This document shows, piece by piece, positions 1 through 64,000 of a DNA stretch of 64,000 bases. The translations under genes were made by a program, and so were the position numbers. How positions within the stretch are numbered: the stretch's first letter is position 1; the number at the start of each line of letters is the position of its first letter. The DNA is from Salegentibacter salinarum (GTDB taxonomy: Bacteria; Bacteroidota; Bacteroidia; Flavobacteriales; Flavobacteriaceae). The notes under the pieces are model-generated. The model had not been told where the DNA came from, ran no database searches, and worked only from the letters and a program-made list of their open reading frames with translations. Where the stretch lies: positions 62,001 to 126,000 of the forward strand of contig NZ_FUZC01000002.1 in NCBI RefSeq assembly GCF_900168115.1, given 5' to 3'.

Positions 1-69
1 TACAAGTTTTACTAAGCACATTAATGATTGTGTTGGAGTCTTATTTATTAATTTATTAAATTTTTTAGA
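1..69 (+). promoter_or_regulatory. Leader of the first (broken) curlin gene
   Basis: This leader resembles the 3' ends of the two longer curlin leaders downstream. It has an AGCACATT stretch, then a TGTG, then an AT-rich TTATTTATTAATTTATTAA run directly before the ATG. Only the gene-proximal part lies in the window, so the palindrome seen upstream of the other two genes cannot be checked here. The shared leader suggests the broken gene came from the same duplicated module. Confidence 0.5.
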
Positions 70-1057
70 ATGAAAAAAGTTATTCTAGGCGCAGCAGCGC
101 TAATGATTGGAGCAATTAGTTTTGCCCAAAGCAATGGAAGTACAGTTGGACAAAAAGGAGATAATAACGCTGCCCAGGTTGATCAGGTTGGGTATTCTCA
201 TATTTCGACAGTGGAAACAAAAGGATTTGAAAACGCGATAGATGTAGATCAATATGGGGGAAATCAAAATAACTCTGATGTTTTGCAGGGTGCCTCTAAT
301 GCAGAATATAATTCGGCTGTTGTAGAGCAGGTTGGAGATTATAATGATTCTGATATAGAACAGCATAACGATTATAATTGCTGATGTAAGCCAGGACGGA
401 AATAGAAATACTATTGATCTTTATCAAAACGCTGATGGCGGTAGTACAGATGGGAATTCTTCTACGATTAGCCAGGTGGGAAATAATAACAGAACCGAAA
501 CTGATCAGCAAACAGCTGACAGAACTTTGGAGTTATTAGCAATACTGAAGTTGTTACTCAAACTGGAAACGGAAATGGATCTGATTTAAGTCAGTATGGC
601 GATGGAGATTTCTTTAAGCCTAACACAGGTAGGTGATAGAAACTATAGCCAGGTAGTTCAGGGAGTAAAGTTAAATGTAGGTCCTTATAACGACCACACT
701 TCCAATGTTGAGCAAATAGGAGACGATAACAGAAGTTTTATAAAACAGTGGGGTGAAAATAATAGGTCTTCCGTCGTGCAAACCGGTGATGACAATGATT
801 CAAAAACATTTTCAGCAGTTTGGTAACGATAACGTATCCGAGGTTATCCAAACAGGAAATGAAAATATCTCAAGTGTAACACAAGAAGGAAGCCGCCATT
901 GGAGTATGGTGGACCAATTAGGTAATGGAAATAAGGCTACTGTAAATCAATTTGGCAATGACCATTCAAGCACGATCATGCAAAACGGATCAGGAAACAC
1001 TGCTACAGTAAATCAATGGTTCAGTTTTTCAATCTTAAGTGGGTACTTACTAGCATA
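70..1057 (+). pseudogene. Curlin-repeat subunit gene, broken by four frameshifts
   Basis: The gene starts with a signal peptide almost identical to those of its neighbours (MKKVILGAAALMIGAISFAQ) followed by Gln/Gly/Asn curlin repeats (QxGxxNxxxVxQ). The repeats continue to about 1016 only if the frame changes near 380, 522, 607 and 808. The rejoined length, about 329 residues, matches the intact paralogs of 298 to 385. The end is also abnormal: after the last repeat it runs into a hydrophobic tail instead of the usual short polar end. The first stop would leave a 104-residue protein with a secretion signal and a few repeats. The most likely reading is a fairly recent pseudogene. Assembly error is the alternative, but the neighbours are intact and most breakpoints are not in long homopolymers. 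Confidence 0.8.
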
Positions 1058-1300
1058 AAACGAAGATATTATATTAGTTCAAAAGTAGGCATTGATGATC
1101 TTAATGTCTATTTTCTTTTTGGTCTGATACAGAATTGTTGTTATAAAAGCCATCTTTTTTTCAATTCCGTAGGATTTTTGAGCTTAAAAAGAAGCAAAAC
1201 TTGTTTTACGCTATTATATATAAGTGTTTTCCTACAAAGTTGCAGCCTTTGCAACTGTAAAATTTTGTTTAAATAGATTTACTGAGGAAAAGGCATCTGA
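1058..1300. other. Intergenic stretch before the second curlin gene
   Basis: No convincing gene is present. A short + strand reading frame (1016-1276) has no family resemblance. A hairpin with 7-bp arms AGTTGCA/TGCAACT sits at 1238-1256. The sequence ATAAGTGTTTTCCTACAAA at 1220-1238 recurs at 2727-2745 at the same distance (1507 bp) as the better-conserved leader block, so the duplicated upstream module probably begins near 1220. Confidence 0.5.
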
Positions 1301-1488
1301 ATAACGATTTTCCGGGTGTTCTGTCGAAAATTCCTTAAACGTCCTTAAAATTAATATAGTTTAGCAATGTGATAAGGGAAAACCCTACTTCTTCCCAATC
1401 GCTGCCCCAAAGTTTTTTTGCAATTAACACGAGCACATTCTAAAAATGTGTGGGAAATCTTTATTTATTAATTTTTTAATTCATTAAA
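1301..1488 (+). promoter_or_regulatory. Duplicated curlin leader, copy 1
   Basis: About 190 bp matches the region before the third curlin gene (2808-3003). Shared parts, in order, are ACGATTTT followed by GTTC-GTCGAAAA, TATAGTTTAGC, the palindrome AGGG-AAAA-CCCT at 1375-1386, CTACTTCTTCCCAA, GAGCACATT, and an AT-rich run up to the ATG. TATAGTTTAGC is a weak relative of the Bacteroidota -7 box. The palindrome and the pyrimidine-rich tract look like an operator, perhaps for a LuxR-type regulator as for E. coli csgD; that assignment is inference. Confidence 0.6.
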
Positions 1489-2535
1489 ATGAAAAAAGTA
1501 ATTTTAGGAACAGCAGCTTTATTATGTGGTGCTGTAACATTCGCTCAGAACAACGATAGCGATGTAAATCAAAACGGTACTAATCACGGGGCAGTTGTTA
1601 ATCAAACGGGAACTTCTAATAGAAACGATGTAGATCAGGATGGTCATGCTAACAATGCTGAGGTAGGCCAGGAAGGGATATCGAATACATCATCAGTAAT
1701 TCAAACAGATGGTGATCCAGACGAAAACTCAAATCATGAGGCTTATGTAGATCAGTACGGAATAGATAATGACTCTTACGTTCTTCAAGCCGGCGATGAT
1801 CAGATTGCTCGTATCGATCAAATTGGAAATAATAATGAATCTGATACTTATCAGTATGGTTCGTCTAACCTTACGGAAGTTTGGCAAGATGGAAACGGGA
1901 ACAATGCTTTGGTTTTCCAGATGGGAGATGCCGGGGCAACTGAACCTAACAACCGTGCCTTCGTAACCCAGTTAGGAAATAATAATACTACTATTCAAAA
2001 ACAATTCGGAACAGAGAACCTGGCAACATCTATGCAGGAAGCTAAAGGAAGTGATGTATTTCAGCTTCAGATAGGTGCCAATAACGAGGCTGAAGCTACT
2101 CAAACCGGGGGTGTTCCAGGTCAAAGTGGAAGAGGGATTCATGCTGTAGTTCAGACGCAGCTTGGGAATGATAACATTGCGGTTTCTAACCAAATGAAGA
2201 ATAACCAGGAAGCATGGCAAACTCAAACTGGTGATGGTAACGAATCATATGTGACTCAAACAGAACAGCATAACGATTCCTATCAGACTCAAGTTGGTTA
2301 TGGTAACCAATCTTCAGTAGATCAAAGACATGCTCTTATGCCTATAAATGGAGATAGAAGTAGAAACGTATCTGTAACTTTACAAATAGGAGAGATGAAC
2401 AACGTAACCCATATGCAAAATGGATTAAGGAATGAAGCTACCACTGAACAATTTGGAGCTTTTCATTCTTCTAACGTAAACCAAACAGGTGCTTATAATA
2501 CAGCAACGGTAACGCAATCTGGTTTAGGACTGTAA
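1489..2535 (+). CDS. Curlin-repeat amyloid subunit (CsgA-like), 348 aa
   Basis: Predicted extracellular amyloid fibre subunit. Residues 1-20 are a Sec signal peptide ending in FAQ. The rest is built almost wholly from imperfect 22-residue curlin repeats, each as two halves of the form QxGxxNxaxVxQ. This is the strand-turn-strand unit that stacks into the amyloid beta-solenoid in the curlin family. It has roughly three times as many repeats as E. coli CsgA (151 aa, five repeats). Gln and Asn at the ladder positions are well kept, and acidic residues are frequent between them. It has its own leader and is followed by a strong terminator at 2558, so it looks like a single-gene transcript. CsgA and CsgB roles cannot be told apart from sequence alone. 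Confidence 0.88.
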   Translation: MKKVILGTAALLCGAVTFAQNNDSDVNQNGTNHGAVVNQTGTSNRNDVDQDGHANNAEVGQEGISNTSSVIQTDGDPDENSNHEAYVDQYGIDNDSYVLQAGDDQIARIDQIGNNNESDTYQYGSSNLTEVWQDGNGNNALVFQMGDAGATEPNNRAFVTQLGNNNTTIQKQFGTENLATSMQEAKGSDVFQLQIGANNEAEATQTGGVPGQSGRGIHAVVQTQLGNDNIAVSNQMKNNQEAWQTQTGDGNESYVTQTEQHNDSYQTQVGYGNQSSVDQRHALMPINGDRSRNVSVTLQIGEMNNVTHMQNGLRNEATTEQFGAFHSSNVNQTGAYNTATVTQSGLGL

Positions 2536-2557
2536 TTGAGCAATTTTGTTTCAAATA

Positions 2558-2599
2558 AATAAGCAGGCATTGCTCGTATCTGTGCCTGCTTATTCTTTT
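2558..2599 (+). terminator. Rho-independent terminator after the second curlin gene
   Basis: Perfect 12-bp arms AATAAGCAGGCA and TGCCTGCTTATT flank a 13-base loop and are followed by CTTTT. It separates this gene from the next curlin unit. Confidence 0.8.
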
Positions 2600-2807
2600 A
2601 GAACATAATGTTCGGAAAATCACCTAACCTGGTAAACACCATATTTATAAACTATTTTGCATGGTCGTATATGCCTAAAAGATGGCCGTTGGGATCAAAA
2701 TCTTGGAAATAGAATGGATAAAAAATATAAGTTTTTTCCTACAAATATTGTGATTTTTCATTCTAAAATTTATAAGACTACAGGTATATTCTGTTAAAAA
2801 TACCATA
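2600..2807. other. Intergenic stretch with the start of the duplicated module
   Basis: No gene is visible. ATAAGTTTTTTCCTACAAA at 2727-2745 matches 1220-1238, marking the left edge of the duplicated upstream module. The sequence between it and 2808 is AT-rich and only weakly similar to copy 1. Confidence 0.45.
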
Positions 2808-3003
2808 ATAACGATTTTTCAGGCGTTCCGTCGAAAACTTTACAATGCTCCTTGAAAATTATATAGTTTAGCTAAGCGTTAAGGGATAACCCTACTTCTT
2901 CCCAACCGCTGTCCCAACAATTACTTACAACGATTATCCAGCACATTTAAGCTATGTGTGCAAACCATTTATTTTATTTATTAATCTATTAATTCTTTAC
3001 AAA
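2808..3003 (+). promoter_or_regulatory. Duplicated curlin leader, copy 2
   Basis: This is the counterpart of 1301-1488, with the same order of conserved pieces. The palindrome is AGGG-ATAA-CCCT at 2882-2893, followed at once by CTACTTCTTCCCAA, then CAGCACATT and an AT-rich run. The four-base centre differs between copies (AAAA or ATAA) while both arms are kept, which argues for selection on the palindrome. Confidence 0.6.
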
Positions 3004-4161
3004 ATGAAAAAAGTAATTTTAGGAACGGCAGCTATTTTATGCGGCGCTGTTACATTCGCTCAAAACAATGACAGCGATGTAGATCAAAACGGAAATGCCA
3101 ACTCGGCAATTGTTAACCAAGTTGGATCAATCAATCTATCGGAGATCACCCAGGAAGGTGGTGACAGTGATGAAACTGCCAATCACGAGGCGACAGTGAA
3201 TCAGACTGGTACAGATAACTGGTCTTTTCTTACCCAAATTGATGATGATAACATCGCATTTATAAATCAAACTGGAGATATAAACACTTCCGATGTTTAT
3301 CAGGAAGGTTCTTCAAACCTTGCTAACGTAGATCAAACTGGTATTTTCAATAACGTATTGACAGTACAAATTGGTGATGCGGGTACTATCGAGCCAAATA
3401 ATGTTATCGACATTGATCAAATTGGTGGTCTTAATGACGCAAGTGTTTATCAAGAGGGAGCGTTAAATTCCTCGGTTGTGCTTCAGGAAGGTGATCTTAA
3501 TAGTGCCTTAGTTGAACAAATCGGGTCTGGAAATTCAGGAGATATCCGTCAGTGGGGTGATGGTAATTCTGCTTTTCAATTTCAGGGAAACCCTCTTGTG
3601 GATTTAGGAACGGATAATACTGCCATTATTAGACAGGGAGAAGCTCTTAGCGGATGGCAAAGTGCACAAAATAGTGTTGCTCAACAAGAGCAGTACGGCG
3701 AGGATAACTATGCTGAGATTACTCAAAGAGGAGATACTCAGAGAGCTATTCAGGCACAACTTGGGGACGATAACGTAGTGACTGCATACCAGGGTAATGA
3801 TAATAACTTTTCCAGACAATACCAGGAAGGTGATGGGAACGATGCCAATACCCAGCAATATTTCAGTGGGAACATTTCTTTCCAGGAACAAGTTGGTAAC
3901 GATAACATAGCTCACACTGTTCAAACAGGGCCTGGAGCAGGCTTGAATTTCTCTATATTAACCCAGAGTGGAAATGATAATCTTGCAATGCATACCCAGA
4001 ATGGTTTCTTCAATGATGCAAGTACTACTCAGGTAGGTGATATGCATATAAGCAATATCAACCAGCTGGGGAGTAATAATCAAACTACTGTAACTCAAAG
4101 TTCTCCAGGAGCTATAAGTGTTCCAGCTAGTTATCAACCACAAATGGTTGGAGGACTATAA
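3004..4161 (+). CDS. Curlin-repeat amyloid subunit (CsgA-like), 385 aa
   Basis: Predicted secreted amyloid subunit and the longest of the set. The reading frame opens at 2956, but the ATG at 3004 is preferred. It gives a signal peptide (MKKVILGTAAILCGAVTFAQ) nearly identical to that of the preceding gene, with mature start NNDSDVDQNG. Curlin half-repeats QxGxxNxxxVxQ fill residues 25-365. The C-terminus (about the last 20 residues, with SVPASYQPQMVGGL) is not repeat-like and is absent from the paralogs. The next curlin gene starts 43 bp downstream with no terminator, so the two are probably co-transcribed. N-terminal identity and the duplicated leader point to tandem duplication with the gene at 1489. 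Confidence 0.88.
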   Translation: MKKVILGTAAILCGAVTFAQNNDSDVDQNGNANSAIVNQVGSINLSEITQEGGDSDETANHEATVNQTGTDNWSFLTQIDDDNIAFINQTGDINTSDVYQEGSSNLANVDQTGIFNNVLTVQIGDAGTIEPNNVIDIDQIGGLNDASVYQEGALNSSVVLQEGDLNSALVEQIGSGNSGDIRQWGDGNSAFQFQGNPLVDLGTDNTAIIRQGEALSGWQSAQNSVAQQEQYGEDNYAEITQRGDTQRAIQAQLGDDNVVTAYQGNDNNFSRQYQEGDGNDANTQQYFSGNISFQEQVGNDNIAHTVQTGPGAGLNFSILTQSGNDNLAMHTQNGFFNDASTTQVGDMHISNINQLGSNNQTTVTQSSPGAISVPASYQPQMVGGL

Positions 4162-4204
4162 TATCAAATATCAAAAATTTTTAACTATAATTAATTAATA
4201 TCTT

Positions 4205-5101
4205 ATGAAAAAAGTAATTTTATGTTTAGGTGCACTAACTTTCAGTGCTGCTATGTTTGCTCAGTCAAATGAAAGTGACGTAGATCAGGATGGAGATCTT
4301 AACGCTGCAATTGTAACTCAGGTAGGAATGGATAACGAGGCTGTTACCAATCAATCGGGTACAAGCAATTCTTCAGACATAGATCAGGAAGGATTGGCCA
4401 ATGAGGCAGTAGTCCTTCAGGTAGGAACTTCAAATGATGCAATCGCTACTCAGGCAGGAGAAATAAACGACGCAAGGATAGACCAGGCAGGAGAAGGTCA
4501 TTCTGCTATTCAGGACCAGTCTGGGGATGATAACAGAGCCAATACTTTCCAAAGAGGTTGGGATAACACTTCAATGCAAGTTCAGGATGGTACGGCCAAC
4601 CAGGGAGTTGTAGTACAAAACCAGGGAGATAACCTTGCAGTACAATTTCAGTCAGGTTCTGGTAATTTCGGTCAGCTAAACCAAAACCATTTTGGAGCCG
4701 GAGGTTCTAATGAAGGTTACCAGGTTCAGGTAGGAGATAATAACGGAGCGTTTATTTACCAGGCTTCTCAGTATGGTAATGGCACCAATAATTCTACAGC
4801 TGTACAATTTCAACTTGGTGAAGATAACCATGCAGAAATAGAGCAACAAGGGAATAACCACATGGCTGTACAATTGCAGTATGGAAATGGAAACGAAGCT
4901 TACGATCTTCAAAAAGGGGCTAGTGAAGAATCATTAGTATTACAATCTGGTATGGATCATTTCAGTACTGTAGAACAAAACGGTTGGGGACATGACTCAG
5001 TGGTTTCACAGTATGGAAACAGCCACGAGAGTGATGTTTTCCAAACTGGAGGTCAAAACTCTTCTGTAGTTACCCAATATAATGGGATGACTGCCAACTA
5101 A
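4205..5101 (+). CDS. Curlin-repeat amyloid subunit (CsgA-like), 298 aa
   Basis: Predicted secreted amyloid subunit. It has a 20-residue signal peptide (MKKVILCLGALTFSAAMFAQ) followed by curlin repeats to near the end, closing with SSVVTQYNGMTAN. The signal peptide differs more from those of the two preceding genes than they do from each other, so this is an older paralog. It has no leader block of its own and lies 43 bp after the previous gene, so it probably depends on the promoter at 2808-3003. It is followed by a terminator-like hairpin at 5114. Confidence 0.87.
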   Translation: MKKVILCLGALTFSAAMFAQSNESDVDQDGDLNAAIVTQVGMDNEAVTNQSGTSNSSDIDQEGLANEAVVLQVGTSNDAIATQAGEINDARIDQAGEGHSAIQDQSGDDNRANTFQRGWDNTSMQVQDGTANQGVVVQNQGDNLAVQFQSGSGNFGQLNQNHFGAGGSNEGYQVQVGDNNGAFIYQASQYGNGTNNSTAVQFQLGEDNHAEIEQQGNNHMAVQLQYGNGNEAYDLQKGASEESLVLQSGMDHFSTVEQNGWGHDSVVSQYGNSHESDVFQTGGQNSSVVTQYNGMTAN

Positions 5102-5113
5102 ATTATAAATATT

Positions 5114-5148
5114 AAAGGCGGTATGGTAAACATGCCGCCTTTTTTTAA
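5114..5148 (+). terminator. Terminator or attenuator between curlin subunits and secretion genes
   Basis: The hairpin AAAGGCGGTATG / CATGCCGCCTTT has one G-T pair and a GTAAA loop, followed by seven T. It lies only about 10 bp before the next start codon, so partial read-through would give the secretion genes a lower level than the fibre subunits. Confidence 0.75.
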
Positions 5149-5158
5149 TATTTTTATA

Positions 5159-5656
5159 ATGAAAATGAAAATAACAATATTAAATATCATATTTTTCTTT
5201 TGTACGCTTGGCGTTTTTTCTCAAATTGAGAATATTCCAAGTACTTCTTTGTGGGAAATGCAAATGCTTTCAGAAAATATGAAGCCCGAAAGTGCCAGTG
5301 CGGCTAAATCATTAAATGAAAATAATGTTTTTATCAGGCAGGTAGGGGAGGGAAATAATGTTACCGCTAATATTAGTGCTAATAATACTGCTGTTTCTTA
5401 TACCCAGGAGGGTAACTTTAATCATATAGGTGTAGACGTTAATGTAGAAGATTACCAAAGCACTATTAATCAAAATGGTAATAATAATAACTTTTTTGAT
5501 CAAATGTATAACTCAGATACCGGTGCTTCCATGGAACTGAATCAAACGGGGGACAACCTACATTTTGAGCGATTTGGATCCAATAGTATAGGCGACAAGC
5601 TTCAGTTTAATATGACCGGGGAATCCAGAAGCATTATAGTTAGAAATTTTAATTAA
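5159..5656 (+). CDS. Minor-curlin-like exported protein (possible nucleator)
   Basis: A small exported protein of 165 residues. The start at 5159 is preferred over the longer frame at 5123 because it places a clean signal peptide at the N-terminus; an ATG two codons on (5165) is equally possible. After a 45-residue non-repeat lead it carries degenerate curlin-like units (FIRQVGEGNNV, YTQEGNFNHIGV, INQNGNNNN, LNQTGDN). The ladder is less regular and the last 40 residues leave the pattern. Its place between the main subunits and csgE, and its divergence, fit a CsgB-like nucleator or fibre-associated minor subunit. This is inference, since CsgB cannot be assigned by sequence here. Confidence 0.65.
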   Translation: MKMKITILNIIFFFCTLGVFSQIENIPSTSLWEMQMLSENMKPESASAAKSLNENNVFIRQVGEGNNVTANISANNTAVSYTQEGNFNHIGVDVNVEDYQSTINQNGNNNNFFDQMYNSDTGASMELNQTGDNLHFERFGSNSIGDKLQFNMTGESRSIIVRNFN

Positions 5657-5667
5657 CCTAAGAATTA

Positions 5668-6414
5668 ATGAAAATTTTTGTTTTTGTAATGTGCTTATGC
5701 ATACCCACTATTTTATTCAGTCAAAATTTTAATTCCAGGGTAGAAGCTATTATAAATACCAATGATAACAAAGATGATATCCTTGAAGTTACCGGAATTG
5801 CACAGAATAAAACCGATGTTAGTTATGGGTTGCGCTACGAACTTTCAGTCATCACTTCTAATCCAGAATTTTCCAATAATTCTTCGAAAAATTCACAATC
5901 TGGGTTTTTCACTCTTGGATCATACGAAACCACGGAGTTATCCACTACCTCGGTTTTTATAGATCCGCAGATGCAAACCATAATTTTATTGCTTATTTAT
6001 GACGAGGATGATGAATTGGTTGGTACTGCAAGAAAAGTTTATGAAGCATCCTCCGTTTCACGAGCAGCGAAAAATGAAAAACTGTCCTACAAAAAAGAGA
6101 ATGAGGGCATTCAGCTATACGGTTTAGTAACCGAAACTACTAAAACAAAACCGGGGAAGGATTTTTATGATTTTTTCTATCAGAAATATCAGTTAAGTCA
6201 AAATCCCGAAAATAAAATTATAGAAATTGACGAAATGATAAGTTTTGGAAGAACTACCAGGATCATGGTTAAAATTGAAAATCAAATAATCTTCCAGTTC
6301 TTTTCCCGTCCAAAATTAGACTACCTGGAAGAAATGGCAGAAAATGCCCTGCAGAGGGTAAACCGTTACTTTCAGGACCTACGAAAACAGAAACAACAAA
6401 TAATGCAATATTAA
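5668..6414 (+). CDS. csgE: CsgH-like/CsgE fusion: periplasmic curli chaperone and secretion adaptor
   Basis: A signal peptide (cleavage after LFSQ, about residue 19) is followed by two domains. Residues 20-125 look like an Ig-like CsgH/CsgC-type domain: short strands and a SGFFTLGSYETTELST segment resembling the CsgH pattern SGxFxLxxGExxxL. Residues 147-240 are a clear CsgE domain (YGLVTETTKTKPGKDFYDFF, then IIFQFFSRPKLDYLEE and a C-terminal helix). In E. coli, CsgE caps the CsgG pore on the periplasmic side and delivers CsgA, while CsgC/CsgH proteins stop subunits polymerising in the periplasm. Having both on one chain would couple the two jobs. E. coli CsgE is about 129 aa, so the extra N-terminal domain is real added sequence. 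The CsgE part is secure; the CsgH label is from pattern only. Confidence 0.82.
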   Translation: MKIFVFVMCLCIPTILFSQNFNSRVEAIINTNDNKDDILEVTGIAQNKTDVSYGLRYELSVITSNPEFSNNSSKNSQSGFFTLGSYETTELSTTSVFIDPQMQTIILLLIYDEDDELVGTARKVYEASSVSRAAKNEKLSYKKENEGIQLYGLVTETTKTKPGKDFYDFFYQKYQLSQNPENKIIEIDEMISFGRTTRIMVKIENQIIFQFFSRPKLDYLEEMAENALQRVNRYFQDLRKQKQQIMQY

Positions 6415-6429
6415 CCCAAACTATTATAA

Positions 6430-6837
6430 ATGAAACTAACCTTTACACTTTTATGTATTTTCGGATGTTTTTATGCATCCAGCGCACAGGACCTGGTGTA
6501 TCAACCAACAAATCCTGCTTTTGGCGGCAATCCTTACAATTACCAATGGTTGTTAAGTTCAGCCGAAGCTCAAAATAGCTTTGAGGATCCCGATGCTTCT
6601 TTAGGAAGGCAGCAAGAATCGGAATTGGAAAGGTTTACTTCCAGTTTAAATTCACAATTATTAGGACAGGTTACAAGGAGATTGTTTACCGACCAATTTG
6701 GTCAGGGTGCACTGGAAGAAGGAACGTATTCTTTTGGAAGCCTGGCAGTAGATATTTATCCATCAAACGAAGGTTTGGTTATAAATATTCTCGATACAGA
6801 AACCGGCGAGCAAACCCAGGTAGTAATTCCTAATTAA
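6430..6837 (+). CDS. csgF: Curli assembly factor CsgF
   Basis: The signal peptide ends in ASSAQ (about residue 19). The mature N-terminus carries the CsgF signature: YQPTNPAFGGNPYN followed by LLSSAEAQNSFEDPD, matching E. coli FRNPNFGGNPNN...LLNSAQAQNSYKDP. In the family this N-terminal peptide inserts into the CsgG barrel to form a second constriction. The C-terminal part (TGEQTQVVIPN) matches the family end. Length, 135 aa, is normal. It is 15 bp after the csgE fusion and 6 bp before csgG, clearly in one operon. Confidence 0.93.
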   Translation: MKLTFTLLCIFGCFYASSAQDLVYQPTNPAFGGNPYNYQWLLSSAEAQNSFEDPDASLGRQQESELERFTSSLNSQLLGQVTRRLFTDQFGQGALEEGTYSFGSLAVDIYPSNEGLVINILDTETGEQTQVVIPN

Positions 6838-6843
6838 TAAAAT

Positions 6844-8229
6844 ATGCGTTTTTATAATTTTACAATTATTGTTGCAATTGCATCAATACTAACTTCTTGC
6901 GGTTCTTATTTAAGTCAGCCAGTTGATTTTGAAGCACCGCGCACAGGAGAAATATCAGAGACAACAAAGCGTTTAAGAAGTTTACCAGAGCCAGAAGAAA
7001 AAGTTGTTGTAGGTGTTTACAATTTTAGGGATTTAACGGGGCAGTATAAGCCTTCTGAGGTTGGAAGTACTTTTAGTACAGCAGTAACCCAGGGCGCGAC
7101 TTCAATTTTAGTTAAGGCCCTGGAAGATTCCGGATGGTTTACAGCAATTGAAAGGGAGAATATCGGTAACCTTTTAAACGAGCGAAATATAATAAGATCT
7201 ACACGCCAGGAATATCAAGGCGGTAATAGTAGCGAACCACAGCTACCACCGTTGTTATATGCGGGAATATTATTAGAAGGTGGTATTGTTTCTTATGACA
7301 CCAATATTATGACGGGTGGTTTAGGTGCCAGATATCTTGGTGTTGGTGCTTCCACTCAGTACAGGCAGGATAGGGTTACCATTTATTTAAGAGCCATTTC
7401 TACGTCTAGTGGAAAGATCCTAAAAAATGTTTATATCTCTAAAACTATTCTTTCTCAGGCTCTGGATGCAAGTTTATTTAAATATGTAAGTTTTCAGCGA
7501 TTATTAGAGGCCGAAACAGGTTTTACCCGGAATGAACCGGTACAAATTGCTGTAAAAGAAGCTATCGAAAAAGCCGTTGAAGGCCTGGTCGTCGAAGGTA
7601 TTGAGGATAAAATCTGGACTCCAAAAGGAGGAGACACTATTGCCAGTCAGTTAGTTAATGATTATAGTTTAGATAAAGAGGAAGAAGAACTAACAGGATT
7701 GTATAATAGAAAATATATTGAAAGGAAATATAATAGTGCATTGGGAGTAAGCTTAGGGGCATCCCTTTTAAGTGCAGATTTTTCTAAAAATTATCTCGCT
7801 CCTCAACTTACCATTGATTATAAGAACCATATTTACCGCGGGTTAGCTCTTCAATTAAGTGGAAGTGTGTTTGAGCTCAATGGGGGAGCGGCCTTTACAG
7901 AAACTTTTGGAAGCCTGGGTGCAGGGCTGAACTACACCGTTTTGCCTAACGACAAGTTAACTCCTTTTGTACAGGCCGGTGCAGGCGTTCTAAGCAGGCT
8001 GTCAGAAATCGAAATTTCAGACGCGAAAAGCAATTTCTTTAAATTACAATACGGTCTTGGAATGGAATATCTAATAACGGATAATCTGGGCTTAAAAGGT
8101 TTTGCCACCCACAATATAACACTTAGCGACGAGTTGGATTACACTATAAATGGAACCCGCGATGATCATTACTTCAATTTCGGGATAGGTGTAAATTTCT
8201 ATTTAGGAAAATCTAATAACAATAATTAA
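6844..8229 (+). CDS. csgG: CsgG curli secretion channel with C-terminal beta-barrel-like extension
   Basis: A lipoprotein: signal with lipobox LTSC, Cys19. Residues 50-262 are a full CsgG domain (VYNFRDLTGQYKP, FSTAV, NLLNERNIIR, GGLGARYLGVGASTQY, SKTILSQ, RLLEAETGFTRNEPV), which in the family forms a nonameric outer-membrane pore. Proteobacterial CsgG ends soon after this point (277 aa). Here about 35 linker residues lead to a 165-residue domain (298-461) of alternating hydrophobic strands ending in NFGIGVNFYLG, typical of small OmpA/OmpW-like barrels. Constriction region: Phe77 aligns with E. coli Phe56, while Tyr51 and Asn55 are replaced (segment KPSEVGSTFSTAV, one residue longer). The barrel assignment is inference from strand pattern. 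Confidence 0.92.
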   Translation: MRFYNFTIIVAIASILTSCGSYLSQPVDFEAPRTGEISETTKRLRSLPEPEEKVVVGVYNFRDLTGQYKPSEVGSTFSTAVTQGATSILVKALEDSGWFTAIERENIGNLLNERNIIRSTRQEYQGGNSSEPQLPPLLYAGILLEGGIVSYDTNIMTGGLGARYLGVGASTQYRQDRVTIYLRAISTSSGKILKNVYISKTILSQALDASLFKYVSFQRLLEAETGFTRNEPVQIAVKEAIEKAVEGLVVEGIEDKIWTPKGGDTIASQLVNDYSLDKEEEELTGLYNRKYIERKYNSALGVSLGASLLSADFSKNYLAPQLTIDYKNHIYRGLALQLSGSVFELNGGAAFTETFGSLGAGLNYTVLPNDKLTPFVQAGAGVLSRLSEIEISDAKSNFFKLQYGLGMEYLITDNLGLKGFATHNITLSDELDYTINGTRDDHYFNFGIGVNFYLGKSNNNN

Positions 8230-8233
8230 AATT

Positions 8234-9727
8234 ATGAAAAGCATAAAATTTATATACACGCTTTTTTTAGCGATCCTGGTTTCAAGTTGTAGCGAAGAAA
8301 CGATAGATAACGTTCAGGTGGGTACCATAACTGGAACCGTTGTTACTGAAGGGAATTTTGAACCAGTGCAAAATGCCAGAATTTCTACAAACCCGGCTAC
8401 TTCTACTGTTTTTACTGATGAGAATGGAGAATTCATACTAAAGAATATTCCCGCCCAGGAATATTCTGTTCAAGCAAGAAAAGATAGTTTATTAACCCAA
8501 TTTCAGGGCGTTGAAATTACTGCAGACGGAGAAGTAAATGTTGTTTTTGAAATGAAACCTGAAACGGCAGATAACCTGGCACCAAAAGCGCCTGAATTAG
8601 TTTCTCCTGAAAATAATACCGAAGGACTTTCCAGGGATGTTACTTTTACCTGGACTTCAGAAGATGTTGACGGGGATGACTTAAATTATCAATTAGAAAT
8701 TAGGAACGATCGCAATAATGATGTTCAAACCTATTCCAATATTTCTGATACAACTTATACCGTAGACAACCTGAATTATGGTTATAAGTACTTTTGGCAG
8801 GTACGCGTAAGTGATAGTATAAATGAAGATGTTCTTAGTGAAGTGAATACTTTTAGTACCCTGGAATTTCCAAAGAGCAGGATTGCTTATGTCAAAAAGA
8901 TAAATGGGAATAATGTAATTTTTTCACGTGATCTTAACGAAAATGAATATCAGTTGACTTCAGCCAATCACAATAGTTTTAGACCAAGAAAAAATCACAG
9001 AACGGATAAAATTGCTTTTCTAAGAACCATTGGAAGCCAAACACATCTTTTTACAATGAATTTAGATGGATCTGGAGAGCGTCAAATTACCAGCAACATT
9101 CCTGTTAATGGTTTTAAACTGGACAAGGTAGATTTCTCGTGGGCTAATGATGGCGCCAGTCTTGTGTATCCAAATTTCGATAAACTTTATAGAGTTAATG
9201 CTACCGGAGATGGAACTACACAAATTTATAGTGAACCCGATGGTAAATTTATAACTGAAGTTGATGTAAGTAATGATAATTCCAGAATGGCGCTTTCAGT
9301 AAACGATGCTGATGGATATAATGCATCTATTTATCTAATAAATAACGAAGGGCAGAGGACAAATACAATTATTTCAAATATTCAAGGAGCACTTGGAGGT
9401 ATAAACCTATCGGTTGATAATAATAAAGTTTTATATGCCAGAGATGTTTCAGGTTTTGAAAGTGAAGATTACCGGCAACTTAACTCGCAATTATTTGTCT
9501 ATAATATAAACACTCAGGAGACCATGAATGTTAGCGACAATAAACCAGATGGAACAAATGATCTGGATCCCAGGTTTTCCCCGAATGAAGCTGAGGTTAT
9601 TTTTGTAAATACTTCTAACGATGGAATTTCCCAGAATAATATTTATTCTACCGAAATTAATCCTGGTACCACTGAAGAAAATAGGGCCTTATTGTATGAG
9701 GATGCCTCTATGCCCGATTGGGAATAA
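8234..9727 (+). CDS. Curli-operon lipoprotein: carboxypeptidase-regulatory-like, FnIII-like and beta-propeller domains
   Basis: Lipoprotein signal with Cys19 (LVSSC). Residues about 30-115 are a carboxypeptidase-regulatory-like fold (GTITGTVVTEG, DENGEFILKNIP). About 120-210 is a fibronectin type III-like module (PELVSPENNTEG, FTWTSEDVDGDDLNYQLEI, YKYFWQVRVSDS). From about 215 to the end are TolB/WD40-like beta-propeller repeats (RIAYVKKINGNNVIF, KIAFLRTIGSQTHLFTMNLD, MALSVNDADG). It starts 4 bp after csgG and is followed by a strong terminator, so it is the last gene of the secretion operon. E. coli curli operons have no counterpart. A surface scaffold, fibre anchor or assembly-checking role is plausible but unproven. 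Confidence 0.75.
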   Translation: MKSIKFIYTLFLAILVSSCSEETIDNVQVGTITGTVVTEGNFEPVQNARISTNPATSTVFTDENGEFILKNIPAQEYSVQARKDSLLTQFQGVEITADGEVNVVFEMKPETADNLAPKAPELVSPENNTEGLSRDVTFTWTSEDVDGDDLNYQLEIRNDRNNDVQTYSNISDTTYTVDNLNYGYKYFWQVRVSDSINEDVLSEVNTFSTLEFPKSRIAYVKKINGNNVIFSRDLNENEYQLTSANHNSFRPRKNHRTDKIAFLRTIGSQTHLFTMNLDGSGERQITSNIPVNGFKLDKVDFSWANDGASLVYPNFDKLYRVNATGDGTTQIYSEPDGKFITEVDVSNDNSRMALSVNDADGYNASIYLINNEGQRTNTIISNIQGALGGINLSVDNNKVLYARDVSGFESEDYRQLNSQLFVYNINTQETMNVSDNKPDGTNDLDPRFSPNEAEVIFVNTSNDGISQNNIYSTEINPGTTEENRALLYEDASMPDWE

Positions 9728-9747
9728 AAAATTATATTTTGTAAAGG

Positions 9748-9785
9748 AAAGCGGTAGCGGATTTTTTGCTATCGCTTTTTTTATT
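9748..9785 (+). terminator. Terminator ending the curli operon
   Basis: Stem AAAGCGGTAGC / GCTATCGCTTT with one G-T pair and a GGATTTTTT-type loop, followed by a T-rich tract. Confidence 0.8.
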
Positions 9786-9818
9786 TTTATAATACTTCAG
9801 TGACTAATCTAATCTGTT

Positions 9819-9826
9819 TATCTTTG
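9819..9826 (+). promoter_or_regulatory. -7 box before purM
   Basis: TATCTTTG matches the Bacteroidota -7 consensus TAnnTTTG and sits 19 bp before the purM ATG. No clear -33 TTG is visible. Confidence 0.5.
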
Positions 9827-9845
9827 GGGCTTCAACAACACAATT

Positions 9846-11024
9846 ATGAGTCAGGAAGTTAGTAAAAGATATGCTCAGCGCGGCGTTTCAGCAGGAAAGG
9901 AAGATGTTCACAATGCGATTAAAAATGTAGATAAAGGTTTATTTCCAAAAGCATTTTGCAAAATTGTGCCCGATTATCTTACCGGTGATGCAAATCATTG
10001 CTTAATTATGCACGCCGATGGTGCAGGCACCAAATCTTCCCTGGCTTATATGTATTGGAAAGAAACAGGAGATCTTTCGGTTTGGAAAGGCATTGCCCAA
10101 GATGCACTTATTATGAATATAGATGACTTGCTTTGTGTGGGCGCTGTAGATAACATCATGCTTTCTTCAACCATTGGCCGGAATAAAAATAAAATTCCGG
10201 GTGATGTAATTTCAGCAATAATCAATGGTACTGAAGAACTGATTGCCGAATTAAAAGAATTTGGAGTAGAAATTCATTCTACCGGCGGTGAAACTGCAGA
10301 TGTTGGCGATTTGGTCCGTACGATTATTGTAGATTCTACTGTAACCGCCAGAATGGAAAAAGCAAAAGTTATTGATAATGCCAATATTAAACCCGGAAAT
10401 GTGATTGTTGGTTTGTCTTCCTCCGGCCAAGCTTCTTACGAAAAAGAATACAACGGCGGAATGGGCAGTAATGGACTTACTTCTGCGCGCCACGATGTGT
10501 TTTCTAATGATTTAGCTGAAAAATATCCCGAAAGTTTTGATAATGATATTCCTGAAGAGTTGATCTATTCAGGAACAAAATCTTTAACTGATTCGGTTGA
10601 AAATTCACCTTTAGATGCAGGAAAATTAGTGCTTTCTCCAACCCGAACTTATGCACCAATTATTAAGGAAATCCTTTCTAAATTCAGCAATAATGAGATT
10701 AATGGAATGGTGCATTGCAGTGGCGGGGCACAAACAAAGATTCTTCATTTCATAGATAATCTGCATATTATTAAAGACAATATGTTTGAGGCACCACCCC
10801 TTTTTAAGCTAATTCAGCAGGAAAGCAAAACCGACTGGAAAGAAATGTACCAGGTTTTTAATATGGGACACCGCATGGAGCTTTATGTAAACCCTGAAAT
10901 TGCTGAAGAGATAATCGCTATTTCCAAATCCTTTAATGTAGAGGCTCAAATTATTGGTAAGGTAGAAGGTTCAGAAGAAAAGAAACTAACGATTAAGAGT
11001 GAATTTGGGGAGTTTTCCTATTAA
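9846..11024 (+). CDS. purM: Phosphoribosylformylglycinamidine cyclo-ligase (AIR synthetase)
   Basis: Catalyses the ATP-dependent ring closure of formylglycinamidine ribotide to aminoimidazole ribotide in de novo purine synthesis, in the cytosol. Key family segments are DGAGTK at 58-63, the Asp-rich NIDDLLCVGA near 91-100, the GGET motif at 147-150 and a GLSSSG segment near 190. At 392 aa it is longer than the roughly 345-aa proteobacterial enzyme but in line with my recollection of the Bacteroidota form. It is transcribed alone from a TATCTTTG promoter, and its neighbours are unrelated. Confidence 0.9.
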   Translation: MSQEVSKRYAQRGVSAGKEDVHNAIKNVDKGLFPKAFCKIVPDYLTGDANHCLIMHADGAGTKSSLAYMYWKETGDLSVWKGIAQDALIMNIDDLLCVGAVDNIMLSSTIGRNKNKIPGDVISAIINGTEELIAELKEFGVEIHSTGGETADVGDLVRTIIVDSTVTARMEKAKVIDNANIKPGNVIVGLSSSGQASYEKEYNGGMGSNGLTSARHDVFSNDLAEKYPESFDNDIPEELIYSGTKSLTDSVENSPLDAGKLVLSPTRTYAPIIKEILSKFSNNEINGMVHCSGGAQTKILHFIDNLHIIKDNMFEAPPLFKLIQQESKTDWKEMYQVFNMGHRMELYVNPEIAEEIIAISKSFNVEAQIIGKVEGSEEKKLTIKSEFGEFSY

Positions 11025-11143
11025 AAATTTCTTTTTTGCTTATTTTCAAAAACTTATATCAGTGTTTAAAAAAAGTATAGATTGCGCAGAACTATAAGCT
11101 AAATTTTTAAGGTCTCCCTAATTTCCTTTAAAAATGTACTCTA

Positions 11144-11863
11144 TTGGCGAATAAGTTAAATATATATAACTCCAAATTTGTATTTGCCTCAACTGTTTTT
11201 TGGGTGATACTCAATCTACTTAGTTTGTATTTTTTCACCGAAGAAGCCAGTAGGTGGTTAAGGTTGGCAGCTTCTACCTATTTCGTTATATGGAGTTTGT
11301 CTTTTCAAGCGCTTAATTCCCGAATACAATATGTACTGCTAGCTTTTTGGATGTGCGATATATCGGTACTCTTTTATGAAAACCAATTTTTTAATTTTTT
11401 GACATTCATTACCAGGTCGCTTACCTTTTTCCTATTAATCTCGATTGTCTATCCCAAGATACATGGGGTAAAATTTAGGTTATCAGAATTGTTGGTAGGA
11501 ATTGCTATTATAGCTATAAACATTTATTTATTGTGGGAACTTTTTTACATGGTGCCGGAAGCTCATTTGTATGATTATTTTGTCCCGGCCTATTTAGGAT
11601 TTACTATTCTAACCATGGTGTTGGTTGGAGTTGCAATTACTTGTAATAACAGGTATAGCAGCAAGGCAAGCTTATACCTTTTACTGGCTACACTTTTTAT
11701 GGCGCTTTCTGACATTAATTTTTTTATTGCGTTTTATTTAGATATATCCATATTTTATTACCCCGATAGATTTCTGCATATTTTTAGCTTAGGATTAATA
11801 CTTCTTTTCTGGATCAATCCATTAGAAACTTCTATGCATAATCTTGGAAATCGTGAAATTTAA
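11144..11863 (+). CDS. Multi-pass membrane protein, YhhN-like
   Basis: An integral membrane protein of 239 aa with about seven or eight hydrophobic segments and short polar loops. Spacing and segments such as LLATLFMALSDINFFIAF and FYYPDRFLHIFSLGL recall the YhhN family (related to lysoplasmalogenase TMEM86), but no catalytic motif can be named. The start must be TTG: an in-frame TAA lies at 11129-11131 and the ATG at 11134 is in another frame and stops at once. It is a single gene facing the minus-strand ABC ATPase, with which it is convergent. Confidence 0.6.
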   Translation: MANKLNIYNSKFVFASTVFWVILNLLSLYFFTEEASRWLRLAASTYFVIWSLSFQALNSRIQYVLLAFWMCDISVLFYENQFFNFLTFITRSLTFFLLISIVYPKIHGVKFRLSELLVGIAIIAINIYLLWELFYMVPEAHLYDYFVPAYLGFTILTMVLVGVAITCNNRYSSKASLYLLLATLFMALSDINFFIAFYLDISIFYYPDRFLHIFSLGLILLFWINPLETSMHNLGNREI

Positions 11864-11880
11864 TTCTGTTTTTTGAAAAT

Positions 11881-12540
11881 CTAAATTGTACCGGCTCTTA
11901 AATATTGATAATCTTCAAGTGCTTTTTCTTCTTTTATAAGCTGTGTGCTGCCGTTTTTTAAAAGATAAATCTCATCGCTGGATTCCAAAATATGCCGGTA
12001 CATATGGTCGGTAATAATTATGGCTTTTTCTTTCTTTAATTTTTGAAGTAATTTCTTAATTTTCTCGACATACAAGGGCGATAGATGCGAAAATGGTTCA
12101 TCTAAAAGTATAAGCTTGGCATTGCTGTTTAGGCAGATATAAATTTCAATAAGCCGTCGTTGCCCGCCTGACAGCTCTCGCATTCTATTGTTTTTCCCAG
12201 CCTTAAATTCAGGGAAATCATATAGAAACTCCTTCAGATTTATTTTGAAAAGTTGAAACGCACTTTTTAGATTCATCTTGGGCGGGATAAAGTTTTGTTG
12301 CGGCAAATAGGTTACGATTCCGTATTTAAAAAGTGGCTTCAGGTAAGGCTTCTTATTAATTCTAATCAATTTGTGCCTAGGTTGTAAGCTTCCGAAGAAA
12401 ATATTGAGTAAACTGCTTTTTCCGCAGCCATTTGCACCAAGTATTCCGGTAATTTTTCCTGTTTCGGTCTTCAGGTAAACACCGTTTAGAATTTGCTTTT
12501 CGGCAAAATAGAGTTCAATATTATCAATTTCAAAAATCAT
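11881..12540 (-). CDS. ABC transporter ATP-binding protein
   Basis: A stand-alone nucleotide-binding subunit of 219 aa. Walker A GANGCGKS at 35-42, Q-loop LPQQNF near 79-84, signature LSGGQ at 123-127, Walker B LILLDE at 143-148 and switch His179 (TDHM) are all present, so it should hydrolyse ATP. Its start overlaps the end of the upstream small membrane protein gene by 4 bp (ATGA type), which implies translational coupling. No full-size permease is adjacent; the 95-residue upstream protein is the only membrane candidate. The substrate is unknown. Confidence 0.88.
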   Translation of the reverse strand: MIFEIDNIELYFAEKQILNGVYLKTETGKITGILGANGCGKSSLLNIFFGSLQPRHKLIRINKKPYLKPLFKYGIVTYLPQQNFIPPKMNLKSAFQLFKINLKEFLYDFPEFKAGKNNRMRELSGGQRRLIEIYICLNSNAKLILLDEPFSHLSPLYVEKIKKLLQKLKKEKAIIITDHMYRHILESSDEIYLLKNGSTQLIKEEKALEDYQYLRAGTI

Positions 12541-12824
12541 AATAAAACAGAATAAATTCCGGTGGAAAGTAGGATGAAAAGAAAGTCAATCATAAAACTA
12601 TAAACAAAGAGTTTAGCACTGCTAAGAGAAAGGTTTTGATAAAAATAAAGGTGATCTTTATAAGAGGTTTTGTATAAATAAAACCCTAAACAGGCTAGGA
12701 AAAGTTTGAATACAACGATTAAGACTACCGGATTTCCGAAAAGCAGGAATAAGAAATTCAATAAAACCGAAGGCAGAATAAATTGCCTATAAAAATAAAA
12801 TATGGCCCTGGTTTTGCTTATCAT
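12537..12824 (-). CDS. Small hydrophobic membrane protein coupled to the ABC ATPase
   Basis: 95 aa with about three transmembrane segments and a basic N-terminus (MISKTRAIFYFYRQF). I do not recognise a family. It is first in a two-gene minus-strand operon and overlaps the ATPase gene by 4 bp, so the two proteins probably act together. It is far smaller than a usual ABC permease (five or six segments), so a working transporter would need oligomerisation or another subunit elsewhere. Confidence 0.6.
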   Translation of the reverse strand: MISKTRAIFYFYRQFILPSVLLNFLFLLFGNPVVLIVVFKLFLACLGFYLYKTSYKDHLYFYQNLSLSSAKLFVYSFMIDFLFILLSTGIYSVLL

Positions 12825-12889
12825 GAATCTCGCTAGATCGTTTCAATTTACAATTCTTTTTTCAATCCTGTAATTCAATCAATTTATCG

Positions 12890-12897
12890 TAAATTTG
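12890..12897 (+). promoter_or_regulatory. -7 box before prfA
   Basis: TAAATTTG matches TAnnTTTG, 24 bp before the prfA ATG, in a gap shared with the divergent ABC operon. Confidence 0.45.
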
Positions 12898-12921
12898 CTT
12901 TTCTAAAATCAGTGTGATTAT

Positions 12922-13998
12922 ATGATTGAGAAGCTTAATATAGTAAAGCAGCGTTTTGATGAGGTGAATGATCTAATTATTCAGCCCGATGTGATTTCAG
13001 ATCAAAAACGATATATAGAATTAAATAAAGAGTATAAAGATCTTAAGGCTTTAATGGATGTGCGCGAAAAATATTTGGAGCTCACAAACAATATCGAAGA
13101 AGCAAAGGAAATTATTTCCGACGGAAGCGACGCAGAAATGACCGAAATGGCCAAGATGCAGTTGGAAGAAGCCGAAAAAGAAGTGCCAAAGCTGGAAGAA
13201 AAGATCAGGATGATGTTGGTGCCTAAAGATCCAGACGACGCTAAAAACGTAGTGATGGAAATTAGAGCGGGTACCGGTGGGGACGAGGCCAGTATTTTTG
13301 CGGGCGATCTTTATAGAATGTATACCAAATATGTTGAAAGCAAAGGCTGGAAACACAATATTGTAGATTATAGTGAAGGTACCAGCGGCGGATTTAAAGA
13401 GATGATTTTTGAAATTACCGGTGAAGATGTCTACGGAACAATGAAGTTTGAAGCCGGTGTGCATCGTGTACAACGTGTACCGCAAACCGAAACCCAGGGC
13501 CGGGTGCATACTTCTGCAGCTACGGTAATGGTACTTCCTGAAGCTGAAGAATTTGATGTAGAAATAGACCCAAAAGAAGTAAGAATAGATTATTTCTGTT
13601 CTTCCGGTCCAGGTGGGCAATCGGTTAACACTACCTATTCTGCGGTACGTTTAACCCACGAACCGACCGGATTGGTAGCCCAGTGTCAGGATCAAAAATC
13701 GCAGCATAAAAACAAGGAAAAAGCTTTTAGGGTTTTACGTTCGCGTTTGTACGAGATGGAACTGGCTAAAAAGCAAGAAGCCGATGCTGCTAAGAGAAAC
13801 TCTATGGTTTCCAGCGGTGACCGTAGTGCCAAAATTAGAACCTATAATTATTCCCAGGGAAGGGTTACAGATCACCGTATAAATCTTACACTTTATGATC
13901 TTTCAAATATTATAAATGGGGATATTCAAAAAATTCTAGACGAGCTTAGACTTGTAGAAAATACCGAAAAGCTTAAAGAGAATTCAGATATATTTTAG
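12922..13998 (+). CDS. prfA: Peptide chain release factor 1
   Basis: Recognises UAA and UAG stop codons and triggers release of the finished peptide on the ribosome. The GGQ catalytic motif is at 231-233 in [20 protein letters not shown]. The stop-codon-reading tripeptide of the PxT type is PQT at 187-189 in [18 protein letters not shown], which marks RF1 rather than RF2 (SPF). At 358 aa the length is standard. There is no sign of an RF2-type programmed frameshift. A GNRA-like hairpin terminator follows before pyrF. Confidence 0.96.
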
Positions 13999-14067
13999 AA
14001 ATAGTCACCTCCCTGCATGCGGAGGTCTATTTTGAAATTATCCCGAAGCTTTATTTTAAGAATTACT

Positions 14068-14096
14068 TTCCGCGAAAGCGGAATTTTCTTTTTATT
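14068..14096 (+). terminator. Terminator between prfA and pyrF
   Basis: Stem TTCCGC / GCGGAA closed by a GAAA tetraloop, followed by TTTTCTTTTTATTTT. A weaker hairpin ACCTCC / GGAGGT lies just upstream near 14007-14027. Confidence 0.75.
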
Positions 14097-14125
14097 TTGA
14101 ATCATATAAATTATAAATCTAAACT

Positions 14126-14944
14126 ATGTCCACTAAAGAATTAACCGAACAAATTTTAAAGAAAAAGTCTTTTTTATCTGTAGGACTGGATGTGGATATA
14201 GACAGAATTCCCACTTATTTATTATCAGAAGACGATCCTATTTTTGAATTTAACAAAGCGATTATAGACGCTACCCACAAATTCTGCGTGGCCTATAAAC
14301 CTAATATCGCTTTTTACGAAGCTAACGGTGTGGAAGGCTGGCAGGCTTTAGAAAAAACAATAAATTACCTTCACCACGAGTATCCTGAAATTTATACCAT
14401 TGCAGATGCAAAACGGGGTGACATTGGGAATACGTCAAGAATGTACGCCAAAACCTTCCTTAAAGATCTTGGATTTGATTCGGTAACTGTGGCGCCTTAT
14501 ATGGGTAAGGATTCGGTAGAGCCTTTTCTTGAATTTGATAACCGGCAGGCAATTTTATTAGCGCTAACATCTAATGAAGGTGCTTTCGATTTTCAGACTC
14601 AGCAAATTGACGGCGAAGAACTTTATAAAAAGGTCCTCAAAACATCGAAAACCTGGAAGAATTCTGAGAATTTGATGTATGTAGTTGGGGCTACTAAAGC
14701 CGAATTTTTAAAGGAAATTAGAGAAATAATTCCCGAAAACTTCCTGTTAGTTCCGGGTGTTGGTGCCCAGGGCGGAAAACTGGAAGATGTTTGTAAATAC
14801 GGAATGACCAAAAATGTTGGGCTTTTAGTGAATTCTTCCCGAAAGATTATTTACGCTTCAGAATCTTCAAATTTTGCAGAAATAGCGGGTGCCAAAGCTG
14901 AAGTTCTTCAGCAACAAATGGCCGATGAGTTGAAACAACTTTAA
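14126..14944 (+). CDS. pyrF: Orotidine 5'-phosphate decarboxylase
   Basis: Converts OMP to UMP, the last step of de novo pyrimidine synthesis. The catalytic motif DAKRGD is at 94-99 (Lys96 the expected proton donor), with the family GLDVD near 20-24 and the phosphate-binding end VPGVGAQGG near 211-219. At 272 aa it belongs to the longer PyrF subgroup rather than the 230-aa E. coli type. The next gene starts 9 bp downstream, probably on the same transcript. Confidence 0.94.
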
Positions 14945-14953
14945 ATATTCACA

Positions 14954-15727
14954 ATGGAAGTTAAGGATCAACTGCAAAGAAAAATTAACCTTCCCGACGT
15001 TCCAAAACGAATAATCTCATTAGTACCCAGCCAAACCGAGTTGCTTATAGATTTAGGACTGGAAGAAAATCTCGTTGGCGTTACTAAGTTCTGCGTTCAT
15101 CCCAAATATCTTCGGAAAATCAAAACTATTGTGGGTGGTACAAAGCAGGTGAAAATTGAAAAAATCAAAGTTCTTGAGCCTGATATTATTCTCTGCAATA
15201 AAGAAGAAAATACGAAAGAAATGGTGGAGGAGTTGGAAGAAATTGCTCCAGTTCACGTGTCAGATATTGTGAAACTTGAAGATGCTTTTGAATTAATGCT
15301 TCAATATGGAGATATCTTTGACAAAGAAGCTTTGGCAGAAACCATAGTGTCTTCTGTAGAGAAAAAAATAGCCTTGTTCCAGGAACAAATCAAAGATAAA
15401 CCGAAAAAAAAAGTAGCATATTTTATCTGGAAAAAGCCTTTAATGGTGGCGGGAAAAGACACTTTTATAGACGAACTTTTAAAGTTGAATAAGTTTGAAA
15501 ATGTATTCAAAGAGTCTCGCTATCCCGAAACTTCTTTTGAAGAATTAAAAGCCAAAAATCCTGATTTATTATTGCTTTCTTCAGAACCATATCCATTCAA
15601 GGAAAAGCATAAAGAATATTTTTCAGAATTAAATATTGAAATTCAACTTGTAGATGGGGAATACTTTAGCTGGTACGGGTCCAGGCTGGCAGGAGCAATA
15701 GATTATTTTAAAAAGCTTAGAAGCTAA
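14954..15727 (+). CDS. BtuF-like helical-backbone metal/cobalamin receptor without signal peptide
   Basis: The fold is that of periplasmic B12/siderophore-binding proteins: an N-terminal PKRIISLVPSQTELLIDLGL segment, GVTKFCVHP, GGTKQVKIEKIKVLEPDIIL, then a C-terminal half with KKPLMVAGKDTFIDELL and FEELKAKNPDLLLLSSEP. Unlike transport receptors it has no signal peptide or lipobox, since it starts MEVKDQLQRKINLP, so it should stay in the cytosol. It is 257 aa and lies 9 bp after pyrF with no ABC genes nearby. It may be a ligand-storage or sensing protein, or export may depend on an unseen upstream start; the short gap to pyrF makes the latter unlikely. Confidence 0.75.
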   Translation: MEVKDQLQRKINLPDVPKRIISLVPSQTELLIDLGLEENLVGVTKFCVHPKYLRKIKTIVGGTKQVKIEKIKVLEPDIILCNKEENTKEMVEELEEIAPVHVSDIVKLEDAFELMLQYGDIFDKEALAETIVSSVEKKIALFQEQIKDKPKKKVAYFIWKKPLMVAGKDTFIDELLKLNKFENVFKESRYPETSFEELKAKNPDLLLLSSEPYPFKEKHKEYFSELNIEIQLVDGEYFSWYGSRLAGAIDYFKKLRS

Positions 15728-15981
15728 TAATCTATTTTATCATATTTCATTCTTCTAAGTTCTCTAAGAATAGATTTTGCACGAGCATTTAGTCGGTCAC
15801 TTTCCTCTTTATCGGTAAGCGCCAACTTGTAAGCTTTGTGCATAAGGTGAGTATACTTATCACACAGGCATTCTTCTGTAGATTTTGTTTCAAAGATTTT
15901 GAACATAAGTCTGTTTTCGTCTTTGATACAAAGATAGGAGCCCGGACCGCAAAGGATTGCTAAGTCGGCGTTAATGTTCAT
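15724..15981 (-). CDS. Conserved-looking small cytosolic protein, unknown function
   Basis: 85 aa with no signal peptide or membrane segment. It has three Cys residues (one in LCGPG, two in ECLCDKY), then a charged helical C-terminal half (KEESDRLNARAKSILRELRRM). I do not recognise the family. It converges with the BtuF-like gene, and their 3' ends overlap by 4 bp. Codon use looks like that of the neighbours, so it is probably a real gene. Confidence 0.6.
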   Translation of the reverse strand: MNINADLAILCGPGSYLCIKDENRLMFKIFETKSTEECLCDKYTHLMHKAYKLALTDKEESDRLNARAKSILRELRRMKYDKIDY

Positions 15982-16033
15982 GTAAAAAACCTTTTTTCCG
16001 GGCTTTAAATGTTAAAAAATTAGAGAAAGCCTT

Positions 16034-16741
16034 TTAATATTGGTTGTCTTGCAAGGCAAATACACGTTTTAAAAGATTTGTAGTTCTGGCAGAAGTCTTT
16101 TCCCTGATTTCTTTTTCTTCCACAGCTATCATAGTGTAAACTCCTTGAAGCGCTTCCTGAGTTACATAATCTGCAAGGTCTGGGTTAACATTGTTGGTTA
16201 GTGGTAAGCTGTTATAACGATTAATAATATTGGTCCAAACCTCTGTAGCGCCCACTTTTTCCAATGAACTGGTCACAACCGGATTAAATTTACTATAAAG
16301 TGGCTCTTCGGTTTTTCCGGTAAGATACATTGTAGCTGCATTATCCTGACCTAATAAAATATTTCTTGCATCGTTGAATGTGATTTCCCGAACAGCATTT
16401 ACAAAAATTGGAGTAGCTTCTTTTACTGCTTCTTCCGCAGCACGATTTAATACCTTTAAGCCTTGATCTGCCAAAGCGTCCAGGCCAACATCACGAAGGG
16501 TTTTATCGACCTTTTGCAGTTCTGCAGGTAAAGTAATTCTTACTAATTCATTACTGTAAAAACCGTTTTCTTCAGTTAGTTTTGTTACTTGTTTCTCAAT
16601 TCCCATATCTAAAGCCTGGCGCAAACCTGTAGCTATTTCGGTATTACTAACACCGGTTTGCGGATAATTTTCTGCGATAGTTTGTAGTTCTGCACAGGAA
16701 GAGAAAATAAATATGCTTAAAATAAGGGTAATCTTTTTCAT
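16034..16741 (-). CDS. DUF4197 lipoprotein
   Basis: 235 aa with a lipobox (FSSC, Cys16), so a predicted lipid-anchored envelope protein. The body matches my memory of DUF4197: an N-terminal TEIATGLRQALDMGIEKQV, then VRITLPAELQKVDKTLRDVG, then PIFVNAVREITFNDARNILLGQDNAATMYL. No function is established. The gene is monocistronic, lying between two unrelated minus-strand genes. Confidence 0.8.
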   Translation of the reverse strand: MKKITLILSIFIFSSCAELQTIAENYPQTGVSNTEIATGLRQALDMGIEKQVTKLTEENGFYSNELVRITLPAELQKVDKTLRDVGLDALADQGLKVLNRAAEEAVKEATPIFVNAVREITFNDARNILLGQDNAATMYLTGKTEEPLYSKFNPVVTSSLEKVGATEVWTNIINRYNSLPLTNNVNPDLADYVTQEALQGVYTMIAVEEKEIREKTSARTTNLLKRVFALQDNQY

Positions 16742-16803
16742 AGAATGATTTTTTACAAATGTACCATTTTTGCGCAGAAACCACTTGGACGGGAAAACAG
16801 CTG

Positions 16804-17655
16804 TTAAGTAAAAACTATAGTTTTGTTATTGAAAACTAATGTTTTTCTTTCAATATGATATTTTACTCCTTTGGCTAAGACAATTTTTTCCAGGTCTCTT
16901 CCTTTAAAAATAAGGTCTTTAATTGAATGGCTATGTGAAATTCGGGTAATATCCTGTTCAATTATGGGGCCTCCATCTAGCTCTTCAGTTACGTAATGAC
17001 TGGTAGCTCCAATTATTTTTACACCTCGCTTGTAGGCCAGATGGTATGGTTTAGCTCCGGCAAATGCAGGTAGGAATGAGTGATGAATATTAATGATTCG
17101 ATTGGGAAAAGCTGTTATTAAAGACTTTGGAATTATCTGCATATACCTGGCCAGGACAATAAAATCTACTTTTTCTTTTTGAAGCAATTCAAGCTGGAAT
17201 TCAGCAGCTTTTTCTTTAGTCTGGGCCGTTACGGGGATATGATGAAACGGAATTCCAAAATTTTGTGCTACTTGCTCAAGGTCTTTATGATTGCTAATAA
17301 TTAAAGGTATAATCACCTTTAGTTCGTTTGATTTATACCTGCTTAAAATATCATACAGGCAATGGTCGTATTTAGAAACGAAAACGGCCATTCTGGGTGT
17401 TGTATTTGCTGAGTACATTTCCCAGGACATATTATATTTTTCAGCTACAGTTTCCTTAAATTCATCTTTGGTGGCGCTAATATTGGTTTCCGCATTAAAC
17501 TCGCATTCCAGACGCATAAAGAAAACAGTATTTTCTACATCTACATACTGATCTATATAAATAATATTGCCCTGCTTTTTATAAAAGAAGGATGTGACGT
17601 GAGCAATAATTCCTGAAGTGTCAGGGCAATATATAAGAAGCGTAATTTTTGACAT
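16804..17655 (-). CDS. purU: Formyltetrahydrofolate deformylase
   Basis: Hydrolyses 10-formyl-THF to THF and formate, balancing the one-carbon pool and supplying formate for purine synthesis. Residues 1-85 form an ACT domain (ITLLIYCPDTSGIIAHVTSFF). Residues about 88-283 are the formyltransferase-type catalytic domain, with ARYMQIIP, the active-site NIHHSFLPAFAGAKPY and a HYVTEELDGGPIIEQD segment holding the catalytic Asp. Length, 283 aa, is standard. It is transcribed divergently from icmF. Confidence 0.94.
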   Translation of the reverse strand: MSKITLLIYCPDTSGIIAHVTSFFYKKQGNIIYIDQYVDVENTVFFMRLECEFNAETNISATKDEFKETVAEKYNMSWEMYSANTTPRMAVFVSKYDHCLYDILSRYKSNELKVIIPLIISNHKDLEQVAQNFGIPFHHIPVTAQTKEKAAEFQLELLQKEKVDFIVLARYMQIIPKSLITAFPNRIINIHHSFLPAFAGAKPYHLAYKRGVKIIGATSHYVTEELDGGPIIEQDITRISHSHSIKDLIFKGRDLEKIVLAKGVKYHIERKTLVFNNKTIVFT

Positions 17656-17796
17656 AGCAGGATTTTATAAAAATAAAATTAAGCATTTTGGGCTGTTTCA
17701 TCAGACCTTAATTTAGAATTATATTAATATCATGGAAGGCTATTGAGAATTACAATTTTCGTAAATTGCAGTACCAAAAACACGATATCATTACAA

Positions 17797-20700
17797 ATGG
17801 AACAACAAAAACCATATACGCCTAAAAATAAAATAAGAATCGTTACCGCAGCTTCGCTTTTTGACGGGCACGATGCGGCTATAAACATTATGCGCCGAAT
17901 CATCCAATCTACAGGAGTTGAAGTAATTCACCTTGGCCACGATCGTAGTGTAGATGAGGTGGTGAATTGCGCTATCCAGGAAGATGCGCAGGCAATCGCA
18001 ATGACTTCCTATCAGGGCGGTCACACCGAATATTTTAAGTATATGTACGATTTGCTTCAGGAGAAAAATGCAGGCCATATTGCTATTTTTGGCGGTGGTG
18101 GCGGAGTAATTCTTCCAGAGGAAATCAAAGAATTGATGGATTACGGGATTACCCGAATTTACGCTCCGGACGATGGTCGTGAAATGGGACTCCAGGGAAT
18201 GATTAACGATATGGTGAAGCGGGTGGATACTGAAACTCGCGATTTAGTTCAAGAAAAATCTGTTGCGGATGATTTAAAAGATAAAAATGTAAATACCATC
18301 TCAAGGCTTATTTCGCTTGCTGAAAATAAACATGATTCTTTTCTGAAACATTTTGAACCAATAAGAAGAGAAACCGAAAATAGTAAAATTCCGGTTCTGG
18401 GAATTACAGGAACCGGTGGTTCCGGAAAATCCAGTTTAGTAGATGAATTAGTCCGCCGATTCTTAACCGATTTTTCTGAAAAAAATATTGGAATTATTTC
18501 GGTAGATCCTTCTAAAAGAAAAACCGGCGGCGCTTTACTGGGAGACAGAATTAGAATGAATGCTATAAACAATGAACACGTTTATATGCGTTCCCTGGCT
18601 ACGCGCCAGTCTAATCTTGCACTTTCCAAACACGTGGCAGAGGCCGTGGAGATTTTAAAAGCAGCTGAATTCGATTTGATTATTCTGGAAACATCGGGAA
18701 TTGGCCAGAGTGATACTGAAATTATGGACCATTCTGATGTTGCACTATATGTAATGACGCCTGAATTTGGCGCAGCAACTCAGTTGGAGAAAATCGATAT
18801 GCTGGATTTCGCAGATTTGGTGGCTATAAATAAATTCGATAAACGCGGGGCACAGGATGCCTTGCGTGATGTAAAGAAACAATATCAGCGTAATCACCAG
18901 TTATGGCATGAAGATCCTGATAAATTACCGGTTTTTGGAACTATCGCCTCTCAGTTTAACGATCCTGGGATGAACACCCTGTACCGTCAAATTATGGATA
19001 CTATTGCCGATAAAACTAAAGCTGATTTAAATTCCACTTTTGAGATTTCTGCGGAAATGAGCGAGAAAATCTTCGTAATTCCGCCGAAACGAACACGTTA
19101 TCTTTCAGAAATTGCGGAAAATAACAGAAGTTATGATGAAAAAGCTGCAACCCAGGCTGAAGTAGCTCAAAAACTCTACGGGGTTTTTAAAACTATTGAG
19201 TCGGTTTCAGGTTTAGATATGACTAATAATCAATCCCAATATTTAGAAAAACACGGCGTTAACCAGGATGAGATTAACGACTTTACAGAAGATTCTCGAA
19301 AGGATTTTTTAAAGTTACTTTTTGCAGAATTTGATCGTGTAAAAATGGATCTTGATCCTTATAACTGGGAAGTGATACAGAGCTGGCAGGAAAAAGTTAC
19401 CAGATATGTAGAGCCGGTTTATTCGTTTAAAGTTCGGGATAAAGAGATCAAGATAGATACGTATACCGAATCGCTTTCACATTCTCAAATTCCAAAGGTT
19501 TCATTACCTAAATATAAAGCCTGGGGAGATATTTTAAAATGGTGTCTCCAGGAAAATGTTCCGGGAGAATTTCCATATACTGCAGGGCTTTATCCATTTA
19601 AACGCCAGGGTGAAGATCCTACGAGGATGTTTGCCGGGGAAGGTGGACCGGAGCGCACTAATCGCCGTTTTCATTATGTAAGTATGGGCTTGCCTGCAAA
19701 AAGGCTTTCCACCGCGTTCGATTCGGTTACCCTTTACGGAAACGATCCAGATGAACGTCCCGATATTTACGGGAAGATTGGTAATTCTGGGGTTTCTATT
19801 TGCTGTTTGGATGATGCTAAAAAACTCTATTCTGGGTTTGATCTGGCAGATGCGATGACCTCGGTAAGTATGACCATTAATGGCCCTGCGCCTATGTTGC
19901 TGGGGTTCTTTATGAATGCCGCCATAGATCAGCAATGTGAGAAATACATCAAGAAAAACGGACTGGAAAATAAGGTTGAAGCAAAATATAAAGAACTCTA
20001 TGATGACAACGGGTTAGATCGTCCGGTTTATCGTGGTGATCAACCAGAAGGTAATAACGGACTCGGATTGATGCTTTTAGGCCTTACCGGAGACCAGGTG
20101 TTACCTGCAGAGGTTTATAAAGAAATAAAAGATCAAACCATTAGCGTTGTTCGTGGAACAGTGCAGGCTGATATTTTAAAGGAAGACCAGGCGCAAAATA
20201 CCTGTATTTTTTCTACGGAATTCGCATTGCGTTTAATGGGTGATGTTCAGGAATATTTTATTAAAGAAAAAGTAAGAAATTTTTATTCGGTTTCAATTTC
20301 AGGATATCATATTGCTGAAGCCGGTGCAAATGCTATAACTCAGTTAGCCTTTACGCTGGCTAATGGTTTCACTTACGTGGAATATTATTTAAGCCGGGGA
20401 ATGGATATCAATAAATTTGGTCCTAATCTTTCGTTTTTCTTTTCTAACGGAATTGACCCAGAATACGCCGTAATAGGAAGAGTAGCCAGAAAAATTTGGT
20501 CAAAGGCACTGAAATATAAATACGGTGCAAACCCGAGAGCGCAAATGTTGAAATACCATATCCAGACTTCCGGAAGATCTTTACACGCCCAGGAAATAGA
20601 TTTTAATGACATTAGAACTACGCTTCAGGCGTTGTATGCAATTTATGACAACTGTAATTCCCTACACACTAATGCTTATGATGAAGCAATTACAACACCT

Positions 20701-21252
20701 ACTGAGGCTTCGGTAAGAAGGGCAATGGCAATCCAGTTAATCATCAATAAAGAGCTGGGACTTGCGAAAAATGAGAATCCAATCCAGGGCTCTTTCATTA
20801 TTGAAGAGTTAACCGACCTTGTGGAAGAAGCCGTGTTAACCGAGTTTGACCGTATCACAGAAAGAGGCGGCGTTCTTGGCGCCATGGAAACTATGTACCA
20901 ACGTGGGAAAATTCAAGAGGAAAGTCTGCATTACGAAACCTTGAAACATAATGGTGATTACCCGATTATTGGTGTAAATACCTTTTTAAGTTCAACAGGT
21001 TCGCCGACGGTTACACCGGGCGAAGTAATAAGGGCAACAGAAGAGGAAAAACAACATCAGCTTAAGACTCTGAATACGCTTCACAAAGCCAAAGAAGATT
21101 CAGCTGAAGAAGCTTTAGAGAAAATCAGAGAAGCTTCCATCAAAAATGAAAATATTTTCAAGGAACTAATGGAAGCTACCAAAGTTTGTTCTCTTGGCCA
21201 AATAACCAAAGCGATGTTTGAGGTAGGTGGGCAGTATAGGAGGAATATGTAA
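17797..21252 (+). CDS. icmF: Fused isobutyryl-CoA mutase (B12-dependent), IcmF
   Basis: Adenosylcobalamin-dependent interconversion of isobutyryl-CoA and n-butyryl-CoA (or related acyl-CoAs), with its own GTPase chaperone. The ATG at 17797 is chosen over a TTG 18 codons earlier because homology starts at [16 protein letters not shown]. Residues 1-140 form the B12-binding domain (DGHD 23-26, histidine as cobalt ligand). The MeaB-like G domain has Walker A GTGGSGKS at 205-212 and NKFD at 345-348. The C-terminal mutase barrel contains [19 protein letters not shown], of the IcmF rather than the methylmalonyl-CoA mutase type. At 1151 aa the fusion is complete. A hairpin terminator follows at 21262. 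Confidence 0.92.
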
Positions 21253-21261
21253 GCAGGGAGC

Positions 21262-21292
21262 CACTTTTCAAAGCTTTTTGCTTTGGAAAGTG
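21262..21292 (+). terminator. Hairpin after icmF
   Basis: Stem CACTTTTCAAAGC / GCTTTGGAAAGTG, 13 bp with one G-T pair and a TTTTT loop. There is no long T-tract, so it may be a dispersed palindrome as much as a terminator. Confidence 0.55.
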
Positions 21293-21367
21293 TGCGAATC
21301 GCTTATCGCGATGAGCACAGCGATATTGGGATCTTCTTGAGATACATGTTTTTTTAAGCAAACTAAT

Positions 21368-21420
21368 GTTAACAGGTTCCCTTACTCCTGATGACGAAGT
21401 CTCATCGGGATTTTTGTTAA
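21368..21420. repeat. REP-like palindrome downstream of icmF
   Basis: CCTGATGA-CGAAGTC-TCATCGGG forms an 8-bp stem with one G-T pair. It looks like the CCTGATGAGACTTCGTCATCAGG type of intergenic repeat that I recall from Flavobacteriaceae genomes. The copy number in this genome cannot be judged from one window. Confidence 0.4.
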
Positions 21421-21423
21421 TCA

Positions 21424-21598
21424 GTAAAATATAAAAAGCAAACCCAACTTTTCCTAAATTATTCAGTTCGTCTTCTCCTAAAGGATTATCAAATGGAATA
21501 TCATCATCTGTATCTTTATCGTCGTAATCAATCCCGGGCGGATTGAACAATCCCCAACGATCTATGATGTAATTCCACTTGTCAAAGTTTTTACCCAT
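21424..21598 (-). pseudogene. Detached C-terminal part of the small helical-protein gene (frameshift)
   Basis: The reading frame from 21598 begins MGKNFDKWNYIIDRWGLFNPPG and continues with an acidic DYDDKDTDDDIPFDNP. It overlaps the end of the 125-aa gene by 37 bp in another frame. If the frame slips by one base in GTAAAAACTTTG (near 21585-21590), the 125-aa protein continues naturally from FAEWVK into FDKWNYIIDRWGLFNPPG. After about 60 residues the frame runs through the REP-like palindromes and into antisense of icmF (to 21176), so its natural stop seems lost too. The left boundary given is where protein-like sequence ends and is approximate. Confidence 0.5.
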
Positions 21599-21939
21599 TC
21601 GGCAAAAAGTACCCTGAATTCTTCAATGGTATCCCTTAAAAGATCCAGGTATTCAGTTTCTTTAAAATCTTCAGCAAAAAAATGATTGCAGGACACAAAA
21701 ATATCCCGTTCACTTTTCCGAATTATCGTGGCATTTTCCATCCGGATATCATAAAGATCGGCTCCTTCGGCCCCGGCAATTTTAGAGGGTAGTTTTAAAG
21801 CATCGGCCATCATAAAATCGCCGGTACTCTTTAGCATTTCATTTTCTTTCGGTATTAATTCAATAATCCGGTGTACCATATTTAGAATTTCTTCAGCTTT
21901 TTGATAAAGCGGGAGCTCTCTGTATTTATCAAGTTCCAT
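21562..21939 (-). CDS. Small four-helix-like protein, probably truncated by frameshift
   Basis: 125 aa, cytosolic and largely alpha-helical: YRELPLYQKAEEILNMVHRI, then ADALKLPSKIAGAEGADLYD, then LDLLRDTIEEFRVLFAEWVK. The layout resembles four-helix-bundle proteins of the S23/IVP type. It is clearly related to the gene at 22678-23082 (shared P-Y-KA-EI start, central P-IA region, LL--I--F--W end). The last residues (TLTSGITS) look like out-of-frame sequence, with the expected continuation in the overlapping frame downstream. Function unknown. Confidence 0.65.
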   Translation of the reverse strand: MELDKYRELPLYQKAEEILNMVHRIIELIPKENEMLKSTGDFMMADALKLPSKIAGAEGADLYDIRMENATIIRKSERDIFVSCNHFFAEDFKETEYLDLLRDTIEEFRVLFAEWVKTLTSGITS

Positions 21940-22048
21940 AATGCTTAAAAAATTTTATCTTTTTTATTGGGCAGGGCTAAAATTCAGATTAGTTTTGCAG
22001 CTTCTAAAATTTAACCTGTAACTTCGTAAGTGCCAAAAATATAAATCT

Positions 22049-22660
22049 ATGGAAAATATCTGGTTATATGCCATAGGTGCGTTTACCGCATTTTTCGCGA
22101 TTAACAATCCCGTGGGGAATATTCCTATATTTCTGAGCCTTACCAAACAGGCCGACGGGAAAAGAAAGCGTTTTATTTCTAAAAAAGCGACCTTCACGGC
22201 TTTTGTAATTGTTACAGGATTTATACTGTTGGGAAAATACATATTTCAACTATTCGGCCTAACAATTCCGGCCTTTAAAATTACCGGTGGAATCCTTGTG
22301 TTTTTTGTAGGTTTTGAAATGATTAGAGCGCAACAGTCCAGTATAGATAACCAGACCGAAATTGACTTTAACGAAGGGATCTCAATTTCTCCACTGGCAA
22401 TTCCAATTCTGGCCGGGCCGGGAACTATTGTAACTGCAATGAATTACACTACAACGGCCAGTTATATAGATATGGCTATTATTGTGGCTATGTTTGGATT
22501 AATTATGGTTTTAAATCACCTGGCATTTATTTCCAGTGATTATTTGGTGCGGTTTATTGGGCAAAATAAGATTATTGTAATCGAGAAGATTATGGGGCTA
22601 ATAATTGCAATTATTGGAACCAATATGCTAATTGAAGGAATTAAAATCGCCTTCTTTTAA
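22049..22660 (+). CDS. MarC-family integral membrane protein
   Basis: 203 aa with six hydrophobic segments. The family pattern is clear: AFFAINNPVGNIPIFLSLT at the first helix, then FKITGGILVFFVGFEMI, then ISPLAIPILAGPGTIVTAMN, with two half-repeats each containing an N-P or G-P-G helix break. MarC/YhgN proteins are inner-membrane proteins of unresolved transport function; the old link to multiple antibiotic resistance was not upheld. It lies between two related minus-strand helical-protein genes. Confidence 0.9.
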   Translation: MENIWLYAIGAFTAFFAINNPVGNIPIFLSLTKQADGKRKRFISKKATFTAFVIVTGFILLGKYIFQLFGLTIPAFKITGGILVFFVGFEMIRAQQSSIDNQTEIDFNEGISISPLAIPILAGPGTIVTAMNYTTTASYIDMAIIVAMFGLIMVLNHLAFISSDYLVRFIGQNKIIVIEKIMGLIIAIIGTNMLIEGIKIAFF

Positions 22661-22677
22661 TTCTTTAAAACTGAAGA

Positions 22678-23082
22678 TTATACTTTTCTAATTTGCTGAA
22701 TCCAATCGGTAATCATCTTGTCGAAAATATGAATTTCCTTCTTAAGTAAATTTAGAAATTCATGTTCTTTAGCTCCTGAAAATTCGAGGTTTTTACAGAG
22801 TAATTTTAGACTTTTACTCGCTTTTTTAATATTTCTAATTCGTTCTAAACGCGAGCCTGAACTTTTTGCCGTGGCTACTGAAGCTATCCCGGGAGCAAGC
22901 TGAAGTGATTCAGATACCAGGTCTCCGGCATACCGGTCTTTTGGACAGGCCGAAAATCCCATTTCAACAACGTGCTTATCCTGGGTGAAATGCACCGCCA
23001 TGGCCCTGGAAAGTTTAAAGATTTCCAGCGCTTTCCGGTAAATCGGCATTTGATAAGTGTTATTTGGAAAAGCCTGCGACAT
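22678..23082 (-). CDS. Small four-helix-like protein, paralog of the gene at 21562
   Basis: 134 aa, soluble and helical: YQMPIYRKALEIFKLSRAMA, LVSESLQLAPGIASVATAKS, SKSLKLLCKNLEF, EFLNLLKKEIHIFDKMITDW. It aligns end to end with the truncated paralog on the other side of the MarC gene, and it ends naturally after the last helix. The pattern recalls four-helix-bundle proteins related to the 23S rRNA intervening-sequence protein. Function unknown. It is convergent with the MarC gene, with a 17-bp gap, and divergent from the AsnC-type regulator. Confidence 0.65.
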   Translation of the reverse strand: MSQAFPNNTYQMPIYRKALEIFKLSRAMAVHFTQDKHVVEMGFSACPKDRYAGDLVSESLQLAPGIASVATAKSSGSRLERIRNIKKASKSLKLLCKNLEFSGAKEHEFLNLLKKEIHIFDKMITDWIQQIRKV

Positions 23083-23127
23083 TTTTATTTTAATTTCAGC
23101 ATAAAATTAAAGAGAAATTAAATAGCT

Positions 23128-23135
23128 TATCTTTG
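23128..23135 (+). promoter_or_regulatory. -7 box before the AsnC/Lrp gene
   Basis: TATCTTTG matches TAnnTTTG, 64 bp before the ATG. The leader between contains TTTACCTTTAATTTAAAGGTAA, a near-palindrome (TTACCTTTAAATTAAAGGTAA type) at about 23158-23180 that could be an autoregulatory Lrp/AsnC operator. Confidence 0.5.
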
Positions 23136-23199
23136 TATGTTAATCTCAAATATAGATTTTACCTTTAATTTAAAGGTAATTTAATGTTAAAACTTAAAT

Positions 23200-23649
23200 A
23201 TGCAAGTAGATGAACTTAACTGGGCAATCTTACTGAGATTGCAGGAAAACGCCCGATACTCTTTTGCAGAAATTGGTCGGGAAGTTGGCTTAAGCTCGCC
23301 GGCCGTGGCAGAAAGGGTCAAGAAAATGGAAGATGCCGGGATAATAAAAGGCTACAAAACACAGATTTCTTATCATAAAGCAGGTTACCAATTGAAAGCG
23401 ATTATTACGCTTAGGGCTTTTATGGGGAGGCTAAAACCATTTTTAGAAAAAGTAAAAGAATTTAAAGAAGTAAATAATTGTTATCGCATTACCGGAAACG
23501 AAAATATAATTATGGAAGTGGTTCTTCGAGACCAGGTTCATCTGGAAGAATTTATTGATAAACTTATTACATACGGGGAGACAAAAACCCATATAGTGCT
23601 CTCCCAGGTAGTGGATTTCGCCGCCATAAATAAGAGTAGAGTAAAATGA
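23200..23649 (+). CDS. Lrp/AsnC-family transcriptional regulator
   Basis: 149 aa. The N-terminal winged helix-turn-helix has the family start VDELNWAILLRLQENARYSFAEIGREVGLSSPAVAERVKKMEDAGII, given here in parts: DELNWAILLRLQENARYSF and IGREVGLSSPAVAERVKKM. A C-terminal RAM ligand-binding domain (CYRITGNENIIMEVVLRD) follows. Lrp-type proteins form octamers or tetramers and sense amino acids; the effector here is unknown. The A/T-rich near-palindrome in its leader suggests autoregulation. Confidence 0.9.
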   Translation: MQVDELNWAILLRLQENARYSFAEIGREVGLSSPAVAERVKKMEDAGIIKGYKTQISYHKAGYQLKAIITLRAFMGRLKPFLEKVKEFKEVNNCYRITGNENIIMEVVLRDQVHLEEFIDKLITYGETKTHIVLSQVVDFAAINKSRVK

Positions 23650-23866
23650 TCTTAAATTTTATTAAAGCATTACTTCCTTCTCATTTCAAACTCATCAATT
23701 TTCAATAATAAAAAATTAGAAAATCGTTAAATCCACCTGCTTTTTTACGGGTTTTTAACGGAATTCTCAGCCTCATATTTGTTTTAGTTAAAGTATAGCA
23801 AATTGTAATTTTGTTAATACCATTACGACTATACTATAGCTATTTTTACCAAAAAGAAATTACATT

Positions 23867-24061
23867 ATGAGAAAGTATAGTACATTATATCTAATCGTAG
23901 CTGCCTTAACGGGTGCGATAGGATTTTCCGGATTAAATTTTGCCGGTATTGAAGTAGTGAGGGTGTTGTTTTTAATCTTTGCAGACTTACTTGTAGTCTC
24001 TTTAGTTGCGCGTTTGCTTTTTAGAAACGACAACCTGAGATTACAACGAATCAAAAAATAG
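23867..24061 (+). CDS. Small membrane protein, DUF1328/YtjA-like
   Basis: 64 aa with two transmembrane segments: LYLIVAALTGAIGFSGLNFA, then a second helix VRVLFLIFADLLVVSLVARL and a short basic tail. The A-x-x-x-G-F-x-G-L pattern of the first helix matches YtjA-type proteins. These are small inner-membrane proteins of unknown function, often stress-induced. It stands alone and is followed by a terminator hairpin at 24086. Confidence 0.7.
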   Translation: MRKYSTLYLIVAALTGAIGFSGLNFAGIEVVRVLFLIFADLLVVSLVARLLFRNDNLRLQRIKK

Positions 24062-24085
24062 AATCTTTCACCTATATAATTATTT

Positions 24086-24115
24086 AGCCTTCATCTATGG
24101 ATGAGGGCTTTTTTA
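24086..24115 (+). terminator. Terminator after the DUF1328-like gene
   Basis: Stem AGCCTTCATC / GATGAGGGCT (one G-T pair), loop TATG, then TTTTT. Confidence 0.75.
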
Positions 24116-24165
24116 TGCACGATCTTTGATATCTATGCTTATATTTATATTAATTATTTGATATT

Positions 24166-25590
24166 ATGATGAAAAGGATACCATTTTTAATATTGCTTTT
24201 TACTTTTATTTTTCAGTTTAGCAATGCCCAGGAAATAGAACTTCCACTTGGTAAAATTGTAGATTCTATTCCAACTGCAGATACCACGGCGAGCAGTTTT
24301 GCTTTATATCTGCCAAAAAATTTTAATGAAAAGGAAAAATGGCCGGTAATTTTCGTTTTTGATCACGAGGGCAGGGGGAGAGCAACCACCCAGCTTTTTA
24401 GAACAGTGGCGGAAGAACAGTCTTATATAATTGCTTCATCCAATTTGAATTTAAAAGACGATTCTTTAAAAAATAATCTGAATAAAATAGGTCCGTTTAT
24501 AAATCAGGTAGACGGTATGTTGCCTATAGATCGGGAACAGGTTTATGTTGCCGGCCTTTCAGCGGGAGGACAATTAGCTACGGCACTGCCTTTTCTTTAC
24601 AATAATATTTCCGGGGTGTTGGCGGTAGAAAATGCCTGGATAAATACCGAATATTTAAATACCAACAATAAGTTTATATTTAGCGCAGTGGCCTGCGATA
24701 GTAATAATTCAATGTTTGTCTTAGAGGAAATTGAAAATTATCTTGACAGTAAAAAGTTTCCGACTGAATTAAATTTTTATACCTGTGAAGAAGTTGTAGA
24801 ATGGCCAGATGCCGATATTGTTAGAAATGCTGTGGCCGGGTTTACACTTAATGCGATGAATGAAGGAAAGAGGACTAAAGATATAGAATTAGTAAAAGAA
24901 CTTTTTGATGCTGAAGTAGAATATGCCGAAGTTTTAAGACGTACCCGAAATTACTATCAGGCTTTTGAAAAACTAAAGCAAATAGAAGATAAGTATGATG
25001 ATTTTGAGATAGATGTAGATTTACGCTATCAAATAAGGAATATTAGAAGAAATAAAGCCTTTAAACAGCAGAGACGGGATTACCGGAATGTAGCAGCATC
25101 AGAAGAAGCTAAACAGGAAGAATATTTGTACTATATGGAAACCGATGTGGTGACGTCAAACTTTGAAAATGTAGGGTGGTGGGCTTCCCAGGTGGAGGAA
25201 TTAAAAGAAAACGAAGAAAAATTTAGTGGTCCCAAACAAAAAATGGCCAGCAGGCTCCAGGGTTTTCTTGATAATTTAAGTAAGAATTATTACGATAGCT
25301 ATGTGGATTCACAGGCTACGCCGCGGTCTAAAGTTTTTGTGAGCGTGCTTAGAACTATATTTGACAGGGAAGATCCTGCGGCTTATTTAAATATCATTAA
25401 AATTGCCGGCCATGATGGCGATCACGAAACCGCCCTTTTATATCTTGAAGATTTACTGAAAACCGGATTTGACGATATGGAAGCTTTATATGATATAGAA
25501 GGTATTTTAGATCTTAAAGTAAGTGAAGCTTATAACGAGAAAATCAGGGAATACCTGGGAGAAGCAAAATATTATAAAGCTGAAGGTTAA
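24166..25590 (+). CDS. Exported alpha/beta-hydrolase-like protein with helical C-terminal half
   Basis: 474 aa with a signal peptide ending in SNAQ. Residues about 40-220 look like an alpha/beta hydrolase of the esterase/dienelactone hydrolase type: FALYLPKNF, WPVIFVFDHEGRG, VAGLSAGGQLATALPF. GLSAGG fits the GxSxG nucleophile elbow. The catalytic acid and histidine are not obvious, and the last 240 residues are charged helices resembling TPR-like repeats (NYYQAFEKLKQIEDKYDDF, ETALLYLEDLLKTGFDDM). Catalytic activity is therefore uncertain. It is a single gene after the terminator at 24086. Confidence 0.6.
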   Translation: MMKRIPFLILLFTFIFQFSNAQEIELPLGKIVDSIPTADTTASSFALYLPKNFNEKEKWPVIFVFDHEGRGRATTQLFRTVAEEQSYIIASSNLNLKDDSLKNNLNKIGPFINQVDGMLPIDREQVYVAGLSAGGQLATALPFLYNNISGVLAVENAWINTEYLNTNNKFIFSAVACDSNNSMFVLEEIENYLDSKKFPTELNFYTCEEVVEWPDADIVRNAVAGFTLNAMNEGKRTKDIELVKELFDAEVEYAEVLRRTRNYYQAFEKLKQIEDKYDDFEIDVDLRYQIRNIRRNKAFKQQRRDYRNVAASEEAKQEEYLYYMETDVVTSNFENVGWWASQVEELKENEEKFSGPKQKMASRLQGFLDNLSKNYYDSYVDSQATPRSKVFVSVLRTIFDREDPAAYLNIIKIAGHDGDHETALLYLEDLLKTGFDDMEALYDIEGILDLKVSEAYNEKIREYLGEAKYYKAEG

Positions 25591-25803
25591 AAAGAATAAA
25601 ATAATTTGAAGTGAAACTTATTAATTGCGAAACCACCAACTCCGGCGGACGGTATTCAGACTTAAGGATACCGGAGGGTGATTCCAATTTGTAAATCTTT
25701 TTATGGCATAATCCTTTCTATGCTTATAAGGTACTTAGTTCTCCGTTTCATAATCATTTAAAAATAGCCGTTTAAGACGGAGATAAAATTTCAAGTATCT
25801 GCT
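25591..25803. other. Convergent intergenic region, nothing identified
   Basis: A gap between two converging genes. It has a short GC-rich patch (CTCCGG ... ATACCGGAG, about 25640-25678) that can pair imperfectly. No reading frame or clear terminator is visible. Confidence 0.4.
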
Positions 25804-26919
25804 TTAAAAGGCGTAAATCGCAGCCAGAACAAAAGAGGAAAGATTATCGGTTCCTTCTAAATCAGAGTTTACAAAAACCGGCGATGCTGTATTAGAAACT
25901 TTATCTAATCGTAGCTCTGGTTTTATGGTTAAGCTTCCAACATTATAACTGCCGGTTAACGTGAAATCTATTGCTTCTGCATCTGCACCGTAAACTGGGC
26001 CGCCATCTTCTAATTCTTTAAAATATTCGGCTCTTAAACCAATTGCAAAACTATCAGAAGTTTGAATTTGTGGATATAGTGCAGCACCATAGAATCCTTC
26101 TCCATCTGTAGTATTGTAAGTGGTATTAAACCCTAAATAGAAAGCATCGCTAAAATCCCATCCTGTTGTTAAATCTATTTGAAAGGTAGCTTCGTCTGAA
26201 AGTGGCATTTGTTCACCATAAATCAGGTTTAAAAAAGCACTTCCTTCCCCGGTTGAATAGCCAAGTTGGCCTCCAAAAGAATATTTTCCGTAAGGATTAA
26301 ATTCTGTCCAATCTGTTGGATTCATTACAGCTAGCATTGCACTCCAATTATCATCAATGGTAAAATCGGCTCTTATTCCGGTATGGGAAAATGGGCCGTA
26401 AGAGAACATATATGATGTAGAATAATTGAAGTTGGCAGCCGGAGAAATTACCTCATAGCCCAGGAAAGTATTAAAATTACCCATCGTTAGAGTCACCGCG
26501 TCTGAAACATTCCAATACACATATAATTGGTTCACAATATTACTGGGTGCTGCTGAGGCAAAAACCGCATCTTCCCCACGCGGACCAAATACCAGGTCGG
26601 CTACAAATCCTACTTTTTCCCCTTCATACCCTAAAATTACATTGGCCATCCCAATGGCAAAACCGGGATCGTTTGCGAAAGAAGAAGCGGGTGCCTGCGG
26701 GGCTGCAATTATTTCACCCGCATCATTATATTCGTACTTATTTAATCCATTAAAATTAGTTCTAAAATAGGTGTCTACAGAGCCACTTATACTAAAATTT
26801 GACATAAAGCTTTCAACTTCAGTTGTTTCAGCTTCCTGAGCCTTTAGGCTAGAACTTAGTCCAAAGCATATCCCTATAAGGAATAATTTTTGGATATTTG
26901 CAATAGTAAATTTTTTCAT
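25804..26919 (-). CDS. Outer-membrane porin, BBP2-type, linked to ammonium transport
   Basis: 371 aa with a signal peptide (SSLKAQ). The body alternates hydrophobic and polar residues through many strands and ends in an aromatic residue (LAAIYAF), the usual OmpA/BamA-recognised end. Segments such as FSISGSVDTYFRTNF, FNTFLGYEVISP, FNYSTSYMFSYGPFSHTGIRADF match my memory of the putative beta-barrel porin 2 (OmpL-like) family. It is last in a minus-strand series glnK, amtB, porin, suggesting that it lets ammonium or a nitrogen compound across the outer membrane. The gap to amtB is 111 bp and includes a hairpin. Confidence 0.8.
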   Translation of the reverse strand: MKKFTIANIQKLFLIGICFGLSSSLKAQEAETTEVESFMSNFSISGSVDTYFRTNFNGLNKYEYNDAGEIIAAPQAPASSFANDPGFAIGMANVILGYEGEKVGFVADLVFGPRGEDAVFASAAPSNIVNQLYVYWNVSDAVTLTMGNFNTFLGYEVISPAANFNYSTSYMFSYGPFSHTGIRADFTIDDNWSAMLAVMNPTDWTEFNPYGKYSFGGQLGYSTGEGSAFLNLIYGEQMPLSDEATFQIDLTTGWDFSDAFYLGFNTTYNTTDGEGFYGAALYPQIQTSDSFAIGLRAEYFKELEDGGPVYGADAEAIDFTLTGSYNVGSLTIKPELRLDKVSNTASPVFVNSDLEGTDNLSSFVLAAIYAF

Positions 26920-26987
26920 AATAAAAAGTCTTGTTTAATGAGTTGAAATGTGTTGAGCAAAGCTTTATGAGAGGTTTACTTTTATAG

Positions 26988-27009
26988 GGAGCGCTCCGCC
27001 AAGCGCTCC
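26988..27009 (-). terminator. Hairpin between amtB and the porin gene
   Basis: Perfect 8-bp stem GGAGCGCT / AGCGCTCC with a 6-base loop and only a short T-rich stretch after it on the minus strand. It could be a weak terminator or an mRNA stabiliser letting part of the transcription reach the porin gene. Confidence 0.5.
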
Positions 27010-27030
27010 TTTCTTTATATAAAAATTAAT

Positions 27031-28272
27031 TTATCTTTCTTGAACTGTCCCAAATTCGGCATAGGCATCCATACCGTGCTCGTGAGCATCCAGGCCTTCA
27101 GTTTCCTCTTTTTCTTCCATTCTTAATCCCATTGTGGCTTTAATAATTGAAAGGATACCGAAAGCTGTAATACAACAGAAGGCACCAATTATCCCTACGC
27201 CCGCCAGCTGTATAAGTAGTTGATTAAAACCGGCCAAACTTCCAAAAATTCCTACCGCCAGAGTTCCCCAAATACCACAAGCAAGGTGAACAGCCACGGC
27301 ACCAACAGGATCATCTAATTTAAGTTTTTCAACCAGGGCAACACCTAACACAATAACTCCACCGGCAACAAGGCCAATAAGTACGGCGTCTAATGGAGAC
27401 ATAAGGTCTGCTCCTGCAGTAATACCTACAAGCCCTCCTAATATTCCGTTTAGGAACATGGTAAGATCATAGTTTTTATAAGCGATTGTTGAGACCACGA
27501 AGGCGGAAATTCCACCGGCTGCGGCAGCAAGACAGGTTGTTACCAATGTAATAGAAGTCAAAGAAGGATCGGCTGAAAGTACAGAACCACCATTAAAACC
27601 AAACCAGCCTAACCAAAGAATAAATACTCCCGCAGTGGCCAGAGGAATATTATGGCCGGGAATTGCGTGGGATTGTCCGTCTTTACCAAATTTTCCTAAA
27701 CGAGCTCCCAACAAATAAATAGCTATTAAAGCTGCCCAACCTCCTACAGAATGAACAAGGGTAGAACCTGCAAAATCGTAAAAGCCAAGTCCGTCTAAGA
27801 ACCCGCCGCCCCATTTCCAGGATCCAACAATAGGGTAAACAATTGTGATATATATCACAGAAAATAGCATAAAACTTCCCAGTTTAATCCGTTCCGCAAC
27901 TGCTCCAGAAACTATTGTAGCTGCAGTAGCCGCAAACATTCCCTGGAAAAGAAAATCTGTCCAGTAAGTATAGCCTTCGTTATAAGCTAAGTCTAAAGAA
28001 CCGTCCGCCACTGGAGCGCTTAATCCAAAAAGGTCGAAGAAATAATCAGGAATAATTCCGGCAATAAAAGAACCGGGGTACATTAGGTTGAATCCTATAA
28101 TAGCATAGGTAAGTAGCCCGGCGCAAATTATAAATACGTTTTTAAATAGGATGTTAATGGCGTTTTTTTGCCTGGTAAGCCCAACTTCAAGCAGGGAGAA
28201 ACCCAGGTGCATAAAAAACACCAGCGCGGTGCACACCATCATCCAAACATTATTAGTAGTAAGTAATTCCAT
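27031..28272 (-). CDS. amtB: Ammonium transporter
   Basis: 413 aa with about 11 transmembrane helices. It imports ammonium/ammonia across the inner membrane as a trimer. Family segments: the NNVWMMVCTALVFFMHLGFSLLEVG start, GSFIAGI, DFAGSTLVHSVGGWAAL (conserved Asp and first pore His region), and the second His region in GAVAVHLACGIWG. It is 32 bp downstream of glnK in the same operon, the usual arrangement in which PII blocks the channel when nitrogen is plentiful. No signal peptide is obvious, so the first helix probably remains. Confidence 0.95.
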   Translation of the reverse strand: MELLTTNNVWMMVCTALVFFMHLGFSLLEVGLTRQKNAINILFKNVFIICAGLLTYAIIGFNLMYPGSFIAGIIPDYFFDLFGLSAPVADGSLDLAYNEGYTYWTDFLFQGMFAATAATIVSGAVAERIKLGSFMLFSVIYITIVYPIVGSWKWGGGFLDGLGFYDFAGSTLVHSVGGWAALIAIYLLGARLGKFGKDGQSHAIPGHNIPLATAGVFILWLGWFGFNGGSVLSADPSLTSITLVTTCLAAAAGGISAFVVSTIAYKNYDLTMFLNGILGGLVGITAGADLMSPLDAVLIGLVAGGVIVLGVALVEKLKLDDPVGAVAVHLACGIWGTLAVGIFGSLAGFNQLLIQLAGVGIIGAFCCITAFGILSIIKATMGLRMEEKEETEGLDAHEHGMDAYAEFGTVQER

Positions 28273-28304
28273 AAAAGTATTTTTTATAATGAGTTGATTA
28301 GTTT

Positions 28305-28643
28305 TTAAGAAAGCGAGTCGGTGCCTTTCTCTTTAGTTCTTATGCGATAGGCTTCTTCTACCGGAGAGACAAATATCTTCCCGTCACCAACAGAGCCTGT
28401 GTGTGCAGCTTTTAGAATGGTTGCAACGGTACTGTCAACATTTTCATCTGATACTACCAGTGAAATTTTTCGTCTCTGAATATCGCTGGTGCTATAAGAA
28501 ACTCCTCGATAAACATGACCTTGTTTTTCGTTACCTACCCCGGTAACATCCCAATAGCTAAAAAAATTAACTTCGGTCTCATGAAGTGCTTTCTTAACTT
28601 CATCAAACGTAGATTTTCTAATAATGGCTTCTATTTTTTTCAT
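28305..28643 (-). CDS. glnK: Nitrogen regulatory protein PII (GlnK type)
   Basis: A start at 28643 (MKKIEAIIRKSTFDEVKKAL) is chosen over one 22 codons earlier because the PII fold starts there, leaving 112 aa. The T-loop has GNEKQGHVYRGVSYS with the Tyr of the YRG motif (Tyr51 in E. coli) kept. The B-loop/C-terminal TGSVGDGKIFVSPVEEAYRIRT is standard, with the ATP and 2-oxoglutarate binding elements. Its position before amtB marks it as the partner that gates the ammonium channel. Confidence 0.93.
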   Translation of the reverse strand: MKKIEAIIRKSTFDEVKKALHETEVNFFSYWDVTGVGNEKQGHVYRGVSYSTSDIQRRKISLVVSDENVDSTVATILKAAHTGSVGDGKIFVSPVEEAYRIRTKEKGTDSLS

Positions 28644-28734
28644 AAAAACTTGATTTTGATGATGTAAATGTATAAAAATATCATAACACCCATTAAAAAA
28701 TAGGGTCATATGCTAAATAAATGTGAAATAAATA

Positions 28735-28766
28735 AAAACAACCCCTAAAATTTTAGGGGTTGTTTT
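28735..28766. terminator. Perfect 32-bp palindromic terminator after crcB
   Basis: AAAACAACCCCTAAAA and its exact complement TTTTAGGGGTTGTTTT meet without a spacer. It can work on both strands. Here it ends the minus-strand SRPBCC-crcB transcript and insulates glnK. Confidence 0.85.
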
Positions 28767-28812
28767 AAATTATATAGGTGTTTTGATTAGTTTCTAATTT
28801 TTTGACGAGGGA

Positions 28813-29187
28813 CTAGGTGAATTTTGAGAGAAAAAGACCTAAAAAGACAGCCAAAATTCCCAGAATAATGCTTCCGAAGGTGTAAAAGAAGAAATTTAGA
28901 TAATCTCCGGAACGTAAAAGCGCCTGATTTTCAAAAGCGAAACTCGAAAAGGTAGTAAAGCCGCCACAGAACCCAACGGCAAGGAATAATACAATATTAG
29001 ACGAGAAAAAATCTGATTTAGCTGCGATTCCAAGGATTATACCCAGAAGTAAGCTTCCGAGAATATTTACAGTGAAAGTACCAAAAGGAATAAATGCAGT
29101 TTCCAAATTTAAACTCTTACTGATGAGGTAGCGCAATACACTGCCAAGTCCGCCACCCAAAAAAATCAATAATAGTTGTTTAAGCAT
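28813..29187 (-). CDS. crcB: Fluoride channel CrcB/Fluc
   Basis: 124 aa with four transmembrane helices. Motifs are GGGLGSVLRYLIS (first helix), FGTFTVNILGSLLLG (the conserved N-x-x-G region) and GFCGGFTTFSSFAFE (central break and Phe box). Fluc proteins form antiparallel dual-topology dimers that expel fluoride. It begins 6 bp after the SRPBCC gene, so the two are one operon. I see no fluoride riboswitch before it, and no room for one. Confidence 0.94.
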   Translation of the reverse strand: MLKQLLLIFLGGGLGSVLRYLISKSLNLETAFIPFGTFTVNILGSLLLGIILGIAAKSDFFSSNIVLFLAVGFCGGFTTFSSFAFENQALLRSGDYLNFFFYTFGSIILGILAVFLGLFLSKFT

Positions 29188-29193
29188 ATTTGT

Positions 29194-30225
29194 TTATTTA
29201 ACCGGAATATAAAGATGCGTAATCCATTTTGCAGGGTTGGCCACTTTCTCTGGAGAAGTTAAATGCACTTCAAAATTTTTTGCTTCTTCAGCGATTTCAA
29301 GATCGTATTCTTCAATGTAGTTATAAGCAGTATCCCAGGCTTCTTTTAAATTTTTATAGTCTCCTTTCAAGGTAGTTTTTAGTACTTTCTGGTTCGGTAA
29401 AAATCCGGTTAAAATCTCACTTTCTGCAGGAGTAATTACTTCGCTTGGGGTGAATATTCCGGCGGAAAAAATTACGTTTCCAGAATTTTCATTCCATTCA
29501 TTATAAAGTACAAACGGATTTCCGCTTTTCTCAATTCCGTTTTCATCCATATAAGTAGAAACTTCAGAAAACATAGAAGACATTTTTTCATCTACCTGGC
29601 TTATTTTGCTGGCAGTAGTAGTGTACATATAATAACCGCCCCCGTGCTGAATAACTCCGTCTACATTAATAGCGTATTTATCCATTTTATTCAAGACAAC
29701 GCTTTCCATATTGTTAAGCCCGGTTTGGAATTTAGGACGCATCATTTCGGTAATACTTTCATCCTGAAAAGTAAAGGCCAGTTTTTCCATAAAACTTTGG
29801 TTTCCTTTTATTCCCCAGGTTACTTCAGTGCCATTTTCAATTTCTTTGAATTCCCAATAAACATCGCTGGTAGTTGTGCCAAATGGAGTTTTAAAACTAA
29901 TTTCCTGTTCAATTTCAGAATAAGGTTTAGCCGAAATAGTTCTTATCTCCCCATCGCCGGCGCCTTCACTTTTCCAGGAGTAAGAAGCATTATCACCGCT
30001 GGTTTTTTCTCCATATTCGATAATCATATCATCTGCTTCAGCCGACCATGGTTCCCAATTCTCCCAATTTTGAAATTCATTTACTTCCTGAAAAACCATT
30101 TCTACCGGTGCTGTAATTACTTGATTTTCTTCTACCTGGTAATCCCCATCTTTTGTAGCGATATAAATAGAGCCTGCAATTATTACAATAAGCAGTAGGA
30201 AGAATAAGTATTTTAGAATTTTCAT
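29194..30225 (-). CDS. Membrane-anchored SRPBCC + GyrI-like ligand-binding protein
   Basis: 343 aa. An N-terminal transmembrane helix (LKYLFFLLLIVIIAGSIYI) is followed by an SRPBCC/polyketide-cyclase domain (about 35-185: VITAPVEMVFQEVNEFQNWENW, WSAEADDM, WEFKEIENGTEVTW). A C-terminal GyrI-like/AraC effector-binding domain (about 195-343) ends ITHLYIPVK. Both folds bind small hydrophobic or cationic ligands. It should face the periplasm or cytosol as an anchored ligand binder; no substrate can be named. It is upstream of crcB in the same operon. Confidence 0.75.
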   Translation of the reverse strand: MKILKYLFFLLLIVIIAGSIYIATKDGDYQVEENQVITAPVEMVFQEVNEFQNWENWEPWSAEADDMIIEYGEKTSGDNASYSWKSEGAGDGEIRTISAKPYSEIEQEISFKTPFGTTTSDVYWEFKEIENGTEVTWGIKGNQSFMEKLAFTFQDESITEMMRPKFQTGLNNMESVVLNKMDKYAINVDGVIQHGGGYYMYTTTASKISQVDEKMSSMFSEVSTYMDENGIEKSGNPFVLYNEWNENSGNVIFSAGIFTPSEVITPAESEILTGFLPNQKVLKTTLKGDYKNLKEAWDTAYNYIEEYDLEIAEEAKNFEVHLTSPEKVANPAKWITHLYIPVK

Positions 30226-30293
30226 ATTGGTAGGTTTATAAGCGAAGATACTTAATTTAACATAATTAGTAACTTACTTTGAAAAGAAGCAAA

Positions 30294-30482
30294 CTACGGA
30301 TTTAAAAAGCCTTTCAGGATAAAAAGAAGGCCTATAAAGGCAAGAAATGCTACAAGAACCCAAAAACTTCCTTTATATTGTTTTCTGTGTAAAACGGTGT
30401 CTTTTTTATAACTAAATGCAATTATTATTATAAAAACAACCACAAATAAACCCGCAAAAATGAGTTGGCCGGTGCTAAACAT
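30294..30482 (-). CDS. Small two-helix membrane protein, unknown function
   Basis: 62 aa with two transmembrane segments (LIFAGLFVVVFIIIIAFSY and FWVLVAFLAFIGLLFILKG) joined by a basic loop (KKDTVLHRKQYKGS). I do not know a named family, although I recall similar short proteins in Flavobacteriaceae. It is monocistronic and divergent from the Gmad2-type lipoprotein gene. Confidence 0.6.
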   Translation of the reverse strand: MFSTGQLIFAGLFVVVFIIIIAFSYKKDTVLHRKQYKGSFWVLVAFLAFIGLLFILKGFLNP

Positions 30483-30662
30483 TTTATTTAATTTTATGCA
30501 AAGTTAAGGTTTTAGGCTTAACCTGTAATTGATTTTATGTGGGAAAAAGGCAAGGTTGTAAAAGGCTCAAATTATTGTAAGCCCGATATAATGAAAGTAC
30601 TCAAAAGTTGAATTTATAAATTTTAAACTAAAGCTGTTGAACTTAATTTAAAACCGAAAAAT

Positions 30663-31691
30663 ATGAAAATTTCGTTGCTTTCTATTTTATTATTACTCGG
30701 AACTTTTGGTTGTAAAAATAATCCAGAGACCGCTGAAACTTCCAGAGACCCCAAACAGTTGGATACTACAAAAACCACCAATGAAGTTCAAAAATATGTT
30801 GATAGTACCTGGAATTTTGCCCTTGAATATCCTTCAAATTTTAAAGTTTCCGAAGGCGAATTACCGGGAAACAGCAGTGTGATAAATGTTTATCCAAAGA
30901 ACACTGAAATTACTGAACCGCTCTCTATTCACGAAGAACCCGATATAGCCTACATCGCTTTTTTACCTAAAGGCTTTGGCGTAGATGGGCCTTCAGGCAG
31001 ACAGAAATCTATAAATGAATGGGAATCGAACCTGGATCTATCTTTTAATATCAATAAAAACGATTCCCGGGTCTACCTTTTAGAAAACGGTAAAGCCTGG
31101 GCTTATTTTTTGAAATTTTACCAGCCTCCGGAAAAATGGGATAAATACGGTGGTATTTATTTGCATTATCAAATTGAGAATTTTAAGGCTACCTGTATTT
31201 CATCTGAAGGGGAATCAAAACCTATGCAAGAATGCGATCCGCTGGCTGAAGATGAAGTGCGTCTTTCGGGAGAAATTAACGAGGAAACTAAGATGCAACT
31301 GGATAAAATTATGAGTTCTCTTTATTTTTTTAGAGAAAATGCTGAAGAGCGTACCGAACTTTCAGATCTTATAAATGTTGAAAAACCTTCGGCACATGAG
31401 CTCATTAATTCTCCTTTAAAAATTTCTGGTAAAGCTCGTGGAAATTGGTTTTTTGAAGCCGAAGCTCCCGTAAAGTTAGTCGATGGAAACTATAAAATTT
31501 TGACTAAAACTTCAATAAAAGCAAACGGGGAATGGATGACCAGCGATTTTGTTCCGTTTTCTACGGAATTATCTTTCGAGAAGATTCCGGAAGATGAAAA
31601 AGGATATTTGATCTTTGAAAAGTCAAATGCTTCAGGAAAACCTGAATTGGATAGAAAACTAACACTTCCCGTGCGTTTTCGTGAGGAATAA
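30663..31691 (+). CDS. Lipoprotein with C-terminal Gmad2 Ig-like domain
   Basis: 342 aa. Lipobox TFGC, Cys17. The central part (about 45-220) is an unassigned globular domain starting YVDSTWNFALEYPSNFKVSEG, which resembles PsbP-like or stress-response lipoprotein segments. Residues about 238-342 form an immunoglobulin-like Gmad2 domain (VEKPSAHELINSPLKISGKA, WFFEAEAPVKLVDG, LPVRFREE), known from spore-germination and surface proteins. It is a predicted envelope lipoprotein of unknown role, followed by a pair of hairpins. Confidence 0.65.
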   Translation: MKISLLSILLLLGTFGCKNNPETAETSRDPKQLDTTKTTNEVQKYVDSTWNFALEYPSNFKVSEGELPGNSSVINVYPKNTEITEPLSIHEEPDIAYIAFLPKGFGVDGPSGRQKSINEWESNLDLSFNINKNDSRVYLLENGKAWAYFLKFYQPPEKWDKYGGIYLHYQIENFKATCISSEGESKPMQECDPLAEDEVRLSGEINEETKMQLDKIMSSLYFFRENAEERTELSDLINVEKPSAHELINSPLKISGKARGNWFFEAEAPVKLVDGNYKILTKTSIKANGEWMTSDFVPFSTELSFEKIPEDEKGYLIFEKSNASGKPELDRKLTLPVRFREE

Positions 31692-31698
31692 AATTACG

Positions 31699-31720
31699 CT
31701 AACCTGAACCTGTTTCAGGT
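31699..31720 (+). repeat. Small palindrome after the Gmad2 lipoprotein gene
   Basis: AACCTGAA-CCTG-TTTCAGGTT type stem, a short relative of the TGAACCTGTTTCAG palindromes found at 49471-49566. Confidence 0.4.
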
Positions 31721-31751
31721 TCTAATTTGAAAAAAAGTCAGACTTCCTAAA

Positions 31752-31789
31752 AAACCTCACAGTTTCTATATCTGTGAGGTTTAATTTTT
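31752..31789. terminator. Terminator of the AACCTCACAG family
   Basis: Stem AAACCTCACAG / CTGTGAGGTTT with a 9-base loop followed by AATTTTTA on the + strand. On the minus strand AAGTCTGAC follows the stem with no T-tract. The same stem is present at 49590-49623 and a variant at 60803-60829, so it is a repeated terminator motif. Confidence 0.75.
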
Positions 31790-31806
31790 ATAAAAATCAG
31801 GAAAAA

Positions 31807-32874
31807 CTATTTCACCTGGTATCTCCAACCGTGCTTATCTTCAGCCTGGTTGTATTGAATTTTCATTAAGCGATCTTTAAAAGATTTCCCGTAGGAATTT
31901 TCCATTTTTGGAAGCTCAAATTTTTCATTTTTATATCCAAATCCGGCAATAGGATTGATTACCGTTGCAGTACCTGAACCAAAGATCTCTTTGAGCTCAC
32001 CTTCCCTGGCAGCTTCAACGATTTCAGAAACCGGCACTCTTCTAATTTCAACTTCAATATTCATGTCTTTTGCAAGATCTATCACACTTTTTCTCGTAAC
32101 TCCGTCAAGGATTCTGTCACTGGTAGGAGCGGTAATGAGCTTATCGCCAATTCTAAAGAAAATATTCATTGTTCCGGCTTCTTCCAGGTAATCGTGCGTA
32201 TTGGCATCGGTCCAGATTATTTGCTGGAAACCAGCTTCTTTTGCAAGATTGGTAGGGTAGAATTGCGCGGCATAGTTGCCGGCAGCTTTGGCAGCTCCCA
32301 CACCCCCGTCGGCAGCACGGCTGTATTTTTCTGAAAATTGAACCCTTACTTCACCGCTGTAGTACGCCTGGGCAGGAGAACAAATAATCATAAATTTATA
32401 TTTGGTTGAAGGATTGGCAGAAACACATTCTTCGGTAGCAATTACGAACGGACGAATGTAAAGCGAGTTGCCATAACCTTTTTTAATCCAGTCTTTTTCT
32501 AGTTTTAGTAATTCCTCTAATCCGTTGAAGAAAAATTCTTTTGGAAATTCAGGAATTGCCAACCTCGCGCTAGATTTATTAATTCTTTTGTGGTTTTCTT
32601 CCGGTCTAAAAAGCCAGATCTGGTCGTTTTCGTCTTTATAGGCTTTCATTCCTTCAAAAACGGCCTGGCCATAATGAAATACTTTAGCCGATGGATCTAG
32701 TTGAATAGGTCCATAAGGGGTAATTTTAGGATTTTGCCACTGGCCATTTACATAATCACACACAAACATATGATCGGTGAAAATTTCGCCAAAAACCAGT
32801 TTGTCAAAATTTACTTCTTCAATTTTAGATTTTTGGACTTTATTAATTTCGAGCTGGTCAGTATCGTATTTCAT
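31807..32874 (-). CDS. ilvE: Branched-chain amino acid aminotransferase
   Basis: PLP-dependent transamination between branched-chain amino acids and their 2-oxo acids. The ATG at 32874 (MKYDTDQLEI) is preferred to one 7 codons upstream, giving 355 aa. The catalytic Lys lies in GAAKAAGNYAAQ. The fold-type IV segments FHYGQAVFEGMKAYK, RPFVIATEE, DYLEEAGTMNIFF and GSGTATVINPI are clear and place it with the eukaryote-like (type II) BCAT group. It is transcribed alone. Confidence 0.94.
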   Translation of the reverse strand: MKYDTDQLEINKVQKSKIEEVNFDKLVFGEIFTDHMFVCDYVNGQWQNPKITPYGPIQLDPSAKVFHYGQAVFEGMKAYKDENDQIWLFRPEENHKRINKSSARLAIPEFPKEFFFNGLEELLKLEKDWIKKGYGNSLYIRPFVIATEECVSANPSTKYKFMIICSPAQAYYSGEVRVQFSEKYSRAADGGVGAAKAAGNYAAQFYPTNLAKEAGFQQIIWTDANTHDYLEEAGTMNIFFRIGDKLITAPTSDRILDGVTRKSVIDLAKDMNIEVEIRRVPVSEIVEAAREGELKEIFGSGTATVINPIAGFGYKNEKFELPKMENSYGKSFKDRLMKIQYNQAEDKHGWRYQVK

Positions 32875-32977
32875 TATCATAAGTTTAGTTAACAAATTTA
32901 CCTAAATTAAAACAGAATCAAAATCTAAAGTTTTGGTAAATTTGACTCCTTGCAATGTTTTAACTAAAAATAATAAA

Positions 32978-33484
32978 ATGAGAAAAATCACTGCTATATT
33001 GGTTTTATCCTTAATATTTATTGCCTGTAAAAATGAAAAATCTAATGAAGAAGCTGAAGTTTTTGCCGAAGTCAAAACTGATTCTTATAATTCTTTTGGA
33101 ACTGAAATTGATTCAGAAAATGCCATCTCATCAGCCCAAGCTCTTGAGAAATTCAATTCGCTAAAACTCGGTGATACTTTAGATTTAAAATTTACTTCAA
33201 ACATAAATAGCGTTTGTAAAAAGAAAGGTTGCTGGATGATCTTAGAACTTCCTGAAGAGGAAGATGTAAGAGTAACTTTTAAAGATTACGGATTTTTTGT
33301 GCCGAAAGACAGCGAAAATACCGAGGTGATCGTACAGGGAAAAGCTTTTATAAATGAAATGTCTGTTGAAGATCAAAAGCACTATGCCGAAGATGAGGGG
33401 AAATCTGAAACTGAAATAGCCGCAATTACTTCCCTGGAGATTTCCAGGGCATTTATTGCTAATGGCGTACTTTTAAAAGAATAA
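32978..33484 (+). CDS. DUF4920 lipoprotein
   Basis: 168 aa from the ATG at 32978; a longer frame from 32933 lacks a signal. Lipobox FIAC, Cys17. The DUF4920 body contains KLGDTLDLKFTSNINSVCKK, GCWMILELPEEEDVRVTFKDYGFFVP and VIVQGKAFI, an OB-like fold with a conserved K-K-G-C-W metal-site-like segment. Function unknown; the Cys pair in VCKKKGCW might bind a metal. It is immediately followed by a TTG-started methyltransferase gene, its stop and the next start separated by 1 bp. Confidence 0.8.
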   Translation: MRKITAILVLSLIFIACKNEKSNEEAEVFAEVKTDSYNSFGTEIDSENAISSAQALEKFNSLKLGDTLDLKFTSNINSVCKKKGCWMILELPEEEDVRVTFKDYGFFVPKDSENTEVIVQGKAFINEMSVEDQKHYAEDEGKSETEIAAITSLEISRAFIANGVLLKE

Positions 33485-33485
33485 T

Positions 33486-34160
33486 TTGGAAAGAAAAATT
33501 ATAAAAACCGGCGATGGATCGGTTACCATTCATTTAAGCGAATGGGATGAGCAGTACCATTCTAAACACGGTGCGATCCAGGAGGCGCAGCACGTTTTTA
33601 TAAAAATGGGACTGGAATATTGGGTAGGACTTAACAAGGAGAAAAATCCCGCCATTCTGGAAATTGGTTTTGGTACTGGCCTTAATGCGTTTATCACTTT
33701 TCTTGAAGCTAAAAAACTTCAGCTGAAAATAAATTATACAGGGGTAGAGGCCTATCCGGTTTCAGCGGCCGAAATAAAGGAGCTTAATTATGCCGAAATG
33801 CTTTCTGCAGAAAATCAATTAGATTCTTTTCAGAAAATGCACGAAATTCCGTGGAATGAAAAAGTAGCTATTTCTGAAAATTTTCAGCTTGAAAAACAAC
33901 AAAAACGCTTCGAAGAAATTGAAGATGCAAATCAATACGATTTGGTGTTTTTTGATGCTTTTGGCGCCAGGGTTCAACCCGAACTTTGGACAGAAGATAT
34001 CTTTGCTAAAATGTTTGCAGCGATGAAAAGCAATTCAGTTTTAGTTACTTATTCTGCTAAAGGAAGTGTAAGAAGAGCTATGCAAACTGCAGGTTTCATC
34101 GTAGAAAGGCTTCCCGGCCCTCCAGGTAAACGTGAAATGTTAAGAGCATTAAAAAAGTAG
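33486..34160 (+). CDS. tRNA 5-methylaminomethyl-2-thiouridine methyltransferase (MnmC1-like)
   Basis: 224 aa. SAM-dependent methyltransferase of the stand-alone MnmC N-domain type (also called MnmD), which completes mnm5s2U at the wobble base of some tRNAs. Segments: WDEQYHSKHGAIQEAQHVFI (the E-x-Y-H-S start of the family), ILEIGFGTGLNAFITFLEA (SAM motif I), YDLVFFDAFGARVQPELWT and GSVRRAMQTAGFIVERLPGP-type end. The start is TTG at 33486, directly after the DUF4920 stop. No FAD-dependent MnmC2 domain is attached, as is usual outside Gammaproteobacteria. Confidence 0.88.
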   Translation: MERKIIKTGDGSVTIHLSEWDEQYHSKHGAIQEAQHVFIKMGLEYWVGLNKEKNPAILEIGFGTGLNAFITFLEAKKLQLKINYTGVEAYPVSAAEIKELNYAEMLSAENQLDSFQKMHEIPWNEKVAISENFQLEKQQKRFEEIEDANQYDLVFFDAFGARVQPELWTEDIFAKMFAAMKSNSVLVTYSAKGSVRRAMQTAGFIVERLPGPPGKREMLRALKK

Positions 34161-34230
34161 GCTGTTTAGCTGTTAAATCAGTAATAAACTTTAGTAGAGG
34201 TTTATACTTGTTGCTATCTTGTAAAGAAAA

Positions 34231-35133
34231 ATGCGAGTATTAATAACAGGAGCTACCGGTTTAATTGGATCTAAGATTAGTCGGTTGTGTCGGGAAAAAG
34301 GAATACAAGTTCATTACCTCTCTACCAGTAAAGAAAAGCTGGAAAATAAACCTGATTATAAAGGTTTTTACTGGAACCCTGACGAGAATGAAATTGATAG
34401 TAAAGCCATAGAGGGCGTTGATGCTATAATAAACCTTGTTGGGGCAAGCGTTGCGGAGCGATGGACACCAGAACAAAAGGAGAAAATCTTAAAAAGCCGT
34501 ACCGAAACGGCGAATTTACTTTACACTTGTTTACAGGAAAATGAACACCAGGTAAAAAACCTGGTGTCAGCCAGTGCTATTGGGATTTACCCCAGTTCCC
34601 TTGAAAAATTATATACCGAAGAAGCCCAGGGTGTAGATGATTCTTTTATAGGAGAAGTGGTGGTAAAATGGGAAGAAGCCGTAGATAATTTCACAGACCT
34701 GGGAATTGAAGTAGCCAAAATTAGAATAGGCCTTGTCCTTGCCGAAAACGGCGGAATGCTTCAAAAATTAAAAGAACCGGTAAACTTTAATGTTGGTTCT
34801 CCGCTTGGCAATGGAAAACAATGGCAATCCTGGATTCATATAGATGATATTAGCGGGATATTTATGTTCGCTGTAGAAAATAAGTTAACCGGCGTTTATA
34901 ATGCGGTAGCACCAAATCCTGTTACCAATAAAGAACTGGTGAACGAAGTAGCTTCCCAACTGGGAAAACCAGTATGGCTGCCTAATGTGCCTAAAGTGGC
35001 TCTTAAATTAGTTCTGGGAGAAATGTCCCACCTGGTTTTGTCAAGCCAATTGGTAAGTAGTGACAAAATAGAGCAGGAAGGTTATAGTTTTAAATATGTA
35101 AATCTTTCTAAAGCCCTGGAAGATTTAATTTAG
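34231..35133 (+). CDS. TIGR01777-family epimerase (YfcH-like)
   Basis: 300 aa, an extended SDR-type NAD-binding protein. The nucleotide-binding loop is ITGATGLIGSKI at the N-terminus. INLVGASVAERW, SASAIGIYPS and WIHIDDISGIFMFAVENKLTGVYNAVAP are hallmarks of the TIGR01777 family, with a C-terminal DUF1731-like end (PVWLPNVPKVALKLVLGEMS). The substrate is unknown; YfcH in E. coli is also uncharacterised. It ends at a strong bidirectional terminator. Confidence 0.9.
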   Translation: MRVLITGATGLIGSKISRLCREKGIQVHYLSTSKEKLENKPDYKGFYWNPDENEIDSKAIEGVDAIINLVGASVAERWTPEQKEKILKSRTETANLLYTCLQENEHQVKNLVSASAIGIYPSSLEKLYTEEAQGVDDSFIGEVVVKWEEAVDNFTDLGIEVAKIRIGLVLAENGGMLQKLKEPVNFNVGSPLGNGKQWQSWIHIDDISGIFMFAVENKLTGVYNAVAPNPVTNKELVNEVASQLGKPVWLPNVPKVALKLVLGEMSHLVLSSQLVSSDKIEQEGYSFKYVNLSKALEDLI

Positions 35134-35155
35134 GATTTAAGAGATTTTAAAGCAT

Positions 35156-35187
35156 AAAAAAAGCTGCCAAATTTGGCAGCTTTTTTT
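35156..35187. terminator. Bidirectional terminator between convergent genes
   Basis: A perfect 32-bp palindrome of AAAAAAAGCTGCCAAA and its complement. It carries A and T tracts on both sides, so it can end transcripts from the epimerase gene and from yceI. Confidence 0.88.
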
Positions 35188-35203
35188 GTATTTAATAATG
35201 TTC

Positions 35204-35872
35204 TTAAGCTTTAGTAGCTTTTAGGTTAACTTTTAAAGTGATATCATCACTTACAAAGTTATCTCCAAGTCCGTCAAATACAGATTTAGAACCAAAGTTC
35301 ACATTCCAGTTTGTTCTGTCTATAGTGAATTCTTCACTAGTGATCTCAATACTGTCATCAGATTGGTTAATGTTAACCGGGAAAGAAACGTTTTTGGTTT
35401 CCTCTTTAATAGTAAGGTTGCCAGATAACATTTTTTGTCCGTTTTCTTCAGTAATTTCAGTTACTTCAAAAGTAGCTTCAGGATATTTTGTAGCGTTAAA
35501 GAAGTCACCTTCTTTACCTTCTACAGTTCCCATTAAATGTGCTTCAAGGTCTTTTTTATCGTCACCTTCAAGATCTGTTACAGTAATAGATTGCATATTA
35601 ATCACGAAATTTCCGCTTTCAATAATGCTATCATTAGCGCTAAAAGTACCTTCAGTAAGTTTAATGGTACCGGTATGTTCACCTGTTGGTTTGCTACCTC
35701 TCCACTCAATAGTAGAAGCCGAAGTATCTACTGTAAACTCCATAGCCTCAGCTTGTGCAGTTGCTGCATCTTTAGCTTCTGAAGTTTCTGCCTTATTTTT
35801 ATCGTTTTTACATCCTACAACCGCAGTTAAAAAAGCTGCAATTACAAAAGTGCTTAAAATTGATTTTCTCAT
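35204..35872 (-). CDS. YceI-family lipoprotein
   Basis: 222 aa with a lipobox (VVGC, Cys21) and an Ala/Glu/Lys-rich spacer to about residue 43. The YceI/lipocalin-like barrel spans about 46-222: FTVDTSASTIEWRGSKPTGEHTG-type start, MQSITVTDLEGD, HLMGTVEGKEGDFFNATKYPEATFEV (shown in parts), and DRTNWNVNFGS near the end. YceI proteins bind isoprenoid-like lipids such as polyprenyl compounds. Here it is tethered to a membrane. Confidence 0.88.
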   Translation of the reverse strand: MRKSILSTFVIAAFLTAVVGCKNDKNKAETSEAKDAATAQAEAMEFTVDTSASTIEWRGSKPTGEHTGTIKLTEGTFSANDSIIESGNFVINMQSITVTDLEGDDKKDLEAHLMGTVEGKEGDFFNATKYPEATFEVTEITEENGQKMLSGNLTIKEETKNVSFPVNINQSDDSIEITSEEFTIDRTNWNVNFGSKSVFDGLGDNFVSDDITLKVNLKATKA

Positions 35873-36043
35873 TTGTGTTAAAATTTAGTTTTATTTTAGT
35901 CTGCGAAATTACATAAACATCCTATACCCTAATGCTAAATATTTACTAAATAATTTGATCAAATATTGCTTAATGACATTTTGACATTGAATCATAATTG
36001 GCAATGATTTTGACCCGTTGAGGCTGTATTAAAATACATAAAA

Positions 36044-36637
36044 ATGAGCAACAAGAAAAAAGATATAAGAGAAGAGCAACAGGACCAACCTGTTAAAGAT
36101 CAAATTGAAGATGCTATAGATGAAGCTATAGACGAGGTAGAAGGTGAAAGAGAAAATGAAGATAGCAATGAAGATTCTCCCGAATTTACTGAAGAAGAAA
36201 AGCTAAAAGAAGACCTTCAGAAGGAAAAAGATAAATTCCTGCGTCTTTTTGCGGAGTTTGAAAATTATAAAAGAAGAACCTCAAAAGAGCGTTTAGAGCT
36301 ATTTAAGACTGCCAACCAGGAAGTAATGGCAGCTATGTTGCCAGTTTTGGACGATTTTGACAGGGCTTTAAAAGAAATTCGAAAATCCGGAGATAAAAAT
36401 TTAGTACACGGGGTTGAGCTTATCCACAATAAATTTAAAGAAACACTTACCAGTAAAGGTCTTGAACCAATGGATGTGAAAGAAGGAGATGACTTTGATT
36501 CCGAAATCCATGAGGCTATAACTCAAATACCTGCACCTAAAGATAAGCTTAAAGGCAAGATAGTTGATGTAGTAGAGCGTGGATACAAGTTAGGGGAGCG
36601 AATTATTCGATTTCCTAAAGTAGTAACTGGCAAATAA
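36044..36637 (+). CDS. grpE: Nucleotide exchange factor GrpE
   Basis: 197 aa co-chaperone that releases ADP from DnaK. A long acidic N-terminus (1-55) is followed by a coiled-coil (EEKLKEDLQKEKDKFLRLFAEFENYK) and the beta-domain, with LPVLDDFDRAL, GVELIHNKFKETLTSKGLEPM, and VVERGYKLGERIIRFPKVVT, the GrpE signature. It lies 30 bp before dnaJ. No CIRCE or other heat-shock operator is obvious upstream; the 150-bp gap before it has only AT-rich sequence. Confidence 0.95.
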   Translation: MSNKKKDIREEQQDQPVKDQIEDAIDEAIDEVEGERENEDSNEDSPEFTEEEKLKEDLQKEKDKFLRLFAEFENYKRRTSKERLELFKTANQEVMAAMLPVLDDFDRALKEIRKSGDKNLVHGVELIHNKFKETLTSKGLEPMDVKEGDDFDSEIHEAITQIPAPKDKLKGKIVDVVERGYKLGERIIRFPKVVTGK

Positions 36638-36667
36638 AAGCTTTTTTAGAATTCGCAAAACGAGACC

Positions 36668-37795
36668 ATGAAAGAAGATTATTACGACATATTAGGCATA
36701 AGTAAAGGTGCTTCAACCGCCGAGATAAAGAAAGCATACCGAAAAATGGCCATTAAGTATCACCCAGATAAGAATCCGGGAGATGCTGAGGCTGAAGAAA
36801 AGTTTAAAAAATCGGCTGAAGCTTACGAAGTACTTAGCAATGAAGATAAACGAGCCCGTTACGACAGGTTTGGCCACCAGGCATTTGAAGGTGGCGGCGG
36901 AGGCGGAGGCTTCGGCGGAATGGATATGGACGATATATTCAGCCAGTTTGGAGATATCTTTGGAGGTGGCTTCAGCGGAGGCGGAGGCTTCTCTGGTTTT
37001 GGCGGCGGTTTTGGTGGTGGCCAAAGACGTGCTAAAGGGAGCAACCTTAGAATTAGGGTGAGTCTTACTTTAGAAGAAATTGCCAATGGTGCCGAGAAAA
37101 AGATTAAGGTAAAAAGAAAAGTCCAGGCTCCTGGTACTACCTATAAAACCTGTACTACCTGTAAAGGAACCGGGCAGGTAACTCGGGTAACCAACACTAT
37201 ATTAGGTAGAATGCAAACGGCATCTCCCTGTACTGCGTGTAGTGGTTCTGGACAGATTATAGATCAAAAACCACCGGAGGCAGATGCGCACGGATTGGTA
37301 CAAAAAGAAGAAACTGTTTCTATTAAAATTCCTTCGGGAGTTGAAGATGGAATGCAGTTAAAGGTTGCCGGTAAAGGAAACGATGCTCCAGGAAATGGAG
37401 TTCCGGGAGATTTACTGGTAGCTATTGAAGAAAAGGAACACCACAGTCTTCAACGAGAAGGAGATAACCTTCATTACGATTTGTATATAAGTTTATCTGA
37501 AGCTGTTTTAGGTTCTTCAAGAGAAATAGACACCGTAACCGGAAAAGTTAGAATAAAGGTTGAAGAAGGAGTACAATCTGGAAAAATCCTTAGACTTAGA
37601 GGAAAAGGAATAGGCAATCTTAACGGTTACGGAAAAGGAGATTTACTGGTTCACGTAAATGTTTGGACCCCTAAAAATCTAAATAACGAACAACGCGATT
37701 TCTTTGAAAGAATGGCTGAAGATGAGAACTTCCAGCCGAATCCGGAGAAAAGCGATAAGTCATTCTTTGAAAAAGTTAAAGATATGTTTTCTTAG
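36668..37795 (+). CDS. dnaJ: Chaperone DnaJ with reduced zinc finger
   Basis: 375 aa Hsp40 partner of DnaK. J domain 1-70 with HPD at 32-34; Gly/Phe-rich linker about 74-120. The zinc region keeps only two CxxCxGxG motifs, CTTCKGTG (162-169) and CTACSGSG (188-195), where E. coli DnaJ has four. These correspond to motifs 2 and 3 (zinc centre II), so centre I is absent. C-terminal substrate domains follow ([50 protein letters not shown]). It is in an operon with grpE and is followed by a terminator. Confidence 0.95.
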
Positions 37796-37820
37796 AACCC
37801 CGGTTTTAAGAAAAAATTTA

Positions 37821-37828
37821 TATATTTG
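37821..37828 (+). promoter_or_regulatory. Possible -7 box downstream of dnaJ
   Basis: TATATTTG matches TAnnTTTG but precedes hairpins rather than a gene. It could start a short non-coding transcript; chance occurrence in AT-rich sequence is also possible. Confidence 0.25.
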
Positions 37829-37830
37829 AT

Positions 37831-37865
37831 TATCACTAAGTCTTTTAGTGATAATTTTTCTTTTT
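37831..37865 (+). terminator. Terminator after dnaJ
   Basis: Perfect 9-bp stem TATCACTAA / TTAGTGATA with a 5-base loop and a tract ATTTTTCTTTTTC. Confidence 0.75.
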
Positions 37866-37880
37866 CATAGCAATTTTTTT

Positions 37881-37917
37881 CCCATCCTTAATTTATTAAG
37901 GGTGGGTTTTGTTTTTT
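37881..37917 (+). terminator. Second terminator-like hairpin downstream of dnaJ
   Basis: Stem CCCATCCTTAA / TTAAGGGTGGG with one G-T pair, loop TTTAT, followed by TTTTGTTTTTT. It lies about 28 bp past the first terminator. Confidence 0.7.
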
Positions 37918-38046
37918 AGAGAAGTCCGGAAATTATAATTTCTTCTTAATCGAAAACATCTCTCGAGTGATTTCAATATATTTACTCATCAGCTTAGATA
38001 GAGTAACATTTGGATTTAGAGTCTTAAATGTTCTATAGTTCTAAAC

Positions 38047-38086
38047 AATACCTTGGGGTTGTTCCAGGGTATTTTATTTTTTTTAC
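38047..38086 (+). terminator. Hairpin directly upstream of the ABC exporter operon
   Basis: Stem AATACCTTGG / CCAGGGTATT with one G-T pair and a GGTTGTT loop, then TTATTTTTTTT, 13 bp before the ATG at 38099. It is either the end of a short RNA starting after 37917 or an attenuator controlling the exporter operon. The 300-bp gap holds no protein-coding frame that I can support. Confidence 0.6.
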
Positions 38087-38098
38087 CAGCACTTTTAT

Positions 38099-39028
38099 AT
38101 GGAAAATCTTTTAGTAGCAGAAAATATCTACAAACAATTTGGCAATTTTACTGCACTAAATAATGTCTCAATCGCCATCCCGCGTGGTAGCATTTTTGGA
38201 CTTTTAGGTCCAAACGGCGCAGGGAAAACTACTTTACTACGTATTATTAACCAAATTACCATGCCTGATAAGGGCCGGGTTTATTTAGATGGAAAACCTT
38301 TGCATCCCAACGATATTGCCCATATTGGGTATTTACCGGAAGAACGCGGACTTTACAAATCTATGAAAGTTGGGGAGCAGGCACTTTACCTCGCTCGATT
38401 AAAAGGACTTTCTAAGGCTGAAGCTAAAGAACGCCTGGAATACTGGTTCAAAAAGTTGCAAATTGAAGGCTGGTGGGACAAAAAGATCCAGGAGCTTTCT
38501 AAAGGAATGGCACAAAAAGTTCAGTTTATTATAACTGTTTTACACAGGCCTAAATTGTTGATTTTTGACGAACCTTTCAGTGGATTTGATCCCGTAAACG
38601 CCGGTTTAATTAAGAACGAAATACTTCAGCTGAAAGAAGAAGGTGCGACTATACTTTTTTCTACCCACCGAATGGAAAGTGTAGAGGAATTATGTGATTA
38701 TATGGCTTTGATTCACTTATCGAATAAATTATTAGACGGAAAAGTTTCAGAAATAAAGCGGGAATATAAATCCAACACCTATGAAGTAGGTCTGGAAAGT
38801 GAAAATGATACCGCACTTTTAGCAGAGTTAAAAGAGAAATTTGTGATTGGTAATACTAATTTTAAAAGTATTAATGATGATCTAAAATTAACTATTCAGC
38901 TTAAAGAAGGAGAGACACCCAACCAACTTTTAGATTATCTTCTTGGCAAGGCCAGGATAAATCATTTTGTAGAAGTTATTCCATCAGTAAACGATATTTT
39001 TATAAAAACCGTAACTCAACATGCGTAA
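38099..39028 (+). CDS. ABC exporter ATP-binding subunit (NatA-like)
   Basis: 309 aa. Walker A GPNGAGKTT near residue 40, Q-loop region YLPEERGLYKSM, signature LSKGMAQKVQ, Walker B LLIFDEPFSGFDP and switch His in STHRMESVEEL are present. A DUF4162-like C-terminal extension (about 215-309) is typical of NatA-type exporters. The gene overlaps the permease gene by 8 bp. The substrate is unknown; NatAB relatives expel sodium or small toxic compounds. Confidence 0.9.
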   Translation: MENLLVAENIYKQFGNFTALNNVSIAIPRGSIFGLLGPNGAGKTTLLRIINQITMPDKGRVYLDGKPLHPNDIAHIGYLPEERGLYKSMKVGEQALYLARLKGLSKAEAKERLEYWFKKLQIEGWWDKKIQELSKGMAQKVQFIITVLHRPKLLIFDEPFSGFDPVNAGLIKNEILQLKEEGATILFSTHRMESVEELCDYMALIHLSNKLLDGKVSEIKREYKSNTYEVGLESENDTALLAELKEKFVIGNTNFKSINDDLKLTIQLKEGETPNQLLDYLLGKARINHFVEVIPSVNDIFIKTVTQHA

Positions 39029-40313
39029 TTTAAAGCTTATAATTCAGCGGGAATATTTGGCGCGGGTAAGGAATAAAACCTTCATTATAATGACTTTTTT
39101 AAGTCCGCTAATTTTGGTAGGAATGTTTGCGCTAATCGCTTATTTAAGTATGCTGAATAGCAGCGAGCAACGCATTATAGGTTTATTTGATGAAACTGAA
39201 ATGTTTGCTTCAGAATTTAAAGACCAGGAACAGGTTCAATATTTAGACCTTTCAGGGAAAACCTTTGAGGAAGCAAAACAAATGGTAAATGAACAGGATT
39301 ATTACGGGCTCATTTACATTCCTGAAAATATTAATAATGACCTGGAAGGCGTGCAGTTTTTTGGAAAAGAATCTCCCGGTTTGGGGACTATTCAGGCTAT
39401 AGAAAAAACTATTGCCGACAGACTTACTCGCGAAGAACTTATTGAACGCGGTATTGATGTAAACCAGTTAAACGAAGCCAAAACCGAGGTAAGGATTGAA
39501 ATCCAGAATTTCTCTGGAGAACGCACTTCCAAAATGTCTAACTATATAAAGATGTTTTTTGGAGGTGCAGCGGGCTATTTATTGATGATGTTTATTATCA
39601 TTTATGGCAATATGGTAATGCGCAGTGTAATCGAAGAAAAAACGAACCGGATTATTGAGATTATTGTTTCTTCGGTAAAACCAATTCAGCTTATGATGGG
39701 AAAGGTTTTAGGCACCTCTTTAGCGGGAATTACACAATTTACAATTTGGGTAGTACTGGCGGGAGTTTTAGCAATGACCTCCTTTTACGTGTTAGGCATT
39801 GATATTTTTACTGTTCAGAAATCACAATTAGAGACGGTTGAGCAAATTGCACAACCCGAAATAGCGCAGCTGGTAATGGATGTGCTTAATTTACCAATTC
39901 TTAAATTAATTATATTTTTCCTTATTTATTTTATTGGTGGTTATTTTCTTTACAGTTCTATTTACGCTGCAATTGGTGCTGCTGTAGATAGTGAAACCGA
40001 TACCCAGCAATTTATGTTTCCAGTAATTCTACCTTTAATGTTAGGTATTTATGTAGGTTTCTTTTCGGTAATAGAAAATCCGCATGGGACCGTATCTACT
40101 ATTTTTTCCATGGTACCGCTTACTTCCCCAATAGTTATGTTAATGCGTATTCCTTTTGGAGTGCCATGGTGGGAACTGGCAATTTCGGTAGCGCTTTTAA
40201 TAATTACCAATTTTATAGTAATTTGGATAGCGGCTAAAATTTATAGGGTAGGAATTCTTATGTATGGTAAAAAAGCCAGTTACAAAGAACTATTCAAATG
40301 GCTCAAATATTAG
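39021..40313 (+). CDS. ABC-2 type permease (NatB-like)
   Basis: 430 aa. One N-terminal helix (FIIMTFLSPLILVGMFALIA), a large extracytoplasmic domain (about 50-175: QRIIGLFDETEMFASEF, QYLDLSGKTFEEAKQMV, VQFFGKESPG), then five or six helices with the characteristic EEKTNRIIEIIVSSVKPIQLMMGK loop and the end SPIVMLMRIPFGVPWWELA. This is the ABC-2/NatB layout. It is translationally coupled to the ATPase gene and followed after 3 bp by an MscS gene. Confidence 0.9.
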   Translation: MRNLKLIIQREYLARVRNKTFIIMTFLSPLILVGMFALIAYLSMLNSSEQRIIGLFDETEMFASEFKDQEQVQYLDLSGKTFEEAKQMVNEQDYYGLIYIPENINNDLEGVQFFGKESPGLGTIQAIEKTIADRLTREELIERGIDVNQLNEAKTEVRIEIQNFSGERTSKMSNYIKMFFGGAAGYLLMMFIIIYGNMVMRSVIEEKTNRIIEIIVSSVKPIQLMMGKVLGTSLAGITQFTIWVVLAGVLAMTSFYVLGIDIFTVQKSQLETVEQIAQPEIAQLVMDVLNLPILKLIIFFLIYFIGGYFLYSSIYAAIGAAVDSETDTQQFMFPVILPLMLGIYVGFFSVIENPHGTVSTIFSMVPLTSPIVMLMRIPFGVPWWELAISVALLIITNFIVIWIAAKIYRVGILMYGKKASYKELFKWLKY

Positions 40314-40316
40314 AGA

Positions 40317-41249
40317 ATGCAGGAACAGGAAAACTCAGAAACCACAGAAGCAATTAAAGATGTTGTTCAGCAGGATATCTGGGGAGCAATTGTAGATATT
40401 TGGAATTTCGTTTTAATCCCAATAGAAACCGGGGAGAATACGGTAAAAATTACTGTGGGTTTAATTTTACTGGTGATTTCTGCATTTGTTGTTACCAGTA
40501 TTGTTCTAAGATTAATTAGATCTTTTATCACAAGTAAACTAGCGCAGGGAGACAAACATAAATTTATAAGTGTTTTTAAGTTTATTAAATACTTTGTGTA
40601 TTTGGTGGTGATTCTTATTACTTTAAGCTCTGCAGGGATAAATATTACCATACTTTTAACAGCCTCTGCTGCACTTTTTGTTGGTATAGGTTTAGCTTTA
40701 CAAGAGCTCTTTCAGGATATTATTGGAGGGGTTTTTATAATTTTAGACAAGTCACTTTTGGTAGGAGACGTTATTGAAATGGAAGGCAGAGTTGGTCGTG
40801 TTTTTGAAATTAAACTGAGAACAACCCGAGCTTTAACAAGGGATGACAAGGTAATGATTATTCCCAATCATAAATTTATTAGTGATGTAATTTATAATTA
40901 TACCCAAAACCATGCAACTACCCGGGAAGGCGTTCAGGTTGGTGTGGCCTATGGGAGTGATACGCAAAAAGTAAAAGAGACATTATTGAAATGTGCCCTT
41001 GAAAATGATAGTATTGTGAAAAGCCCTGAACCATTTGTACTCTTTGATGATTTTGGAGAATCATCTTTGGTTTTTTCCCTACATTTTTATGTAACCGATA
41101 GTTTTGTAGACCCAAAAATTAAAAGTGCACTTAGATTTAAAATAGATGAAGAATTCAGGAAAAATAACATCACAATCCCATTTCCACAGCGGGATGTGCA
41201 TTTTTATCCTACCCAAAACCTAACCCAAAATTTATCTAAAAATGAATAA
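40317..41249 (+). CDS. Small-conductance mechanosensitive channel (MscS family)
   Basis: 310 aa. Three or four N-terminal helices are followed by the pore-lining helix ASAALFVGIGLALQELFQDIIGG, the Gly/Ala-packed TM3 of MscS. The beta domain follows (GVFIILDKSLLVGDVIEMEGRVGRV, then LTRDDKVMIIPNHKFISDVIYNY) with a C-terminal alpha/beta part. It should open under membrane tension to relieve osmotic shock. It overlaps the next gene by 8 bp, in one operon with the ABC exporter. Confidence 0.92.
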   Translation: MQEQENSETTEAIKDVVQQDIWGAIVDIWNFVLIPIETGENTVKITVGLILLVISAFVVTSIVLRLIRSFITSKLAQGDKHKFISVFKFIKYFVYLVVILITLSSAGINITILLTASAALFVGIGLALQELFQDIIGGVFIILDKSLLVGDVIEMEGRVGRVFEIKLRTTRALTRDDKVMIIPNHKFISDVIYNYTQNHATTREGVQVGVAYGSDTQKVKETLLKCALENDSIVKSPEPFVLFDDFGESSLVFSLHFYVTDSFVDPKIKSALRFKIDEEFRKNNITIPFPQRDVHFYPTQNLTQNLSKNE

Positions 41250-42150
41250 GACCTTTAAAATTATAGTCTTCCTTTTGCTGGGAGCTGTAACTTTTCCGGC
41301 AACGGCCCAATCTACAGATTTAGCCCGTATAGAATATACTTATTTTCCGCAGTCAGATTCAGATAATTCATTTCGTAGATTTAGAACCTTTGTTAATTTA
41401 CCCATTAAATTAAATGGAAAAGGTGCTTATTTAATTCCTGGAGTAGAATATAGAAACGTAAACTTTAAATATAAAAATAGTGAAGCTTTTACTACCAATA
41501 ACCTGGACAGGTTTCAATCGTTTACAGGAAAAATAGGCTACACTTTTAAAATGAACGAATTATGGCGTTTTGGCGCTGAGACCGGGGTGAAAATTGCTTC
41601 TAACTTCGCTACCAGTGAGTTGGTTAAAGACGATTTCATTTATACCGGATCGGTTTATTTTATAAAAATCAAGGAAGATGAGCGTTATATAGAACCCTGG
41701 CGACTTATTTTAGGACTTAGTTATTCTACCACTACCGGTTTTCCGTTTCCATTGCCTGTAATAAATTATTATAAGCGTTTTGATGAAAATTGGTCTTATG
41801 GGCTTGGAATACCAAAAACCAACCTGAAATATTATTTCAACGACAAACATGAAGTTCAGGGATTTGTAACCTTAGATGGGTTTTTTGCTAATATTCAGCA
41901 AAATTTTAATCCCTATCCGCAAACAAATCCTGGCGCAAACCGGCTTGCAGAGAGTATGTCTATGACCATAGTTTTAAGCGGTTTGGGATACCAATATAAT
42001 ATTTCAGATCATATAGCATTCTATGCCTATGCCGGTTATACGGTTATGAACGATATTCGATTAAGAGATAATGAGAGGGAAAACCTCTATACAATAGACG
42101 ACAAGAACACTTTCTACGCCCGCAGTGGCTTAAAATTTAGTATTTTATAA
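41242..42150 (+). CDS. Outer-membrane barrel-like protein, DUF6268-like
   Basis: 302 aa with a signal peptide ending in ATAQ. The body is a series of amphipathic strands (FRTFVNLPIKLNGKGAYLIPG, FTGKIGYTFKMNELWRFGAE, YALYAGYTVMNDIRLRD-like end, finishing ARSGLKFSIL), typical of a small outer-membrane barrel. DUF6268 is my best family guess. It is translationally coupled to the MscS gene and 1 bp before the NtrC-like regulator, so it may serve envelope-stress sensing or adaptation. This is inference. Confidence 0.6.
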   Translation: MNKTFKIIVFLLLGAVTFPATAQSTDLARIEYTYFPQSDSDNSFRRFRTFVNLPIKLNGKGAYLIPGVEYRNVNFKYKNSEAFTTNNLDRFQSFTGKIGYTFKMNELWRFGAETGVKIASNFATSELVKDDFIYTGSVYFIKIKEDERYIEPWRLILGLSYSTTTGFPFPLPVINYYKRFDENWSYGLGIPKTNLKYYFNDKHEVQGFVTLDGFFANIQQNFNPYPQTNPGANRLAESMSMTIVLSGLGYQYNISDHIAFYAYAGYTVMNDIRLRDNERENLYTIDDKNTFYARSGLKFSIL

Positions 42151-42151
42151 T

Positions 42152-43318
42152 ATGGCACGTATTTTATTAATAGAAGATGAAGCAGCAATTAGAAGGGTTT
42201 TAGTAAAAATCCTGACTGAAGAAAATGATAATTATGAAGTTGAAGAAGCAGTAGATGGCCTGGAAGGAATTGAAAAGATAAAAGACGAAGATTTTGATCT
42301 TGTACTTTGTGATATAAAAATGCCAAAAATGGATGGCGTAGAAGTCCTGGAGGCTATCATGAAAATAAAGCCTGAAATTCCAGTGGTTATGATTTCCGGT
42401 CACGGAGATCTGGAAACTGCAGTAAATACTATGAAAGTAGGCGCCTTTGATTATATCGCCAAACCACCAGATCTTAACCGATTACTCAATACAGTTCGCA
42501 ATGCGTTAGACCGTAAAGAACTTGTGGTAGAGAATACTCGGCTTAAGAAAAAAGTTAGCAAGAATTTTGAAATGGTTGGCGAATCAGAAGGAATTCAGCG
42601 TATTAAAGAGCTAATTGAAAAGGTTGCTCCCACAGATGCTCGAGTGCTAATTACCGGTCAAAATGGTACAGGAAAAGAACTCGTAGCGCACTGGATACAC
42701 CAAAAAAGCGACCGGTCTAAAGGGCCAATGGTAGAGGTGAATTGCGCCGCTATTCCTTCAGAATTAATAGAAAGTGAACTTTTTGGCCACGTAAAAGGAG
42801 CTTTTACCTCGGCGAATAAAGATCGCGCCGGTAAGTTTGAAGTTGCCAATGGCGGTACTATTTTTCTTGATGAAATTGGTGATATGAGTCTTTCGGCGCA
42901 AGCCAAGGTTCTGCGTGCACTTCAGGAGAATAAAATCTCCCGTGTTGGTAGCGGAAAAGATATTAAAGTAGATGTTCGGGTTGTTGCGGCAACAAATAAA
43001 GATTTAAAAAAGGAAATAGAAGACAAGAAATTCCGGGAAGACCTTTATCACAGGCTTGCGGTAATTTTAATAGAAGTACCATCGCTTAATGAGCGCCGGG
43101 AAGATGTTCCGTTACTTATAGATTATTTTAGCGAAAAGATTTCTGCGGAACACGGTTCGGGTAAAAAAGAATTTACCGAAGATGCCTTAAATACTCTTAA
43201 AGATTATGACTGGCGCGGAAACATACGTGAGCTTCGCAACGTAGTGGAACGACTCATTATTTTAGGAGGCGATAAAATTACTGAAGAAGATGTAAAACTC
43301 TTTGGAAGTAAGTTTTAG
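42152..43318 (+). CDS. NtrC-like response regulator: REC + AAA+, no DNA-binding domain
   Basis: 388 aa. Receiver domain 1-120 with phospho-acceptor Asp54 and Lys104. The sigma-54-activator type AAA+ domain spans about 140-375: Walker A GQNGTGKE at 169-176, the sigma-54 contact loop GAFTSA at 216-221 (consensus GAFTGA), Walker B GGTIFLDEI at 234-242 and the WRGNIRELRNVVERL end. The protein stops 13 residues after the AAA+ domain and lacks the Fis-type helix-turn-helix. It may act from solution on sigma-54 promoters or use a partner for DNA binding. No histidine kinase is adjacent. Confidence 0.9.
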   Translation: MARILLIEDEAAIRRVLVKILTEENDNYEVEEAVDGLEGIEKIKDEDFDLVLCDIKMPKMDGVEVLEAIMKIKPEIPVVMISGHGDLETAVNTMKVGAFDYIAKPPDLNRLLNTVRNALDRKELVVENTRLKKKVSKNFEMVGESEGIQRIKELIEKVAPTDARVLITGQNGTGKELVAHWIHQKSDRSKGPMVEVNCAAIPSELIESELFGHVKGAFTSANKDRAGKFEVANGGTIFLDEIGDMSLSAQAKVLRALQENKISRVGSGKDIKVDVRVVAATNKDLKKEIEDKKFREDLYHRLAVILIEVPSLNERREDVPLLIDYFSEKISAEHGSGKKEFTEDALNTLKDYDWRGNIRELRNVVERLIILGGDKITEEDVKLFGSKF

Positions 43319-43325
43319 AGAAAAA

Positions 43326-43925
43326 TTAATCGATTTTTTTCGGGGGCGGATTATATCTTAAAAAGTACATTGTATCCCCGCTTGGGTGTTGCCATTCGTG
43401 GAATAACTCAAAACCAAAACGTTGATACACCAATGCATTTTTACGCATTCTGGTTTCGGCATAAAGTGGGATCTGATATTCTGTGGCCTGGCGGTAAAAT
43501 TCATCTTTCATTTCTTTACCCACCTGCGTATCTGCCCCGCGTGATTCGGCTAAAATTCCCCAAAACCAGCAATAGAGATATTCCCCGGTCTGCGGGCGTT
43601 GCTTTTTAATGTAATTCTGGTTTTTTACAATGCGATAAGCATTTTTTATTCCGGTAACATTTAAAACCAAACCTATTTGGCTTGAGATATCTTTCAGGAA
43701 GTTATCGTCTTTTTTACTGGTTTTAAATAAAATAGCAATTCCCATTCGGTTTTCAGAAATAATAAGAGCATCTTTCTCAATCGCCTTCTCTACCATATGG
43801 GTGGCGAGATATTCAAAACGTTTGTGACGGTTACCTCCCTTTTTTACAATATCCATAGAGGATGGGATTTCCTTTAAAAGGCTGGTAACCTTTGTAATAA
43901 TCTCTTCTTTCTCTGCTTTGTTCAA
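43326..43925 (-). CDS. GNAT-like acetyltransferase
   Basis: 199 aa, cytosolic. A helical N-terminal part (1-60) is followed by a GNAT-type fold with GEYLYCWFWGILAESRGADTQ (beta4 and acetyl-CoA loop area) and a C-terminal YAETRMRKNALVYQRFGFELFHEW, the usual beta5-alpha4 YxxxGF end. The substrate is unknown. It converges with the NtrC-like gene, with a gap of 7 bp. Confidence 0.72.
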   Translation of the reverse strand: MNKAEKEEIITKVTSLLKEIPSSMDIVKKGGNRHKRFEYLATHMVEKAIEKDALIISENRMGIAILFKTSKKDDNFLKDISSQIGLVLNVTGIKNAYRIVKNQNYIKKQRPQTGEYLYCWFWGILAESRGADTQVGKEMKDEFYRQATEYQIPLYAETRMRKNALVYQRFGFELFHEWQHPSGDTMYFLRYNPPPKKID

Positions 43926-44156
43926 ACTGCTATAATTTAGCGGCGAAGATATAAAATTTATCTTTTTTGAGGCTGAAAGTAAAGCGATTAAAATTCATCA
44001 AATCGAAATACTTTTAAGGCATATTCTTTGTTATCAAACAGCTAACTTAAAATTCTTCCTGAAAATTTCAGAAACTATTAAAAATTAAAATAAAAGCTTC
44101 CGAAGGAATATTTATTTTAGCATTTAAGACTTGAAAAACTAAATCTTATTTCCCCG

Positions 44157-45575
44157 ATGAAAAAATACATTTTCGCCATTTTTGGCCTCTTTCTTACAAT
44201 AAATCTTAATGCACAGGCGCCTGAAGCCAAAGAAGATTCCCTTAAAATCAGGGAAATCTATTCCGCCGCTTTGGTACACGGTCAGGCCTACGATTGGTTG
44301 GACCACCTTTCTAATAAAATTGGTGGTAGATTATCGGGTTCCCTTAATGCGCAAAAAGCTGTAGAATATACCAAAGCCCAATTAGAAGAACTTGGCCTTA
44401 ATAAAGTTTGGCTACAACCGGTTATGGTTCCAAAATGGACGCGCGGAGGTCGGGAACACGCTTATATTCAAACGGGCCCGGGTATGACTACCGAAGTAAA
44501 TATAACGGCACTTGGAGGCTCCGTTGCCACCACTACCGGAGGTTTAAAAGCAAACGTAATAGAGGTACAGGGAATTGAAGATTTAGAAAATTATAAAGAT
44601 GAAATAAAAGGCAAAATTGTTTTCTATAATCGCCCGATGAATCCCGAACTTATTCAAACTTTCTCAGCTTACGGTGGTTGTGTAGATCAGCGTTATTCGG
44701 GCGCTGAAGCAGCTGCAAAATACGGTGCTGCCGGCGTAATTGTGCGTTCTTTAAGTCATAAAATTGATGAAAATCCGCATACAGGTTCAATGAGTTATGG
44801 CGATTTACCAGATAGTAAACGAATTCCTGCTGCGGCGATTAGTACTAAAGATGCCGAATATCTTTCCGGAATGCTAAAGTTGAAAAAGGACCTGGAATTT
44901 TATTATAAATTAAGTTCCGAAAATCACGGCGAAGTACAATCTTACAATGTAATTGGCGAAATAACCGGAAGCGAATTCCCTGAAGAGATTATGGTGGTTG
45001 GCGGGCATTTAGATTCCTGGGACCTGGGAGATGGTTCTCATGACGACGGTGCCGGGGTGGTACAATCTATGGAAGTGTTGCGATTATTTAAGGAAACCGG
45101 TTATAAACCCAAAAGAACCATAAGAGTGGTTTTGTTTATGAACGAGGAAAATGGTTTACGCGGCGGGAATAAATATGCTGAGGTTGCCGAGAATAAAAAT
45201 GAACATCACATTTTTGCTTTAGAAAGTGATGCCGGTGGCTTCACTCCACGCGGATTTTCTTTTGAAGCCGATGATGCCCAATTTGCACAAATTGAAAGCT
45301 GGAAACCACTTTTTGAACCTTACCTAATCCATTATTTTGGAAGAGGTGGCAGCGGTGCAGATATTGGTCCGTTAAAAAAGGGAGATATTGTTCTTGCCGG
45401 CTTGAGACCAGATTCTCAAAGATATTTTGATCACCACCACGCTGCAACCGATACTTTTGAACACGTAAACAAGCGTGAACTGGAACTAGGAGCTGCTACA
45501 ATGACTTCTTTAATTTATTTAGTGGATAAGTACGGGATGAAGCGAATTAATCTGGAAAAAGATCAAAAGCTTTAA
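44157..45575 (+). CDS. Exported M28-family metallopeptidase (carboxypeptidase Q-like)
   Basis: 472 aa with a signal peptide ending in LNAQ. A protease-associated (PA) domain is inserted at about 130-240. The di-zinc peptidase core shows GGHLDSWDLGDGSHDDGAG (His/Asp ligands), FMNEENGLRGG (catalytic Glu and ligand Glu), ESDAGGF (Asp ligand) and a final HHHAATDTFEHV (His ligand). All expected metal ligands are present. It probably degrades short peptides in the periplasm or outside the cell. It is a single gene. Confidence 0.9.
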   Translation: MKKYIFAIFGLFLTINLNAQAPEAKEDSLKIREIYSAALVHGQAYDWLDHLSNKIGGRLSGSLNAQKAVEYTKAQLEELGLNKVWLQPVMVPKWTRGGREHAYIQTGPGMTTEVNITALGGSVATTTGGLKANVIEVQGIEDLENYKDEIKGKIVFYNRPMNPELIQTFSAYGGCVDQRYSGAEAAAKYGAAGVIVRSLSHKIDENPHTGSMSYGDLPDSKRIPAAAISTKDAEYLSGMLKLKKDLEFYYKLSSENHGEVQSYNVIGEITGSEFPEEIMVVGGHLDSWDLGDGSHDDGAGVVQSMEVLRLFKETGYKPKRTIRVVLFMNEENGLRGGNKYAEVAENKNEHHIFALESDAGGFTPRGFSFEADDAQFAQIESWKPLFEPYLIHYFGRGGSGADIGPLKKGDIVLAGLRPDSQRYFDHHHAATDTFEHVNKRELELGAATMTSLIYLVDKYGMKRINLEKDQKL

Positions 45576-45632
45576 GCTGAAAATTTAATTATTCTTTATC
45601 GCAATTTAAATTTTAGGGCGGCAAAATCCTAT

Positions 45633-45640
45633 TATCTTTG
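45633..45640 (+). promoter_or_regulatory. -7 box before the MATE gene
   Basis: TATCTTTG matches TAnnTTTG, 17 bp before the TTG start at 45658. Confidence 0.5.
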
Positions 45641-45657
45641 CCGCCTAAAATTATGTT

Positions 45658-47028
45658 TTGCAGCTAAGCGCCTACACACAAGAATTCAGTAAAAATTTAA
45701 ATATTGCCTTTCCCGTAATGCTCGGTCAGTTAGGCCATGTTTTAGTGGGGCTGGTAGATAATTTAATGATTGGCCAATTAGGGCCGGCACCGCTTGCTGC
45801 TGTCTCCCTTGGAAATTCCCTGGTGTTTATAGCGCTTTCATTAGGAATTGGCTTTTCATTTGCCATTACCCCTTTAATTGCTGAGGCCGATGGTGTGCAG
45901 GACATAAATAAAGGCCGAAGCTATTTTCACCATGGGGTGATTTTATGTACCATTAACGGAGTTTTTCTGTTTCTCATTTTACTGATAGCGAAACCGGTAT
46001 TATATTATTTAGATCAGCCGCCGGAAGTTGTGGAACTCGCAATTCCATATCTCAATATCGTAGCATTTTCAATGATTCCGTTAATGATTTTCCAGGCTTT
46101 TAAGCAATTCGCTGACGGACTTTCACAAACAAAATATGCCATGTATGCCACAATACTCGCTAATGTGGTGAACGTGATTTTTAATTACCTGCTCATTTAC
46201 GGGATCTGGATCTTTCCAAGGTTAGAGCTGGAAGGGGCAGCGGTTGGGACTTTAATATCTCGCTTCTTTATGCTTTGGTTTGTTTGGGAAATCTTGAGAC
46301 GAAAAAAGAAATTTGCCGAATACTTTAAATGGGGAAAAAAGGAATCTTTGAATTCGGATGTATTTAAAAGGTTATTGAATCTCGGTTTTCCAACGGCATT
46401 ACAAATGTTGTTTGAAGTAGGTATTTTTACCGCTACCGTATTCCTTGCCGGTTTGCTGGGGACCAATCCACAAGCGGCAAACCAAATAGCTTTGAATCTC
46501 GCTTCAATGACTTTTATGATCGCCGTTGGACTTGGAGTTACGGCTACTATTAGGGTAGGAAATCAAAAAGGTCTTGCTAATTTTAAAGATTTACGTAGAA
46601 TTGCATTTTCAACATTTCTGCTGGTATTTTTAATTGAAGCAGTATTTGCTTTAGGCTTTATTCTGCTTAAAGATTGGTTACCTACATTTTATATAGATAA
46701 TGCCGAGGTAATTCTATTGGCTGCACAATTATTAGTTGTCGCTGCTTTATTTCAGCTTAGTGATGGCTTGCAGGTGGTTATTCTTGGAGCTTTAAGAGGC
46801 CTTCAGGACGTAAAAATTCCCACGGTAATTTGTTTTATTTCTTACTGGATTATTGGCTTTCCGGTTTCCTGGTATTTTGGCAAAGCCGAGAATCTTGGAA
46901 GTATGGGGATCTGGCTTGGGCTCCTTGCAGGCCTCTCTGTTTCGGCATTAATGTTGTACATTCGATTTAACTATTTAACTAAAAAACTTATTTTGCAAGA
47001 ATCAAGTCTTGTTCAATCAAAAATATAA
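45658..47028 (+). CDS. MATE-family multidrug efflux protein (NorM type)
   Basis: 456 aa with about 12 transmembrane helices. The start is TTG: the nearby ATG at 45653 is out of frame and closes after four codons, and an in-frame stop lies at 45646. The N-terminus (AYTQEFSKNLNIAFPVMLGQLGHVL) and VGLVDNLMIGQLGPAPLAAVSLGNS are typical of Na+/H+-coupled MATE pumps, with the second half repeating the pattern (LGFPTALQMLFEVGIFTATVFL). It should export cationic drugs or metabolites. The next two genes follow at 3 bp and with a 1-bp overlap. Confidence 0.93.
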   Translation: MQLSAYTQEFSKNLNIAFPVMLGQLGHVLVGLVDNLMIGQLGPAPLAAVSLGNSLVFIALSLGIGFSFAITPLIAEADGVQDINKGRSYFHHGVILCTINGVFLFLILLIAKPVLYYLDQPPEVVELAIPYLNIVAFSMIPLMIFQAFKQFADGLSQTKYAMYATILANVVNVIFNYLLIYGIWIFPRLELEGAAVGTLISRFFMLWFVWEILRRKKKFAEYFKWGKKESLNSDVFKRLLNLGFPTALQMLFEVGIFTATVFLAGLLGTNPQAANQIALNLASMTFMIAVGLGVTATIRVGNQKGLANFKDLRRIAFSTFLLVFLIEAVFALGFILLKDWLPTFYIDNAEVILLAAQLLVVAALFQLSDGLQVVILGALRGLQDVKIPTVICFISYWIIGFPVSWYFGKAENLGSMGIWLGLLAGLSVSALMLYIRFNYLTKKLILQESSLVQSKI

Positions 47029-47031
47029 TTT

Positions 47032-47262
47032 ATGGATTTCCCTAAATTTCTTCTCGGTGATAATACCGATTATCCCACTGCAATTTTCGTAGTACATACC
47101 GAATTTCCACGGTTTATAATTAATCTTGAGAATGATGAAGTTGAATGGCTGGAGGAATTTGACCAGCACGATGAAGAAGAACTCGAAAATGAAACAGAAG
47201 GCCTTATCAAAGAAGCTTCAGAATTTTACGATAGGGAAATAGAGCGATACGAAGACGATTAA
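47032..47262 (+). CDS. Small acidic protein, unknown function
   Basis: 76 aa, soluble and strongly acidic in its second half (EEFDQHDEEELENETEGLIKE). The N-terminal half (YPTAIFVVHTEFPRFIINL) looks folded. It lies between the MATE and PAP2 genes, with a 3-bp gap and a 1-bp stop/start overlap, so it is a real member of this operon. No family recognised. Confidence 0.65.
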   Translation: MDFPKFLLGDNTDYPTAIFVVHTEFPRFIINLENDEVEWLEEFDQHDEEELENETEGLIKEASEFYDREIERYEDD

Positions 47263-47831
47263 TGGACAAATTAATAGAATTAGATCACAAATTATTTATT
47301 TGGCTTAATAATTTAGGAAATGAGTCCTGGGATTGGCTTTGGTTACTTATTACCGATAAATGGACGGCAATCCCGTTATACGCCTTACTTTTATTCCTGA
47401 TTTTTAAGAAATTCGGTTGGAAATCGAGCCTGGTAACCGTGGTTTTTATCACCTTATTGATCACGGCTACAGATCAACTGGGAAATGTTTTTAAAGATGC
47501 TTTTGAACGTTTAAGGCCCTGCCGGCAGGAAGGTATCATGGAATATGCCCGATTTGTTGCGGTTCGTTGCGGCTCTTATGGGTTCTTTTCAGCACATGCC
47601 TCCAACTCTATGGGAGTGGCTATTTTTCTTGGATTATTATTTAGAAAAGTGTTTCCTAAAATGATATTCTGGCTGATTGCCTGGGCATTATTAGTAGCTT
47701 ATAGCCGGGTTTATCTTGGGGTGCATTATCCCGGAGATATACTTGTGGGAATGCTAATTGGTGGACTTATAGGTTTTATTTTCTACAAACTTCACGAATG
47801 GGCTCAGCAAAAAATCTTTAAGAAAGATTAA
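47262..47831 (+). CDS. PAP2-family membrane phosphatase
   Basis: 189 aa with five or six transmembrane helices. The three phosphatase motifs are present: KDAFERLRPCRQ (K-x6-RP type), YGFFSAHASNSMG (in place of PSGH, keeping Ser-x-His) and SRVYLGVHYPGDILVG (SR-x5-H-x3-D). It probably dephosphorylates undecaprenyl pyrophosphate or phosphatidyl phosphates on the outer face of the inner membrane. It is the third gene of the MATE operon and converges with meaB, their 3' ends overlapping by 4 bp. Confidence 0.9.
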   Translation: MDKLIELDHKLFIWLNNLGNESWDWLWLLITDKWTAIPLYALLLFLIFKKFGWKSSLVTVVFITLLITATDQLGNVFKDAFERLRPCRQEGIMEYARFVAVRCGSYGFFSAHASNSMGVAIFLGLLFRKVFPKMIFWLIAWALLVAYSRVYLGVHYPGDILVGMLIGGLIGFIFYKLHEWAQQKIFKKD

Positions 47832-48916
47832 TTCAGTTTTTCAAACTTTTCAATTAAAAGATCAGCTGCGGCGAATGCGGTGATTTTATTATCTTCTATG
47901 GCTTTTAGCTGAACTTCCAATTCCTTTTTCATCATAACATTCTGATAAAAACGGTTTTTAAGATGTTCATTTATGGTTTGCAAAAGCCAGAATTTATCCT
48001 GCTCTTTTCGGTTTTTCTGAAAATGTCCATTGGCTTCCACCATTTTTTCAAATTCAGAAATAAAATCCCAGACATTATCTATTCCGGTTTGTTTTAAAGC
48101 ACTACTAAGGGCAACTTTTGGTTTCCAGCCACTTTCTTTTGTAGGATAGAGTTGAAGCGCACGATTAAATTCCAGTTTTGCCTCTCTCGCAGCTTTAATA
48201 TTATCACCATCGGCCTTATTAATCACAATGGCATCGGCCATTTCTATAATTCCGCGTTTTATACCTTGCAATTCGTCTCCGGCCCCGGCCAGTTTCAGCA
48301 ATAAAAAGAAATCGGTCATACTGTGCACCGTGGTTTCACTTTGACCTACACCTACAGTTTCAATAAGCACCACATCAAAGCCTGCAGCTTCACAGAGAAT
48401 AATACTTTCGCGGGTTTTTTTGGCTACACCCCCAAGTGAAGAACCTGAAGCCGATGGACGGATAAATGCACTTTCTTCTTTTACCAGGTTTTCCATCCTG
48501 GTTTTATCGCCTAAAATACTCCCGTGAGAAACACTACTACTGGGGTCTACCGCCAGCACCGCAACTTTTTTTCCCTGCTGAATTAAATAAGACCCAAAGC
48601 TTTCTATAAACGTACTTTTTCCCACTCCGGGTACTCCGGTAATTCCGATTCTGATTGATTTTTGGGAATAGGGCAGTGCACCTTCCAAAAGCTGTTGCGC
48701 CTTTTTTCTATGAGAGAATTGATTGCTTTCAACTAAAGTGATTGCACGGCCCAGGGCAGTTTTATTACCATCCAGTAATTGCTGAAGCAAATCTCTTTCT
48801 TCAAATTTATTTTTTCGGGAAGCTCTTATCCTTTGCGCTGAGTTTGGATTCACATTCGCTGAAGTCGGCTTACTGCCAGATTCACTTAATGCCGATGCTT
48901 GGTTTTTCTTGCTCAA
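47828..48916 (-). CDS. meaB: Methylmalonyl-CoA mutase-associated GTPase MeaB
   Basis: 362 aa G-protein chaperone that loads and protects adenosylcobalamin in acyl-CoA mutases. Walker A GITGVPGVGKST near 96-107, SVSHGSILGDKTRM, IETVGVGQSE (G3) and INKADGDN (NKxD) are present, with a C-terminal helical dimerisation part. The first 35 residues are Ser/Asn-rich and may be disordered. It is transcribed apart from any mutase. As icmF already contains its own G domain, this protein presumably serves a separate methylmalonyl-CoA mutase outside the window. Confidence 0.93.
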   Translation of the reverse strand: MSKKNQASALSESGSKPTSANVNPNSAQRIRASRKNKFEERDLLQQLLDGNKTALGRAITLVESNQFSHRKKAQQLLEGALPYSQKSIRIGITGVPGVGKSTFIESFGSYLIQQGKKVAVLAVDPSSSVSHGSILGDKTRMENLVKEESAFIRPSASGSSLGGVAKKTRESIILCEAAGFDVVLIETVGVGQSETTVHSMTDFFLLLKLAGAGDELQGIKRGIIEMADAIVINKADGDNIKAAREAKLEFNRALQLYPTKESGWKPKVALSSALKQTGIDNVWDFISEFEKMVEANGHFQKNRKEQDKFWLLQTINEHLKNRFYQNVMMKKELEVQLKAIEDNKITAFAAADLLIEKFEKLN

Positions 48917-49011
48917 ACTATACTTATTTATGACAAATTTATGAATTCGATCTTTGGGAGCCTTGTTTATGCTTGGTATATTCAGGCCTAATTAATATAA
49001 CTTAAATAACG

Positions 49012-49443
49012 ATGAAAAATTTGTATAAAACAACGGTAACTACAAAAGGAGCGAGAAAAGGCCACGCTAAAAGTGATGATGGAATATTAGATGTACAATT
49101 AAGTATGCCAAAATCTATGGGCGGTGAAGGCGGAGATTATACCAATCCCGAACAATTATTTGCAGCGGGGTATTCTGCTTGTTTTGGAGGTGCATTGCAG
49201 CTAGCTGCTAAAAATCACGGTATAGAATTAGATGAAAATGTTAGTGTGAGCGCAGTAGTAAAATTAGGCTTGACAGACGATGAAGAATTACAACTTTCAG
49301 TAGTTTTAGATTGCTTTTTACCGGGTGTTGAAGTAGAAGCTGGTGAAAAAATCGTTAATGAAGCGCACGAAATTTGTCCTTATTCTCGCGCAACGAGAGA
49401 CAATATTGATGTAACGCTAAATCTTTTGGTAGACGAGGATTAA
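49012..49443 (+). CDS. Organic hydroperoxide reductase (Ohr/OsmC family)
   Basis: 143 aa. Two catalytic-type cysteines lie in AGYSACFGGAL (near residue 62) and EICPYSRATR (near 124), the Ohr arrangement. A GARKGHAKSDDG-type N-terminal hairpin and NPEQLFAAGYSA are also typical. It reduces organic peroxides with dithiol help. It is monocistronic; the gap downstream contains repeated hairpins. Confidence 0.92.
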   Translation: MKNLYKTTVTTKGARKGHAKSDDGILDVQLSMPKSMGGEGGDYTNPEQLFAAGYSACFGGALQLAAKNHGIELDENVSVSAVVKLGLTDDEELQLSVVLDCFLPGVEVEAGEKIVNEAHEICPYSRATRDNIDVTLNLLVDED

Positions 49444-49465
49444 GGAAATTTTATTTCAAACTTTC

Positions 49466-49570
49466 TTATCGTCATGCTGAATTTATTTCAGCATCTAAGT
49501 CGTTTTTTAGCGTCTAATTTGAAAAGAATCTCTTTCAACCTAGACCCTGAACGAGTTTAGGATGATGTTT
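49466..49570. repeat. Composite REP-like repeat with two palindromes
   Basis: The first half is GTCATGCTGAATTTATTTCAGCATCT, with a perfect ATGCTGAA/TTCAGCAT stem at 49474-49494. The second half contains GACCCTGAACGAGTTTAGG, which pairs imperfectly. I recall this pair of palindromes as a common dispersed intergenic repeat in Flavobacteriaceae; only a weak relative (31699) is in this window. Confidence 0.5.
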
Positions 49571-49589
49571 AGGAATGAAATTAAGAGAA

Positions 49590-49630
49590 AAACCTCACAG
49601 CATTTTAAGACCCTGTGAGGTTTAATTTTT
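49590..49630. terminator. Terminator of the AACCTCACAG family
   Basis: Stem AAACCTCACAG / CTGTGAGGTTT with a 12-base loop and AATTTTTTTAT on the + strand. It lies between the convergent Ohr and DUF2911 genes and shares its stem exactly with the hairpin at 31752. Confidence 0.78.
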
Positions 49631-50194
49631 TTATACTTTTTCAGGTTTTATAGGGAGACTAACCAGTGTTTCGTCCCAGGCTAAATTTAGAAATACAAAC
49701 TCATTTTTTTCATTAAACGCTATGGTAAACTGTTCCATTGTTCTTTTTAGATCTTTGGTAGGCACTTCAAGAACCAGCGCATCAAACTCAGGATCACGAT
49801 AAGCTTTTTCCTCCATATCAATTCCCCAGGGATACATATTTTTATTGAATATCACTTTCCAGGAATTTTCCATCGGGATGGTCCATAAGGTGTATTTCCC
49901 AGCTTCTAACAGCGAGCCATCTACCATAATATCTTTGTTAGTTTCAAAGGTAGTAGCTTCATTAGCGCCGGTTCGCCATACTTCATTGTAAGGCACCAGT
50001 TTTCCGAAAATTACCCGATCTTTTTTATAAGGCCGGTTATAAAAAACCTCCAGTTTAAGATCTACCTGGGTATAACTCACGGTGTCTTCGGGACTGTGAG
50101 CTTTCGTGCTGTAGCGCATTATAAACACCAGTACCGCGGCCAATAGAATAATCACTCCGCCAATCTTTAAAAACGTTTTTACCGGTTTTTTCAT
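49631..50194 (-). CDS. DUF2911 membrane-anchored protein
   Basis: 187 aa. An N-terminal membrane helix (FLKIGGVIILLAAVLVFIM) is followed by the DUF2911 domain: VSYTQVDLKLEVFYNRPYKKD, GKLVPYNEVWRTGANEATTF, LEAGKYTLWTIPMENSWKVIFN. These segments are characteristic of this Bacteroidota family; function unknown. It is expressed divergently from the ECF sigma-factor operon, with a 150-bp gap. Confidence 0.88.
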   Translation of the reverse strand: MKKPVKTFLKIGGVIILLAAVLVFIMRYSTKAHSPEDTVSYTQVDLKLEVFYNRPYKKDRVIFGKLVPYNEVWRTGANEATTFETNKDIMVDGSLLEAGKYTLWTIPMENSWKVIFNKNMYPWGIDMEEKAYRDPEFDALVLEVPTKDLKRTMEQFTIAFNEKNEFVFLNLAWDETLVSLPIKPEKV

Positions 50195-50347
50195 TATTAA
50201 TTTTATTTAGAATAATACAGTTCAAAAAGCGTGCAAACTAATTTTTGATCCTTTAAAAAGGAAAAACGTATTTTCAGCTGCAAATTAAAAGAAGCTTGCA
50301 ACATTGCAAAAATAGTTTCGTCTTTAGAGTACAACCAATCAAAGAAA

Positions 50348-50893
50348 ATGATACAGCATCAATTAATAGAAGCCTGTAAAAACAATGATCGCAGGGCCCA
50401 GCTGAAGCTCTACAATCAATATTGCCAGGGAATGCATTATGTGGCCTTGCGTTTTTTGAAAGACCCTTTTGAGGCAGAAGACGCGATGCAGGAAGCTTTT
50501 ATAAAAGCCTTTGCAAAACTCCAGCAATTTACGGGAGAAGTAACTTTTGGCGCCTGGCTTAAGCGCATCGTAATCAATAAATGTATTGACAAGTTAAAAG
50601 CGAAAAAGCTGGAATTAGTAGCTATAAACGAACAGGTTTTAAGCACTGCCGAAGAAAACGACAATTGGCAGGTTGATGACGGGATTGGAATGGAAGAAAT
50701 AAAGCAAAGTATGGAAAAACTTCCCGAAAAATACAAATACCCACTGATGTTGTTTTTGATGGAAGGCTATGACCACGAAGAAATATCAGAAATTTTAAAG
50801 ATAAGTCCGGTAGCCTCGCGGACTTTAGTACACAGAGGTAAGAAAAAATTGCAGGAAGAATTAAAGACTAAAAAAAATGGCACAGGATATTAG
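50348..50893 (+). CDS. ECF-type RNA polymerase sigma factor
   Basis: 181 aa. Region 2 spans about 20-90 (MHYVALRFLKDPFEAEDAMQEAFIKAF, with the DAxQExF-type motif, and GAWLKRIVINKCID). Region 4 spans about 120-175 (LPEKYKYPLMLFLMEGYDHEEISEIL, then RTLVHRGKKKLQEEL). It directs polymerase to a small stress regulon. It overlaps the next gene by 17 bp, and that gene encodes a single-pass protein fitting an anti-sigma factor. Confidence 0.93.
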   Translation: MIQHQLIEACKNNDRRAQLKLYNQYCQGMHYVALRFLKDPFEAEDAMQEAFIKAFAKLQQFTGEVTFGAWLKRIVINKCIDKLKAKKLELVAINEQVLSTAEENDNWQVDDGIGMEEIKQSMEKLPEKYKYPLMLFLMEGYDHEEISEILKISPVASRTLVHRGKKKLQEELKTKKNGTGY

Positions 50894-51491
50894 AGAAATG
50901 TTCAGGAATGATAAGGAGCCCAAACCAAATACTTTACCCAAAGGGCACCAAAAGCGATTTGAAGATCGCCTGGAAAAGGAAATTCCCTCGGAAAAAAAGA
51001 ATAATACCTTCTTTTTTCTGAAGATAGCAGCAGTGCTGGTGGTAGCACTGGGCGTTGGATTCTTTTTTCTGAATTCAGGTGGAGATAATTTTAATGATGG
51101 ACCATCGGTAGCCGATACTCCAAGGGAAACTTCGGAAGAAAAGGAAGATAAGCTACCAACTGAAAATAATTTTCAGCTAAGTGAAGTTTCGCCAGAATTC
51201 AAGAAAATTGAAGATTATTATATGGCGAACCTTAATATTGAACTTTCCAAAATTAATATTACGCCGGAAAATAAGGCGCTAATCGATTCTTTTATGAACC
51301 AGATGGCCGAGCTGGATAAAGAATACCAACGTTTAAATACAGAAATTAAAGAAGCCGGGCCCAATGAGCAAACCCTGGAGGCGATGATCGCGAATCTTCA
51401 GCTAAGACTGGATTTATTATATAAGCTGAAAAACAAATTAAAAGAAATCAAACAATCAAAGGACAACGAATATGAAAACTATGAGGTATAA
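50877..51491 (+). CDS. Single-pass membrane protein, probable anti-sigma factor
   Basis: 204 aa. A cytosolic N-terminal 40 residues are followed by one membrane helix (FLKIAAVLVVALGVGFFFL) and an extracytoplasmic part with a long helical region (KALIDSFMNQMAELDKEYQRL, ANLQLRLDLLYKLKNKLKEI). No zinc anti-sigma motif (HxxxCxxC) is present. Function is inferred from the overlap with the ECF gene (17 bp) and topology. It also overlaps the next gene by 20 bp, making a tight three-gene unit. Confidence 0.65.
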   Translation: MAQDIREMFRNDKEPKPNTLPKGHQKRFEDRLEKEIPSEKKNNTFFFLKIAAVLVVALGVGFFFLNSGGDNFNDGPSVADTPRETSEEKEDKLPTENNFQLSEVSPEFKKIEDYYMANLNIELSKINITPENKALIDSFMNQMAELDKEYQRLNTEIKEAGPNEQTLEAMIANLQLRLDLLYKLKNKLKEIKQSKDNEYENYEV

Positions 51492-52869
51492 TTTAATAGT
51501 TGCGCTGCTGCTCTGCCTTCCGGTAACACTCGGCGCACAAACGAAGAAGCTGGACAAAACTTATAAAACTTCCGGCGATGTAGAAGTGAAAATAGATGCC
51601 AGTCATACCAATATCATTGTAGATTACTGGGATAGAAATGAAGTGAAAATTGAAGCCACTTTAGAAACCGATGAACTTGAAAAAAGCGAAGTGAAAGATG
51701 TTCTTGCTGCCTGGAAACTCTCTACTTCAGGGAATGCTTCAGAGGTAACTATTTCTTCCGGGGGTGGAATGCAATGGAGTGGTGATATAGACCTAAGCGG
51801 ACTTGAAAAACCTTTGGCCAGTCTTCCCCAGATGCTGGAACCGTTAATGAATAATTTGGTGACGCCTTTGATGCAAAGTATGGGTGAGAGTATGGGAGCA
51901 CCGCTTCCACCGGAATTCAGTGAAAAAATGGGCAATATTAAATTTGACTATGAAGCCTATAAAAAGGATGGTGATAAATATATCGCAAAATTTGAAAAAG
52001 AGATAGAGGCAAATTTTGGAGAGGATTTTGAAAAAGATATGGAAAAGTGGGCTTCACAATTTGAGAAGAATGCAGAAAAATGGGAGAAGAATTTTGAAAT
52101 GAAGATGGAAATAAATAGCGAAGAACTCGAAAAGTCTATGGAAAAATGGGCCGAAAGTTTTGGGAAAGATATGGAAGCCTGGGGTGAATCGTTTGGAGCA
52201 CAAATGGAAGCCCGTTTTGGAGATGTGGAAGGTGAAGAGACTAAAGTTATCGGCCTTAATAATTCTAAGGCTAAGAAAACTATTAAATTGAAAATTCCGA
52301 GGAATGGAATACTAAATCTTGATGTTCGCCACGGGGATGTAAACCTCTCGGGAACTACCCATAATCTTCGCGCCGATCTTTCTCATAGTAAACTAACCGC
52401 TGATAGGATAAATGGCAAAAGCACAAATGTAGAAGCGGCTTATACTCCTGTGAATATTAACTACTGGTCTTATGGAATAATGGATGCCAAGTATGTAAAG
52501 AACTTTAAAATTAAGAAGGTGAAAAGTATCAAATTGAGTTCTAATTCCAGTAATGTGAATATTGATGAACTTGAAGATACAGGGATTTTATCGGGTAATT
52601 TTGGGGAACTGAATATTGCAAGTGTGGGAGCTAATTTTAAAAACCTGGACATTAATTTAGAAAACAGCGATTTAGAACTTGGTTTACCTTCTTCAGCATT
52701 CAATTTTATTTACAGTGGTACGCAGAGTGATATCAAACACCCGAATGCTCTGAAGCTAACAAGTAGTGAATCTTACGATAATAAAAAGCTCACGGGTTTT
52801 CATAAAACAAAAGATTCTGGAGGGAATATAAGTATTAAAGCAAATTTTAGTGATATCTTGTTAAATTAG
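51472..52869 (+). CDS. Exported DUF4097-like adhesin with charged helical repeats
   Basis: 465 aa with a signal peptide ending in LGAQ. Residues about 155-260 are an unusual run of E/K/W-rich helical repeats (FEKDMEKWASQFEKNAEKWE, EELEKSMEKWAESFGKDMEA). The C-terminal half is a DUF4097-type beta-solenoid (LDVRHGDVNLSGTTHNLRAD, SSNVNIDELEDTGILSGNFG, NISIKANFSDILLN). DUF4097 proteins often sit behind ECF/anti-sigma pairs in this phylum. It may be the effector or signal protein of the sigma system. The helical insert breaks the usual all-beta layout. Confidence 0.75.
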   Translation: MKTMRYNLIVALLLCLPVTLGAQTKKLDKTYKTSGDVEVKIDASHTNIIVDYWDRNEVKIEATLETDELEKSEVKDVLAAWKLSTSGNASEVTISSGGGMQWSGDIDLSGLEKPLASLPQMLEPLMNNLVTPLMQSMGESMGAPLPPEFSEKMGNIKFDYEAYKKDGDKYIAKFEKEIEANFGEDFEKDMEKWASQFEKNAEKWEKNFEMKMEINSEELEKSMEKWAESFGKDMEAWGESFGAQMEARFGDVEGEETKVIGLNNSKAKKTIKLKIPRNGILNLDVRHGDVNLSGTTHNLRADLSHSKLTADRINGKSTNVEAAYTPVNINYWSYGIMDAKYVKNFKIKKVKSIKLSSNSSNVNIDELEDTGILSGNFGELNIASVGANFKNLDINLENSDLELGLPSSAFNFIYSGTQSDIKHPNALKLTSSESYDNKKLTGFHKTKDSGGNISIKANFSDILLN

Positions 52870-52925
52870 ATTTCAAGGTGTAATTTTAGCGATTATTAAA
52901 CGGCAAATCGTTTAAAAGATCGCTT

Positions 52926-53627
52926 ATGGGAACCACAAATTTTTCTGAATTTCTTTCGCAGTTAACTCCCGGTTTCACCCAGGTTTTAGACGTGAATTTA
53001 AAAGCAGAAGATTATATAGTAATAGATTTATCTGAAAATAATGTAGAGCTCGGAAAAGTAGATATTTCTTCTTCCCGGGCTTTTTCTGATTATATCGCTG
53101 AATATTTAAATGCCTTCGGAAAAAAGGTTGCCTTTGGAGGTTATTCTGAAGTGCGAAAACTTTATAACCGAAGTGAGCTTTTTACCGCTTTAGAAGATGA
53201 GGATAGTAATAGGAACATCCATTTAGGCCTGGATTTTTGGGCAGATGCTCACACCGATGTTTTAGCGGTTTTAGATGGAAGAATTCATAGTTTTAACGAT
53301 AATTCCAGTTTTGGTGACTACGGTCCAACAATAATTCTGGAACATGATTTTGAAGAAAAGAAGTTTTATTCGCTTTACGGTCATTTAAGTAAAGCTTCGT
53401 TAGAGGGTCTTGCTCCCGGGAGACCCGTAAAGAAAGGCGAAAAAATTGCGGAATTGGGGACGCCTGAAGAAAACGGTGATTACGCGCCACATTTACATTT
53501 TCAGATTATAGAAGATTTAAGCGAAAAAATTGGAGATTTTCCCGGGGTAACTTCCAGAAGGGAGCTTGATTTTTACCTGCAAAACTGCCCCGATCCCAAT
53601 TATTTACTGAAATTAAGAAATTCCTAA
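52926..53627 (+). CDS. M23-type peptidase domain protein without signal peptide
   Basis: 233 aa. Residues about 95-205 are a LytM/M23 fold with the zinc-ligand pattern: HLGLDFWADAHT (H-x3-D), SLYGHLSK and HLHFQI (HxH). All expected ligands are visible, so catalysis is possible. The first 90 residues are not a signal peptide and the protein should stay in the cytosol, where peptidoglycan is absent. Similar M23 units occur inside fused aminotransferase/phosphotransferase proteins, so the role may not be cell-wall lysis. Confidence 0.82.
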   Translation: MGTTNFSEFLSQLTPGFTQVLDVNLKAEDYIVIDLSENNVELGKVDISSSRAFSDYIAEYLNAFGKKVAFGGYSEVRKLYNRSELFTALEDEDSNRNIHLGLDFWADAHTDVLAVLDGRIHSFNDNSSFGDYGPTIILEHDFEEKKFYSLYGHLSKASLEGLAPGRPVKKGEKIAELGTPEENGDYAPHLHFQIIEDLSEKIGDFPGVTSRRELDFYLQNCPDPNYLLKLRNS

Positions 53628-54104
53628 TTACTTTTTTCTTAAAATTAAAGCGACTATTGCTGAGGTTACAACTCCCATCATTAGTGCACCGGCTATAGAT
53701 TGTACGATGTATGAGCTTAAATTAAAATAGGCTTCAGCGTCTTCACGTTTCATAGCATTTCTTTCCACGCTGCTTTCTATGGCATTTTCAAAAAAACCAG
53801 GGGAGATAAGATAGTGAGTAATTACTTGGCCAATTGGGGATAACAGTGCGATAACGATACTTAAAATTACTCCGGAAACGAATCCCTGTTTCCAGCTCAT
53901 TTTTCCACGGAAAAAATTCTTTCTTTTATCGTGAATAGCAAATAGATAAATGGCAATCGCGACTATGCCGAAAAGGTTGCTGTAGATTGGATGTTTGTCA
54001 ATTAAAACATCGTGCCAGCCCATGAGTTTCTCAAAATACATCCAAAGTAAGGAAGCCGCGAAGAAAATTACTCCCCACTTTATTTCTATCTGGTAGTTTC
54101 TCAT
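53628..54104 (-). CDS. DUF4199 membrane protein
   Basis: 158 aa from the ATG at 54104 (MRNYQIEIKWGVIFFAASLLWM); a longer frame adds 12 unlikely residues. Four transmembrane segments with the family pattern: WMYFEKLMGWHD, then FGIVAIAIYLFAIHDKRKNFF, SWKQGFVSGVILSIVIALL, and a final MMGVVTSAIVALILRKK. Function unknown. The 3' end abuts that of the M23 gene. Confidence 0.85.
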   Translation of the reverse strand: MRNYQIEIKWGVIFFAASLLWMYFEKLMGWHDVLIDKHPIYSNLFGIVAIAIYLFAIHDKRKNFFRGKMSWKQGFVSGVILSIVIALLSPIGQVITHYLISPGFFENAIESSVERNAMKREDAEAYFNLSSYIVQSIAGALMMGVVTSAIVALILRKK

Positions 54105-54147
54105 TTTTTGATCGGTTTGTTGGAAAGCTAATTTACTCAAAAAAAGA

Positions 54148-54199
54148 AAGGGCTGTCTAAAAGCTCCATTATTTTGGAATTTAGACAGCCCTTTTTATA
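54148..54199 (-). terminator. Terminator after secA
   Basis: A perfect 15-bp stem AAAGGGCTGTCTAAA / TTTAGACAGCCCTTT with an 18-base loop. On the minus strand the stem is followed by CTTTTTTTG, giving a strong stop for secA. Confidence 0.85.
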
Positions 54200-54214
54200 A
54201 GGATTTAAACTGGA

Positions 54215-57200
54215 TTATTGATTTACAACCACCCAATCTCCTTTTTCAATAAGCGGGATTGCTTGCTTGTATTTAAGGGTTTTATTTTCACCGCTCATCA
54301 CATTTTTAATAGTCACTTTATCATTACGACCAATCTTTGGTTGATCCCTCGTAATGGTTTCAGTCACCTGTGGGCGACGTTGCTGTTGGGTATTTCCGGC
54401 AGCGCGGCTTTGAGCAGCTCTTTCGTCTATATTAGGAATTTCTTCCTTCTGGGTTTCTACTTTCTCTTTTCTACGTTGTCTCGCTTCCTGGATATTTGAA
54501 ACATTTCCTTCCGGAATTTCACCTTTGAAAAGAAAAGAAATCACATCACGGTTTACCTGGTCCAGCATAGATTTAAACAATTCAAAAGCTTCAAATTTAT
54601 AGATCAATAAAGGATCTTTTTGCTCGTGAACCGCCAACTGAACGCTCTGTTTCAACTCATCCATCTTACGAAGGTGGGTTTTCCAGGCATCATCAATAAT
54701 GGCAAGACTTATATTTTTCTCGAAATCTTTTACCAATTGAACACCTTCGGTTTCGTAAGCTTTTTCAAGATTAGTAACTACCTGAAGCGTTTTTTGACCG
54801 TCTGAAAATGGAACTGAAATTCTTTCAAAATTGTTACTTTCGTCTTCATAAACTTGCTTAATTACTGGGAAAGCCCTGGAAGCGCTGTGCTTCATCTTTT
54901 CCTGGTAATGCTGGTAGGCTTCTTTATAAACGATTCCGGAAATTTTTTGCACTCCCATTTTCTCAAAATCCTCCTCAGAAACCGGAGCACTCATGGAGAA
55001 ATACCTGATCAGTTCAAATTCAAAGTTTTTATAATCCTGGGCAATTTTATTGTTTTCGGTAATCGCTTCAGAAGTATCAAAGATCATATTGGCGATATCA
55101 ACCTTAAGCCTGTCGCCAAATAATGCGTGGTATCGACGTTTGTAAATCACTTCCCGCTGGGCGTTCATTACATCATCATATTCCAGCAAACGCTTTCTAA
55201 TTCCAAAGTTATTTTCCTCAACTTTTTTCTGGGCACGCTCAATAGATTTTGAGATCATAGAATGCTGAATTACTTCACCTTCTTCCAGCCCCATTTTATC
55301 CATTAATTTCGCGATTCTTTCCGATCCGAATAAACGCATCAGGTTGTCCTCAAGCGACACATAGAACTGGGAGCTTCCCGGATCTCCTTGACGACCGGCA
55401 CGACCTCTTAACTGCCGGTCTACACGGCGTGAATCGTGACGCTCTGTCCCTACAATAGCTAAACCACCTGCTTCTTTAACTTCTTTGCTTAATTTAATAT
55501 CGGTACCACGACCTGCCATGTTGGTGGCGATGGTCACAATACCCGATTTACCTGCTTCAGCCACAATATCGGCTTCTCTTTTATGCAGTTTCGCATTAAG
55601 TACGTTATGTGGAACATTCCGCAATTTCAGCATTCGGGAAAGTAATTCTGAAATTTCTACCGAAGTTGTACCAATAAGTACCGGCCTCCCGGCATTAGAA
55701 AGATCGGTTACGTGGTCTATCACCGCGTTATATTTTTCCCGTTTGGTTTTGTAAACCAAATCGTCTTTATCGTTTCTTGCAATGGGGCGGTTGGTAGGAA
55801 TTTCTACCACATCCAGTTTGTAAATTTCCCAGAATTCTCCTGCTTCAGTAACCGCAGTACCGGTCATACCCGATAATTTACCATACATTCTAAAGTAATT
55901 TTGAAGGGTTACCGTAGCAAAAGTTTGGGTGGCATCTTCAATTTTTACGTTTTCCTTGGCTTCAATTGCCTGGTGTAAACCATCACTGTAACGGCGCCCG
56001 TCCATAATACGGCCGGTTTGCTCGTCTACAATCTTAACTTTATTGTCTATTACCACATATTCGTCATCTTTTTCGAATAGGGTATAAGCTTTAAGCAACT
56101 GGCGTAGGGTGTGAATACGTTCACTTTTTACACTGTAATCTCTAAAAAGTTCTTCTTTTTTCTCAGCTTCTTCTTCTTTGGGAAGACCTTCTTTTTCAAT
56201 CTTGGCGATTTCCATTCCCATTTCGGGCATTACAAAGAAATCGGTATCCCCATCGGCTGAAAGGAACTCAATACCTTTATCGGTAAGATCTATCTGGTTG
56301 CTTTTTTCTTCAATAGTGAAATAAAGATCCGCGTCGACCTTAGGCATTTCGCGGTTATTATCCTGCATATAATGATTTTCAGTCTTTTGCAGTAACTGTT
56401 TTATACCTTCTTCACTTAAGAATTTTATTAAAGCTTTATTCTTCGGAAGTCCGCGGTAAACTCTAAGCAATAAGAATGCTCCATCTTTGGTATTTCCTTC
56501 TTTAATAAGTTTTTTAGCTTCAGCCAGAACTTTTGTAAGATGTTTACGCTGGAGTTCTACAATATTTGAAATTGCAGGTTTTAGCTCATTAAATTCGTGA
56601 ACATCTCCTTTTGGAATTGGCCCTGAAATAATAAGCGGTGTACGGGCATCATCAATTAATACCGAATCCACCTCATCTACGATCGCGAAGTTATGAGGAC
56701 GCTGTACTAAATCGTTAGGAGCGTGCGACATATTATCACGTAAATAATCGAAACCGAATTCATTATTGGTTCCGTAAGTGATATCAGCATTGTAAGCTTT
56801 TCTTCTTGATGCAGAGTTCGGCCGGTGATAATCTATACAATCTACACTTAAGCCGTGGAATTCAAAAATAGGGGCCATCCAGGCGCTATCCCGTTTTGCC
56901 AGGTAATCGTTTACCGTTACCAGGTGAACGCCGTTTCCGGTAAGTGCGTTAAGATACATTGGTAAGGTTGCCACAAGGGTTTTACCTTCACCGGTTTGCA
57001 TCTCTGCGATTTTGCCCTGGTGCATTGCCACACCACCAATAAGCTGAACATCGTAATGAATCATATCCCAGGTAACCGGTTTCCCGGCAGCATCCCAAGA
57101 GTTATTCCAGATGGCGTGATCTCCTTCAAGATTTACATAATCTTTTTCAGCAGAAATCTCACGATCAAATTCTGATGCGGTAACCTTAATTTGTTCGTTA

Positions 57201-57574
57201 TGGAAAAAGCGTTTTGCGGTTTCTTTTACGGTAGCAAAAGCTTCGGGTAGAATATCGTTGAGAACCCCTTCAGATATTTCGTAAGATTTAGCTTTTAGCG
57301 CATCAATTTCAGCGTAAATATCTTCTTTTCGGGTAATATCGTCACTGGCATCAGCCTCGGCTTCCAGCTCTTCAATTTGTTTGTTTATATCTTTTAAAGC
57401 TTCAGCGATCTTCGCCTTAAAGCTTGCAGTTTTTGCCCTTAGTTCGTCTATAGACAGGGCTTCAAACTCACCTTCCAGCGCCTTTATCTTTTCAACTATG
57501 GGTTGTATTTCCTTGACGTCTTTTTTAGATTTATCGCCAACAAATACTTTTAATACAGAATTTAAAAAACTCAT
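54215..57574 (-). CDS. secA: Protein translocase ATPase SecA
   Basis: 1119 aa motor of the Sec pathway, which also exports the curli proteins of this window. Walker A region [10 protein letters not shown] at 191-200, [20 protein letters not shown], and the second nucleotide domain [12 protein letters not shown] and [14 protein letters not shown] are present. It is about 220 residues longer than E. coli SecA (901), mainly from inserts near 60-100 and 330-520. The C-terminus lacks the CxCxSG zinc/SecB-binding motif and ends in a short domain, [20 protein letters not shown], as I recall for other Bacteroidota SecA proteins. It is a single gene with its own terminator. Confidence 0.96.
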
Positions 57575-57613
57575 AATAGTTTTTGTTTAATACGGGGTTC
57601 AAATGTACGCAAA

Positions 57614-57642
57614 AAAAAAGCCTCACTTTGGAGACTTTTTTC
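57614..57642 (-). terminator. Terminator after the DUF2795-like gene
   Basis: An imperfect stem AAAAAAG-CTC / GAG-CTTTTTT with one mismatch and a run of nine T on the minus strand. It separates the DUF2795-like gene from secA. Confidence 0.65.
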
Positions 57643-57662
57643 TATTTTTTGCGTGTTGTTAT

Positions 57663-57884
57663 TTAATATTCATCCTCATTCCAAAGATAATCTTCATCAG
57701 TTGGATAATCGGGCCAAATTTCCTCAATAGAATCATACGAATCTCCTTCATCTTCAATCGCCTGCAGGTTTTCTACTACTTCTAGTGGAGCTCCTGTTCT
57801 AATGGCGTAATCAATTAATTCGTCTTTAGTTGCAGGCCAGGGTGCATCACTTAAATAAGATGCTAATTCTAAAGTCCAATACAT
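57663..57884 (-). CDS. Small DUF2795-like protein
   Basis: 73 aa. The N-terminal half WTLELASYLSDAPWPATKDELIDYAIRTG fits DUF2795 (quoted segments: LASYLSDAPWPATKDELIDY and RTGAPLEVVENLQ), a small helical fold. The C-terminal half is very acidic and rich in Tyr and Asp (YDSIEEIWPDYPTDEDYL). Function unknown; I recall similar proteins in many Bacteroidota. It has a promoter box 26 bp upstream and its own terminator. Confidence 0.8.
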   Translation of the reverse strand: MYWTLELASYLSDAPWPATKDELIDYAIRTGAPLEVVENLQAIEDEGDSYDSIEEIWPDYPTDEDYLWNEDEY

Positions 57885-57909
57885 GGGTTGCTCAGGTTTA
57901 TTATTTTTG

Positions 57910-57917
57910 CAAAAATA
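57910..57917 (-). promoter_or_regulatory. -7 box before the DUF2795-like gene
   Basis: On the minus strand the sequence reads TATTTTTG, matching TAnnTTTG, about 26 bp before the ATG at 57884. Confidence 0.5.
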
Positions 57918-58032
57918 AATTTTTTGTGGTAATAGCCAAGAAAAAAATCTATTATTTAATCAATACCGTTAAGAACATACGCTAAAATTATAGATTTTAC
58001 TGTATAATCCTTGCTTAAGCCTTAAAAAGGAA

Positions 58033-58605
58033 TTAAGATTTTTCTGGAATCCATTTCACCTCTTCGGCCTCTAGTTTTTTAGACAACATCCGTGCCAGCA
58101 CAAATAGGTAGTCAGAAAGTCTATTAAGATATTGTAAAACCTTATCATCAAAAGCTTCAATTTCGTGTAAAGCGGTTGCAAGTCGCTCTGCGCGGCGGCA
58201 AACGCAACGAGCTATGTGACAGAATGACACGCTTTGATGCCCTCCCGGAAGCACAAAATGGGTCATTGGAGGAAGATCCTCATTCATTTTATCTATTTCT
58301 TTTTCCAGCATTTCTATATCTTCTGCAGAAATTTTGGGGATGTTTAAGCGCTCTTTACCGTTCTTTAATTTCTGTTTTTCTGGGTCTGTAGCTAGGGTAG
58401 AACCAATGGTAAAAAGTCTATCCTGAATTCTGCTTAAAACCTTTCTTGAATGTTCGCCGGTATCCTGATCTCGCACAAGCCCAATGTGGGAGTTAAGTTC
58501 GTCTACAGTGCCGTAACTTTCTATGCGAATATGGTGTTTGGGAACCCGGGTGCCTCCAAAAAGGGCAGTAGTACCTTTATCACCGGTTTTGGTATAAATC
58601 TTCAT
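58033..58605 (-). CDS. Cob(I)yrinic acid a,c-diamide adenosyltransferase, PduO type
   Basis: 190 aa. Makes adenosylcobalamin, the cofactor needed by icmF and by the mutase served by meaB. The ATP-binding N-terminus is KIYTKTGDKGTTALFGGTRV, then SYGTVDELNSHIGL. The C-terminal motif ARCVCRRAERLATAL holds the conserved Arg and Glu at the active site, and YLNRLSDYLFVLAR closes the five-helix bundle. Length and motifs are standard. It is a single gene, with a 58-residue small-protein gene upstream on the same strand. Confidence 0.94.
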   Translation of the reverse strand: MKIYTKTGDKGTTALFGGTRVPKHHIRIESYGTVDELNSHIGLVRDQDTGEHSRKVLSRIQDRLFTIGSTLATDPEKQKLKNGKERLNIPKISAEDIEMLEKEIDKMNEDLPPMTHFVLPGGHQSVSFCHIARCVCRRAERLATALHEIEAFDDKVLQYLNRLSDYLFVLARMLSKKLEAEEVKWIPEKS

Positions 58606-58746
58606 ATAAATGTTTGTTTTTCAATAATACATTTTTGGGTTTGCCCCAAAGTAGATTACTTAAGACTTTGCAGTCATAATGCAAGCAATTTACCTTTCAA
58701 AGGTACAAAATGAAGAATTAAGCCTGTAAAAAGTGAAGATTAGAAA

Positions 58747-58923
58747 TTAAATATGAGTTTCTGACTTTTCCTCTCTTCGGCGCTCCATGTATCGCCTTCT
58801 AAAATTTCTGTTCTTACGAGCCTTTCGGTTCTTTTTTGCCCGGCGGGAATTCCAAATAAAATACACGAGAAAAGCCGCAATAAGTGCGAAGTAAATCCAG
58901 GTTTCCTGGTCAAACTCAAACAT
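58747..58923 (-). CDS. Very small single-pass membrane protein with basic tail
   Basis: 58 aa: MFEFDQETWIYFALIAAFLV begins a membrane helix reaching FIWN, followed by a strongly basic tail (RRAKKNRKARKNRNFRRRYM) and an acidic end. A Trp-containing acidic N-terminus and a positive inside tail fit N-out, C-in topology. Codon use resembles that of the neighbours and no overlapping gene competes. Function unknown; the coding assignment rests on composition and an uninterrupted frame only. Confidence 0.55.
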   Translation of the reverse strand: MFEFDQETWIYFALIAAFLVYFIWNSRRAKKNRKARKNRNFRRRYMERRREEKSETHI

Positions 58924-59223
58924 GATAAGTTGTTAATTTTTTACAAGATAAGAAATTCTTGTTTTTTCTCCTAAAGTGAGCGTAATAATCCAATAGGCTT
59001 AAACATAATAAGACCCTCTGAAAAGTTCCAAATTTCGTCAAATTGATTTAATTCCGAATTAAAAAAACAGGATGAAATTTATGAGCTATTCAGAAAGTCT
59101 CTTAAAATTTATTTTTTCTCGATAATCGAGATTTAAATACTTCAAGGCTTGCCTCGAAAATTAAACAATGGTTCTCAATGAATGCCTCGTGAACTTGTTT
59201 GTAGGTATCTTACATTCAGATAA
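58924..59223. other. 300-bp intergenic region with a palindrome
   Basis: No gene is visible. TCTCGAT-A-ATCGAGA at 59117-59131 is a perfect 15-bp palindrome with a one-base centre, sized like a dimeric regulator site. It lies downstream of the FadL-type gene (minus strand) and upstream of the small membrane protein gene (minus strand), 194 bp from the latter. Confidence 0.4.
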
Positions 59224-60729
59224 TTAAAGTCCGAAACTTACCGATAAAATCACTTTGGAAAGGTCTCTATCTATATTGGCCGTATTAGTTAAGCCGGTTT
59301 CGTAAAGCCTTGCATTTTCCTCGTAATTCGCGTTAGTGTAGGCAAGGTCTAACTTCATACTTCCAAAATCGTAACCAATACCACCAGAGTAGCCGGTTAA
59401 ATCGCCCACAGTAGACTCATCAGCATAAGGGCTTTGTTCAAAACGATAACCACCTCTTAAACTCCAGTTATTAATTCTATATTCTCCACCTAATCTAAAG
59501 GTAGAAGCAGCCTGAAGTTCTTCTGAGATTAGGCTATTCTGAAAATCGAATTCAGGATCATCTGTAGGTCTAAACTCAGTAGCAGAATAATCTTTATAAG
59601 AATAATCAAAACTAATTAAACCTTTAGTGCCAAATAACACGGCAAGGCTACCAGTAAGTTTACTGGGAGTTTTAAGATTATAATCAGGGTAAAGATTCAA
59701 GACGTTGGGATCTACAATTACGCGCTCATTAGCGTCGTTATTTGTTTCAAGATATTGGGTGGCTTCTTCTACAATATTAAACCAGGTAGGAGAATGGTAA
59801 GATGCTCCAACTCTAAAACGGTTACTTACTTTTGCAATGGCTCCCAATTGAAAAGAAAAACCGTCTCCGGTTGTACTTAGGTTATTATTAAAAATCACCT
59901 GATTAGTACCACTGCCTGAGTTACTATTATTTTCTCTAAACCTTGTAGTACGATCATAATTCAAGAAATGGGTATTTAAGTTAGCGCCCAGGTATAAGAA
60001 ATCTTTAAACTGCGTGCCGAAGTTGAAAGAAAATTTTCCGTTTAAACCTGTAGCCACAGAGCGATATTCCTGGTTAAAATTACCCGGGCTTATAAACGAA
60101 TTATATTCGGTATTATCTGGTGAATCTTCTGCTTGATCTATAACATAACCCTGATATCCTAAAAAGGCCTGTTGTGCTCTAAAACCTTCGTTTTCTCCGA
60201 GGTAAGAATAAAGATCAGAGATACTTTCGTCTTCACGGGTTTGTAGCAAGTCTAAGGGTATGCCGTTAGCATAATTTAGAAAGTACTGGTCTATAGAAGT
60301 TTGGCTGGTTCCTGTAGCCAGGAAAGTATCGTCAAAATTATTTGTCTGACTATAATTTAAGCCTAAACTGAATTTTCTCCAGGGGCTTTCACTTCTGGTG
60401 TCAAAAACAAGTACTCCACCGGCCTGATTAAAATTAAAATCTGAATTTTCATTAGTAGTACCTGTTCCAAAATAATCTACATTTTTATTAGTAGAACGAT
60501 GGGAAAATGTCATCGTTCCAAAAGAATTAAGGAAGACGGCAGAACTGGCCGGGTTTACAGTAATGGCTGATAAATCTCCTCCCAGTGCACCAAAAGCACC
60601 GCTAAGGGCCTGGAACCTTGCGGTCCCGTTCAACTCTTCAGAACTGTATCTATAAGCATCGGTAATATTCTGGGCCTGGGCGCCTCCTGCTATAAAAAGG
60701 ACGCTCATTATTATAAATATCTTTTTCAT
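59224..60729 (-). CDS. FadL/TodX-type outer-membrane transport protein
   Basis: 501 aa with a signal peptide ending in GAQAQ. The mature N-terminus (ITDAYRYSSEELNGTARFQALSGAFGALG) and the GGDLSAITVNPASSAVF segment correspond to the FadL N-terminal hatch with its conserved N-P-A motif. A long series of amphipathic strands follows, closing at SKVILSVSFGL. FadL-type channels take up hydrophobic compounds such as fatty acids. It is a single gene. Confidence 0.85.
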   Translation of the reverse strand: MKKIFIIMSVLFIAGGAQAQNITDAYRYSSEELNGTARFQALSGAFGALGGDLSAITVNPASSAVFLNSFGTMTFSHRSTNKNVDYFGTGTTNENSDFNFNQAGGVLVFDTRSESPWRKFSLGLNYSQTNNFDDTFLATGTSQTSIDQYFLNYANGIPLDLLQTREDESISDLYSYLGENEGFRAQQAFLGYQGYVIDQAEDSPDNTEYNSFISPGNFNQEYRSVATGLNGKFSFNFGTQFKDFLYLGANLNTHFLNYDRTTRFRENNSNSGSGTNQVIFNNNLSTTGDGFSFQLGAIAKVSNRFRVGASYHSPTWFNIVEEATQYLETNNDANERVIVDPNVLNLYPDYNLKTPSKLTGSLAVLFGTKGLISFDYSYKDYSATEFRPTDDPEFDFQNSLISEELQAASTFRLGGEYRINNWSLRGGYRFEQSPYADESTVGDLTGYSGGIGYDFGSMKLDLAYTNANYEENARLYETGLTNTANIDRDLSKVILSVSFGL

Positions 60730-60802
60730 AAACTATTTTTAATTCCTTTTACGGTTTTTTTCCAGCCTTTAGACCGGCTGTATAATTAATGATTTCAGAA
60801 AA

Positions 60803-60829
60803 AACCTTACAGCGGATGACTGTAAGGTT
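60803..60829 (-). terminator. Terminator after the Gly/Ser-rich lipoprotein gene
   Basis: A perfect 10-bp stem AACCTTACAG / CTGTAAGGTT with a 7-base loop; on the minus strand the stem is followed by TTTT. It is a variant of the AACCTCACAG stem at 31752 and 49590. Confidence 0.75.
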
Positions 60830-60873
60830 GATTCAATAATTTTTTAAAATACTTTCAAACCAGAAGTAGATTA

Positions 60874-61986
60874 TTATCCTCTACCGCCTCCTCTAGATGA
60901 GGAAGAACGACCTCCACCTGAACTTCTTGTTCCAGAACTTCTTGAACTACTAGAGCTACTGCGAACAGTACCACTACTTCTTGAAGAACTATTAGAAGAT
61001 CTATTATAAGTAGAGTTAGATCTTGAACTTCTATTAGACCTGTTTATAGCCGAATTTCTTCGGGTAGAAGAAGTGTTGACTCTCGCTGGTTCGCTTCTTC
61101 TGTTAGATCGTGAATAAATATTTGAATTATCAGAATTACTTCTGGTATAACTTCTGGTTCTTGAAGCATTCTCATTGCTTCTAATATTTCTGATGCTTCT
61201 GGAGTAAGAAGATTCATTACTTCTTAAGCGGGAAACATTGTCTCTTGAATTAGTGCCATAATCTGAATAGCTGGCCCTTCTACCACTATTATAAGCTACA
61301 TCTCTGTAATTATTACGATGGCCATAATATGGGTTGTTTACAAAACCTCTTCCCCAGTGGCCGTTATAAAATCCACCGAAGCCGCCATATCCAAATCCGT
61401 AGCCAAAGCGATTACCCCAGCCCCATCCAGGGCCGTATGCAAAACCGCCACCCCATGGGCCAAAACCAGCACCCCAGTATCCAGGGCCGTAAAATGGATC
61501 CCACATAAATGGATCATAATAACCTCCAAACCCGTAACCGTATCCAAAACGATTCCATCTCCATGGATTGTAAAATCCACCGTGGAAACCGGTGTTGTAA
61601 ATATTTATGGTATATTGATCTGGATCTTCACCCCAGGGAGCTCTTCCGCCAACATAAGCTTGTTGGTCTTCATAATAAATTTCATCCTCTCCACCTTCAG
61701 CAGAAGAGTAAGATTCTACATCGGTAAAGATGATATTATCGGCCATCTGGCCGTAAAATTCTGATTTTTCTGAAAAAAGGTTCTTATAATATGAATTTCC
61801 CTGATCCTGATTATTATTAGCATATTGGGATGGCTCTTCAGCAGTTGATTGCTGTTGGTTAGAATCACCATAGATCCCATCCTCATAACCAGAATACTGG
61901 TAAGAACCGCAAGATGCTAACAATAGCAAGAACATAGGAGCAACAAACAGAATTGCTTTCTTGTGTAAGTCGTAATTGCGTATCAT
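60874..61986 (-). CDS. Low-complexity Gly/Tyr/Trp- and Ser/Arg-rich lipoprotein
   Basis: 370 aa. Lipobox LASC with Cys26, preceded by a basic N-terminus. Residues about 27-125 are polar and acidic. About 126-225 is extremely Gly/Tyr/Phe/Trp-rich (GFHGGFYNPWRWNRFGYGYG). About 230-370 is Ser/Arg/Asn-rich and ends in SSSRGGGRG. I recognise no catalytic domain. The composition suggests an intrinsically disordered, possibly surface-exposed, sticky protein. It is divergent from proS and has its own terminator. Confidence 0.7.
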   Translation of the reverse strand: MIRNYDLHKKAILFVAPMFLLLLASCGSYQYSGYEDGIYGDSNQQQSTAEEPSQYANNNQDQGNSYYKNLFSEKSEFYGQMADNIIFTDVESYSSAEGGEDEIYYEDQQAYVGGRAPWGEDPDQYTINIYNTGFHGGFYNPWRWNRFGYGYGFGGYYDPFMWDPFYGPGYWGAGFGPWGGGFAYGPGWGWGNRFGYGFGYGGFGGFYNGHWGRGFVNNPYYGHRNNYRDVAYNSGRRASYSDYGTNSRDNVSRLRSNESSYSRSIRNIRSNENASRTRSYTRSNSDNSNIYSRSNRRSEPARVNTSSTRRNSAINRSNRSSRSNSTYNRSSNSSSRSSGTVRSSSSSSRSSGTRSSGGGRSSSSRGGGRG

Positions 61987-62004
61987 TAGCTTAGTATTTT
62001 ATTG

Positions 62005-62032
62005 TTGAACATTACAAAAATAGTTAGTTTTG
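62005..62032 (+). promoter_or_regulatory. proS promoter
   Basis: TTG at 62005-62007 and TAGTTTTG at 62025-62032, separated by 17 bp, match the Bacteroidota -33/-7 pattern. The predicted transcript starts about 58 bp before the ATG at 62097. Confidence 0.55.
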
Positions 62033-62096
62033 CGCTAACTAAACCTGCATTTAGATTGTGTTTAACAAAATACAAGATTTATGCCAAATTCAGAGA

Positions 62097-63575
62097 ATGA
62101 GTAAAAAGTTAACCAAAAGAAGCGAAGATTATTCAAAATGGTACAACGAATTGGTGGTAAAAGCCGATTTAGCTGAAAATTCCGCAGTGCGGGGTTGTAT
62201 GGTTATTAAACCTTACGGATTCGCCATTTGGGAAAAAATGCAGGCCCAGCTTGATAAAATGTTCAAGGAAACCGGCCACCAAAATGCTTATTTTCCGCTT
62301 TTTGTTCCTAAGCATCTCTTTGAAGCTGAAGAAAAAAATGCCGAAGGTTTCGCGAAAGAATGTGCCGTGGTTACTCATTACAGGCTTAAGACAGATCCTA
62401 ACGATAAATCTAAATTAATAGTAGATCCTGATGCTAAACTGGAAGAGGAACTTGTAGTGAGACCAACCTCTGAAGCTATTATATGGAATACTTACAAAAA
62501 CTGGATTCAATCTTACAGAGATCTTCCTATTAAAATCAACCAATGGGCCAATGTGGTTCGCTGGGAAATGCGAACCCGTTTGTTTTTAAGAACATCAGAA
62601 TTTCTCTGGCAGGAAGGGCATACTGCTCACGCCACCAAACAGGAAGCCCTGGAGGAAACTGAATTAATGAATAATATTTATGCCGAATTTGCCGAGAAAT
62701 TTATGGCAATGCCGGTTATAAAGGGAAGTAAAACCGAAAGTGAGCGCTTTGCCGGGGCTGTAGAAACTTATTGCATTGAAGCAATGATGCAGGACGGGAA
62801 AGCACTGCAAGCAGGAACTTCTCACTTTTTAGGTCAGAACTTTGCAAAAGCTTTTGATGTAAAATTTACTTCTAAAGAAGGGAAATTAGAAAATGTATGG
62901 GCAACTTCCTGGGGTGTTTCGACACGGTTAATGGGAGCACTTATTATGACGCATAGTGATGATAACGGTTTAGTGCTTCCTCCAAATTTAGCGCCTACTC
63001 AGGTAGTAATTGTTCCTATATATAAAGGAGAAGAACAATTAGAAGAAATTTCTAAAGTAGCCAACAAACTGGCTGATGATCTAAAAGAAGCTGGTATTTC
63101 GGTGAAATACGATGATAGAGATACCCAAAAACCAGGTTGGAAGTTTGCTCAATACGAATTACAGGGAGTTCCGGTAAGATTAGCTATCGGGCCAAAGGAT
63201 ATAGAAAAAGGAAGTGTTGAACTTGCAAGGAGAGATACGCTTACCAAAGAATTTATAAGTCAGGCTGAAGTAGTGGAGAAAGTGAAGCACCTTATGGTGG
63301 AAATGCAGGAAACTTTATATGAGATAGCTTTCAATTTTAGAAACGATCATATCACCGAAGTAGATTCTTTTGATGAATTTAAAAAAGTTTTAAAAGAAAA
63401 AGGAGGATTTATTTCTGCGCATTGGGATGGAACTCCAGAGACAGAAAACAAGATAAAAGGGCTTACCAAAGCTACAATTCGCTGTATACCATTTAATTCC
63501 GAAAAAGAGTCGGGAAGCTGTGTACTTACAGGGAAACCGTCTGAGCAAAGGGTACTTTTTGCGAAGGCTTATTAA
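62097..63575 (+). CDS. proS: Prolyl-tRNA synthetase (archaeal/eukaryote-like type)
   Basis: 492 aa from the ATG at 62097; a GTG 13 codons earlier would add an unlikely leader. Class II motifs: motif 1 region [20 protein letters not shown], motif 2 [27 protein letters not shown] (quoted in two parts: [17 protein letters not shown] and LWQEGHTAH) and motif 3 [14 protein letters not shown]. The anticodon-binding domain follows ([32 protein letters not shown]) with a C-terminal zinc-like domain. There is no YbaK editing insert, as expected for the short type. Confidence 0.95.
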
Positions 63576-63600
63576 ATTTTAAATTTTTTTTGTGGAACTC

Positions 63601-63630
63601 TTGCGGCATTCAAAAATAGTTGTATTTTTG
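63601..63630 (+). promoter_or_regulatory. Promoter of the tRNA-Glu pair
   Basis: TTG at 63601-63603 and TATTTTTG at 63623-63630, 19 bp apart, lie 23 bp before the first tRNA. This matches the -33/-7 pattern. Confidence 0.55.
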
Positions 63631-63653
63631 CATCCGCATTGAAACAAAAAAAT

Positions 63654-63725
63654 GGTCCGTTCGTCTAGGGGTTAGGACGCCAGGTTTTCATCCTGGTAAC
63701 AGGGGTTCGATTCCCCTACGGACTA
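63654..63725 (+). tRNA. tRNA-Glu (anticodon TTC), copy 1
   Basis: 72 nt. Acceptor GGTCCGT / ACGGACT, with position 1 G facing 72 T (a wobble pair). D-arm GTCTAGGGGTTAGGAC, anticodon arm CCAGG-TTTTCAT-CCTGG with TTC, and T-arm AGGGG-TTCGATT-CCCCT. CCA is not encoded. Decodes GAA and GAG. Confidence 0.97.
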
Positions 63726-63791
63726 CAAAAGAACACAGGTTTTAGTTTTGTGTTTTTAAAGTCCTGAAAAGGCAATTTGAAATAAATTAAT

Positions 63792-63863
63792 GGTCCGTTC
63801 GTCTAGGGGTTAGGACGCCAGGTTTTCATCCTGGTAACAGGGGTTCGATTCCCCTACGGACTA
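63792..63863 (+). tRNA. tRNA-Glu (anticodon TTC), copy 2
   Basis: Identical over all 72 nt to the first copy, 138 bp downstream from start to start. No separate promoter is obvious, so both probably come from one transcript. The rpsT start codon is 31 bp further on. Confidence 0.97.
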
Positions 63864-63893
63864 CTTTTAAAAAATAATTAAAGCAATTTTGTA

Positions 63894-64000
63894 ATGGCAA
63901 ATCACAAGTCAGCATTGAAGAGGATTCGTAGCAATGAGACCAAACGTCTTAGAAACCGCTACCAGCATAAAACTACCAGAAACGCAATTAAAAAGTTGAA
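63894..64000 (+). CDS. rpsT: 30S ribosomal protein S20, 5' part
   Basis: The first 35 codons are in the window: [20 protein letters not shown] then [15 protein letters not shown]. This is the typical basic N-terminal helix of S20, which binds 16S rRNA. The gene continues past the window end. It follows the tRNA-Glu pair closely. Confidence 0.93.

Follow-up and report, generated by a model that had tools for sequence, protein, structure and literature searches.

The stretch of DNA that we analysed (the window, 64,000 nucleotides of Salegentibacter salinarum) carries a curli operon in which curlin-repeat genes are followed by a divergent CsgA-like gene, a csgE-like gene, csgF, a csgG-barrel gene and a lipoprotein gene, and then by purM. 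CsgE, CsgF and curlin subunits beside csgG were matched by PF10627, PF10614 and PF07012, respectively. The features, in window coordinates, are:

1489-2535 and 2956-4161: further curlin-repeat subunits (PF07012)
4205..5101, + strand: curlin-repeat subunit (PF07012)
5123..5656, + strand: candidate for a divergent CsgA/B-like minor subunit (matches below cut-offs)
5668..6414, + strand: CsgC/CsgH-like domain (residues 25-125) fused to CsgE (151-243), from profiles and predicted structure
6430..6837, + strand: csgF (PF10614, E 1.6e-44)
6844..8229, + strand: csgG-barrel gene, 461 aa, one intact, stop-free open frame
6844..6900, + strand: putative lipoprotein signal peptide with lipobox LTSC, through Cys19 (sequence and alignment)
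6982..7623, + strand: CsgG domain, residues 47-260 (PF03783, E 2.3e-67; E. coli CsgG structures)
7633..7692, + strand: linker helix, residues 264-283 (alignment and AlphaFold2)
7735..8205, + strand: eight-stranded outer-membrane barrel, residues 298-454 (PF13505, hydropathy, AlphaFold2, Foldseek)
8122..8166, + strand: L4, the loop joining strands 7 and 8 (residues 427-441), predicted to be extracellular from the deduced side of the membrane
8234..9727, + strand: lipoprotein with CarboxypepD_reg, fn3-like and TolB/WD40-like propeller domains (the latter two below cut-off)
9846..11024, + strand: gene that we take to be purM, the downstream flank common to barrel-only genomes

A further curlin gene, at 70-1058, spans three frames and is therefore either broken or mis-sequenced. 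The flanking genes are, judging by their protein families, presumably purM and glutamine synthetase III (GSIII). Among ten csg loci of curli makers, i.e., that of the window and nine chosen from 30, the operon was flanked by purM in all ten and by GSIII in nine. The divergent gene at 5123..5656 has a homologue in 78 of the 80 related csgG loci and its product is perhaps a minor subunit or nucleator. In the csgE-like product the CsgH model scored 26.5 bits, below its cut-off of 35, and a structure model built with 48 loci predicted residues 25-125 as a seven-stranded sandwich whose best PDB matches were CsgH (2n59) and CsgC (2xsk); 74 of the 76 homologues matched in the 80 loci were 230 aa or longer. 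A free-standing CsgC/CsgH-like relative of 133 aa, 42% identical, lies just upstream of the window in the contig (L207:11393-11791), and CsgH sub-families in Bacteroidetes are mentioned in an earlier work (PMC4838910). The lipoprotein at 8234-9727, with homologues in 80/80 related csgG loci and near csgG in five of six outgroup stretches, is perhaps an unnamed curli accessory.

The initial annotation had proposed, for the gene at 6844..8229, a complete CsgG domain followed by a linker and a small outer-membrane barrel, and the analysis supports each of these parts, the barrel as a predicted one. We take the N terminus to be that of a lipoprotein, as is usual for CsgG; Cys19 of the lipobox was invariant among 63 aligned sequences. 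PF03783 matched at 226.8 bits (cut-off 20.8) over profile positions 3-208 of 210, and residues 14-259 are the span aligned by the E. coli CsgG chains in PDB. The score for the NCBIfam equivalog PRK15184 stayed under its cut-off (217.7 vs. 505 bits); this is presumably a model of the close enterobacterial form of CsgG and, taken as such, its missed cut-off does not exclude CsgG identity. The linker helix is conserved, with Y274 invariant and K278, L286, Y287 and R289 nearly so, in or just after it, in the 63 sequences. PF13505 (OMP_b-brl) matched residues 303-452 above its cut-off of 28.7 bits, with 31.3 bits when the full protein was scanned and 34.8 when residues 280-461 were scanned alone, and was matched at E<=0.001 by 51 of the 63 sequences. 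Identity of the C-terminal domain with PorG (NF052316) was considered and rejected, its 28.4 bits being far under the cut-off of 130.

The structure was predicted with AlphaFold2 from the window protein and 62 homologues (63 sequences), selected from 80 named-genome loci by dropping L099, which has a stop in the match, and others so as to thin near relatives. In the predicted structure eight antiparallel strands (298-310, 317-331, 334-346, 352-365, 372-385, 397-410, 415-426 and 442-454) close as a barrel. In blocks of ten residues the pLDDT of the strands was mostly 83-95, while loops went as low as 64 (431-440, in L4). For the whole model the mean pLDDT was 69.6 and the pTM 0.50, with several stretches of the CsgG part under 50, which is what we would anticipate for membrane hairpins when a single chain is modelled. 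A Foldseek search against PDB gave, after the CsgG entries, OmpA, NspA, Ail, OprF, OmpW, OmpX and the like (TMt 0.81 for NspA, up to 0.74 for OmpA and 0.70 for OprF), and there was no soluble barrel in the best 50 of 1051 matches. The amphipathic strands that had been read in the extension were recovered as an alternation of hydrophobic and polar residues in the family-averaged hydropathy, a pattern that taken alone cannot separate the inside of a barrel from its outside. That ambiguity, and the periplasmic position of the CsgG C terminus (given in PMC12822426), would suit a soluble periplasmic beta domain of lipocalin type, for example a dock for CsgE or substrate. We regard such a domain as highly improbable because PF13505 is above cut-off, the best Foldseek matches apart from CsgG are outer-membrane proteins, and the standalone form described below has an apparent Sec leader of its own. 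As to domains and fold, the protein is almost certainly CsgG, a linker and an eight-stranded outer-membrane barrel. Eight-stranded outer-membrane proteins (OMPs) have both chain ends on the periplasmic side, so that L4 would lie outside.

We searched for the window protein in a sample of 397 genomes of its family and 120 matched, 86 of them with CsgG and 34 with a barrel-only gene without CsgG match. The barrel was present in all 86 CsgG-bearing genomes, full length in 85 and split over two contig pieces in one; G516, among the 86, also holds a barrel-only piece. Two full-length csgG-barrel genes each were found in G640, G568 and G647. A fusion produced by annotation or assembly error, with the barrel absent from close homologues, was rejected on account of the single open frame and of the same architecture in 86/86 CsgG-bearing family genomes. 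One stop in the matched stretch was reported for four of these genomes (G135, G503, G656 and G146); in the first of them the alignment (L011) runs to the end of its frame. In a sample of 296 genomes of the phylum there were 46 matches, comprising 29 full-length fusions in eleven family codes, including other orders and classes, nine genomes of one family code (f17) that have CsgG without a matching full barrel, a single standalone barrel and, in other ORFs, seven weak matches that resemble the barrel. The f17 matches end at residue 262-293 in eight genomes; in the ninth (G316) the match runs through two stops and reaches 352. Among 84,980 named genomes at least 586 relatives were confirmed, and the best 80 of them all reach residue 450 or beyond, a reach that choosing the best favours. 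The viral-contig CsgG loci (IMG/VR, best 80 of 82) all stop at about residue 258-282, the barrel being unmatched there. From these four sets of counts the fusion is the rule for CsgG in the sampled family. It is an old trait, and one that CsgG in general does not share. The domain architecture noticed in the initial annotation is therefore to be seen as a rule of the sampled family that recurs across the phylum.

In the 63 sequences D429, G437, D441, G379, G381 and G404 are invariant. When 78 fused, 16 standalone and 18 outgroup barrels were compared, D429, D432, G437 and D441 of L4 and the glycines 379, 381, 406 and 449 were kept in at least 88% of each group. Five residues, D370, E422, K438, R439 and F446, are the most frequent ones at their positions in the fused barrels, at 67-85% (67% for K438 and 85% for R439, both in L4), and occur in under 20% of the standalone ones; nine other barrel positions show the opposite bias, common in standalone and rare in fused barrels. 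Residues 370 and 438-439 are thus the positions that we propose as possible contacts with other components of the curli system. L4 resembles loops of other Bacteroidota small barrels and, with the weak PorG match, this likeness means that its conservation may be structural instead of functional.

Loci were read for 26 of the 34 barrel-only genomes, the first set consisting of 15 loci (14 genomes). At E<=0.001 no CsgG was found in any of the 34 genomes (0/15 and 0/19), and CsgF and curlin repeats were absent from all 15 genomes tested for them. The barrel-only genes of the first set are 217-240 aa long, with a Sec-type leader (judged by eye) replacing CsgG, and the frames of the second set have likewise such a leader by eye, except L250 and the short second copy in L253; in L256 it is visible only in part. 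These genes occupy the csg site. Upstream of the barrel, GSIII was found in 14 of the first 15 loci, and purM was found downstream in the same number; where one of them is missing, the contig ends there. L037 has one extra gene before purM. Both flanks were found in 11/11 further loci (L253-L263), and L252, the second piece of G516, starts just before the barrel and has purM after it. The homologue of the lipoprotein at 8234-9727 was unmatched in 27 of the 28 standalone stretches searched, L250 being the exception. With tblastn no trace of csg genes below E 0.07 was found in the barrel-only gap. No origin was found for the signal peptide of the standalone barrel. Some curli-less genomes have two standalone barrels in tandem (L036, L044 with L045, and L253, whose far copy is short).

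Among 13 standalone barrel genes of the first 15 loci pN was below pS in 78/78 pairs, with a median ratio of 0.48 that is rough, synonymous sites being near saturation, so the gene looks to be under purifying selection. The locus L250 (G547) is of a different kind and contains GSIII, a barrel of 190 codons that starts in the linker and has no signal peptide, an intact lipoprotein gene and purM. It looks like a second, separate deletion whose barrel is dead. This apparently dead barrel could be taken as a sign that the domain is a passive passenger, an ordinary small OMP from an ancient fusion that makes no difference to curli and persists by chance or because deletions there would damage csgG, as could the greater variability of the barrel with respect to CsgG and its far fewer invariant columns. 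We find that unlikely, given that none of the 86 CsgG-bearing family genomes has lost the barrel, though a stop after the CsgG domain would suffice, that the six residues named above are invariant, and that the freed barrel looks to be under purifying selection. The curli-less lineage has kept the barrel with its own Sec-type leader, and the barrel is therefore probably useful without CsgG, curlin or CsgF; the barrel-only genes at the csg locus suggest that its function is separable from that of the pore.

Most standalone loci also hold, on the GSIII side of the barrel, a micro-ORF of about 45 codons (39-54 as called; e.g., L104:660-782 and L033:7587-7724) that in most loci starts MKKLLLS..ALM.ATLLFSQ. 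A profile of 104 curlin N termini was run against all ORFs of at least 25 aa from the first 15 loci, 1103 in number, and 13 of the 14 top ranks went to the micro-ORF (E 4e-10 to 2e-4). Of those 15 loci 13 have it; of the other two, L041 carries a form of 19 codons and the start of L045 is a contig end. It recurred in 11/11 further loci (L253-L263), making 24 standalone loci in total, and was not found in L250 or L252. In the tandem loci L036, L044 and L253 it lies between the two barrels or after the first one; L036 and L253 have it between the two, as probably does G008, with its copies on two contigs. Among 90 csg loci it was seen only in L104, adjoining the standalone barrel there, in a comparison where many stretches end 6 kb before csgG and may miss the site. 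In 13 micro-ORFs the leader had pN below pS in 78/78 pairs (median 0.26) and the tail in 65/78 (median 0.71), both ratios being rough, and the leader looks to be under purifying selection. We take the micro-ORF to be what is left of the first curlin gene; it may by now be a separate small gene. Its curlin-like leader points to former curli genes at the barrel-only site.

Two genomes hold both forms of the barrel. In L104 (Winogradskyella aurantia) a standalone barrel and the micro-ORF lie between GSIII and purM, and a csg operon with a fused CsgG lies beyond purM; the two barrels fall in two different tree groups, fused and standalone. G516 holds a fused and a standalone barrel as well, in an assembly that is 80% complete and thus possibly a mixed bin. 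Mutual exclusion of the two forms, true of the 34 barrel-only genomes, is broken by L104 and G516 and was discarded as a rule. Because of these two genomes, the loss of the operon was not a simple swap everywhere, and the csg operon of L104 was either regained or is a copy that stayed.

The direction of the change was approached with trees of the barrel domain. Two trees held 13 of the 80 named-genome loci, and in a third these were joined by eight rows from seven loci. Five outgroup rows were omitted from the second tree and seven from the third, most of them on long branches, and the trees are unrooted. The standalone barrels form one clade in all three (support 99 in the first, 100/96 in the second and, with one row more, 99/98 in the third), which sits inside the fused barrels of the family, the nearest branches having 89/91, 88/89 and 96/87 in the second tree. 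Deeper branches are weak (24/4 in the second tree; 51/75, 50/71 and 84/63 in the third). An AU test did not reject a topology that unites all fused barrels of family and order to the exclusion of the standalone ones (p 0.21), so that nesting of standalone within fused barrels is favoured, not proved. In the outgroup families the two domains are fused as well, and the six outgroup stretches that were read showed neither GSIII nor purM next to csgG. Location at the csg site, the Sec-type leader and the curlin-leader-like ORF together indicate that the operon was lost and the barrel kept. We hold it very probable that the fused form is ancestral and that the standalone lineage lost the operon. 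The unrooted trees and the AU test leave space for the reverse order, in which a csg operon arriving at the site would have taken up a gene for a small OMP located before purM, with later spread of the fusion to other orders and classes. Such an order is quite improbable in view of the fusion in eleven family codes, of GSIII and purM not found beside csgG in the six outgroup stretches, of the nesting in the best trees and of the micro-ORF, which points to earlier curli genes at the site.

On the best reading, the gene belongs to a Bacteroidota csg operon and encodes the pore through which curli are secreted; each CsgG subunit bears its own predicted eight-stranded barrel, tied to CsgG by a conserved linker helix that starts on the periplasmic side. 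CsgG would form the usual nonamer with its 36-stranded pore, and the barrels, inserted by BAM, would sit as a collar of nine around it, tethering the pore in the membrane and displaying the conserved acidic loop L4 outside. A ring of nine barrels, perhaps with a part in anchoring fibres or CsgF, had been suggested in the initial annotation. By calculation, nine eight-stranded barrels would stand about 50 A from the pore axis and about 34 A apart; the C-alpha diameter of such a barrel being about 16 A, some 18-20 A are left between neighbouring C-alpha surfaces. With this spacing the collar fits with lipid between the barrels and is, on these model dimensions, sterically possible. The same gap means that the barrels need not touch, and they could instead act apart, without a regular collar, linking the CsgG ring to neighbouring complexes or to the lipoprotein at 8234-9727, whose homologue is in 80/80 loci. 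This we find doubtful, since the linker is short and largely helical and would keep the barrels near their ring, and the lipoprotein was unmatched in all standalone stretches searched save L250. The collar acting as an anchor is a plausible mechanism that we advance tentatively. In the simplest view the barrel alone would hold a surface or envelope ligand through L4, and in the pore it would place and anchor the secreton at ligand sites. The best overall explanation, a pore with tethered barrels where the barrel is useful apart from curli, seems to us reasonably probable. More speculative, though possible, is that the curli secretons of Bacteroidota are ten-barrel machines, with a 36-stranded pore and nine tethered barrels, and the barrel an autonomous surface-binding module, so that after deletion of the operon in one lineage the barrel and a curlin leader peptide both survived as conserved genes, separate from each other and serving a new role apart from curli.

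Structural knowledge of curli secretion comes from E. coli, whose CsgG is a plain pore. If the proposed architecture is true, each curli-pore subunit has a second membrane-spanning part in many families of another phylum, and the insertion, holding and spacing of the pore would be changed. CsgG assembly reportedly needs no BamA (going by the title of an article of 2015 by Dunstan et al.), and with a BAM-type barrel on each subunit this independence could be put to the test in another phylum. In the barrel-only genomes nature has itself set up an experiment that parts barrel function from pore function, and for CsgG as a nanopore scaffold a built-in anchor would be of practical interest. Curli in Bacteroidetes had been described (Dueholm 2012, PMC3521004, whose accessible text has the size of CsgG unaffected by that of CsgA), and the accessible part of PMC12822426 presents curli operons as widespread in Bacteroidota. 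As far as the accessible parts go, a second barrel is unmentioned by NanoporeDB (PMC13397529), where 3,608 CsgG-like proteins were mined and trimmed sequences used, and the fused form is not seen in OMPdb (PMC9581022), which has CsgG as PF03783. No description of a barrel extension of CsgG was found in the titles and abstract openings of the open-access papers listed, and the domain pair may well be listed uncommented in domain databases. In PMC7304575, a CsgG-CsgF complex for cryo-EM had been trimmed with chymotrypsin, which took off the 25 C-terminal residues of mature CsgG; the complex thus tolerates changes at this end of CsgG.

Compared with known systems, the window protein shares with E. 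coli CsgG (PDB 4uv3, 3x2r, 6si7 and 6l7a) the CsgG domain and the neighbouring csgE, csgF and curlin genes. However, E. coli CsgG has 277 aa, with no room for the barrel domain that the window protein has. The CsgG of viral contigs (IMG/VR) has likewise the CsgG domain in common and the barrel unmatched. The chaperones CsgC and CsgH resemble in fold the N-terminal domain of the csgE-like product, which in the window is fused to CsgE, and PorG of the type IX secretion system is a weak match to the C-terminal domain. NspA, Ail, OmpX and the N-terminal domains of OmpA and OprF have a fold like that of the window barrel (TMt up to 0.81; PF13505), but unlike these small OMPs it is tethered to the C terminus of a secretion pore subunit. 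We read the barrel as a possible anchor in the membrane that presents a conserved loop at the surface; the parts are familiar, and their combination is new.
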